Virus record (IMG/VR): IMGVR_UViG_3300031576_000213
Span: 1-33,769 of that record
DNA length: 33,769 nt
Strand: one strand, 5' to 3'
DNA from: a virus
Shown: one piece after another, positions 1-33,769 of the stretch
How positions within the stretch are numbered: the first letter of the stretch is position 1
Layout: every line of letters begins with the position of its first letter
Translations under genes and position numbers: made by a program
The notes under the pieces: generated by a model
Told to the model about the DNA's origin: nothing
What the model saw: only the letters and a program-made list of their open reading frames with translations
The model's database searches: none

Positions 1-127
1 TCAACTCTAGTATTGAAATTGCCATTACAATTTAACCCCAACTCTTCTAAAAGGAATATTTTCCCATTGGGAATAATATAATCTTGCTGATCGGTGGTTA
101 ACAGATTTACCAATTTATAAAATCTAT
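1..127. repeat. Terminal direct repeat, left copy (assembly overlap)
   Basis: The first 127 bases are identical, base for base, to the last 127 bases (33643-33769). One reading frame continues through the join, so the molecule is circular or circularly permuted with a unit length of 33,642 bp. The length 127 matches a k-mer size widely used by short-read assemblers. The repeat is therefore more likely an assembly overlap than a biological terminal repeat. Confidence 0.95.
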
Positions 128-149
128 TCTCTTTAGTTTCGAAGTCCAT
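1..149 (-). CDS. 5' part of a join-spanning small surface-type protein (copy B2)
   Basis: An ATG at 149-147 opens a frame that runs leftward off the window at base 1 and resumes at 33642, ending at 33459. The complete product is 110 residues and begins MDFETKENRFYKLVNLL. The start sits directly after the TAA of the upstream gene (150-152), the same arrangement as the paralogue at 1986. The shared core contains a DYIIPNG motif, an IWDP/VWDP motif with GIN, and IGDG.KILRI. It is the second B unit of a duplicated two-gene module. The role is unknown; a small virion or adhesion accessory protein is an inference from its fibre-like neighbours. Confidence 0.85.
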   Translation of the reverse strand, partial: MDFETKENRFYKLVNLLTTDQQDYIIPNGKIFLLEELGLNCNGNFNTRV

Positions 150-1133
150 TTATATTTCCAACCAATTTGTGTTTATTATGGAAGGCATATTATTTGCGGC
201 ATTATCTATTGTGATTAAAATATTATTTTGTTCATTCAAAATTAATGTAGCTAATACTGGCAATCTCTGCATAGAAGAATTTTGTTGGATTGGGAATCCA
301 GATAACATAGTCCCATTTAGAGAAGTTGTCGGCAATGAGAATGCCTGCATATTGCTAGAAATAGATCCGGAATAAATTCTGTTATTACTTATCGATAAAG
401 ACAATCCATCTGAAATTATAGTAGGATTTTTATAAATTCTGAATATTCCGTTTTGATTATTGAATAATAATCCAACAGTGATTTCAAATATCCTCAATAT
501 TTTTCCACTCCCAGTTGGATTTTTAATTAAAAGGAATGGAGTTTCTGCATTTGTTGGAATAGTGATTAAATTTGTTGTTACAACAAAGGCTTTCTCCATA
601 AGAGAATACGCTTCTTTTTGATCAGAAAAGATTGGTATTCCATATTCATCACCTCTTAATGCTGTATGACTATCATTAACTAATGCACTTATAATATTAG
701 TGTATCTAGTATGTGGTTCAGTTTTTAAATTTCTTGGGATCAGATTAGCAGCAAATACATTACTGGCGCCATGAGAGCCACGAAGAGTCACAATGGCTGA
801 GCCAGACGTCCAAGCATTAAATCTAGCCCTTATTTTTTTTACGCCCGCAATCCCTATAAACACAACAATCGTATTATTTGTTATACCGGTTGCTGATAAA
901 ATAGCTCCTGTTGTACCATCGAAGCTACCAATATTATCCCATCTATCTAATAAATGACCATCTACTATTCCGCCAATAAATTGCTCAAATTTTATATTGC
1001 CAATCCAAGTGCCAGAAATAACCGCTTTTCCGCCAGATATTCCGGGCAATATTAATTCAATCGAATCATTCAAGCCGGAAATGGTTTTTGTTACTTCCGC
1101 GTCTTTTAGTGGGGCTTGTGGTTCTATAGCCAT
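150..1133 (-). CDS. Two-domain beta-rich surface/tail-fibre-type protein (copy A2)
   Basis: The product has 327 residues. ATG 1133 is chosen because AGGAG lies eight bases upstream and it overlaps the previous stop as TAATG; an open frame continues upstream to 1196 but lies inside the previous gene. Residues 1 to about 150 resemble the beta-sandwich found in many phage fibres (GTWIGNIKFE, then WTSGSAIVTLRGS). The last 140 residues (NPTGSGK, FRIYKNPT, MQAFSLPTT, IDNAANNMP) are a clear paralogue of the whole core of the protein at 1987-2532. A receptor-binding or capsid/tail-surface role is inferred from this domain style. The extra N-terminal domain distinguishes it from A1, suggesting one tip domain carried on two stems. 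Confidence 0.8.
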   Translation of the reverse strand: MAIEPQAPLKDAEVTKTISGLNDSIELILPGISGGKAVISGTWIGNIKFEQFIGGIVDGHLLDRWDNIGSFDGTTGAILSATGITNNTIVVFIGIAGVKKIRARFNAWTSGSAIVTLRGSHGASNVFAANLIPRNLKTEPHTRYTNIISALVNDSHTALRGDEYGIPIFSDQKEAYSLMEKAFVVTTNLITIPTNAETPFLLIKNPTGSGKILRIFEITVGLLFNNQNGIFRIYKNPTIISDGLSLSISNNRIYSGSISSNMQAFSLPTTSLNGTMLSGFPIQQNSSMQRLPVLATLILNEQNNILITIDNAANNMPSIINTNWLEI

Positions 1134-1654
1134 TATTCCACTCCTAATATTTTTACTACAATATTTGTGCCGAGTCCCAAATTGATTAATTTGCAATTTG
1201 ATTTTATGTATTTAGATGGGCTAGGAGTTGCGATAAATAATAAAATACCAGATCCTGTTATTTCTGAATGAGACCCAATAGTAGTATAATCAATATTATC
1301 TAGACTGGATTCGATAACCACCTCCCAAAATAAAACTGCTCCGGTGGTTTTTACTTCCATAGAAAAATATTTCATCGGACTATTAGACATATCTAAAACA
1401 GGTCCTGTGCCAATAGCGGTAAATGTGTGGGTATAAAATATCTGTCTAAATGGTTTATTTATTTCCGATTTATAATTGGTTTCGAAATCTACTTGATCCG
1501 CGCTGGGTGGGCTGATTTTATCGACATCACAAAATATTTGAAAATCTTTATCGTATCCAAATATTCTATATAGATTTATTTTTTCTATATATTTTGTGGA
1601 TATTTGCTTTAAATCGATGAAAGATTTCACATCTGCCCATTCGACTTTTATCAT
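1133..1654 (-). CDS. Beta-sandwich virion-surface-type protein between the two module copies (C)
   Basis: The product has 173 residues and its start overlaps the preceding stop as ATGA (1651-1654). The C-terminal 100 residues carry the pattern of a discoidin-like phage beta-sandwich: SMEVKTTGAVLFWEVVIESS, then a short loop with DNIDYTTIGSH, and a closing ILLFIATPSPSKYIK strand. Such domains are common in tail fibres and head fibres. It stands between B1 and A2, so it belongs to the same surface cassette. No catalytic motif is visible. The exact virion location cannot be read from sequence. Confidence 0.75.
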   Translation of the reverse strand: MIKVEWADVKSFIDLKQISTKYIEKINLYRIFGYDKDFQIFCDVDKISPPSADQVDFETNYKSEINKPFRQIFYTHTFTAIGTGPVLDMSNSPMKYFSMEVKTTGAVLFWEVVIESSLDNIDYTTIGSHSEITGSGILLFIATPSPSKYIKSNCKLINLGLGTNIVVKILGVE

Positions 1655-1986
1655 AGCTGTTTCCCGATGTAATAACCGCCCATATTAAGTGCGATGAGGC
1701 TTCTATTGCTCAGGCTTATCCGCAATATCTTTACCCCATCTCCTATAAATTCGGACTCTCTCAATACGAAATTAGGAGATGACGTCGAAAATAATATCTG
1801 ATTTATACCAGATGGATCCCAAATTATCTTTACGAAATTACCGTGATTACTGCCGCTTTGAGGACAATCTGCCCCGATTTTTTCAATTAATAAAATAGAA
1901 CCATTTGGTATAATATAATCGCTATTTGAGACGGACGATGCAGGTACTGATTGAAAATGACTTTTTTCTAATAATTTATAAGACAT
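1651..1986 (-). CDS. Small surface-type protein (copy B1)
   Basis: The product has 111 residues and starts directly after the stop of A1. It shares DYIIPNG, a WDPSGIN motif and EFIGDGVKILRIS with the join-spanning protein B2 and, more weakly, with B3 at 33128-33469. The size and the arrangement behind an A-type gene are the same as for B2, so A and B form a repeated two-gene unit. The glycine-rich beta pattern and lack of charged catalytic clusters suggest a structural or binding role. The function is not known. Confidence 0.8.
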   Translation of the reverse strand: MSYKLLEKSHFQSVPASSVSNSDYIIPNGSILLIEKIGADCPQSGSNHGNFVKIIWDPSGINQILFSTSSPNFVLRESEFIGDGVKILRISLSNRSLIALNMGGYYIGKQL

Positions 1987-2532
1987 TTACGTCTCCAACC
2001 AATGTGCATTTATACATGTGGGCATATTATTTGCGGCATTATCTATAGATATAAGTAAATTTTTCCCCTCTGATAATTTAATGGTTTCTTCTAGTGGATA
2101 TTGAACAGCCGAAGAATTTTGTTGAATAGGCATTGTTAAAATTTTCGTCCCAAATGATGTGGTTGTTGGAAGATTAAATGCTTGCATAGTGCTCGCTATG
2201 GGAGAACTTAATCTATTGGTATTTGAAATTGTTAATGCAGTACCATTGGAAGTAATTGTTGGATCAAAATAGATATTAAAAAATCCATTTTGGTTATTGA
2301 ATAGTAACCCGACGAATACTTTTGTCAGTGATAAAGATTTCCCACTACCAGATGGATTTTTCAATAATAAAAATGATGTTTCTGCATTCGTCGCAATAGT
2401 AACTAATCCCGTTGTGACAATAAAATTTTTAGATACGTTCGTATTTGATGGTAAAAATGGGACGATTTTAATGGCATCGACGGCGGCATCAAATGATCTT
2501 CTTAGAATCTGTGTGATGCTCAAGCCAGCCAT
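1987..2532 (-). CDS. Beta-rich surface-type protein (copy A1, short stem)
   Basis: The product has 181 residues. After a roughly 37-residue stem that starts MAGLSITQILRRSFDAAVDA, the rest aligns end to end with the last 140 residues of the 150-1133 product: TNAETSFLLLKNPSGSGK, GLLFNNQNG, MQAFNLPTT, PIQQNSS and IDNAANNMP. By eye more than half of the aligned positions are identical. The nucleotide sequences include an exact 26-bp match (184-209 and 2021-2046), which suggests fairly recent duplication or gene conversion. It is probably a virion surface protein. It directly follows the replication and zinc-protein genes of the leftward operon. Confidence 0.8.
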   Translation of the reverse strand: MAGLSITQILRRSFDAAVDAIKIVPFLPSNTNVSKNFIVTTGLVTIATNAETSFLLLKNPSGSGKSLSLTKVFVGLLFNNQNGFFNIYFDPTITSNGTALTISNTNRLSSPIASTMQAFNLPTTTSFGTKILTMPIQQNSSAVQYPLEETIKLSEGKNLLISIDNAANNMPTCINAHWLET

Positions 2533-2533
2533 T

Positions 2534-2740
2534 TCAGATCATCTCCGGGTAACAATAATAATTTTCTCTGTTTTCTTTTTTTCTTCGGCAAAATCCGCAA
2601 TAAAAAGAAATGTTTCGAAATGGAATAAATTCTGCGCCACATTCGCGGCATGATTGGGTTCTGCATTTTGTACATAATCCGGTGCGATTTATTACATTCG
2701 GCTTTCCGCATTTTTCGCACTTTGGCTTCCCTTTAGACAT
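2534..2740 (-). CDS. Small double zinc-ribbon protein
   Basis: The product has 68 residues and four Cys-pair knuckles: CEKCGKP near the N-terminus, CTKC, CRECG and CGFC. This is the layout of two tandem four-cysteine zinc ribbons. A strongly basic RRKKENR stretch follows. It sits between the resolvase/coiled-coil genes and A1 on the leftward operon, with the next gene one base after its stop. Nucleic-acid or protein binding is the general property of such ribbons. No specific role can be assigned. Confidence 0.75.
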   Translation of the reverse strand: MSKGKPKCEKCGKPNVINRTGLCTKCRTQSCRECGAEFIPFRNISFYCGFCRRKKENRENYYCYPEMI

Positions 2741-2743
2741 AAT

Positions 2744-2968
2744 TCACAATTGGTCTGGTGGTGGTTGAGATTCAGAAAGTTTCATAGAATTTTCGTTGCT
2801 CAAAAAATCCCCGTAACGTTCAGTATATTTTTGAAGCGATGAAGAGATCGTACACATTTCGGCTTTGAGTTCTATGATAATAGTTTCGAGATGCAGAATA
2901 TATTTAGTTTGCTCGTTCAATTTTTGTCTCACATCTGAGAGCTCTTGAAAAATCTCTTTTTCGTTCAT
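2744..2968 (-). CDS. Small coiled-coil protein
   Basis: The product has 74 residues with heptad-like leucine/isoleucine spacing through residues 5-50 (MNEKEIFQELSDVRQKL onward) and a disordered tail containing PPP. Its start overlaps the stop of the resolvase gene as ATGA (2965-2968), indicating translational coupling. No recognised family. A small accessory protein of the replication/recombination group is the most that context allows. Confidence 0.6.
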   Translation of the reverse strand: MNEKEIFQELSDVRQKLNEQTKYILHLETIIIELKAEMCTISSSLQKYTERYGDFLSNENSMKLSESQPPPDQL

Positions 2969-3372
2969 ACCGTGCCTTTGAAGAGTTGGTCAACTCTGAT
3001 TCTAGCTGGATCAACAATTTCAGACAAATATGGTTTTTTCTTGTGTCCTCGCCAAATTTCCATGCGCCCCGGTCCAAATGCCCGCCAAAGGAAAAGTGTT
3101 GCCTTCCATCGATCAGTATCCATCCCCTTGGCTTCAACCCAGAATATCTCGCTGGTTATTCTGTATTGGCATTTAAAATCTGGTATGCATCGCCATCGAT
3201 TTTTACTATTGGGGGGGCATTCGATGAGCACTGTGTCTTGTAATTTCAAAATATCGATCTCACCAGCCCGCTGTCTAAGCAATAAAATATCATGCACTGA
3301 GCTTTCAAGACCGGATCCGAAAGATCGTCCGGCTTTTTCGATTCTTTTTGCGTTATATTTCTGGAAAGCCAC
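2965..3372 (-). CDS. DUF1064-type PD-(D/E)XK endonuclease, probable Holliday-junction resolvase
   Basis: The product has 135 residues, the usual size for DUF1064 phage nucleases, which are regarded as functional analogues of RusA or T7 endonuclease I. The catalytic layout is visible: Glu23 in the GSGLESSVHDILLL helix, Asp65 in IPDF, then Glu80 and Lys82 in WVEAKG. The C-terminus holds the family's aromatic GPGRMEIWRG segment. It overlaps the loader gene upstream by 20 bp and the coiled-coil gene downstream by 4 bp. It probably resolves branched replication or recombination intermediates before packaging. Confidence 0.75.
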   Translation of the reverse strand: MAFQKYNAKRIEKAGRSFGSGLESSVHDILLLRQRAGEIDILKLQDTVLIECPPNSKNRWRCIPDFKCQYRITSEIFWVEAKGMDTDRWKATLFLWRAFGPGRMEIWRGHKKKPYLSEIVDPARIRVDQLFKGTV

Positions 3373-3850
3373 TAACGACCTCCGCTTCTTTTTTATGCTT
3401 TATAACACTGTCTGGACTAATCCAAACATAATCATATCTATATTCTTCTCGAAATTGTGGGAATTTTTTTTCGTCTTTTATTCCATAATTGCAATGACAT
3501 TTGAATATATAGAACATTTTTGCGCTTTTTTTCCATGTAAAATAATATCCCTTAGCGAAGCAATAATTACATTCCTTTTCTGAATCTTCGTCTGTGCGGA
3601 CACATTGTTCTAGATTTTTTCTTTTCTCGTTCTCCCAACTTCGATATCTGGAAATTTCTTCTCTGAAATCTGGAATCATTGGAGATTGCTTGGAATCGCC
3701 AATGAATTTATCCACTATTCTTGACATCCAGTGATCCGGAATTTCTCCAACTTCTTTCCAAATGAGAGTACATCTTTCTGTGCTGAATGCTGCTTTCCCA
3801 TATGTATTTTGCAGTCTAGTCATCTGATTTTGAAATTGCTCATTTGTCAT
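3353..3850 (-). CDS. P-like replication loader/accessory protein with zinc finger
   Basis: The product is 165 residues from ATG 3850, which has AAGG nine bases upstream and overlaps the initiator stop; an open frame extends to 3901 inside the upstream gene. The N-terminal 80 residues (QMTRLQNTYGK, LIWKEVGEIPDHW, RIVDKFIGD, SPMIPDFREE) match the short all-helical domain of phage P-type or helicase-loading proteins. Residues around 110-140 hold CNYC and CHC, a probable zinc finger. No Walker A is present, so it is not a DnaC-type ATPase. Its position directly after the O-like gene mirrors the lambdoid O-P order. Confidence 0.65.
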   Translation of the reverse strand: MTNEQFQNQMTRLQNTYGKAAFSTERCTLIWKEVGEIPDHWMSRIVDKFIGDSKQSPMIPDFREEISRYRSWENEKRKNLEQCVRTDEDSEKECNYCFAKGYYFTWKKSAKMFYIFKCHCNYGIKDEKKFPQFREEYRYDYVWISPDSVIKHKKEAEVVSGFPEI

Positions 3851-4685
3851 CCGAAAATACCTTGCTCCAATCGACAACGCCTTCGTTTTTCCCTGTATCA
3901 AAAGCTATTGATATTGGGTTTAAATTTTCAATGAATGTCACAAAATCATGTCCTTTTGTTTTGAACCATCCCCGCTCGCCATCCATCTGGCAATAGGCTT
4001 GAATCAGATCACAAGCTCTTTCAAGTTGAATTTCAGAAATAAACTTTTTTATCATTCCCTGAATTTTCCCTCGGAGATCCGGTCTTGTTTCGGCACCGTA
4101 TCTTGACTGAAACGCTTTCACATAACATCCGATGAAATATGCCACAGGCGACCCAATGTTAGCGTCAGCGATAGCGACGCCTTTAGATTCTTTGTTTTTG
4201 AGTAAAGAGTTATGAGAAGAGAGAGAAGAGGAAAGAGAAGAGAGAAAAGAGGACGTGAGCCGACGACCCCCGTCACTCGGTCGACGATCTAATTCCCTAA
4301 TGTTTTCAACACGCGACTTTGATGCAGCGGGTCCACCTATTTTGCCAGCCTGTGATCGTTGAATTAGCCACGCAAACTGCTTATCGGCGCCTTTCATTCG
4401 GACTTTATCCCCAATTTTCTCCGCAAGTCCGACAATAATTATTTCATTTGGTATTGATTGATCTGCCCATTCTTTGATTGGAATCATGCGATCTGGCGTG
4501 AGATACCAGCGCTGGGCTAATATCCATGCGAATATTAAGGCACCCATTGCCCTGTCTTTATCGCCTAATTTAATACATAGATTTATAAATCGATTGTCTT
4601 TTAAAATCGAATCTTCGACGTTAATCCGCGCCAATTTTCCCCCTTGACGCAAGCCGATGGATATGCGATCCATGGACTTGCTCAT
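3840..4685 (-). CDS. O-like replication initiator (winged-helix N-terminus)
   Basis: The product is 281 residues from ATG 4685; a TTG two codons earlier is an alternative. Residues 10-125 match a common phage initiator domain: LARINVEDSILKD, LGDKDRAMGALIFAWILAQR, IPIKEW, GLAEKIGDKVRMKGADKQFAWL, then QAGKIGG. A serine/leucine-rich linker around 145-160 is encoded by a 40-bp polypurine/polypyrimidine tract. The C-terminal 110 residues are helical and end in a FVTFIENLNPISIAF motif. The family binds the phage origin and recruits the loader and host helicase. In lambda-type phages the origin lies inside this gene, as the tract at 4214-4253 may also indicate. Confidence 0.7.
   Translation of the reverse strand: MSKSMDRISIGLRQGGKLARINVEDSILKDNRFINLCIKLGDKDRAMGALIFAWILAQRWYLTPDRMIPIKEWADQSIPNEIIIVGLAEKIGDKVRMKGADKQFAWLIQRSQAGKIGGPAASKSRVENIRELDRRPSDGGRRLTSSFLSSLSSSLSSHNSLLKNKESKGVAIADANIGSPVAYFIGCYVKAFQSRYGAETRPDLRGKIQGMIKKFISEIQLERACDLIQAYCQMDGERGWFKTKGHDFVTFIENLNPISIAFDTGKNEGVVDWSKVFSDDK
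4214..4253 (+). repeat. Iteron-like polypurine tract inside the initiator gene; candidate origin element
   Basis: On the + strand 40 consecutive bases are purines. GAGAAGAG occurs three times, starting at 4214, 4223 and 4235, and a variant with two extra A begins at 4242. The tract is nearly mirror-symmetric, a form able to make triplex DNA. It encodes the Ser/Leu linker of an O-like protein. Lambda's O-binding iterons also lie inside gene O, so an origin role is a reasonable inference. Low complexity from serine codons alone is the alternative. Confidence 0.4.
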
Positions 4686-4706
4686 ATTCAATACTTTGCT
4701 GCATAT

Positions 4707-4747
4707 AACGCCCGTTCGAATCTTTCAAGACTCAGCGGGCGTTTTTT
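4707..4747 (+). terminator. Orphan rightward intrinsic terminator
   Basis: AACGCCCG (4707-4714) pairs perfectly with CGGGCGTT (4736-4743), and a run of six T (4742-4747) follows on the + strand. The loop has 21 bases with a weaker inner stem. Read leftward there is no T tract after the hairpin, so it works for + transcripts only. No rightward gene lies upstream until far around the circle. The transcript it ends is unidentified; an antisense RNA covering the 5' end of the initiator gene is possible. Confidence 0.65.
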
Positions 4748-4794
4748 ATTGCCATTGATAGCGAGTCGGCGCATAATATTCGTGACTCATACAT
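4732..4794 (-). CDS. Possible 20-residue leader peptide ahead of the initiator
   Basis: ATG 4794 is preceded by AAGGA at a six-base spacing and opens a frame of 20 codons (MYESRILCADSLSMAIKNAR) ending in TGA inside the hairpin of 4707-4743. The position, 47 bases before the initiator start, suits a leader peptide. However, the KNAR ending is a frequent by-product of reading back through a GC-rich terminator. It could be chance. Confidence 0.25.
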   Translation of the reverse strand: MYESRILCADSLSMAIKNAR

Positions 4795-5111
4795 AATAAT
4801 TCCTTCAAGCCATGGCGGTCTGGCGTTATGAACTAGGTCGCCATGCGCATCAAACCCGCTCCCAAGACACTGAAGCTTGTGGGTATTAGCTCTGGGCTTT
4901 AGTGCCTTGGGGGTTGATGCGGGGACATGGGCTGTGGGTTTAGGCTCTGGACCTTGGACCATAGACCATTGGTCAATTGAACCAACGGTGCACAGCTCCG
5001 TGTCATGCTCATTTGAGGACATGAGCGACCTCAACAATTTTAGTGACGTTAAAAATTATAGTTGAAAAATCCTAACCAAGATTGTACAACATCTTTCGAA
5101 GGAAGAATCAC
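4748..5111. promoter_or_regulatory. Divergent control region between the two transcription arms
   Basis: About 360 bp that is G-richer than its surroundings and without convincing genes. It contains several dyads: GACCATTGGTC (4964-4974), an adjacent imperfect dyad with TCAATTGA at its centre (4969-4985), and GCTCAT with ATGAGC spaced by eight bases (5007-5026). GGACC repeats occur just before the first dyad. A perfect leftward TATAAT (5060-5055) lacks a good -35. These sit just upstream of the rightward promoter and suit operator or origin functions. Leftward replication genes and rightward recombination genes diverge from here. Confidence 0.5.
5062..5090 (+). promoter_or_regulatory. Probable sigma-70-type promoter of the rightward early arm
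   Basis: TTGAAA (5062-5067) and TACAAC (5085-5090) are separated by exactly 17 bases. They match the consensus at five of six and four of six positions. The predicted start near 5097 leaves a short leader that includes AAGGA eight bases before ATG 5112. All following + genes to 10132 could be read from it. Confidence 0.55.
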
Positions 5112-5339
5112 ATGACAAATAATCAAATCTTTGTGGCGCTCACGCGTATTGTGAGACTGCAGGAAAAAATCTTAGAAACCACTGAGAAAGCGGTAATAGA
5201 AATTAGCGCTGTTAGATCGTCCGCATTAGACGCGCTCAATGAAACACAAGTTGAATTAGCCATTTTAAAAGAAGAAATGGGATTAAAAAAAGATTCGATG
5301 CCGATTATAGACGATGGCGGTCCGTGGGAAGCGGCATAA
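5112..5339 (+). CDS. Small coiled-coil protein, first gene of the rightward arm
   Basis: The product is 75 residues from ATG 5112, chosen for AAGGA eight bases upstream; an upstream TTG in the same frame overlaps the promoter. The sequence is mostly one amphipathic helix (TRIVRLQEKILETTEKAVIE and on) with an acidic, proline-containing tail ending DDGGPWEAA. No family is recognised. Being promoter-proximal in the early arm, it may act on host or replication proteins, but nothing in the sequence shows how. Confidence 0.65.
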   Translation: MTNNQIFVALTRIVRLQEKILETTEKAVIEISAVRSSALDALNETQVELAILKEEMGLKKDSMPIIDDGGPWEAA

Positions 5340-5346
5340 AAATAAT

Positions 5347-5865
5347 ATGATTCGATCACTTATCGATATTGCACAACAATCAAAAAAGATAGCGCTCGCC
5401 CTTTCAGAATCTGGCGGTGAATTAACGCCAAATCTTGAAAATGAATTGGATCTTTCAAAAGAACAGCTTCCAGAAAAAATCGATGGCTATCAGCATATCA
5501 TGGATTATTTGGAAGGTGAGCGCCTAATTTGGAAGCAAAGAAAATATGACTGCGAAACCCAAGAGAAAAAATTCGCGAAAATTATTGAAACGATGAAAGA
5601 CCGAATTCGAATTGCAATGAGTTTGCTTGAAACCGATGAATTATATGGCAATATTCATCGATTTAAGTTGATAAATAGTAAACCAAAACTCATCATTCAT
5701 GATGACAATCTGATCCCAGAAACGTACAAGATAGTCACACAGATTGTGAGTCCGGATAAAGATAAAATCAGGGCGGATTTAGAAGCTGGGATGCCTGTCC
5801 CAGGTGCAGAATTGCGATCAGACGGTGCACTGAGATCCTATATGGCTTCAAAAAAGAAGGAATAA
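5347..5865 (+). CDS. Siphovirus Gp157-like protein
   Basis: The product has 172 residues starting MIRSLIDIAQQSKK; an upstream GTG at 5314 overlaps the previous gene. The layout follows the Gp157 family: a helical first half with KIDGYQHIMDYLEGE and a long coiled coil (W-K-Q-R-K to ETMKDRIRIAMSLLE), then a beta-rich tail with the conserved pattern YGNIHRFKL, KPKLIIHD, IPETYK, D..KIRADLEAG and PGAEL. Gp157-type genes usually travel beside single-strand annealing genes, and one follows here. The biochemical role is not settled. It probably assists DNA replication or recombination. Confidence 0.75.
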   Translation: MIRSLIDIAQQSKKIALALSESGGELTPNLENELDLSKEQLPEKIDGYQHIMDYLEGERLIWKQRKYDCETQEKKFAKIIETMKDRIRIAMSLLETDELYGNIHRFKLINSKPKLIIHDDNLIPETYKIVTQIVSPDKDKIRADLEAGMPVPGAELRSDGALRSYMASKKKE

Positions 5866-5867
5866 AT

Positions 5868-6671
5868 ATGAACGCAGTAAATGAACTTGAACCAGTGAAA
5901 AGCCTGGCTGTTAATCTCAATACGACATCGCTCGCTGAACTGAATACACAGCGAGAAATGCTGAAGCAATTTATCAAGGGTCAATTAACCCAGGATGTGG
6001 ACTTTGGGATGATACCTGGAACTCCGAAGCCATCGCTTTATAAACCGGGTGCCGAAAAACTTTGCAAGCTCTTTCAGCTTGGATCTCGAATTGTTGGTCG
6101 AGATAAAGAAATTGATCTAAAAGATAATTTCGCCATGTTCACATATACAACCGAAGTTTTTTATCTACCAACTGGAAATGGCATCGCGCAATGCGAGGGA
6201 TCTGCAAATTCACAAGAGAGAAAATATTCAGAAAAAACAATCTATGAAAATGGAAAACCAAAGAAAATCCCACAACGAGCAGCGGATCTTTTAAATACGC
6301 TCCAAAAAATGGCGCAGAAAAGATCCTATGTGGGCGCAACAATTATCGCTACAGGAGCATCTGATTTTTTCACTCAAGATTTAGAGGATATGCCGCGTGA
6401 TACTTTCCAGAATGCCTCAGGACCGGCTAATTCAAATCCAAAGCCCACTAACCCTCCAATTCAAACTAACGCGCCGCGATCGGGCGCCCATTGCGAGGTA
6501 TGTGGAAATGAGTTAGTTCTCTCGAAGTCTGGCGCGGGTTTCTATTGCCAGAATTTCAAAGATAAAACTAAGGGCGAACACTCCCGCGTTAAATTCGCTG
6601 ATCTCGAATCATTCAAGCAAGAACAGAATGTGGACAGGGATCTGTTAACCGATGGAGATGAGAAGTTATGA
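5868..6671 (+). CDS. Putative single-strand DNA annealing/binding protein with C-terminal zinc knuckle
   Basis: The product has 267 residues; AAGGA lies six bases before ATG 5868. The core matches a widespread phage family seen beside Gp157 genes: DFGMIPGTPKPSLYKPGAEK (45-64), a central beta sheet, then QKMAQKRSYVGATIIATGAS (146-165) and FFTQDLED. A proline/asparagine linker (185-205) leads to Cys209, Cys212, Cys227 and His238, a likely zinc knuckle. Relation to RecT/Rad52-like annealing proteins is inferred from gene neighbourhood and general layout and is not proven by motifs. It is expected to bind phage DNA during recombination or replication. Confidence 0.6.
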   Translation: MNAVNELEPVKSLAVNLNTTSLAELNTQREMLKQFIKGQLTQDVDFGMIPGTPKPSLYKPGAEKLCKLFQLGSRIVGRDKEIDLKDNFAMFTYTTEVFYLPTGNGIAQCEGSANSQERKYSEKTIYENGKPKKIPQRAADLLNTLQKMAQKRSYVGATIIATGASDFFTQDLEDMPRDTFQNASGPANSNPKPTNPPIQTNAPRSGAHCEVCGNELVLSKSGAGFYCQNFKDKTKGEHSRVKFADLESFKQEQNVDRDLLTDGDEKL

Positions 6672-6694
6672 TGGGATAAAATATCGGATAAATT

Positions 6695-7315
6695 ATGCAA
6701 GTCATAAAGACATTTACGACAAAAATAGAAAAAGAAACCTTATTTAAATGCATCCAATTTGCAGATAAAAGCTATGAAACAAGAATCGATAAATATAAAA
6801 ATAGAAACCAAACAAATGCTAAAAAGATCAAAAAACAGATTCTATGCGGCGCAATTTCAGAATTTGGAGCAAGCGATTTTATTAAAAAGGTTGTAAAAAT
6901 AGATGTCTCGAGTCCGGATCTTTCGATTTATAAATCAAATAAAAAAACATATTCAGCGGACTTAAAAACTAGACAACACAAAATTCACGTTAAATCATTT
7001 TGGGATTCGATTTATGGGAAAGAGTCTTGGATTTTCCAGAATGGAAAAGAAAAAGATTGTGATTCTATTTTCACAAATAAAAATAAAAGGGATGATCTCA
7101 TTATTTTTTCCCAAGTGATGGGCACCATATCGTTTGGAATAAAAGTCAGAATTTATGCCTTAATGAAGATAAAAACGCTTTTTGAGAAGGATCTTTTTAA
7201 AGAACCATATTCGAAAAAAATGATCGGAATAAAAAAAGCAATTTATTTGATGGATTTGATAAAACTAGGGGAGCATGAAAGATGGTTGCCCTCATTAAGA
7301 TATTGGAGATTGTGA
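6695..7315 (+). CDS. PD-(D/E)XK-like nuclease, restriction-endonuclease style
   Basis: The product has 206 basic residues. A plausible PD-(D/E)XK core is visible: Glu56 in GAISEFGASDF, Pro-Asp75 in SSPDLSIY, Asp89 in SADL and Lys100 in KIHVKSFWDSIYG. The acid normally two residues before the lysine is His98, so the site is unorthodox. This order is seen in type II restriction-like proteins. It may be a host-DNA-degrading or recombination nuclease. No intact partner methyltransferase is present; the only methyltransferase in the genome is damaged (31612-32133). Its codons are more A-rich than those of its neighbours. Confidence 0.45.
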   Translation: MQVIKTFTTKIEKETLFKCIQFADKSYETRIDKYKNRNQTNAKKIKKQILCGAISEFGASDFIKKVVKIDVSSPDLSIYKSNKKTYSADLKTRQHKIHVKSFWDSIYGKESWIFQNGKEKDCDSIFTNKNKRDDLIIFSQVMGTISFGIKVRIYALMKIKTLFEKDLFKEPYSKKMIGIKKAIYLMDLIKLGEHERWLPSLRYWRL

Positions 7316-7316
7316 A

Positions 7317-7401
7317 GCGAATGACCTAATTTTAGCTAAAGCATTCGCCTGCGCAGGCGTGAATAATGATTAGAGCAACTATCCGGGATTTCCAGATAGT
7401 T
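7317..7401 (+). other. Intergenic region with three dyads, including a perfect 14-bp palindrome
   Basis: GCGAATG (7317-7323) is inverted at 7342-7348. CGCCTGCGCAGGCG (7346-7359) is a perfect palindrome, extended by ATTC/GAAT at 7343 and 7361-7364. AACTATC (7377-7383) pairs with GATAGTT (7395-7401), with GG/CC continuing the stem past one mismatch. The first two structures are mutually exclusive. No T tract follows, so they are not simple terminators. A recombination site, regulator site or processing signal is possible. Confidence 0.5.
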
Positions 7402-7454
7402 CAAAATGAATTATTGGAGGGTATATTTTAAAGAGCATTTCTAAGATTTTTGGT

Positions 7455-7646
7455 TTGCATTGGTTTTATATGGATTATTGGGTGTATCTCTTTTCTGATT
7501 TAAAATGGACATTTAAAGAGGAATCTTGGTATTGGTTTATTAAAGTTTTGTGGTGCCGAATGAGAAGACATCCATATGATGTTGTTTGGTATTCTTCTGG
7601 ATTGAAACCAGACATGTCTTGTAGAAATTGTAGAGATGAGACATAA
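7455..7646 (+). CDS. Small aromatic-rich protein with single zinc half-site
   Basis: The last 35 residues follow a pattern common among small phage proteins: WCRMRRHPYDVVWYSSG, then LKPDMSCRNCRDE, with a Cys-x2-Cys near the end. The N-terminal half is rich in Trp/Tyr/Phe (MHWFYMDYWVYLF and on). The start is uncertain: TTG 7455 or ATG 7470 lack a ribosome site, while a good GGAGGG lies at 7416-7421 and an ATT at 7425 is in frame. The function is unknown. It may bind zinc as a dimer. Confidence 0.55.
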   Translation: MHWFYMDYWVYLFSDLKWTFKEESWYWFIKVLWCRMRRHPYDVVWYSSGLKPDMSCRNCRDET

Positions 7647-7648
7647 AA

Positions 7649-8245
7649 ATGACCAAAATTAATATTAAGGATTTAATAGAGAAAGCCGAAAAGGCGACGC
7701 CGGGACCATGGTATCATGAGATAAATTCCGGCAATTCTAGCAGTTTTAATTGGATGCATTATGTGGATTTACCAGATATTAATTATATTTCTATAGCCAA
7801 TCCACAAACCGTTCTCGCTCTTATAGCCGCCTTAAAGACAGCGAGAGAGACATTAAAATTATTAGCATCAAGTGATAAATTTCGGGAAGGTGATTATGGA
7901 TATCAATTTGTTCTTTTATCCAAAGAAGCCCTAACTAAGATCGATAAGGAATTAGAGAAAGAGATCAGACATGATCTTGAAATTGAAAATGGTCCTGGTC
8001 CTGTTAAGTATCTCCTATTTGAGATCGATGCACTCCGGGCTGAGAAAGATTCATGGGGCAATGAGTTCAATGCGGTGATGATCATGAAGGATAAACTTGT
8101 GGAGTTGGAATCGATATTAAAGAGATATAAAACGGCTCTTGAGATAATCTCCAAAGGTAAATACGAATTTAATCCATGGACCGTTGTGGATAGTTATGAG
8201 TCTAAAATCGCTCAGGCTGCTTTAACAAAATGTGATAAATCTTGA
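7649..8245 (+). CDS. Ead/Ea22-like protein
   Basis: The product has 198 residues. Its first 75 residues show the Ead/Ea22 signature: IEKAEKATPGPWYHE, then YISIANPQTVLALIAALKTA. The remainder is helical with a probable coiled coil (LFEIDALRAEKDSW, IMKDKLVELESIL) and ends in an aromatic DSYESKIAQAAL segment. Ead-type proteins sit in early, variable phage regions and have no settled function. Its stop TGA overlaps the TTG start of the next short frame as TTGA (8242-8245). Confidence 0.65.
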   Translation: MTKINIKDLIEKAEKATPGPWYHEINSGNSSSFNWMHYVDLPDINYISIANPQTVLALIAALKTARETLKLLASSDKFREGDYGYQFVLLSKEALTKIDKELEKEIRHDLEIENGPGPVKYLLFEIDALRAEKDSWGNEFNAVMIMKDKLVELESILKRYKTALEIISKGKYEFNPWTVVDSYESKIAQAALTKCDKS

Positions 8246-8343
8246 ATCTCACCCAAGTCTTCATTATCGCAATCATCGTGATAGTTCTTGCCTATGACAT
8301 GATCACCCAGAAGATTCATCAGCCAACTGAGAGCACAGTATGA
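8242..8343 (+). pseudogene. Truncated 5' copy of the 8771 membrane-protein gene
   Basis: A TTG-started frame of 33 codons encodes MNLTQVFIIAIIVIVLAYDM and continues to STV, then TGA. It aligns codon by codon with the first 33 codons of the gene at 8771. After the start there are only four amino-acid differences, while about twenty other codons differ silently. It ends exactly where the HNH gene starts (ATGA, 8340-8343). It is either a relic of the gene into which the HNH unit was inserted, or a short one-helix membrane peptide still made. The silent pattern shows both copies evolved as proteins. Confidence 0.75.
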
Positions 8344-8774
8344 CTACAGAGGATAGATTTTGGGCTAAAGTTCAAAAAACAGAATCTTGTTGGTTATGGA
8401 CCGCGGATACCACTTGGAATGGTTACGGGAGGATAAAAATAAATCACAGGAAAATTTTGGCACACAGATTTTCTTACGAAATTCATAAAGAATCGATACC
8501 GGAAAAAATGGTGATTGATCATATTTGTAGGACTAGAAATTGCGTAAACCCATCTCATCTACGCGTAGTAACTAGAAGGCAAAATGTTTTAGAAAATGCA
8601 GTGAATACAGCACCATTGATTGCAAGAGCAAAAACACATTGTAAAAATGGACACCCATTTAATGAAGAAAATACTTATTGGAATTTTAAAAGATACAACA
8701 ACAGACAATGCCGAATATGTAAAGGCGCAGCAGACAAAAGAGCGCGGCTTAAAAAAAGAAAGAAACAAGCGTGA
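8340..8774 (+). CDS. HNH homing-type endonuclease
   Basis: The product has 144 residues. The N-terminus has the typical RFWAKVQKTESCWLWTA lead and a GYGRI strand. The HNH core follows: AHRFSYEIHK, Asp60-His61 in VIDHICRTRNCVNPSHL, Asn70 and His73. Cys63 and Cys68, with a distal HCKNGHPF and CRIC pair, suggest structural zinc. The tail is very basic. Such genes are mobile nickases or endonucleases that invade phage genes. Here the gene separates a truncated copy from a full copy of the same membrane-protein gene, overlapping both by four bases. Confidence 0.85.
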   Translation: MTTEDRFWAKVQKTESCWLWTADTTWNGYGRIKINHRKILAHRFSYEIHKESIPEKMVIDHICRTRNCVNPSHLRVVTRRQNVLENAVNTAPLIARAKTHCKNGHPFNEENTYWNFKRYNNRQCRICKGAADKRARLKKRKKQA

Positions 8775-9136
8775 ATTTAACTCAAATATTTATTATTATA
8801 ATAATTGTAATTGTTTTAGCCTATGATGTAATTACACAGAAAATACAACAACCCACGGAAAGTACGGTTTTGAGATTATGGGCACGCGATTGGACACTGC
8901 TCCCATTTTGCGCTGGATTTCTTATAGGTCATTGGTTTGCCCCAAGACAAATCGTGAGCCACACAGCATGGGGCAATGGGCTCATGATTATGGCAGTCCT
9001 ATTTGGAATTGATCTATATTGGAAGCTTTCTAAAAAAGGTGATGCGTGGTTTCGTTATCCATTATGGTACGCATTATTGGGCATTCCTTCGGGTTTATTT
9101 CTTTGGGGGCAATCCTCGTCTTGGGCGCCATTTTAA
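8771..9136 (+). CDS. Small polytopic membrane protein
   Basis: The product has 121 residues from GTG 8771, which overlaps the HNH stop as GTGA. A first hydrophobic helix (FIIIIIVIVLAYDV, residues 7-20) is followed by LRLWARDWTLLPFCAGFLIG, a HWFAPR loop, a third segment (GLMIMAVLFGIDLYW) and a fourth (PLWYALLGIPSGLFLWG). Similar small three- or four-helix proteins with a GHWF motif are frequent in tailed phages and are uncharacterised. Location in the inner membrane is predicted. The 5' end is duplicated at 8242-8343. Confidence 0.7.
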   Translation: MNLTQIFIIIIIVIVLAYDVITQKIQQPTESTVLRLWARDWTLLPFCAGFLIGHWFAPRQIVSHTAWGNGLMIMAVLFGIDLYWKLSKKGDAWFRYPLWYALLGIPSGLFLWGQSSSWAPF

Positions 9137-9156
9137 TCACGTGATAGAATTCATGA

Positions 9157-9399
9157 ATGAATCCAAAGGACATACTTTTGGTCGCCGCTTGTATTAATTC
9201 CCAGTCTATTCTAAATGCCGAATGCAATGTGGCATGCAGACTATCCAGTTATGATGCTGGATATTTCTGGAATCAAAATTGTCTCTGTTATGATTTGAAA
9301 GCATATGATCTCATGATAGAGAAAAGATTGAAATTCAATTCGAAAACTAGACAAACTAAGACTGTGATTATTGGACACGATAAATCATCACAAGAGTGA
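9157..9399 (+). CDS. Small cysteine-containing protein
   Basis: The product has 80 residues starting MNPKDILLVAACINSQS. A central CNVACRLSSYDAGYFWNQNC segment plus LCYDLKAYD gives four cysteines in a ~20-residue window, suggesting a zinc site or a compact knuckle. The tail is basic. There is no clear ribosome site, and a start four bases earlier reads another frame. No family is recognised. It lies between the membrane protein and the phosphoesterase in the rightward arm. Confidence 0.5.
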   Translation: MNPKDILLVAACINSQSILNAECNVACRLSSYDAGYFWNQNCLCYDLKAYDLMIEKRLKFNSKTRQTKTVIIGHDKSSQE

Positions 9400-9442
9400 T
9401 CTTTGCATTATATTTCTAATTCATGTGTAATTATTGATATAG

Positions 9443-10132
9443 ATGCAGAGCGGAAATTTCTTGATCATTTCTGATCTTCAAATACCGTTTGAAGCCCATC
9501 ACGCATTAGACTTCTGCAAATATCTAAAAAAATGGGCTAATGTTCCAGATGAAAATATTCTAAATGTCGGGGATGAAGTAGATAATCTAAATGGTGGAAT
9601 GTATCCCAAGGATCCAGATGGACATCATACGCCTAATTCTGAAATTAAAGAAGCCAAAGAAAAAATAAAACAATGGGTTGCGGCATTCCCATATATGCGC
9701 ATTGCAATATCAAATCACGGTTTGCGCTGGATCAAAAAATCATCCATGGCAGAGATCCCTTCTCAGATGATGCGCGCGTATCAGGATGTTTTACAGATGC
9801 CTGATACTTGGCAATGGTCTGATTCATGGCTCATAGAAACAAAACACCGATTCAGGATCACACATGGAATGAGTTTCGGTGGGAAAACTCCCTACCGGCA
9901 GGCAGCCGAAATGTCTGCGATCAGTGTAGCATTTGGGCATCTACATAGCTCTGCTGGAATATGCAGAGTTAAGACTGAAGATAAAGACATTTGGTCTATG
10001 AATACTGGGTGTTTAATCGACACAGTTTCATACGCATTTAAATATAATAAAAATGATAAATTCAAACCAACTCTTGGCGCTGGCGTCATTGTGAATGATG
10101 GATCGACTCCGATTTGGGTGCCATATAATTAG
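9443..10132 (+). CDS. Calcineurin-like metallophosphoesterase
   Basis: The product has 229 residues with the ordered metal-binding blocks of this superfamily: Asp11-x-Gln13 in IISDLQIPF (Gln replaces the usual His), GDEVD (43-47), an Asn-His pair in AISNHGLRW, His in THGMS, and GHLHSSAG. A phosphodiesterase, nuclease or phosphatase acting on nucleic acid or nucleotides is expected. Phages often carry such genes in early regions. It is the last gene of the rightward arm. It ends in a four-base overlap with the converging gene at 10129; no terminator is visible there. Confidence 0.75.
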   Translation: MQSGNFLIISDLQIPFEAHHALDFCKYLKKWANVPDENILNVGDEVDNLNGGMYPKDPDGHHTPNSEIKEAKEKIKQWVAAFPYMRIAISNHGLRWIKKSSMAEIPSQMMRAYQDVLQMPDTWQWSDSWLIETKHRFRITHGMSFGGKTPYRQAAEMSAISVAFGHLHSSAGICRVKTEDKDIWSMNTGCLIDTVSYAFKYNKNDKFKPTLGAGVIVNDGSTPIWVPYN

Positions 10133-10500
10133 AATATTCCTTGCGCGCGGCTGATTTCGAAATCACGCTCTTCTTTTTCTTCTTTGAATTCTAAACATGC
10201 CATGCACTCTTCGGATGAGCCACAATCTCCGGCACAAGCTTTGTCTGGATCATAAGTACAATCATCACAATCACAATATAATATCGGATCGAGTTTTTTT
10301 TCTTTCGTCAGATGGGTACTACCACAATGCATGCAGTCCCAATACCAACCCCCGAAAGCATCGTCTTCGAAGTATTTGGAGACATCTGGAAGTATAGAAT
10401 ATTCCTGACCACATCCACATTTTTCGATTTCTTTGAATTTTCTCATATAAATCGCTCTTTTGGTGGGCGCCAGCCCAATTGTTCCGATTTCATCAGTCAT
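10129..10500 (-). CDS. Cysteine-rich zinc-ribbon protein with acidic tail
   Basis: The product is 123 residues from ATG 10500, one base after the upstream stop; ATG 10446 (MRKFKEIEKCGCG) is an alternative. Cys-x-Cys (CGCG) and Cys-x2-Cys (CMHCGSTHL) make one zinc ribbon. A second cluster has CDCDDC, ACAGDCG and CMAC, followed by a glutamate-rich helix. Nothing identifies a partner. With the gene at 10502 it forms a two-gene unit under its own promoters, converging on the rightward arm. Confidence 0.65.
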   Translation of the reverse strand: MTDEIGTIGLAPTKRAIYMRKFKEIEKCGCGQEYSILPDVSKYFEDDAFGGWYWDCMHCGSTHLTKEKKLDPILYCDCDDCTYDPDKACAGDCGSSEECMACLEFKEEKEERDFEISRAQGIF

Positions 10501-10501
10501 A

Positions 10502-10693
10502 TCAGACTGACCTGGCGCCCCGATCTATTCCGAACTTAGGAGCACGGGATAGAAAATTAATAAATTCTTTGACGGCAATTAGATTCGAATATGGATACAT
10601 CAAAAATCCTTTGATCTTCCATCCGCCATTTCTTTTTGAATCGATCCACGGCTGCCAATAGATCTCATATCCCTTGTATTTGATGATTTTCAT
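10502..10693 (-). CDS. Small basic protein of unknown function
   Basis: The product has 63 residues beginning MKIIKYKGYEIYWQPWIDSK. AGGAG lies nine bases before ATG 10693. The fold suggested is a small beta-alpha unit: KGYEIYWQ and GGWKIKGFLMYPYS strands, then a helix (NLIAVKEFINFLSRA). This resembles small phage proteins that begin with a GY-I strand pair. It is the first gene after two promoter-like elements, so it is probably expressed apart from the late operon. No function is known. Confidence 0.65.
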   Translation of the reverse strand: MKIIKYKGYEIYWQPWIDSKRNGGWKIKGFLMYPYSNLIAVKEFINFLSRAPKFGIDRGARSV

Positions 10694-10714
10694 ACCACGT
10701 GCTCCTATAATCTA

Positions 10715-10743
10715 AATATAACGCAATGCGGCTATTTATGCAA
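10715..10743 (-). promoter_or_regulatory. Leftward sigma-70-type promoter, proximal
   Basis: On the - strand TTGCAT (10743-10738) and TATATT (10720-10715) are 17 bases apart, with five of six matches in the -10. It lies 22 bases before the start of the 10502-10693 gene and overlaps no coding sequence. The short leader it predicts contains the AGGAG ribosome site. Confidence 0.55.
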
Positions 10744-10820
10744 GTATGTCATTTTTTACCTATCTCTATTTAACGCTTTTTTAGCTTTAATAGGTCTCAG
10801 TTAAATGACTCAATGCATAT

Positions 10821-10849
10821 AGTATAATGATGAGCTAGATCTGTGTCAG
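10821..10849 (-). promoter_or_regulatory. Leftward sigma-70-type promoter, distal
   Basis: On the - strand CTGACA (10849-10844) and TATACT (10826-10821) are 17 bases apart, each matching the consensus at five of six positions. This is the best promoter match I found in the genome. The -35 lies within a GTGTC/GACAC dyad (10843-10858). The remaining 194-bp gap (10694-10886) has no reading frame longer than about a dozen codons. Confidence 0.6.
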
Positions 10850-10886
10850 GATCGACACGGTTTGCACCAGGATTGAATATGGGCTC

Positions 10887-11096
10887 TTAAAAGTAATCGC
10901 CGAATACCTTGAGTGCAATGACTGAGACAATCGCTGATATCGTGCCCCAAAGACCCGATTTTAATTTCAGAAGTGCAATTTCTTTCTGAATGAGTCCGAT
11001 GTCCCGTTCGATCTCTTCGGCTGATTTTGATAATCGTTTAAGTTCCGCAAGAACATGCCTTTGCCAAGCTCCCCAAGAATCTTGATCATGACTCAT
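10887..11096 (-). CDS. XhlA-like holin-associated membrane protein
   Basis: The product has 69 residues. A coiled coil (LAELKRLSKSAEEIERDI, then IQKEIALLKLK) leads into a single C-terminal membrane segment beginning GLWGTISAIVSVIAL. This order and the LKxKxGLWG junction are typical of XhlA-type proteins that accompany endolysins. It starts on the last base of the endolysin gene. It probably helps release or activate the hydrolase at the inner membrane. Confidence 0.75.
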   Translation of the reverse strand: MSHDQDSWGAWQRHVLAELKRLSKSAEEIERDIGLIQKEIALLKLKSGLWGTISAIVSVIALKVFGDYF

Positions 11097-11521
11097 TATG
11101 GCACCCCTATTTTTGCATAGCTAGGTCGGAGCACTGCGACAAGATCCTTTCGCTGATTGACTAAAGAAATTCTGACATATGATCCGCGTTGTATCGCTTC
11201 TTCCAATGTATCGATCTCCGAAGTTCCATGACCAGCTTCAATCATCTGAGATGGATTAAGTAGCCATCCCACATGGGAGATCTTGGTCACACTCTCGCCA
11301 AAAAAAGCCAGAGCGCCGATCTGATAAACATTATTTGCAGAATTAGAATAATAAAAATCATAAAGTCCTTGCGCATTTGTTTGCACAGGCGGCGCAATTC
11401 CAGCTGACTTTAAAAGAATTGTGACAAGACCGCTGCAATCAAGTCCAACAAGCGGATTTTTACCGCCATAAATATATGGCAACCACAAGAGTGAAATCGC
11501 TAGATCATAAAGAACACTCAC
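11096..11521 (-). CDS. NlpC/P60 peptidoglycan endopeptidase (endolysin)
   Basis: The product has 141 residues. The cysteine-peptidase triad is readable: Cys29 in YIYGGKNPLVGLDCSGL, His83 in KISHVGWLL, and His98 in EAGHGTS as the third polar residue. The length suits a bare NlpC/P60 domain, and no cell-wall-binding domain is attached. The family cuts stem or cross-bridge peptide bonds of peptidoglycan. It lies in a lysis cassette between a lipoprotein and an XhlA-like protein. A tail-associated role is less likely because of this context. Confidence 0.85.
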   Translation of the reverse strand: MSVLYDLAISLLWLPYIYGGKNPLVGLDCSGLVTILLKSAGIAPPVQTNAQGLYDFYYSNSANNVYQIGALAFFGESVTKISHVGWLLNPSQMIEAGHGTSEIDTLEEAIQRGSYVRISLVNQRKDLVAVLRPSYAKIGVP

Positions 11522-11525
11522 TATA

Positions 11526-11819
11526 TCACCTCGAAATTTTTAGACATCCGTTCTGTTTACATTCATTGAGTCGCTGTACGATTTTTTGAGCATCATTTGG
11601 ACTATGCGCGATATACCCATCCAAACTGAGAAGCGGAATAAAAAGTTCATTTTCATCTGGATCCCAGCATCTGGCACCACATCCTGGATCTGTCACGGAT
11701 CCCCTACATTCCATTGAATGAATGAAGCATGTCGTGACCCTTAACCCGGCTGTTTTACATGATCCAAGAAATACGAGTGTGCTAACTATTAAAAAGCTGA
11801 GCGATTTTCTTTTCGGCAT
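11526..11819 (-). CDS. Lysis-cassette lipoprotein (spanin-type candidate)
   Basis: The product is 97 residues from ATG 11819, which has GAGG about nine bases upstream; the frame is open to 11849. MPKRKSLSFLIVSTLVFLGS is a lipoprotein signal with lipobox LGS-Cys21. The mature part has six further cysteines (CFIHSMEC, GCGARC, then CKQNGC) and a FIPLLSLDGYIAHSPNDAQK segment. Outer-membrane lipoproteins in this position often serve as outer spanins. The many cysteines and lack of proline richness are unusual for a spanin. It starts inside the previous gene. Confidence 0.65.
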   Translation of the reverse strand: MPKRKSLSFLIVSTLVFLGSCKTAGLRVTTCFIHSMECRGSVTDPGCGARCWDPDENELFIPLLSLDGYIAHSPNDAQKIVQRLNECKQNGCLKISR

Positions 11820-11991
11820 CACGCTTTTCCTCGTCTGTTTTGGCTTCACGATATTTTGAAAATGAATCTGTAATATCGAGCATCCTCTGAGACCAGTTCG
11901 GTCCGAATTTATCCTGAACTATTTTCATGAGCTCCCGAATGAACCCGATAATAATAGGCAGTGCCGCGATAGCTTTAAAAAGCTCTGCCAT
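11782..11991 (-). CDS. Small amphipathic membrane-associated protein of the lysis cassette
   Basis: The product has 69 residues. One hydrophobic stretch near the N-terminus (AIAALPIIIGFIRELM) is followed by a charged helical tail with EAKTDEEKRDAEKKIAQLF. Its length and position between the holin candidate and the lipoprotein suit a lysis regulator or inner-membrane spanin partner. No family signature is visible. The 3' end overlaps the lipoprotein gene by 38 bp. Confidence 0.55.
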   Translation of the reverse strand: MAELFKAIAALPIIIGFIRELMKIVQDKFGPNWSQRMLDITDSFSKYREAKTDEEKRDAEKKIAQLFNS

Positions 11992-11994
11992 AAA

Positions 11995-12318
11995 TTATGG
12001 GGCTGGTGGCTTGCTTGGTAATGAAATCCCACTCAGGCGGTTCAAGATCGGAAGGAGCTTGTTACTTGCGAATCCATCAATCGAATCCTCACTGGCTTTT
12101 AATTTCAAAGCCAATCCGCTAAGCTTTCCCAATCCAGGGATTAAACTCAATGCTTGTATGAATGCCACAATTCCACGCCACATTGCAACAAAAGCGGTCA
12201 CCCCAGTGATAAGACCCACAGAGACACTCACCAGAATAGCCACGTATTTACCCACAACCGGCACCTGCGCGATGAAACCAAGAATAGCAGGCAGCCACGA
12301 AAGAATTTGATCAAGCAT
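11995..12318 (-). CDS. Holin candidate
   Basis: The product has 107 residues. There are two or three hydrophobic segments: ILSWLPAILGFIAQVPVVGK, YVAILVSVSVGLITGVTAFV, and a weaker one in IVAFIQALSLIPGLGKLSGL. A charged tail ends in PSKPPAP. It is the first gene of the cassette that contains the endolysin, so a pore-forming holin is a sound inference. Several small membrane proteins are present, and which one triggers lysis cannot be told from sequence. Confidence 0.6.
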   Translation of the reverse strand: MLDQILSWLPAILGFIAQVPVVGKYVAILVSVSVGLITGVTAFVAMWRGIVAFIQALSLIPGLGKLSGLALKLKASEDSIDGFASNKLLPILNRLSGISLPSKPPAP

Positions 12319-12330
12319 AAATCCCCCTTG

Positions 12331-12642
12331 TTATTGAGTATCCCAATCTCTCTCTACAATAATCGGAGACGTATTTTTCTCAAAATCAATTTCTTTGATA
12401 AAATACTTGAGAGGTTCAAGAATCGATCCCCCAAAGTATCCAAAAATCAAGCTGGATAGCCTCTTCCCTGTTATGTTCTGGCTGATCAAATATTGTAGAA
12501 TCTCCTCGCATCGGCGGTGCCGGTTCCAATGCGCCATGACATATGGCAGGCTGGGATGTCCATCTATCACCCTTAAGAACTTTTCTCTTAACTTTGGGCT
12601 CATCTTTCTTTTTATATATTGATCTGGGCTGTTTTTTTCCAT
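12331..12642 (-). CDS. Hypothetical helical protein overlapping a zinc-knuckle gene
   Basis: The product is 103 residues from ATG 12642 with GAGGG six bases upstream; the frame is open to 12702. The sequence looks like a folded helical domain: MSPKLREKFLRVIDGHPSLP, HRRCEEILQYLISQNITGKR and LEPLKYFIKEIDFEKN. The gene overlaps the frame at 12416-12847 by 227 bp, unusual for this compact but mostly short-overlap genome. No family recognised. It sits between the O-antigen-ligase-like gene and the lysis cassette. Confidence 0.55.
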   Translation of the reverse strand: MEKNSPDQYIKRKMSPKLREKFLRVIDGHPSLPYVMAHWNRHRRCEEILQYLISQNITGKRLSSLIFGYFGGSILEPLKYFIKEIDFEKNTSPIIVERDWDTQ

Positions 12643-12847
12643 GTTTTTCCCTCTCGAAATTTCCATACGGTGCATGATCTCTACAACAATAAGCCTGCCC
12701 AATTGCAGGGGAATTTGAACATCCGAATTTTCGACATTTTTTGATGTGATTTCTATTTGATAGATTCTTCGGACGCCCGCGACCTCTTGCTTTCGCAGTT
12801 TCCATTAATTCCATTATAGGATCTGAAATGATCTCCGCGCTATACAT
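12416..12847 (-). CDS. Basic zinc-knuckle protein with AT-hook-like motif
   Basis: The product has 143 residues. KARGRGRPKN resembles an AT-hook. It is followed by CRKFGCSNSPAIGQAYCC and RDHAPYG, a Cys/His knuckle, and a lysine-rich region. The start overlaps the ligase-like gene's stop by eight bases. The second half overlaps the frame at 12331-12642 and reads less like a folded protein. Either the genes overlap, or the functional product is the first 65 residues joined to the other frame by a shift; the relative frame is +1. Confidence 0.5.
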   Translation of the reverse strand: MYSAEIISDPIMELMETAKARGRGRPKNLSNRNHIKKCRKFGCSNSPAIGQAYCCRDHAPYGNFEREKHGKKQPRSIYKKKDEPKVKRKVLKGDRWTSQPAICHGALEPAPPMRGDSTIFDQPEHNREEAIQLDFWILWGIDS

Positions 12848-13997
12848 TCTTTATTTTATTAAATGCGCTCGCCAGTAAAAATGCGCCTAGACAAGAAAAT
12901 GTCATTATCCGAAGAGGTGGCTGAAATAGTCCGACAAATCCATAGGCTAATAGAGATGAGAATACCCATTCATCGCCTTTTTTATATGCATTGCGAAGAG
13001 AATATAGATAGACTAACCCAGCCAACGCAAGCCCAACGCATCCCAATTCAAAGAGAATCTGCATCCAATCATTATGCAGATAAATATAAAAATTCGGGTA
13101 GTGATTCAGAATCGGGTTATTTTTCAATTGGATCAACGGACCTAAAATGAAATACGTCCCAGGACCGGCACCGAAAAAAAACTCAATCTTTTTCTCGAAA
13201 AATTTCATGGCAAGATCCCATTGCGCGAATCTGCCATTTGGATTTAGTAGTTGATCTTTTCCGATCGTCATAAATCCAACAATAAGAGCCGTCCACCCGA
13301 TTCCGAAAATAGCGCCAAGCGTTAATAATTTAGACTGAATTCGCATAAAAAGAGATCCGGCAATGGCTATCGCAAATGCAGCCAATCCAGTGCTAGATTG
13401 AGTCGCGAATATCGCCGCAATCGGGGTACATATCCAAATCAAATCTCTTGCAAACTTCAGGAGATTTTTCTTCACATCTCTTAGGTCTTCGCAATCATAA
13501 TCTTGTGGCATGGGTTTGATCGCCAAAAATGACCAAGTACACGCGATCATGCACGCATCTAGGGCTGAATTGTCCATCAAACCAGAAGGCGAATCACCTA
13601 AAATCCATCGTGATAAAACAATGATCGAATCAATAAAACAAAGAAATGCGAATCCTTGAGATATAGATCCATAATTCTTTTTTTTAAGAAGCACGAATGG
13701 AATCACAGCGATCATTAGATAGACCAGGCTTTGACTAGTTACAGAATCAAAAGCAATAACAGACGCTTTTCCCATTTGAATATATGGGGATTGAGGATAA
13801 AAAAACGCCTTAATAGCAGATAGAGAAGCCCAGAAAAATCCTAAGGCGGCGCTCCAATGGAATTGTCTCGCGATCACAATTGAGATCCAAAAAAGAATCG
13901 CAGCCGATGTCCAATAAATCTCAGATCTCCAATGATCTGGATTCCTGGAAAGGACGGATCCAAATATTACGGATCCCATCAGAAGAAAATGTGTCAT
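12840..13997 (-). CDS. O-antigen ligase/polymerase-like (WaaL/Wzy-type) membrane protein
   Basis: The product has 385 residues with about ten to twelve hydrophobic segments spread over its length. The large periplasmic loop near the C-terminus carries the superfamily pattern: NGRFAQW at 254-260, FFFGAGPGTYF at 273-283 and LHNDWMQILFELGCVGLALA at 307-326. Family members transfer or polymerise undecaprenyl-linked O-antigen in the inner membrane. It stands between the tail fibre and the lysis cassette on the late strand, with no promoter of its own. Changing host surface glycan, blocking superinfection or aiding release are inferences. Phage D3's O-polymerase is a known functional parallel. Confidence 0.7.
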   Translation of the reverse strand: MTHFLLMGSVIFGSVLSRNPDHWRSEIYWTSAAILFWISIVIARQFHWSAALGFFWASLSAIKAFFYPQSPYIQMGKASVIAFDSVTSQSLVYLMIAVIPFVLLKKKNYGSISQGFAFLCFIDSIIVLSRWILGDSPSGLMDNSALDACMIACTWSFLAIKPMPQDYDCEDLRDVKKNLLKFARDLIWICTPIAAIFATQSSTGLAAFAIAIAGSLFMRIQSKLLTLGAIFGIGWTALIVGFMTIGKDQLLNPNGRFAQWDLAMKFFEKKIEFFFGAGPGTYFILGPLIQLKNNPILNHYPNFYIYLHNDWMQILFELGCVGLALAGLVYLYSLRNAYKKGDEWVFSSLLAYGFVGLFQPPLRIMTFSCLGAFLLASAFNKIKNV

Positions 13998-14040
13998 TAA
14001 GAAATTGCTAGGTCAAAAATATCTGGATCGCAATCTTTTT

Positions 14041-15786
14041 CTAAGACATTCTCATCACTTTAATTGAAGCGAGTGCGTTATTTTGGGTTGTCGCACCATG
14101 CGGTCTGATCACATCTCCAATCAAACAATCGGCTGTAGTGACAGATTTATTTGCATGGTTGTCAGCATTCCCAGATGCCGCAACATCCAATTTATGGGCT
14201 TCTGTTATTAAGTCGATCGCAGTCGTAAGCTGATTTGAATTCAATGAAAATCCATGGAAACTGTTTGCAGTACCCGTGTCATTATCACTACGAGTCATAA
14301 AGTATCTTCCTGGCATAAATACGGTATATGAATCTCCAAGCGTCGCACTTGTCGCATAAATGAAATCAGCTCCAAAATTTCTGATATTTGTGCCTGTGAT
14401 TCTGATCGCTGTATTTGTTGATCCCTGACCAGTGTTTGTCTTATTGAAATGCTCGCTATAGAAATTATCATCCACTCCGGTCGTATTCGTGATATTTGAG
14501 CTGGCATCATTGAAGGCGAGTCCAATGCATCTCCATGGATTATGCGGGTGATACATGCCATAAAGATCACTTCTAAAATAAGGCTGAATATCAGAAATTA
14601 CAGGGCTATAATCATCCTTCAAATATAAATAATACATTGTACTCGCTTGCTCTGTCGCATTATACATATCAGATGAGCTTGCAAGATGCGTTGTAATATT
14701 CCATGTAGGCTTTGAATCATAAAACTTGATCGCAGTTCCCGATACATTGACTGTGGATCCAATCTTTTTGGCTTTCACAACTGATGTACTTGAAATCTCA
14801 AGACTCAGTGTGTTTTCAGGAGCATATGCTTTATAAAAATCTCTGCATCTTGCAGCCACACAATTTGTAGAATCTAAAACAACACTCCCGATTAATGTGC
14901 GATTGATAATTTGAAAACTAGCACCATCATATCTTTTCCAAACACTATTAAGTTGGTCATACCAATAATCTCCGGTCGCTGGTGATGTCGGAGCTGTGAC
15001 CGACCATACTGGGACCGTATATGATACATCCACAGTTGTGGCATTATTTTCAATGAACACCCATCCATGACTCATCAAAGTGATTGTATCGTTATCTGAA
15101 AAAAAGATTCTATTTTTTGGAGCGAGCGCGCTGTCATAAAAATATCCACGCCTTGCATTTGAAAGAATAGTTGCACTCTCGATTAGAGCATAGAAAAATT
15201 CTGTAGCCGATCCATTATCCAATTTGAAAGCACAGAATTGTCCAACGCGAGAAGAAATTTCACTCCCAACGGTATCAATTGTAATTGTTTTCCGATGTTC
15301 GGGCTCTCCCCATAAACGAGTATCAGCTTGATCTGCCGCTGTAGAATCATTCACAAGAGCCGTATTATTTGTGCTCGGTGCGACAGTTAAAGAGCTTTTA
15401 GTAATATCAGTCGTGACAGTCACTGCCGATCCATTGATATCTACTACAAGATTTATAGGCGTCCCATCTAAAATAAAGCTAGCTGCTGCACCATTTGGAG
15501 TTAAAAATTGAGGCTGATTAGAACTGGATCTCTTTTTACCAGAAACTACTCGATTCACTTCGGCTGTGATTTGAGAGGTATCAATTACAGCCCCCCCTAA
15601 AATCAGACTCGATCCACGAATCGTGCCCCAGGGAAATGCGGTTGTGCCAAGATTTTGGGCAGATGTCGGAACTCCGTTTGTGTCTCTTCCGACAAAATCT
15701 CCATTAATTGCTGTATGGATATCATTAAAAAATGTATCTAAAATTGTTTGCCCATTGGATCTATTACTTAATGTGTTAAGTCCCAT
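14041..15786 (-). CDS. Tail fibre / receptor-binding protein
   Basis: The product has 581 residues; AAGGGG lies seven bases before ATG 15786. It opens with a phage-fibre lead (ILDTFFNDIHTAINGDFVGR, then GTTAFPWGTIRGSSLILGG) that normally attaches the fibre. A beta-rich middle contains SPATGDYWYDQLNSVWKRYD, often found in fibres. The last 130 residues form a Thr/Asn/Gly-rich tip ending VIRPHGATTQNNALASIKVM. It is the last structural gene of the tail module. It probably contacts the host surface first, alongside the A/B/C cassette proteins. Confidence 0.8.
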   Translation of the reverse strand: MGLNTLSNRSNGQTILDTFFNDIHTAINGDFVGRDTNGVPTSAQNLGTTAFPWGTIRGSSLILGGAVIDTSQITAEVNRVVSGKKRSSSNQPQFLTPNGAAASFILDGTPINLVVDINGSAVTVTTDITKSSLTVAPSTNNTALVNDSTAADQADTRLWGEPEHRKTITIDTVGSEISSRVGQFCAFKLDNGSATEFFYALIESATILSNARRGYFYDSALAPKNRIFFSDNDTITLMSHGWVFIENNATTVDVSYTVPVWSVTAPTSPATGDYWYDQLNSVWKRYDGASFQIINRTLIGSVVLDSTNCVAARCRDFYKAYAPENTLSLEISSTSVVKAKKIGSTVNVSGTAIKFYDSKPTWNITTHLASSSDMYNATEQASTMYYLYLKDDYSPVISDIQPYFRSDLYGMYHPHNPWRCIGLAFNDASSNITNTTGVDDNFYSEHFNKTNTGQGSTNTAIRITGTNIRNFGADFIYATSATLGDSYTVFMPGRYFMTRSDNDTGTANSFHGFSLNSNQLTTAIDLITEAHKLDVAASGNADNHANKSVTTADCLIGDVIRPHGATTQNNALASIKVMRMS

Positions 15787-15831
15787 GTATCACCCCTTGA
15801 ATATTATATTTCTAACGTGCCCCATTTTTGA

Positions 15832-17178
15832 TTATGCTGCAACTTCTGTACATCCAATTTGTGCCGCTCCGATTACACTCGGATTATATGTTTCGCAAGT
15901 ATCCCCTGTCCCACAGATCGGAGCTAATCCGATCACTGCATAACCAATGATACAATTGAATGCCGAATTGAAAACGCCATCACTGAGACCAGTCCCAATT
16001 TGACGCAGTTTCAAAATACTTTCAAAGTCATTGGGGTTCTCTGTAATTTCAATGATTTTAAAACCAGTTGTAGTGGATATCGCTAAGCTACCAAATGTAT
16101 ATGGCAGGGGAGCATTGGCGTCTCCAATTGCAGTGACTCCAATGATTGGCAAGAATTTCCCCTCAATGGGTTTAATTCTTAGAGACCAATCCAAGCTTAC
16201 GCGATCAAGAAGTTTAGAATTTCTAGCGACCGATGTAGGAACTTCAATATTGAGTTCAATCTTTGGGGCTTTGAATTCATCCACAAGACGATCTGCAATA
16301 GCCTGTTCTGTCGCGAGAGTTGTAATGAAATCGAGATCGAATTTTTTTTGTCGATATCCAAATACTGAAATGAAAGCAGCATTTGATCGTTCTGTGTCAT
16401 TGATTCTAACAGCGTTGAACATGCGATGCTTGCCAGTATTATAGGCTGTCATCCTAATAGTATTCTGGCGATAATTTATATTGAATGGACCGAATAGATT
16501 CAGAATATCAATGGTTGTATCTTCATCTCTACTTTGAACTGTAACAACTCCGACATCAGAAATGAGCATGACAGAGTTTGACGCAAAGAGAAGTTTATTA
16601 AGCATTTCTCTGCCGCTCTTATTGTTGAATTTAGATCCATCATCAATTGTGAAATTAAAATCAGGATTGATATTAACTGCACTCACAGTGAGCACACTAG
16701 TGACCATAGGGACATCGATAATAGCTAATATAGCGTTCTTGCAGCTCATACCATTTGAGATCGTGCCTCCCGAAATTTTTGTGTCCCTAATCACGGAATC
16801 GCGCGCAAGAATCCTAAATGTAATCTGATCCCCAGTCGCATCTAAGCGCGTTGCTTCTTCATTTAATAATCCCCTATAAACAATTGTGTCCCCGGTTGCA
16901 GTATCGGTGAAAACGACTCTGACTTTTGCCCGATCTCTCCCAAATGGAAATATACTTCTGATATCTGTCTCTTCATTGAAATAACCGTCTCTATTAACAG
17001 CTTTAAGTTGTAAATCGTCATAAACAAAAACTCCGACATCGTAATCACCTGAATCGATCGATTTTTTAATCAAAGCCACGCCATTGAATAGGATGAAATC
17101 AGATACATCAATTTCAGTACCATATGTTGTCGGTCCATTCCTTGGCGCGAAAAAAACGCTGTATCTAGTTCCCGCCAT
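15832..17178 (-). CDS. Tail tip/baseplate hub-type protein with cysteine-bearing tail
   Basis: The product has 448 residues. The start overlaps the previous stop as TGATG. The N-terminal half has tail-hub-like beta structure: IDVSDFILFNGVALIKKSID, then YDDLQLKAVNRDGYFNE, FPFGRDRAKVRVVF and VYRGLLNEEAT. The order tape measure, distal-tail-like, then this gene fits a tail-associated hub of siphoviruses. The last 45 residues differ in style and contain CIIGYAVIGLAPICGTGDTC and a similar SVIGAAQIGC, a short cysteine-containing repeat that may cap or cross-link the tip. Confidence 0.65.
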   Translation of the reverse strand: MAGTRYSVFFAPRNGPTTYGTEIDVSDFILFNGVALIKKSIDSGDYDVGVFVYDDLQLKAVNRDGYFNEETDIRSIFPFGRDRAKVRVVFTDTATGDTIVYRGLLNEEATRLDATGDQITFRILARDSVIRDTKISGGTISNGMSCKNAILAIIDVPMVTSVLTVSAVNINPDFNFTIDDGSKFNNKSGREMLNKLLFASNSVMLISDVGVVTVQSRDEDTTIDILNLFGPFNINYRQNTIRMTAYNTGKHRMFNAVRINDTERSNAAFISVFGYRQKKFDLDFITTLATEQAIADRLVDEFKAPKIELNIEVPTSVARNSKLLDRVSLDWSLRIKPIEGKFLPIIGVTAIGDANAPLPYTFGSLAISTTTGFKIIEITENPNDFESILKLRQIGTGLSDGVFNSAFNCIIGYAVIGLAPICGTGDTCETYNPSVIGAAQIGCTEVAA

Positions 17179-18023
17179 CAGATGTGCTCTCTTATTTTTA
17201 TCTTCATATTCAATGGATTTGTGTATATATTTCCAGTGTAATTCAAACCAATAGCTTCATCTAATTGCATTAAATAAACATCCTTGAGACGGAATCCGCG
17301 AAGCGTATACCTGAAATAGGTACTTCCGCGTCGCCCACCACATAGCCAGACTAAAAATGGTGTCTCTCGATCAAATAGAATCATTATTAGATCGACATCC
17401 GCATTGTACGTCGCAGATGAAGGATAATCCTTGAAATTGAGTTCATATGATTGAGTCTCAATAGATTTCTGAATCACATATCTTCCAGAGAGAGTCTTTT
17501 TAGATCGCTCATTTCTGTCTATCGCGATTTCTCCGATTTCTGGATATCCAACTAATGTACCTAATTCTGAAGTGGAAATTATTTGTGAAATATATTTCTG
17601 CGCATTAGCTATTTGAGTTTTAACTATCTGAAGTCTTATCTTTCCAGTGATAACAGAAGTAAACTCATAATAAGAAGTATTGTCGGCGAAAACAGTCTCA
17701 CTGATTCCGCCCCCCAGACTTCCATCCAGACCGATAACGCTAGTAAAATTTGTCCATACACCAGCGACATCATATTGCACTGTGTATTCTTTCCAATTAT
17801 GATCTAAAAGTAAGATCCGTGTGATGGTCTTATTGCCATCAAATACGATTGTAACTGTCTCAGTGATGGTATCATTAGAGCTTACGCTAAACCATTTAGT
17901 GTCTGGATTGCGATCGATCGCATAGATAGCGGCGGCATTGCCACTAGATGAAGTGATCGTTGCGCCATCTGCAGAGAGATTCTGGCTCTGATCAAAAAAC
18001 TTAATTCCTCCGGTGATGCTCAT
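17178..18023 (-). CDS. Distal-tail-like protein with discoidin-type domain
   Basis: The product has 281 residues. Residues 30-150 resemble an F5/8 type C (discoidin) domain: AIDRNPDTKWFSVSSND, VTIVFDGNKTITRILLLDHN, WKEYTVQYD, then YYEFTSVITGKIRLQIVKTQ. The C-terminal 120 residues (LSGRYVIQKSIETQSYELNF, TPFLVWLCGG, FRYTLRGFRLKDVYL) resemble tail-tip proteins that join tube and fibre. The start overlaps the tape-measure stop as ATGA. The discoidin domain may bind carbohydrate. Confidence 0.65.
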   Translation of the reverse strand: MSITGGIKFFDQSQNLSADGATITSSSGNAAAIYAIDRNPDTKWFSVSSNDTITETVTIVFDGNKTITRILLLDHNWKEYTVQYDVAGVWTNFTSVIGLDGSLGGGISETVFADNTSYYEFTSVITGKIRLQIVKTQIANAQKYISQIISTSELGTLVGYPEIGEIAIDRNERSKKTLSGRYVIQKSIETQSYELNFKDYPSSATYNADVDLIMILFDRETPFLVWLCGGRRGSTYFRYTLRGFRLKDVYLMQLDEAIGLNYTGNIYTNPLNMKIKIREHI

Positions 18024-20248
18024 GAAACTGACTCCCTAGAAATCCCTAAAGCTTTGTCTTCAATCTGCCGAATAGTGAGAACTTGACTTGCCTCTCGTCC
18101 ATCAAATCCAACTGCAATTGCAGCCTGAGTGCGCCCGCCTAACCCGCCTCCTCCAAATTTCTCTGCCTCACGTGCAGCGCGCACAGACCCGATAACTTCC
18201 TCGAAATTTTGAGCCGGACTCACAAGTTCCATATTTTGAGTGAGTGTCGGGATTGAATCTAGACCTGATATCCCACCTGTCATCAGACCGCCTTGCGCAG
18301 CCGCACTCACCTTTCCAACCTGTTCAGCACCGAATAATATTGCGGCAGCTGCGCCTGCAATTCCTAATACTGGTCCGACGATTGGGATTGCAGAAAATCC
18401 TGCATAAATGTTCATTGCGGATTCCGCTGTCTTAATCACAATGCTAGCTATAGCTGCGACCTTCCCAATCGCCTTTAATTTAGAGTTTTCAGATTGTGTT
18501 AAAGCAGATAACTCACCGAATCCCTGCTTCGCTCCCTGAAAAACTTGGCTATGCATAGCCTGATTAATTGCAGCATACGCAGTACCAAATTTTTGTTGAT
18601 CCAAAAGAAATCGATTATTGGATTGAATCTGTTCGTTCATCGTCTGAACGGCATATGTATTTTTAACTGTTCTTTCAGTTTCAAACTGTCCCTGAAGATT
18701 AGCTTGATTTTGAATTAAAAAAGCCTGTTTTTGCTCATCGGTCATCGCCTGAAATTCGGAATTATTGGCTAGAATCTCTTTTTGAAATTCTTCTCTTTGG
18801 CTTTTGGTAACTTCGAACTGCTCTGCCTCTATATCTAAAAGTCGATTATATTTATCAACTAGCGCATTGTACTCCTCTTCGCTTGTGGCTTCGGCGAGAG
18901 CCTTTAGGATATCGGCTTCCTCTTGTTTGATTTTGGCTAGCTTCTCAGATCCAAGCTGAGTTTCAAATTCAAGAGCCGCACTATGAGCTTCTCTTGATTC
19001 AATTTCTAAATTTTCTCTTTCTTTATCAATAGCCGCTTTTTTATCTGCAGCCGCCTTTTTTGAAGCGTTTTGTCTTTCTTCGCTAGCGTTTTGTTGAGCT
19101 TCTATTTTTGCATTGCCATCTTCATTTGCTTTTGTGAAGTCATCAATCCCTTTTGTAAATGCATCTTTGACCTGACTGAGTCCTTCTTTTATTTTAGATA
19201 TATCGAAGTTAAAAACACCGCTTAGAATTCCGGATAATCCGGTCCCAATGATAGCGATATTATTTGTGAATGCTGCAAAAATTGCCTGCATCTGCATCCA
19301 TCTTTTTTCCCAATTTAGTGCGAGATCTGCAACAATAATGGCAATTAATCCGATTCCAGTAGCCCCCACAAGCGCTCTTGTAGCTAATGTCATAGCACTA
19401 GTTGCAATTTGTGCTGCCGCTAATGCAGCCTTAAATTTAAGAAATGCGATCCCAGCTGTTCCGACAACTGTGATAATGCCTGTAAAAATAGCTGCCGTTG
19501 TTCCAAGTTGAACGATCAAATCTAAAAGCGGTTTATTCTTGGCTATAGATAGAAAAAATTCAGTCATTCTTTTTATAATGATCTCCATAATTGGAGCGAG
19601 TCTGCTTCCGATTTCCTCTTGAAATTTACTGAATGCAGATTGAAGACCTTTTATTGCGCCTAATCCTTTATTAGCCGCCGCAGCCTGACCTTCGGCAGCT
19701 TGATTCACTTTTTCTATGATCTGAGCTGTTCTCTCTTCTTTTGTTAGATTCTCATCGATTTCAATACCTAGCTTTTTCAAAGCCGCAGTCTGTCCATTTA
19801 TTCCTTTTCCAATGAGCTGAGCCGTTGATTCAAGATCCATCTCTTTGGCAACAGATAAATCTAAGATTGATTGAGTCAGTTCAGGTGTTATTTCTTGCTG
19901 TCCGATCATGGATTGCAAAAAAGCTTGTGCGCTAATAATTGCGTCATCATCAATTCCTGTTAAAATCTGAAGTGCCGCAGCTTGATCTTTATAGCTATCC
20001 GCAAGATCTTTAGAATAAATTCCCTGATTTTGAAGTGCTGTCGTGAGCTTATTTGATGCGGCTTGGCTATCTTTGAAAGCATTAAGAGCCAATCCAGCTT
20101 CGGCTACAAGCCCGGCAAAGGCAACCGCAGATATTTTAGAAAGGCTTGCGAGAGATCCTTCGAGGTCTTCAGTTTGAGCAGAAACTTTATTAAGAGCATC
20201 AGTATAATTCTTTATATCGCCTGATATTTTGATAACTAGATCAGCCAC
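18020..20248 (-). CDS. Tail tape measure protein
   Basis: The product is 742 residues from GTG 20248. The N-terminus is a long coiled coil with small-residue repeats (LVIKISGDIKNYTDALNKVS). A hydrophobic middle around residues 255-345 could cross membranes during DNA injection. A long Glu/Lys/Gln/Ala coiled coil follows (SREAHSAALEFETQLGSEKL and on), then a Gly/Ala-rich hydrophobic region. At about 1.5 angstrom per residue the predicted tail is near 110 nm. The gene overlaps the frameshifted chaperone frame by eight bases, as expected for this position. Confidence 0.9.
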   Translation of the reverse strand: MADLVIKISGDIKNYTDALNKVSAQTEDLEGSLASLSKISAVAFAGLVAEAGLALNAFKDSQAASNKLTTALQNQGIYSKDLADSYKDQAAALQILTGIDDDAIISAQAFLQSMIGQQEITPELTQSILDLSVAKEMDLESTAQLIGKGINGQTAALKKLGIEIDENLTKEERTAQIIEKVNQAAEGQAAAANKGLGAIKGLQSAFSKFQEEIGSRLAPIMEIIIKRMTEFFLSIAKNKPLLDLIVQLGTTAAIFTGIITVVGTAGIAFLKFKAALAAAQIATSAMTLATRALVGATGIGLIAIIVADLALNWEKRWMQMQAIFAAFTNNIAIIGTGLSGILSGVFNFDISKIKEGLSQVKDAFTKGIDDFTKANEDGNAKIEAQQNASEERQNASKKAAADKKAAIDKERENLEIESREAHSAALEFETQLGSEKLAKIKQEEADILKALAEATSEEEYNALVDKYNRLLDIEAEQFEVTKSQREEFQKEILANNSEFQAMTDEQKQAFLIQNQANLQGQFETERTVKNTYAVQTMNEQIQSNNRFLLDQQKFGTAYAAINQAMHSQVFQGAKQGFGELSALTQSENSKLKAIGKVAAIASIVIKTAESAMNIYAGFSAIPIVGPVLGIAGAAAAILFGAEQVGKVSAAAQGGLMTGGISGLDSIPTLTQNMELVSPAQNFEEVIGSVRAAREAEKFGGGGLGGRTQAAIAVGFDGREASQVLTIRQIEDKALGISRESVS

Positions 20249-20959
20249 GTTTCAATTCTCTGATCTTTCTAGCCTGAGCTTCTTTGAGTGCCACAGCCAT
20301 CCCTGCCTTTTGTTGTTCGGTCAATTTATATCCAGATCCATCATCAGGAATACGGATATCGCATCCATGCATCATTGCTTCAAACTTGAATCTCTGATTC
20401 GTTCTTTTCGTGATGGCTTTAATTCTATATGAGAGTTCCCTGATCGTACGACTGAGGATATATTCTGTAGTCCATCCATATTCTGCGCTGAGGAGGTCGA
20501 TAATTTCCCCCCAATCGATGTCTTTGATTGGTTCACTTGATTTTTTTTTTCTTCTTCTTTGATGATCTCATCTTGCATAGGTCTACTAATACCCAGTGTC
20601 TGCAGGAATGCCTGCATGACTTCAATTTTCTCATTCACCCCAGAAATACAATGAAGCAAGAGCTCCGAACCTCCAAGTTTTTGATGGATTTCATGACCAG
20701 ATTCATCAATAAATGTGACATCTTTTTCTAAAAAGTCTTTTTTTGATTCTTCAGTCATAAGCCGAAATACAACCCGACTCAAAGTTACTGGACTCATATC
20801 AACTATTTTATCGACTTCTTTCCCGAATGTTTTCGCCATCCAAGATTCATCGGCAAGTGTAACTGGTCTAAGATGATAAATCTTTCCTGTGATCCTGAGT
20901 TTGAATTCTGCCGATTCTGGAATTAATTCTGAAAGATCTTTAAAATCTAGAGGTTTCAT
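20241..20959 (-). CDS. Tail assembly chaperone, predicted -1 frameshift product (gpGT-like)
   Basis: After residue 139 in the zero frame, a -1 shift on A_AAA_AAA joins a further 100 codons that end in TGA at 20241, inside the tape-measure start. The added frame starts KSSEPIKDIDWGEIIDLLSA and continues with good protein character, including TTEYILSRTIRELSYRIKA and LTEQQKAGMAVALKEAQARK. It has no start of its own near the junction. This reproduces the conserved G/GT arrangement of long-tailed phages, in which the fused form recruits the tape measure. The fused product would be 239 residues. Confidence 0.8.
20372..20959 (-). CDS. Tail assembly chaperone, zero-frame product (gpG-like)
   Basis: The product has 195 residues. 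Residues 1-139 form the helical chaperone domain (FKDLSELIPESAEFKLRITG, then LADESWMAKTFGKEVDKIVD). The zero frame continues 56 residues past the shift site, ending low-complexity and basic. It lies between the tail tube and tape-measure genes, the usual site for the pair of chaperones that coat the tape measure during tail assembly. They are not part of the finished virion in other phages. Confidence 0.75.
   Translation of the reverse strand: MKPLDFKDLSELIPESAEFKLRITGKIYHLRPVTLADESWMAKTFGKEVDKIVDMSPVTLSRVVFRLMTEESKKDFLEKDVTFIDESGHEIHQKLGGSELLLHCISGVNEKIEVMQAFLQTLGISRPMQDEIIKEEEKKNQVNQSKTSIGGKLSTSSAQNMDGLQNISSVVRSGNSHIELKPSRKERIRDSSLKQ
20541..20551 (-). promoter_or_regulatory. Programmed -1 ribosomal frameshift site
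   Basis: On the - strand a G is followed by ten A. In the zero frame this reads GAA AAA AAA AAT, giving the slippery heptamer A_AAA_AAA. Coding-quality sequence leaves the zero frame after it and continues in the -1 frame to 20241. A run of ten identical bases can also be miscounted in sequencing, but both frames would remain related by one shift. Confidence 0.75.
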
Positions 20960-20999
20960 TCACCCAGATTATCGATATAAAAAATTTCTGGCAAATGAC

Positions 21000-21027
21000 T
21001 TGCAATTTATTTCTATCATTGTATAAC
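21000..21027 (+). promoter_or_regulatory. Rightward promoter of the antisense island, apparently leaderless
   Basis: TTGCAA (21000-21005) and TATAAC (21022-21027) are spaced by 16 bases; the -10 matches at five of six. The predicted start, seven or eight bases on, falls within a base or two of ATG 21036, and no ribosome site precedes that ATG. A leaderless transcript would result, as for lambda cI from pRM. A weaker leftward promoter (TTGCCA, 15 bases, GATAAT on the - strand) overlaps the same gap and could serve the chaperone gene. Confidence 0.5.
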
Positions 21028-21035
21028 AACTATCT

Positions 21036-21191
21036 ATGGCATATCGATGCAAGCGTTGTGAATTACAAGTCCATTGTCAATGTGAGATATTAATATTCCT
21101 TGAACAGATTGAGAATCATCTCGCTAATATTGTTGAAATCATAACGAAAGATCAAAATGGGAAGAAAAAAAGAAAGAAATCCAAGAACTAA
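21036..21191 (+). CDS. 51-residue zinc-knuckle protein of the antisense island
   Basis: The product MAYRCKRCELQVHCQC and on has 51 residues. CRC-type spacing (Cys5, Cys8, Cys14, Cys16, with His13) near the N-terminus suggests one zinc site. A central helix (ILIFLEQIENHLANIVEIIT) is followed by a lysine-rich tail KKKRKKSKN. The gene runs against the surrounding tail operon and has its own promoter. It overlaps the next gene by 35 bp. The combination of zinc knuckle, helix and basic tail suits nucleic-acid binding. No family is recognised. Confidence 0.65.
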   Translation: MAYRCKRCELQVHCQCEILIFLEQIENHLANIVEIITKDQNGKKKRKKSKN

Positions 21192-21324
21192 GCACATTGG
21201 ATTCCGGGTCACATTCAAAGAATACGAGAAAGCTAGATGGTTAGCGAAAACCTATGCAAAAGGTAAAATGTCCAAATGGGCTAGGCATGGGCTTCTAAAT
21301 GCCGAGAGAGAATTTTTGAAATAA
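21157..21324 (+). CDS. 55-residue ribbon-helix-helix-like regulator candidate
   Basis: The product has 55 residues. A basic N-terminal arm (MGRKKERNPRTK) leads into a strand HIGFRVTFKEYEKA and two helices (RWLAKTYAKG, then MSKWARHGLLNAEREFL). This strand-helix-turn-helix order with a MS.W..HGLL second helix is the layout of Arc/CopG/MobC-like proteins, which bind DNA as dimers. It is co-directional and overlapping with the zinc-knuckle gene. It could repress the divergent promoters in this gap or the early region. No other transcription regulator was recognised in the genome. Confidence 0.6.
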   Translation: MGRKKERNPRTKHIGFRVTFKEYEKARWLAKTYAKGKMSKWARHGLLNAEREFLK

Positions 21325-21362
21325 AATGCAACCCACAATAAGAATGTCAGCCAAAATTCCTT

Positions 21363-21394
21363 AAAAAAGCCCAGGCATCTTTCGATGCCCAGGC
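21363..21394 (-). terminator. Leftward intrinsic terminator after the tail tube gene
   Basis: Read on the - strand, GCCTGGGCATC (21394-21384) and GATGCCTGGGC (21379-21369) pair over 11 positions, counting two G-U wobbles, around a GAAA loop. Six T follow (21368-21363). On the + strand the same stem has two mismatches and no T tract. It therefore ends leftward head and tail-tube transcripts and separates them from the chaperone and tape-measure genes. Partial read-through would set the ratio of tube to later tail proteins. Confidence 0.85.
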
Positions 21395-21436
21395 TCTGAG
21401 GTCTCCACAATGAATCGAGGTGGTTGTGGCGACTAA

Positions 21437-22324
21437 TTATGTAGGTTTCACATGTCTGAATTTAAACACTCCATCAAGAGCGCTATCGTAAAGTGCCTTG
21501 ATTTTCACTTCTGTTTCTGCAAAGGCACTCTGTTCGAATCCTAGTGGCATACCAACTGCCTTGCATCGGAATGCGTCAATCTCGGTGAGCTCTTGATTAC
21601 CCCTCTTCTGAGCCATGATGATCGATCCGAATTCAGGGAATATCTGATTCGCTACTCCTCCCACTGTGACAGTCATTGAGCCTGAATTAATCGGTCGCAC
21701 TTCGAAGGTCGCAGTATGTCCGACTGTCATTGCGATCACCCCAGATCCGCCAGTGAGTTTCAATCCGAAATTCGGAATATTCGTATTACCGCCAGTTGTG
21801 ATCGTCAATGCACTTGATGTGATCTTGAGTGCATCATTTTGGAATGAGCCGTCTGTACCCCTGCCAATATCTGCGTCCGACGAAAAGAATACGTCTACTG
21901 TAGTGGAACTGATAACCTTGACAACATATTTTCCGAATTTGAGATCCGCTTCAGATGCGGCTAGCGCTGTTACAGAAGCGATACCAGTCACAGCATCAAC
22001 CGTTGTAGTTCCGAATTTATCAACAATTGTCGAAACATTGCCTAAAGTTTCAGCTGAATTCGATGTTGGAGCTGCGCCAAGGAATAATTCAAACATGAAA
22101 TCCTCAAATTGAGATACCTTCAAAGAAATCTCGGATGTGATCGCACCGTCTTCAGATGCCCATGGATACTTCGAGCTTCCGCCCATGAGATCAATCAATT
22201 CCCCGGACAGGGCAAGAGAACTGCCCTTCAAAACTCTAACCTCCCCATAGAAAAGTCCGGTGCTTCGATTATATGGAGTGAAACTATGAATTCCAAAAAA
22301 TACTCTTGGATCTGAAAGTGCCAT
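21437..22324 (-). CDS. Major tail tube protein
   Basis: The product has 295 residues. The N-terminal 80 residues carry a tube-protein style lead (FFGIHSFTPYNRSTGLFYGE, SGELIDLMGGSSKYPW, then SLKVSQFEDFMFELFLG). A Thr/Ser/Gly/Val-rich middle may be an inserted Ig-like domain. The end is TEIDAFRCKAVGMPLGFEQS and VKIKALYDSALDGVFKFR. Its place between head-completion genes and the chaperones, and the strong terminator right after it, fit a highly expressed tube subunit. Several tubes carry such insertions on the outside. Confidence 0.75.
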   Translation of the reverse strand: MALSDPRVFFGIHSFTPYNRSTGLFYGEVRVLKGSSLALSGELIDLMGGSSKYPWASEDGAITSEISLKVSQFEDFMFELFLGAAPTSNSAETLGNVSTIVDKFGTTTVDAVTGIASVTALAASEADLKFGKYVVKVISSTTVDVFFSSDADIGRGTDGSFQNDALKITSSALTITTGGNTNIPNFGLKLTGGSGVIAMTVGHTATFEVRPINSGSMTVTVGGVANQIFPEFGSIIMAQKRGNQELTEIDAFRCKAVGMPLGFEQSAFAETEVKIKALYDSALDGVFKFRHVKPT

Positions 22325-22339
22325 TGGATTTCCCCTTCC

Positions 22340-22534
22340 TTAAAGAATTCCTTCTGTTTTTAAGTTCTGGTGAAACATCGGTGGCACATCTGAAAGATCA
22401 TCACCCGCCTTTATTTCACGCCTGTAATCGTTATATACAATCAAGAAATCTTTTTTCGCCACGACCTTGGAAGATGAATGCGACCAATCTTCTGTTTCAG
22501 ATTCATCTTTCTTTTTAAATCCTTTCGCCATCAT
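22340..22534 (-). CDS. Small head-tail-region protein
   Basis: The product has 64 residues. A charged, probably disordered start (MMAKGFKKKDESETEDW) is followed by a compact FLIVYNDYRREIKAGDDLSD motif and VPPMFHQNLKTEGIL. Short proteins with a similar YRREIKAGDD pattern occur between the neck and tube genes of many phages; their role is not known. GGGG lies eight bases upstream, and the start overlaps the previous stop. Confidence 0.6.
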   Translation of the reverse strand: MMAKGFKKKDESETEDWSHSSSKVVAKKDFLIVYNDYRREIKAGDDLSDVPPMFHQNLKTEGIL

Positions 22535-23013
22535 GACATAATCCCCGCTTTAATATCGACGCCAACTGCTCTAAAAAGCTGCGAACTATTGGCAAGCTTT
22601 AAATAATCTGGCACTAAGCTCGATACTTGGAGTCTAACCGCACCCTCAATTTCTGCAAAGTTATCTTCTATGGTTTCTTGAACTGCGCGGTGATATCGAA
22701 GCACGCGCTTTCCTATGGCAATATCTTGCCCCTGATCGGCAAAACAAAGTATGGCTTTCATATTCACAAGGCTAACTGAAGCTGGACCCTGTCCGTCGCT
22801 TTCGATCCCATCAATGAATAGAAAGAAAAAAGGATTATAATTGATTGCTTTCCCGTTGAGTTCGAGAAATAAAAAAGCAGCCGCGTCAATTGTGGCTAAA
22901 ACCATGCCATCGTTTTTCTCTGTTTGGATGGCGGCAATGGTAGTATTCAAATTGGATTCAAAGATCCCTAGAGTTTTAGTCAGGAGCATTTCGAGATCGT
23001 ATTTTTGTGCCAT
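22531..23013 (-). CDS. Tail completion/terminator-type protein
   Basis: The product is 160 residues from ATG 23013, one base after the previous stop and nine after a GGGGG; an upstream in-frame ATG at 23040 is less likely. It starts MAQKYDLEMLLTKTLGIFES and holds NPFFFLFIDGIESDGQGPAS and KRVLRYHRAVQETIED. The fold pattern, alternating strands and helices with a late amphipathic helix, suits the tail terminator subunits that follow the Mu gpG-type gene. The assignment rests mainly on gene order. Confidence 0.55.
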   Translation of the reverse strand: MAQKYDLEMLLTKTLGIFESNLNTTIAAIQTEKNDGMVLATIDAAAFLFLELNGKAINYNPFFFLFIDGIESDGQGPASVSLVNMKAILCFADQGQDIAIGKRVLRYHRAVQETIEDNFAEIEGAVRLQVSSLVPDYLKLANSSQLFRAVGVDIKAGIMS

Positions 23014-23014
23014 C

Positions 23015-23527
23015 TCAGACAGCCCCCGGTCCGCCGACATTTGACGATGCTTGCAATACGTATTGTCTTAAAATCTCAATCCAGGCATCTTGTCTTTTAT
23101 TGAGTTCAGAGGGAGCTAACTGTTCGGCACCGATGAACAGAAACGGTCTAAAAGGAATCTTGGATCTTGGCTCTAAAGATTGATGATAAATCCCATGTGG
23201 GACCGATGTACCCAATGTAAGATCTGTCTTTTCAACATCGAAAATAGCGTCTGAGTCATTTGGATTAGTAATAGATCTTTCGAGATCACCCTTCGCCCGC
23301 AGCGCCGGATAATCGAATCCATATTTTCTGAGTTTAAAAGCAATTGTACTCTGAGCCAATGGCTCATATTTCCCTGGTCCCTTCAAATTGAAGATTGCTC
23401 TATTGGACTTGAACCATGAACGTCCGATAATCCGAAATGGGACACGAAGATCAGAAACGTTTTTTTGGGCATCTTTGATCGCCCTGGCAAACTTCTTATC
23501 TGGATCGACGACATATTCAGTCACCAT
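23015..23527 (-). CDS. Virion morphogenesis protein, Mu gpG-like
   Basis: The product has 170 residues. The family signature is present: an early basic segment, GPGKYEPLAQSTIAFKLRKY, ALRAKGDLERSITNPND, then LGTSVPHGIYHQSLEPRSKI and PFRPFLFIGAEQL. The order strand-G-x-PHG-x-YHQ..G, then PxRPFL, is typical of the phage virion-morphogenesis (gpG/tail completion) family. It overlaps the upstream connector gene by seven bases. It probably joins the head connector to the tail. Confidence 0.75.
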   Translation of the reverse strand: MVTEYVVDPDKKFARAIKDAQKNVSDLRVPFRIIGRSWFKSNRAIFNLKGPGKYEPLAQSTIAFKLRKYGFDYPALRAKGDLERSITNPNDSDAIFDVEKTDLTLGTSVPHGIYHQSLEPRSKIPFRPFLFIGAEQLAPSELNKRQDAWIEILRQYVLQASSNVGGPGAV

Positions 23528-23955
23528 TGATTAGTCTCTTTTTCGAATACATGCTCAATATTGTTAATAGAAGTATAGGATTTCACCCCATCGCCAGAGG
23601 ATCGCTTTACAGCGTCTGTAAGCAGCATCTTGCCACTGACTATCTCATCAAGCATTTTACGCGCCGCGATTGCCGAATTTGTGCGCCCTTCTTGCTCTAC
23701 ATCTGGATTGCCGGTCTTAACCGCAAGAATATCCTTCACACGTTGGGTTACGATCCCGATAGAAATGCTTTTTATGATTAAGAGCGCGATCGATCCAGTA
23801 ATCGGAGTCACATAAACCAGCCCAACTCTTCCGTTGATCTCTGCATCAGCCTGATCTATGAAATCGGAAATCTCGGTTGATGTAATCGAAGTTGATGCTG
23901 AAAATGTAATATCTTTGAATTCAGATTGGACATTTGCTGTGGTGCAATATGCCAT
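23521..23955 (-). CDS. Head-tail connector protein, gp36/DUF1320-like
   Basis: The product has 144 residues. MAYCTTANVQSEFKDITF is followed by TSTEISDFIDQADAEINGRV and a VYVTPITG segment, the N-terminal helix-pair layout of Mu-like connector proteins. The remainder is helical with VTQRVKDILAVKTGNPDVEQ. It probably adds to the portal to form the neck. The start overlaps the previous stop as TAATG. Confidence 0.7.
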   Translation of the reverse strand: MAYCTTANVQSEFKDITFSASTSITSTEISDFIDQADAEINGRVGLVYVTPITGSIALLIIKSISIGIVTQRVKDILAVKTGNPDVEQEGRTNSAIAARKMLDEIVSGKMLLTDAVKRSSGDGVKSYTSINNIEHVFEKETNQW

Positions 23956-24203
23956 TAGTTTCTACTCTTTTTTTTCTTCTTCGGTTTCCATTCTTCAACT
24001 GGATCTGATTCAGATGATTCACGGGCGTCAGATGATTCAGCTTTCGCTTCAGAGCTCTGACCCTCCGAAATTTTAACCAAGCCCTGAGCTAGAAGATCGG
24101 GAAGGATTGCTTCAAGCGCGGATTCCTGGTCCGGTGTCAAGGTCTGCTCTGACATCACCCTAACGCCGTTAGCTTTCAAATTCACAAGAGCGATAAATCC
24201 CAT
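23955..24203 (-). CDS. Small head-region protein with acidic/basic tail
   Basis: The product is 82 residues from ATG 24203, with GAGGG just upstream; the frame is open to TTG 24224. MGFIALVNLKANGVRVMSEQ is followed by a helix (TPDQESALEAILPDLLAQGL). A disordered Ser/Glu stretch ends in KPKKKKKSRN. It occupies the place of Mu-type small head genes between capsid and connector. The N-terminal strand pattern suits a minor capsid accessory protein. The function is not established. Confidence 0.55.
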   Translation of the reverse strand: MGFIALVNLKANGVRVMSEQTLTPDQESALEAILPDLLAQGLVKISEGQSSEAKAESSDARESSESDPVEEWKPKKKKKSRN

Positions 24204-24211
24204 TTCACCCT

Positions 24212-24916
24212 CTATGGGAAGCAAAGGAAATTTTGATAGAAAAATAATTCGAAATCATTCGCGCCATTCATCGTTCCATTGAAATCAGCTGTATTTCTGG
24301 AAACATCAGTCGTTCCGCCTTCGCCAACTGTCGGTCGAGTCGATTCAAATTTCTGGGTCCCGCCAGATGTAACTGTTGAAGAAAGCACATGACCCGGAGA
24401 GTCCATGCACCGTTTCATTCCCAGTGCTTCTCCGAATCCCACAGACCAAGTCGCGGCAAATCCCCCGTCTTCACAGTTGGCTGGAAATGAAACCAGAGTC
24501 ACTGTCTTGAATGCCTTCAACCCCGATACGCCCTGAGTTTGATTATTAACAAAAGTGAATGTATCTGAAATAGAAACTCCGAAAAAATTAGTTCCGCTGA
24601 TCGTGATCACACAGGCAGCGACATCCGCAGTCGTGCCGCCAGGAGTTACAACCAAATTTCTCGATACATCTGGCTGGGCAACGAAGGTTGAGGCAGATGC
24701 TGCAGCAGCCGACGTGTTACCAGCATGAGCTGATAAGACATCAGCAGTCCCAGCAACCACCGGATTAGTGAATGATTGCTTTTCTACAAGTTGCTGCGTA
24801 GGAAGCTTAGCATCTTGATAAAGCCTTTTCACAGGAGCGGCACTCGCAGCGCCAATAAATAAAAGAGCGAATGCAAGAGCAGCACCAGCAGGTGTTAAAT
24901 ATCTATTGATTTTCAT
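24212..24916 (-). CDS. Head-operon protein with Sec-type signal peptide and Ig-like domain
   Basis: The product is 234 residues from ATG 24916, with AAGGAG about eight bases upstream. The N-terminus is a textbook signal peptide: basic MKINRY, hydrophobic AALAFALLFIGAASA, then cleavage before APVKRL. The mature part is Thr/Ser/Gly/Val-rich with CVITISGTNFFGVSISDTFT and AFKTVTLVSFPANCEDGG, resembling the Ig-like capsid decoration domain of other phages. It lies directly after the major capsid gene. Export would separate it from the capsid until lysis. The mature part has four cysteines that could form disulfides in the periplasm. Confidence 0.65.
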   Translation of the reverse strand: MKINRYLTPAGAALAFALLFIGAASAAPVKRLYQDAKLPTQQLVEKQSFTNPVVAGTADVLSAHAGNTSAAAASASTFVAQPDVSRNLVVTPGGTTADVAACVITISGTNFFGVSISDTFTFVNNQTQGVSGLKAFKTVTLVSFPANCEDGGFAATWSVGFGEALGMKRCMDSPGHVLSSTVTSGGTQKFESTRPTVGEGGTTDVSRNTADFNGTMNGANDFELFFYQNFLCFP

Positions 24917-24972
24917 TTCAAAATCTCCTTTTAACTTGAAGGGCGACTTTCGCCGCCCCCCAAAGTTTTTCT

Positions 24973-25908
24973 TTATGCAATCGTACTCTTGATCGAATAT
25001 CCACAAGAGGCATTCGAGATGAACATGTCATATTCATCTTCGACAAGAATTCCCGTACTTTCGGGGGGATTATCAATCGCGAATTTATAAACTTTACGCG
25101 GTTGAGATCCTTCGAGTTGGATTCTATACCCGAGACTAACCTGATATGGCTGAGCAGTTTCTGGTGCTACTAAGAAAAATATATGCTTACCCCAAACAGC
25201 AGCCAAAGAATCCGATTGACCTTCTTTCGCACTGTTATATCGAGGCATACCTAAGAGAACTTTCTCTACACCCAAGGCTACAGATAGCTCTTCGACAGAC
25301 AATCCACCAGGACGGGATTCCTTGAAACCAAGCGCGTCAAGCATCTGTGGATGATAACGAAGCTTATTCCAGATCAGAATATCCATCACTGCCAAATTTG
25401 GCATCACCCCACAAGCATTAACTACCGTTTCTCTCGCCGTTGAGAAATCATCCAACGGATCTGAATTTAGATAGTCGCTATACTGCTCGGTTCCGGCTAG
25501 AGTCACAGACTGAGTGATGATCGCAGTATTAGCCAATGTATCAGCTAAAACCTTTTCTTTCTCAAGCCATAACTGTGTCGTGATTCCAAGAGCTTCGTCT
25601 TCTTCAGCCTTATATGGGAGCTCTACGTTGGCATAATCACGTTTCGTGACCAAACCTTCGAGTCCATGCCCATCAATACTATAGGATGATTGAGTTCTGG
25701 TGATCGGTTCCACTCTACGATATTTACCGCGCCCACCAGTAATAGACGTTTCAATCCGAAGATGACTTTGACCATATTTGGCAAGTTTTCCGGTATATTG
25801 CTTTGATTGAATCAACGGAAGCACAGATTCAGATACATATCCTTTCGGGATATATGCCGAGCTCGCTTCGGTCAATAATTTATCGACAATTGCATTAAGT
25901 TGAGCCAT
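24973..25908 (-). CDS. Major capsid protein (HK97 fold)
   Basis: The product has 311 residues. It begins MAQLNAIVDKLLTEASSAYI and contains KGYVSESVLPLIQSKQYTGK, EELPYKAEEDEALGITT-like spine helix sequence, PNLAVMDILIWNKLRYHPQM, VLLGMPRYNSAKEGQ, and an A-domain end with IFFLVAPETAQPYQVSLGYR. This matches capsid proteins of the type-E family that follow a Mu-like protease and a decoration protein. GGGGAAAC lies just before the start. It forms the head shell. Confidence 0.85.
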   Translation of the reverse strand: MAQLNAIVDKLLTEASSAYIPKGYVSESVLPLIQSKQYTGKLAKYGQSHLRIETSITGGRGKYRRVEPITRTQSSYSIDGHGLEGLVTKRDYANVELPYKAEEDEALGITTQLWLEKEKVLADTLANTAIITQSVTLAGTEQYSDYLNSDPLDDFSTARETVVNACGVMPNLAVMDILIWNKLRYHPQMLDALGFKESRPGGLSVEELSVALGVEKVLLGMPRYNSAKEGQSDSLAAVWGKHIFFLVAPETAQPYQVSLGYRIQLEGSQPRKVYKFAIDNPPESTGILVEDEYDMFISNASCGYSIKSTIA

Positions 25909-25936
25909 TTGTTTCCCCTTCTATTCCGTTAAAAGA

Positions 25937-26320
25937 TTAAGATTCGGCTGCAGCTGCTTGGCTATAGGCAACTTCGATCGCAACTAAATCACCAGAGACT
26001 CCGGACTCTAAAGATTTTGCGACGATCTGATCACCAGAAGCATTAGCCATAACTAATGAGCCATCTGTATGACTGACTAAAAGTCTGCCAGCTCCAACGG
26101 TCTCACCCAAGAGACCCTTTCCGCCACCGCCATTGAGGGCAACTTCCACTAGATCTTCCGCGGTGGTTACAGCATTCTGCGCAATACCAATCACATGATC
26201 AGTATTCGCAGCTCCGACAGCTACATGTTCTTTATCCGTGCCGATCTTCACTGCCTTACCCTTGGCAATTGCAGCATCGGCTTTGAAAGTCAAAATTTTC
26301 GGTGCGCTTGAAGAAGCCAT
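25937..26320 (-). CDS. Capsid decoration protein, DUF2190-like
   Basis: The product has 127 residues, rich in Ala/Gly/Val. The pattern LTFKADAAIAKGKAVKIGTD, VIGIAQNAVTTAEDLVEVAL, then GRLLVSHTDGSLVMA matches small beta-rich decoration proteins encoded between protease/scaffold and capsid. It probably trims the outer capsid surface and adds stability. Spacing to both neighbours is below 30 bp. Confidence 0.75.
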   Translation of the reverse strand: MASSSAPKILTFKADAAIAKGKAVKIGTDKEHVAVGAANTDHVIGIAQNAVTTAEDLVEVALNGGGGKGLLGETVGAGRLLVSHTDGSLVMANASGDQIVAKSLESGVSGDLVAIEVAYSQAAAAES

Positions 26321-26334
26321 TTTTTTCCCCTTTT

Positions 26335-26874
26335 TTACTTGGTTAATTTCTTAGCTTCATACGACTTGCGAAGCTCAGGATTTTCACTCAACGCGCGACG
26401 GATACCTTCCGACACAGTTGAAACTTTTTTATCTTTCATAGATTGATGAGCTAATTCAAGAATCTGTGTTTCGGTATCCACCATATTCACAGGAGGCAAC
26501 CCACCAGTCCCCTTATTAACAAGATTGAGCGGCTGAGCAAGTTCAGCGAACTTCTCTGCGTCTCCAGTCATGAAAGATTCTTTCTGAGCGGCAACAACTT
26601 TGCCTTCACTCAAAAGCTTTTCGAATTTAGAAGTCTTTTCAGACATGTATTTTTCTTTTGCCATGACTTCTTTTTCGCCCTGCATAGCCTTCAGCTTTGC
26701 CTCAAGTTCTTCGATCTTTTTAATGAGATCGGCGGGCTGCATTTTCGAATAATCATCCGCTTCCGGCGCAACATATGGGGCTGCCGCTGCAACTGATGCA
26801 GCTGCCTCAGTCAGTTTAGTTACCTGTTCGGATAACTTTTTGTTTTCTACTTTCAATGTTTCAATCTCTTCCAT
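26335..26874 (-). CDS. Nested scaffold protein from an internal start (Mu gpZ-like)
   Basis: ATG 26874 lies in the protease frame (codon 168) and is preceded by AAAGGG at about nine bases. It would give a 179-residue coiled-coil scaffold lacking the protease domain. Mu, lambda and many others make their scaffold from just such an in-frame internal start. No direct evidence beyond the ribosome site and the domain boundary is available. Confidence 0.55.
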   Translation of the reverse strand: MEEIETLKVENKKLSEQVTKLTEAAASVAAAAPYVAPEADDYSKMQPADLIKKIEELEAKLKAMQGEKEVMAKEKYMSEKTSKFEKLLSEGKVVAAQKESFMTGDAEKFAELAQPLNLVNKGTGGLPPVNMVDTETQILELAHQSMKDKKVSTVSEGIRRALSENPELRKSYEAKKLTK

Positions 26875-27375
26875 TTTATGAATCCCTTTCTTTTTTGATT
26901 CGGTGAGTTCAATTACTGGCGCCATATCTTTGATAACTGGTCTATTTGTCAAACCTGCTCCCAAAAGAGTTGGTCCATATTCTTGTAAAGTTTCGTTATT
27001 GACGTAATTGAATGTGAAATCTCCGGACATATATCTAAACTCGCGATTCATAAGTACATTCTTACCATTCGGAGTCCATTTAACCTCAGCCCAAAGTTCG
27101 GACCCATCATCATTCAAAAAAAGAGTTTGAATCCATCCAGCAGCGTGAGCTTCGCTATCATGATTGTAATCAATGGCTAGATCGACTCCGCGAGTTTTTT
27201 CATCAAAATTTTTCTTCATTGCTAAGAAGACTTCTTTATTGAGATCGAATCTCCCATATTCTGGATGATGGAATGTGCCTGCCCTAAAGATTTGAATTCT
27301 TGCGGGGACTTCGACTTCTGGGGTCGCTGAGAATTCACCCAACGCAATGGGAGAAATGCGATATCTTTTCATCAT
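26335..27375 (-). CDS. Head maturation protease with C-terminal scaffold, Mu gpI-like
   Basis: The product has 346 residues. The first 160 form the protease part: RIQIFRAGTFHHPEYGRFDL, NFDEKTRGVDLAIDYNHDSE, AHAAGWIQTLF, NREFRYMSGDFTFNY, and LLGAGLTNRPVIKDMAPVIE. The conserved His/Asp/Ser residues in these blocks fit the Mu I family. From residue 168 a long coiled coil (VENKKLSEQVTKLTEAA, DDYSKMQPADLIKKIEELEA) acts as scaffold. An internal start at 26874 would make the scaffold alone. Confidence 0.8.
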   Translation of the reverse strand: MMKRYRISPIALGEFSATPEVEVPARIQIFRAGTFHHPEYGRFDLNKEVFLAMKKNFDEKTRGVDLAIDYNHDSEAHAAGWIQTLFLNDDGSELWAEVKWTPNGKNVLMNREFRYMSGDFTFNYVNNETLQEYGPTLLGAGLTNRPVIKDMAPVIELTESKKKGIHKMEEIETLKVENKKLSEQVTKLTEAAASVAAAAPYVAPEADDYSKMQPADLIKKIEELEAKLKAMQGEKEVMAKEKYMSEKTSKFEKLLSEGKVVAAQKESFMTGDAEKFAELAQPLNLVNKGTGGLPPVNMVDTETQILELAHQSMKDKKVSTVSEGIRRALSENPELRKSYEAKKLTK

Positions 27376-27409
27376 GCAAGATCAAGAATCATCCGAACAT
27401 TATTTTTCG

Positions 27410-28501
27410 TCAATTCTTTAGTTTGCCATAAACCAGAGACACGCCTTTTTCTGGAATTGTGTGCGTGCGGAAAGACCCATCAATAAAATCAGAAGGGTTT
27501 CTTTGTCGAAATCGATAGCTATTTTCAGTCTCATCAACACTCATATGCTCAGCACCGAATTCCTTTGCAATGGATTTCGCCTTATCTAAACTCTTTGCAT
27601 GTGATTTGTTGACTATAATAGTTTGAAGACTCCCTTCCCTGGGAGAACCAATTTCTCGCAATGAGAAGTGATCTAAGCTTCCGTGCTCACAAAATTGAAC
27701 ATATTTATCAAGAGATGCTTTGGAAGGTTTAAGATCTAAAATTTCTCTATTGCCTAATTTTCCTTTTAAAATCGGTATGATATAACTTTTACAATTCCAG
27801 TGTAATGGTGGCTCGTATTTCGCTGCCTCTGGATCGTCTTTCGAGAAAATGGTTCCATTAAGATCCTGACAAATTGGAGTCACAGGATCTCCATTAACGA
27901 ATTGAAGCGCATCAACTTGGTCTGCAACTTCGGGATCGTCAAAAAATTCGTTGCGACCTGCGTTGGTAAATTGTGCCGCCTGTAATCCTGCTCCCCCTTC
28001 AATCGCAGCTCCGGTGATATAATCTTCAGCCGCCTCTTGTAGATCCTTTTCTATGATTGGAAGTGCCGATAAAGAATCCACTGAACTTGTGAATTGAAAA
28101 AATATCACCTTCTCTAAATCAGCCATCTGTGCATCGGTTGTTAATATCACCGAATTTTTGACTTTCCGTTGTAGCGATGGTGGTAGCTTATCAAATTCTG
28201 ATAATAGAATGGATTCAGATAATTTGACTTTTTTAGCACCAGGAATCTGTTTTCTCGCAGATTCAATACCCTCTAATGCAATCATTGATAATCCGGTTGT
28301 GAGCATGTCTTTATATGCCAAGATCCCAGATTGTTGAATATCATTGATCGCAGTCAGCATCGTAGAATCGGTCAATGATTTCGCACGTCCTATAATCTGT
28401 GAAATCATAGACGCAGAGATCTGTGCCAAATTTTCAATCATGATCTCTTTAAGGGCGGACTTGCTTTCAATGATCAATTTTCTAACGTTAACTTTTGCCA
28501 T
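27410..28501 (-). CDS. Minor head protein, Mu gpF-like
   Basis: The product has 363 residues. The F-like motif is clear: FVNGDPVTPICQDLNGTIFS, then PPLHWNCKSYIIPI, with Cys and His in conserved positions. The first 180 residues are helical (SALKEIMIENLAQISASMIS and on). The C-terminal 90 residues form a separate segment ending DSFRTHTIPEKGVSLVYG-like sequence. Such proteins enter the procapsid with the portal. The start lies 14 bases inside the portal gene. Confidence 0.75.
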   Translation of the reverse strand: MAKVNVRKLIIESKSALKEIMIENLAQISASMISQIIGRAKSLTDSTMLTAINDIQQSGILAYKDMLTTGLSMIALEGIESARKQIPGAKKVKLSESILLSEFDKLPPSLQRKVKNSVILTTDAQMADLEKVIFFQFTSSVDSLSALPIIEKDLQEAAEDYITGAAIEGGAGLQAAQFTNAGRNEFFDDPEVADQVDALQFVNGDPVTPICQDLNGTIFSKDDPEAAKYEPPLHWNCKSYIIPILKGKLGNREILDLKPSKASLDKYVQFCEHGSLDHFSLREIGSPREGSLQTIIVNKSHAKSLDKAKSIAKEFGAEHMSVDETENSYRFRQRNPSDFIDGSFRTHTIPEKGVSLVYGKLKN

Positions 28502-29888
28502 CTCTGAGGACTTTCAATCGCCTGGCTTCGGCGAGTTTGATCTTTTCGGCAAGAGTTGGCGGTGCCGCATTAAATACTGGCTGTACCTGTCTAGCAGTTA
28601 ATGGATCCGACTTCGGAAGTTTATATCTCATACGTAGATTCTCTTCCAGCTTCTCATCAGGAGTGATGAGTTTTCCATCTGCATATGCTTTCAATGTATC
28701 AGCCAATTCTTTACCTGCTTTATCTGAGACCCCGGATACTTTGAGTCTAGGATATTTATCACGCGCGCCACGATTTAGTTTAATCAGATTCGGGATGAGA
28801 TCCATATTTATCGTCTCTGATATTCCATTCGCAATATAATCAAGACCAGATAAAAAGAAATCAGAGAGATCATTTGATAGCGCATATGCCCCGGTTCCAT
28901 TCATGCCCAGTTCTAAGAAATTCGCCAGAAAGGATTTCACCATTCTCTTATCTTCATTGTCGATTGAAACCTCGACTTTCTCTGGATCATAAGTGCTAGT
29001 CTTTAGGTCTAGTTCCCAGCCTTCTGGGATTGTGAGATAACCCTTCTCGTGTGTGACATAAGCTTCAAGGGCAGATACCAATGCACCATATGACTCTTGA
29101 TTTTGCATTCCAGATGGGACAGTTACAATTGGAGTTGGAATTGCAAACTTCTCAATCCCTATCGCATTTAATTTCAGATAAGTATTTTTTCTAAACCAAT
29201 TGCCATAACATGGGCGCAAGAGAGATATCCCTTCATAATTAGATCCCTCTTTTTCTAGTGAGAATACAATCAAGAATTCAGCTGGGATATCGACTAATCT
29301 CTGAAGATCGCCGTATGCATATTGACTTATTGATATGAGCTTCCCATTCTCTCGATTCAGATTCCATCTCTCGATTGTACGGGGAGATCTCCATCCGAGA
29401 GATCGTATTCCATTGTATGTCCCAAATTTGGCGTGATTAAAAACAATTTTGTGCGTGAGCTCGAATATGGCGTGACCAAAATCTACATAGGTTAAAGCCT
29501 CGTCAATAAAATTATTCCATGGCTGATCCATGTCATTGAATAAAATGTGTTCAATAAATTCAGCATCTGATTTTGCTTCGTCAGTCTGATCGCCAGGTTC
29601 AATTTGCCAAACTGCGGATCTGATTGGATTCTTGACAGCTGATAAACACATTTTGGCTTGTGGATCTGATCTGCGCATTTGATCAAAAATGTCTGCACGT
29701 TCTTTACCGCGCAGCTTTTGGAGATAATCTTCATAGGGATAACCAGCCGAGGACCTGGTGCCGCTAGATCCTATTGGATCGCGATGTAAAACAAGGGTTC
29801 GATCATACTGTTCATTTTGAACTGATTCATCTTCTGCAAAAGATATCCGATCCCAAATTCGAGCCATTAAAGATTTCTTTTTTACCAT
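28488..29888 (-). CDS. Portal protein, DUF935/Mu gp29-like
   Basis: The product has 466 residues, about the family's length. Diagnostic blocks: YEDYLQKLRGKERADIFDQM, DPQAKMCLSAVKNPIRSAVW, FIDEALTYVDFGHAIFELTH, YEGISLLRPCYGNWFRKNTY, EGWELDLKTST, and SGLDYIANGISETINMDLIP. The portal forms the DNA channel at one capsid vertex and docks the terminase. The gene starts seven bases inside the terminase gene, as expected for coupled packaging genes. Confidence 0.85.
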   Translation of the reverse strand: MVKKKSLMARIWDRISFAEDESVQNEQYDRTLVLHRDPIGSSGTRSSAGYPYEDYLQKLRGKERADIFDQMRRSDPQAKMCLSAVKNPIRSAVWQIEPGDQTDEAKSDAEFIEHILFNDMDQPWNNFIDEALTYVDFGHAIFELTHKIVFNHAKFGTYNGIRSLGWRSPRTIERWNLNRENGKLISISQYAYGDLQRLVDIPAEFLIVFSLEKEGSNYEGISLLRPCYGNWFRKNTYLKLNAIGIEKFAIPTPIVTVPSGMQNQESYGALVSALEAYVTHEKGYLTIPEGWELDLKTSTYDPEKVEVSIDNEDKRMVKSFLANFLELGMNGTGAYALSNDLSDFFLSGLDYIANGISETINMDLIPNLIKLNRGARDKYPRLKVSGVSDKAGKELADTLKAYADGKLITPDEKLEENLRMRYKLPKSDPLTARQVQPVFNAAPPTLAEKIKLAEARRLKVLRDGKS

Positions 29889-31315
29889 AGATTTTCGCTA
29901 CTCAATTTATTTGCGATTGTGGCATTATTTATATTTTTAGACACTTCTTTTGGAAATTCGCCAACCATTTTCTCTGTAAGTACATGAAATGCGCCTGAGA
30001 GTGCGTCAATTTGATCGTCGTGTTTCCCATCTGGGAAGTTTTGCAGCTCAGTAAAAAATTCTTCGTTCCATCTCGCGCGTAGTACTTTCACATTGCCTGC
30101 CTCACATTGCGATGAGATCGGGAGTGCGCGCGTGACTTTATCAGTCATAACTTTATTTACTTTGACGCGATATCCCGCAAGTGATCGGACATAATCCTGT
30201 GCGTCAACCACTCCAGCCTGTCCTGGGTCCTGCTCGATACCGATTGTACATCGTTCGGAATCCTGGCTAGCGCTGTTCAGAATCGCTCGCTTGACGTTCA
30301 AAGGCGATTCCCTAATCCTCACTATGTCAGCCACATAAAAAACGCCCTGCCGGTCACGCAGGAGTTTTAAACCCACAGTGTAATCTGGATCTCTGCTCAT
30401 ATTCGCTTCTGTAACCTTAGTTGACGCTCGGTCCCAATAACGACACGCCACAGCATCGGATGGGACTGTGTCAATTAATTCAAACCATGACTTTTGAAAA
30501 TAGAGACCAGCTGAGGGCTCGACATTCCAATTCCCCTCGAGAAGTCTCATACGCTCAACGCGTGGCAATGCCATGAGATTCGCCCTATAGCTAGGATCTT
30601 TCTCCATCAAAATCTTATTATCTTCGAGCTTGGCTGCAATGAATGTTACCGATTTCGGTTGTTGCTCTATGCCATATTTTTTGATTAGTTCTGCTTTCGA
30701 ATCTGCCCAGATTATCTGGTCATCGATCCTGATAAACCAACGAATCACTCCAGACCTCTTTGATATTGCATAGCCCGTTTTCTCATCAATCCACCATTGA
30801 ATAAATCGCTTCACCCAAGATCTAGCATCGGGATTACACGTCGAACGAATATATCCAGGTATCCCGGTATCGGATCTATTCCGACCAAGCATGTAGAAGA
30901 ATTGGAATTCAGTAAAGTGCGTGAGTTCATCGAATCCAATAAATGGGATCTGGGATCCCTGCCAATCATAAACATTCTTTTCATATTCTAAATGAGCAAA
31001 CTTCAATTTCATTCCAGTACTGAATATACATTCAAGTGTGCTGCTTTTTAATTCAACGCCAATAGGATTATAAAGTTTTACAGCTTGATCCCATAGAGCT
31101 CCTTCGTTTCGGATCTGAGGCATAGTCCTTCTGAAGATGACTGCACCGAATTCTTTATCCTTGAGATTGCGAAGTGGTTCCATCAAAAGCGTGTATGATT
31201 TCCCACAGCCCGCCGCTCCTCCAAAGATTAAAATATCAGCGATAGATTCCATCGCCTGATATTGCGGACCGGGTTGTGGATCGATATCAATTTTGATTTG
31301 GTGACTCGCGCCCAT
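29882..31315 (-). CDS. terL: Terminase large subunit
   Basis: The product has 477 residues. The ATPase domain shows Walker A GGAAGCGKS (32-40), RRTMPQIRNEGALW, and Walker B with IPFIGFDELTHF. The nuclease domain has acidic motifs in ACRYWDRASTK, IGIEQDPGQAGVVDAQDYV, and KHDDQIDALSGAFHVL. It cuts concatemers and pumps DNA into the head. Its start overlaps the small-subunit gene by 29 bp and lacks a clear ribosome site, pointing to translational coupling. Confidence 0.9.
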   Translation of the reverse strand: MGASHQIKIDIDPQPGPQYQAMESIADILIFGGAAGCGKSYTLLMEPLRNLKDKEFGAVIFRRTMPQIRNEGALWDQAVKLYNPIGVELKSSTLECIFSTGMKLKFAHLEYEKNVYDWQGSQIPFIGFDELTHFTEFQFFYMLGRNRSDTGIPGYIRSTCNPDARSWVKRFIQWWIDEKTGYAISKRSGVIRWFIRIDDQIIWADSKAELIKKYGIEQQPKSVTFIAAKLEDNKILMEKDPSYRANLMALPRVERMRLLEGNWNVEPSAGLYFQKSWFELIDTVPSDAVACRYWDRASTKVTEANMSRDPDYTVGLKLLRDRQGVFYVADIVRIRESPLNVKRAILNSASQDSERCTIGIEQDPGQAGVVDAQDYVRSLAGYRVKVNKVMTDKVTRALPISSQCEAGNVKVLRARWNEEFFTELQNFPDGKHDDQIDALSGAFHVLTEKMVGEFPKEVSKNINNATIANKLSSENLW

Positions 31316-31625
31316 TTTTTGGAAGTGTAATCACAACTTGCGGGGCATTAAAATCATGAATATTCTGTGTTTGATCTTTATATCCAAGCATCTGTTTACT
31401 AAGCCAGATCATCATCGTCACATTGCCGCCCTGAGCTGTTTCCCACATTTTTCTTTTGAGAGATGACTTGCCGTGTTCACGTCCCTTTTCTATAGATGCG
31501 GCAAAACGCCTCTCAAGAGTTCTTTTATCGCATCCTATAACAGCCGCTATTTCTGATACAGTGCAGTTAATGGCTGCTAGATTTTCAACTGTATTGGGAT
31601 CTATATTTAATTTAGGTCTCGCCAT
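31287..31625 (-). CDS. terS: Terminase small subunit
   Basis: The product has 112 residues. Residues 8-40 form a helix-turn-helix (DPNTVENLAAINCTVSEIAA, VIGCDKRTLERRF) that would bind packaging DNA. The middle (EHGKSSLKRKMWETAQGGN, MMIWLSKQMLGYKDQ) is the oligomerising helix pair typical of these proteins. AAGG lies seven bases upstream. It directly precedes the large subunit. Confidence 0.8.
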   Translation of the reverse strand: MARPKLNIDPNTVENLAAINCTVSEIAAVIGCDKRTLERRFAASIEKGREHGKSSLKRKMWETAQGGNVTMMIWLSKQMLGYKDQTQNIHDFNAPQVVITLPKNGRESPNQN

Positions 31626-32133
31626 TAATCAGCCTTGCTTTCTGTCCTGTATAATTCTCCCACCGCGTTATAATTACGTCAATATAATGCGGACAGAGTT
31701 CCATCATAAAGCATTTACGATTAGTTTTCTCACAGGCAATCAGGGTTGATCCTGAGCCTCCGAAAAGGTCAAGAACAGACCCCACTGAAAAAGTAGAAAT
31801 AAAATGCTCGGCGAATGCAACCGGAAATACAGCTCGGTGGTTCTTTGCAAGTGGATCCTTTTTTCCAGCTGGATTTAGTCTGTATATATTATTTACAGTG
31901 CCACGGAAATCAGGAGCTGTTGTTATCGATCTTTTTGGATATTCTTTGTCTGTTAAAATAAATATAAATTCAAAAACAGAATTAAGAACACGCGATGCCA
32001 TAGCTGGAGCCGAGTGTTCTTTATCCCATATCATAATATCGACAAGATTTTTCTTAAAAGTTTGCAAATAATCTGGTAGAACTAACTTATTGTTCGCTAA
32101 TATTTGGATGTTTGAAAAGACTATTTTAGAGTT
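31612..32133 (-). pseudogene. C-terminal half of an N4/N6 DNA methyltransferase, catalytic half missing
   Basis: The frame is open from 32334 but protein-like only from about 32133. It carries FSNIQILANNKLVLPDYLQT, DIMIWDKEHSAPAMASRVLN, TTAPDFRGTVNNIYRLNP, and the SAM-binding motif LDLFGGSGSTLIACEKTNRK. In this beta-class layout the DPPY catalytic motif lies upstream, and it is absent. The upstream ParB-like frame ends at 32126 in a different frame. Removing one A from the AAAAAA at 32132-32137 would fuse the two frames, yet the DPPY region would still be missing. An internal deletion plus a frameshift is the best reading. Confidence 0.7.
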
Positions 32134-32551
32134 TTTTAGCGCTAAGATTGTCCACATATTTAAGTCCGAGTAGATTGATATTGAAATCTGATGATAATCC
32201 TGGGATGTCCATATTGACGCCAGAGAGATTGAATTCAGCCCATAATGCAATCGCATTATCAGCTTGAATATCAGCATATTCTTGATCTTCCGATTCATAA
32301 TCTTGAAAATTAACTGGAATTTCTTTCCATTCATTCAGAATCGCAGCATCAAGTCTGCCGTGTCCAGAAGTAATGAAACCCGAAAGATTGCTAATCTTGA
32401 TTGGATACCGCCATCCTTGATATCTCAGAATCTCTGCAAGTCTTCTTATTTGATCCGGGGGATGTTTATTTCTATTCTTCGGATGCCGCTTCAATTCGGT
32501 GACTGGAATTAGTTTATTATAGAGACATCTAATCTTCATTGCGGCTGACAT
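32126..32551 (-). CDS. ParB/Srx-like N-terminal domain, remnant of a ParB-methyltransferase fusion
   Basis: The product has 141 residues; GAGGG lies eight bases before ATG 32551. It shows the ParB-like fold of phage ParB-methyltransferase fusions: LIPVTELKRHPKNRN, IRRLAEILRYQGWRYPIKIS, and GFITSGHGRLDAAIL with the GHGR motif (63-66), then YADIQADNAIALWAEFN. The frame stops five codons after the point at which methyltransferase sequence begins in another frame. Such domains may guide the methyltransferase to DNA; alone its role is unclear. Confidence 0.7.
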   Translation of the reverse strand: MSAAMKIRCLYNKLIPVTELKRHPKNRNKHPPDQIRRLAEILRYQGWRYPIKISNLSGFITSGHGRLDAAILNEWKEIPVNFQDYESEDQEYADIQADNAIALWAEFNLSGVNMDIPGLSSDFNINLLGLKYVDNLSAKKL

Positions 32552-32612
32552 TCGAGCACCCTCTCACAAATAAGATCACTATGAGTCCACAGATAATTGC
32601 GATTGTGATCAT
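32529..32612 (-). CDS. Possible 27-residue membrane peptide nested between lipoprotein and ParB genes
   Basis: ATG 32612 opens 27 codons reading MITIAIICGLIVILFVRGCS and NVSRNED. One hydrophobic helix is followed by a cysteine and a polar end, a small membrane peptide or minimal lipoprotein. It overlaps the lipoprotein stop and runs into the ParB gene. The overlap pattern is typical of coupled small genes, but the frame is short enough to be chance. Confidence 0.3.
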   Translation of the reverse strand: MITIAIICGLIVILFVRGCSNVSRNED

Positions 32613-32779
32613 AGTCTCGCCGATGGCTCTGGGCTTGGGCTATCACTGGGAATTATCACCGGCACACATTGTGGAGATGATCCCATGGAAACATCCTGAA
32701 TTTTATCTGGCTCATCAACAACGGGTGAGCAAGAACATACAAGCAATAGTAAAAAGAATATCGATAATTTCAAAGTCAT
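32609..32779 (-). CDS. 56-residue lipoprotein
   Basis: ATG 32779 overlaps the previous stop as TGATG and has GAGGA six bases upstream. The 56-residue product starts MTLKLSIFFLLLLVCSCSPV, a short lipoprotein signal with two possible lipobox cysteines (15 and 17). The mature peptide is acidic and then Pro/Ser-rich, ending SDSPSPEPSARL. It fits an outer-membrane lipoprotein with an outer-spanin-like proline-rich tail, although it stands far from the lysis cassette. Superinfection exclusion is another known role of tiny phage lipoproteins. Confidence 0.7.
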   Translation of the reverse strand: MTLKLSIFFLLLLVCSCSPVVDEPDKIQDVSMGSSPQCVPVIIPSDSPSPEPSARL

Positions 32780-33138
32780 CACGATTCCTCATGTTTCTTT
32801 TCGCAGCCTGGACATTTTGGTTCTTTATATCCCATCCCACCCCATGCTTGTATTTCTTTAATTAAATCGTCTTTTGTTTTCACTATGCCATCAAATGCAA
32901 CTGCTTTTCTAACTAATGAAGATGTGTGCTGTTTTAGTCCTTGTATCCAAGATTCAAATTGCTTGATTGTCTCATCAGCCTGTCTAGCCGCCCTTTCGCC
33001 AGCCCTCAGCATTTCCTGACAGGTTGCGCTGCATTGGATAAGTTTTTGTGATTCTTCTCTGAACGCATGTTTATATGCCCTTAATTCTTCTCTGAGTCTC
33101 GTTTCATCTATCTGGTCTTCTGAATTTTTATTCATCAT
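32779..33138 (-). CDS. Coiled-coil protein with C-terminal zinc half-site
   Basis: The product has 119 residues. A long helix (ETRLREELRAYKHAFREESQ, then RAARQADETIKQFESWIQGL) is followed by a short CPGCEKKHEES end, a single Cys-x2-Cys with a histidine. It could dimerise and share zinc. Its neighbours are a surface-type gene upstream and a lipoprotein gene downstream, with an 11-bp overlap to the former. No family recognised. Confidence 0.6.
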   Translation of the reverse strand: MMNKNSEDQIDETRLREELRAYKHAFREESQKLIQCSATCQEMLRAGERAARQADETIKQFESWIQGLKQHTSSLVRKAVAFDGIVKTKDDLIKEIQAWGGMGYKEPKCPGCEKKHEES

Positions 33139-33469
33139 ATGCGTGTAACCAAAATGGCAATCTTTTTGTTGTGCTTGAATTATTTTGTCTTGTTATTCTC
33201 ATAAATTTAATGCCGTCCCCAATGAATTCCCTATTTATAATAATTTCAACCGTATTTCCAGTTAATGCGAATACAATAATTTCCTCGAAATTTCCAACTA
33301 TCCCCCATTGAACTAAATATGCAGACGATTTATTATCGCCCATATTTATGTCTGCTCCACCCGCTTTAATCATGATTAATTTTTTACCATTCAAAATGGG
33401 AGATCCATCTAAATTTACAGTGGCACCTGCATTTACATTATTTAATAATAATATCCGTCTATCCGCCAT
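33128..33469 (-). CDS. Diverged third copy of the small surface-type protein (B3)
   Basis: The product has 113 residues; AGGG lies seven bases upstream and the start overlaps the end of B2 by 11 bp. The centre (DNKSSAYLVQWGIVGNFEEI) and REFIGDGIKFMRITRQNNSS align with IGDGVKILRIS of B1 and IGDGSKILRII of B2. The DYIIPNG lead is replaced by a Gly/Asn-rich start. Two tandem B-type genes after A2 show that this family has expanded here. A virion surface role is inferred from context. Confidence 0.7.
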   Translation of the reverse strand: MADRRILLLNNVNAGATVNLDGSPILNGKKLIMIKAGGADINMGDNKSSAYLVQWGIVGNFEEIIVFALTGNTVEIIINREFIGDGIKFMRITRQNNSSTTKRLPFWLHAYDE

Positions 33470-33769
33470 AAACAGTCCCTAAATTATACCCGCCTAAAAT
33501 TCTATTCACTGAATCATTGTTTGTCAGAATAATTCTCAGAATTTTAGAGCCATCGCCAATTAATTGTGTTTGACTTTTTTGTGTCGAATTGCCGGTGCTC
33601 GACAATAAAATCAGATTGATTCCATTTGGATCCCAAACGATGTCAACTCTAGTATTGAAATTGCCATTACAATTTAACCCCAACTCTTCTAAAAGGAATA
33701 TTTTCCCATTGGGAATAATATAATCTTGCTGATCGGTGGTTAACAGATTTACCAATTTATAAAATCTAT
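33459..33769 (-). CDS. 3' part of the join-spanning small surface-type protein (B2)
   Basis: This is the right-hand part of the gene whose ATG is at 149 on the left end. The window copy is open to its right edge because the 127-bp overlap repeats the same bases. Read around the circle it runs 149 to 1, then 33642 to 33459, for 110 residues. Motifs include DYIIPNG, a DIVWDPNGIN segment, and QLIGDGSKILRIILTNN. A TTG at 33755 is an internal codon and not the true start. Confidence 0.85.
   Translation of the reverse strand, partial: RFYKLVNLLTTDQQDYIIPNGKIFLLEELGLNCNGNFNTRVDIVWDPNGINLILLSSTGNSTQKSQTQLIGDGSKILRIILTNNDSVNRILGGYNLGTVYGG
33643..33769. repeat. Terminal direct repeat, right copy (assembly overlap)
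   Basis: Identical to bases 1-127. Deleting one copy yields a 33,642-bp circle in which the gene from 149 to 33459 is intact. Confidence 0.95.

Follow-up and report, generated by a model that had tools for sequence, protein, structure and literature searches.

Phage tail genes are usually treated as a single block read in one direction. Morons, the small dispensable genes of phages, form units of their own beside a terminator, between morphogenesis genes. Among ribbon-helix-helix (RHH) proteins, the staphylococcal plasmid regulator ArtA regulates its own and nearby genes. RHH regulators are also found within a late operon in P22, a short-tailed temperate phage, where the immI region, situated between genes 16 and 9, serves an antirepressor, ant. 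Arc and Mnt of P22 act on the expression of each other and of ant, and they repress within the region (PMC11016777), whereas phage L has kept a lone mnt-like gene and a short gene of unknown function (PMC8022706). The locus described here may be similar: its RHH-type gene has the place and direction of such a regulator, and it would also need a transcript of its own.

An antisense RHH gene in the tail block

The window, that is, the whole stretch of DNA analyzed, was a virus record of 33,769 bases with 40% G+C, from an uncultured phage. Its structural genes run leftward and encode the terminase, portal, protease, major head protein, connector proteins, tube, chaperone, and tape measure. Two overlapping plus-strand frames form an island inside this otherwise leftward (minus-strand) tail block, flanked by the tube gene and the tail chaperone gene. 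We infer the name "tube" in part from the position of that gene in the tail block. The features of the region are as follows.

20372 to 20959, minus strand: G-like gene for a tail assembly chaperone, diverging from the RHH gene; its homologues lie downstream of the tube gene in relatives
21000 to 21027, plus strand: TTGCAA-16-TATAAC, read from the sequence as the -35/-10 pair proposed for the antisense transcript
21019 to 21029, no strand assigned: candidate operator TTGTATAACAA (TTGT-N3-ACAA), the window's only N3 match
21036 to 21191, plus strand: 51-aa open frame, a possible leader gene, upstream of and overlapping the RHH gene
21056 to 21068, no strand assigned: TTGTGAATTACAA (TTGT-N5-ACAA), a tentative further candidate pair of half-sites that falls within the 51-aa frame and is the window's only N5 match
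21157 to 21324, plus strand: gene for an RHH-type DNA-binding protein of 55 aa, antisense to the tail genes and the conserved core of the finding
21368 to 21400, minus strand: intrinsic terminator of the tube gene, AGCCTGGGCATC(GAAA)GATGCCTGGGCT followed by TTTTT
21437 to 22324, minus strand: gene encoding the major tail tube protein; it converges with the RHH gene and served as the anchor in the search for relatives

The chaperone gene contains an A10 run at about 20541-20550, from which the -1 frame runs on into a T-like frame that ends at about 20241. As read from the sequence, a -1 frameshift at this run likely continues the G-like chaperone into the T-like product, a layout like that of the programmed G/GT frameshifting of lambda. 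Elsewhere in the window, a DNA methyltransferase is split across two overlapping frames (31612-32551), a short one upstream and one with an N6/N4 methylase domain downstream, and represents either a broken gene or a sequencing error. Similar small proteins sharing a DYIIPNG motif, as read by eye, are encoded at both record ends (33459-33755 and 1651-1986), and they may reflect one circular genome or a duplicated gene.

With the tube protein as query, 10 viral loci were identified as relatives (49-64% identity), and a search with a tube alignment gave 38 viral loci and, in addition, one contig binned in a Candidatus Paceibacterota MAG. Many of these records are fragments, and the sequences include a close group (L018, L021, L022, L024, L025, L027, and L031) whose members are not all independent. 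Of the 39 informative tube-bearing records, 33 had an RHH homologue in antisense orientation within the tube-chaperone gap, with the window counted and L016, which ends too early to tell, left out; the gene was absent from L013, L037, L042, L044, L045, and L046. When an RHH profile was run over 7836 stop-to-stop frames of the loci, matches at E ≤ 0.5 were located only antisense in the gap downstream of the tube gene, and the sole match off the gap (E 0.68, in two overlapping copies of one record) was a chance one. The L015 contig stops just past the tube gene and carries its RHH gene at the opposite contig end, the layout that a circular genome opened in the gap would give. When viral contigs were scanned separately with the RHH alignment, 22 loci were returned, all at the tube-chaperone gap; L051 and L063 were new, having been missed through the tube protein, and their arrangement was identical. 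These observations indicate that the frame at 21157-21324 on the plus strand is a real gene and not a chance reading frame.

Relatives were reached by alignment only; when the RHH and 51-aa proteins were each run as single sequences against viral contigs, no confirmed relative emerged. No match was detected in 50,697 phage records, either by nucleotide search with the tail region or by tblastn with the tube protein and the RHH consensus. In Methanoculleus virus L4768, which is close in terminase, every annotated gene lies on a single strand, and the tail annotation includes no antisense gene. Literature searches turned up nothing specific on RHH genes located in phage tail operons or as morons. 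The contig in the MAG (L048, JALHRC010000012.1) belongs to this phage group; its binning is a weak hint at a host and possibly an error. An integrase was present only in the record of L036 and in the MAG among the records searched.

The gap also varied in content. L013 (tube identity 64%) carries there, after 3770, a different antisense frame of 51 aa with a Shine-Dalgarno-like site and without the RHH gene, and L032 (L009) has an enlarged island of four small antisense frames with a repeated TTTTGTCATACGTTTT ahead of the first.

The class of the 55-aa protein is supported by profile matches and by a predicted structure. R17, Y33, and S39 (window numbering) were invariant in a 29-row RHH alignment, and 21 of the 29 members matched the Pfam NikA-like family (best E 3.3e-6), with the RHH families TacA1, RHH_1, RHH_7, and MobC_2 behind it. 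The window protein itself scored 15 bits against NikA-like (PF21983), below the family cut-off of 27 bits. The AlphaFold monomer model (mean pLDDT 88.6) had an extended segment followed by helices at 20-33 and 38-48, that is, the strand-helix-helix topology over about 45 residues; the ribbon itself would form only in a dimer. Among five chains compared, VIA-align gave Z scores of 6.3 for ArtA, 5.4 for AtaR, and 4.6 for NikR, all of them RHH proteins, although Z scores under 8 may mean merely a common arrangement. Foldseek against the PDB (best E 6.7) and a BFVD fold search (best E 0.89) gave no significant match.

The initial annotation had described the island as a pair of antisense genes, one for an RHH-like protein and one for a zinc-knuckle protein, that would recur together in related phages and would be the only recognisable regulator in the genome. 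The antisense RHH-type regulator in the tail operon was borne out, with homologues in the same place and orientation, and so was its fold class. The claim to be the only regulator held to the extent that no other transcription regulator exceeded the thresholds when 33 window frames were scanned with Pfam and PHROGs; the only weak HTH match fell in 31287-31625, the likely small terminase subunit. The pair did not recur: its RHH member was found in the relatives, whereas the 51-aa frame had no relative in the viral contigs or the fetched loci. The zinc-knuckle identity found no support, since the Cys/His spacing is C-x2-C-x5-H-C-x-C and not CX2CX4HX4C, and no zinc-knuckle (zf-CCHC) family reached threshold in Pfam. 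The 51-aa frame may therefore not be a gene. Other short frames precede the RHH gene in some relatives (L040, L032, and L022), which makes a small upstream gene possible in the window as well.

The RHH gene is under purifying selection, with dN/dS of about 0.04-0.15 within close clusters. RHH and tube distances were correlated (Mantel r 0.76; none of 2000 permutations was as high, and the permutation maximum was 0.36). This co-divergence indicates that the gene has long been a companion of its neighbor, a resident and not a recent arrival.

The divergent region and its palindrome

The terminator downstream of the tube gene in the window consists of a 12-pair stem, a GAAA loop, and a T-run, and its score of 23 compares with a shuffle maximum of 16. 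It separates the tube gene from the chaperone and tape measure genes. A similar leftward terminator follows the tube gene in most relatives, including L045 and L046, which lack the RHH gene; because it ends the tube transcript and is kept in these two, it lies outside the antisense unit. The leftward terminator that had been placed beside the island is thus present, as part of the tube gene and not of the antisense unit.

The region from which the RHH and chaperone genes diverge is enriched in a TTGT-N4-ACAA palindrome, which is reported here for the first time. In one subgroup this region carries TGTGATCACA or a one-mismatch form, and with up to one mismatch the sequence occurs once per record in nine of the ten subgroup records and twice in the tenth, in records of up to 30.9 kb. 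Other forms are TTGTACGTACAA (L035), TTGTCATGACAA (L003), TTGTGCATACAA (L023), and TTGTAGTTACAA (L034), and the subgroup variants together lead to the general form TTGT-N4-ACAA. Of 25 divergent regions, 7 contained a perfect copy, where 0.16 were expected (400 random draws from the same loci; largest 3), a comparison in which the consensus was derived from the regions tested and the perfect sites, owing to close kin among the loci, amount to about five independent ones. At least seven of the eight positions were matched in 15 of the 25 regions (1.8 expected). The N3, N5, and reversed TTGT/ACAA controls gave no perfect site and no enrichment in the same regions. Palindromicity alone over 12 bp (5 against 0.75 expected) was a weaker signal than the half-sites. 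Five RHH-bearing loci, L012, L014, L036, L048, and L051, had no clear TTGT-N4-ACAA site.

The window itself has only the N3 and N5 forms, with a single match of each. TTGTATAACAA spans the proposed -10, with its center 65 nt ahead of the chaperone start; its position agrees with that of the operators in relatives. Its N3 spacing is unlike the N4 of the family, so it is a tentative operator. TATCGAT was also considered as a window operator and was discarded, its 19 matches (9.1 expected) being scattered across the genome with no local signal. The suggested second DNA target of the RHH-like protein at 4748-5111 was not upheld, as there was no perfect TTGT-N3/4/5-ACAA site there.

Over 20 loci, the mean distance between the palindrome center and the chaperone start was 55 nt (sd 12; mostly 49-64, with extremes of 13 and 79), and the value of 13, from L023, is an ORF-start artefact in which an upstream ATG was taken as the start. 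The distance from the center to the RHH start in 20 loci averaged 66 nt with an sd of 65 and a range of -2 to 200. The two spreads show that the spacing of the palindrome is fixed to the chaperone gene and that the RHH leader is variable; such a pattern could also reflect an RHH promoter at a fixed distance followed by a variable leader. Judging from these sequence patterns, the palindrome is probably bound by the RHH protein.

Promoters gave no comparable signal. The window scan returned four promoter-like sites (4.6 expected in shuffles), and TTGCAA-16-TATAAC fails the T-at-6 rule of the scan. Sigma-70 scores in 19 relatives were not above those of shuffles (mean z 0.28 on the RHH strand and 0.40 on the chaperone strand), the scoring being of the E. 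coli type. Because these scores were at chance on both strands, a chaperone promoter is hypothetical. Of 31 island starts, a set that takes in both window frames, 11 had a Shine-Dalgarno match of at least 4 nt, compared with 38 of the 40 tube genes and 18 of the 25 chaperone genes. The leaderless promoter proposed in the initial annotation is plausible at most: the RHH starts are poor in Shine-Dalgarno sites, but the promoter is within chance. With no promoter above chance, a leader that is short or absent in some members is only plausible.

In one subgroup (L018, L021, L022, L024, L025, and L027), the RHH leader contains poly-G runs of 7-9, placed roughly 10-30 nt and 100-180 nt before the RHH start. 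Their length varies among close relatives, and they are rare elsewhere in these AT-rich loci. They could cause expression variation by slippage, or they could be assembly noise.

A proposed local switch and its alternatives

With moderate confidence, we interpret the island as a local switch that regulates itself and acts on the chaperone/tape-measure half of the tail operon. The tube gene stops at its own terminator, so that the downstream half, comprising the chaperone, tape measure, and tail tip, would need read-through or a start of its own. The RHH and chaperone genes diverge from a single region carrying TTGT-N4-ACAA, and an RHH dimer would most likely bind the palindrome and thereby hold down both its own production and initiation of the chaperone/tape-measure transcript. 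We infer this binding, an effect by repression and not by activation, and a chaperone promoter. Against the switch stand the relatives that manage without the gene, such as L037, L045, and L046, the RHH-bearing loci that have no clear site, and the promoter scores at chance. As a further and doubtful step, late transcription reading through the terminator would cross the RHH gene in the opposite direction and silence the regulator, so that tail assembly would have a self-erasing timer in which the RHH protein sets the output of the second half.

The RHH gene might instead be a self-contained moron or accessory regulator, which we regard as possible but unlikely. It would control only its own promoter, its important target would lie in the host chromosome or in co-infecting phages, and the tail operon would be merely a tolerated residence. 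The gene is dispensable, being missing from the six relatives named above, the islands of L032 and L040 hold extra small genes, the palindrome is essentially single-copy in the subgroup records, and the poly-G runs may provide a variable leader; all of this would suit such a regulator. Co-divergence with the tube gene and the strict position point to a local role, however, and the operator keeps a constant distance to the chaperone gene and not to the RHH start. The initial annotation had raised the word moron, and it fits the losses and the extra small genes of some relatives; it does not fit the history of the gene, which follows that of the flanking tube gene, whereas a recently acquired moron would have a history independent of its neighbors.

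It is improbable that the RHH protein is the DNA-targeting part, as a remnant or a free-standing partner, of homing endonucleases entering the gap. Endonuclease domains do occur there: an HNH domain is in frame with RHH in L038 (6310-6931, minus strand), a likely GIY-YIG domain is in frame with RHH in L041 (7951-8454, minus strand, cut by the contig end, E 0.0098), and in L028 the gap holds an HNH gene of its own on the sense strand (7587-8696, plus strand). Nevertheless, 30 of the 33 RHH-bearing records have no accompanying endonuclease, and the long co-divergence with the tube gene and the strong purifying selection fit a resident gene visited by endonucleases.

We attach very little weight to the idea of an antitoxin with the 51-aa frame as its toxin-antitoxin partner. 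RHH is a common antitoxin fold, TacA1 gave weak matches, and the two frames overlap; however, the partner frame is not conserved, as the toxin gene of a type II pair would be, and the RHH gene stands alone in most relatives. An island that matters through its transcript, as antisense RNA against the tube or chaperone mRNA, is equally hard to credit: the direction is kept even in L013, with its different small antisense frame and Shine-Dalgarno site, but the dN/dS of the RHH gene is well below 1, indicating that selection acts on the protein. Chance open frames, with which the 51-aa frame alone is compatible, are hardly conceivable as an account of the island and are refuted for the RHH frame by its conserved place, direction, fold, and codons.

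If the local switch is correct, these phages tune the tube and tape-measure halves of their tail genes separately. The RHH gene is short enough for gene callers to miss, and the antisense RHH pattern provides a simple search rule for other phage groups. One small protein and a single short piece of DNA would suffice to test the claim.

Comparison with known systems

By sequence, the NikA-like mobilization proteins (PF21983) are the best family for 21 of the 29 RHH members; unlike in the NikA-like setting, the window proteins scanned included no recognisable relaxase or transfer protein. By structure, the best match is ArtA (PDB 3gxq; Z 6.3 over 50 residues), which shares 12% identity with the window protein and belongs to plasmid transfer genes, not to phage tail genes. 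The RHH gene is like phage morons in being small and dispensable and in lying beside a terminator amid morphogenesis genes; it differs from them in being antisense, co-inherited with its neighbor, and not recently acquired. By arrangement, the nearest known system is P22 immI with Arc and Mnt, which we propose as an analogue in arrangement and fold, with no claim of kinship. No ant-like antirepressor gene was recognised among the window frames scanned. The immI region of P22 has its place between genes 16 and 9 and serves the antirepressor, whereas the locus described here has one RHH gene, set in the gap between tube and chaperone.
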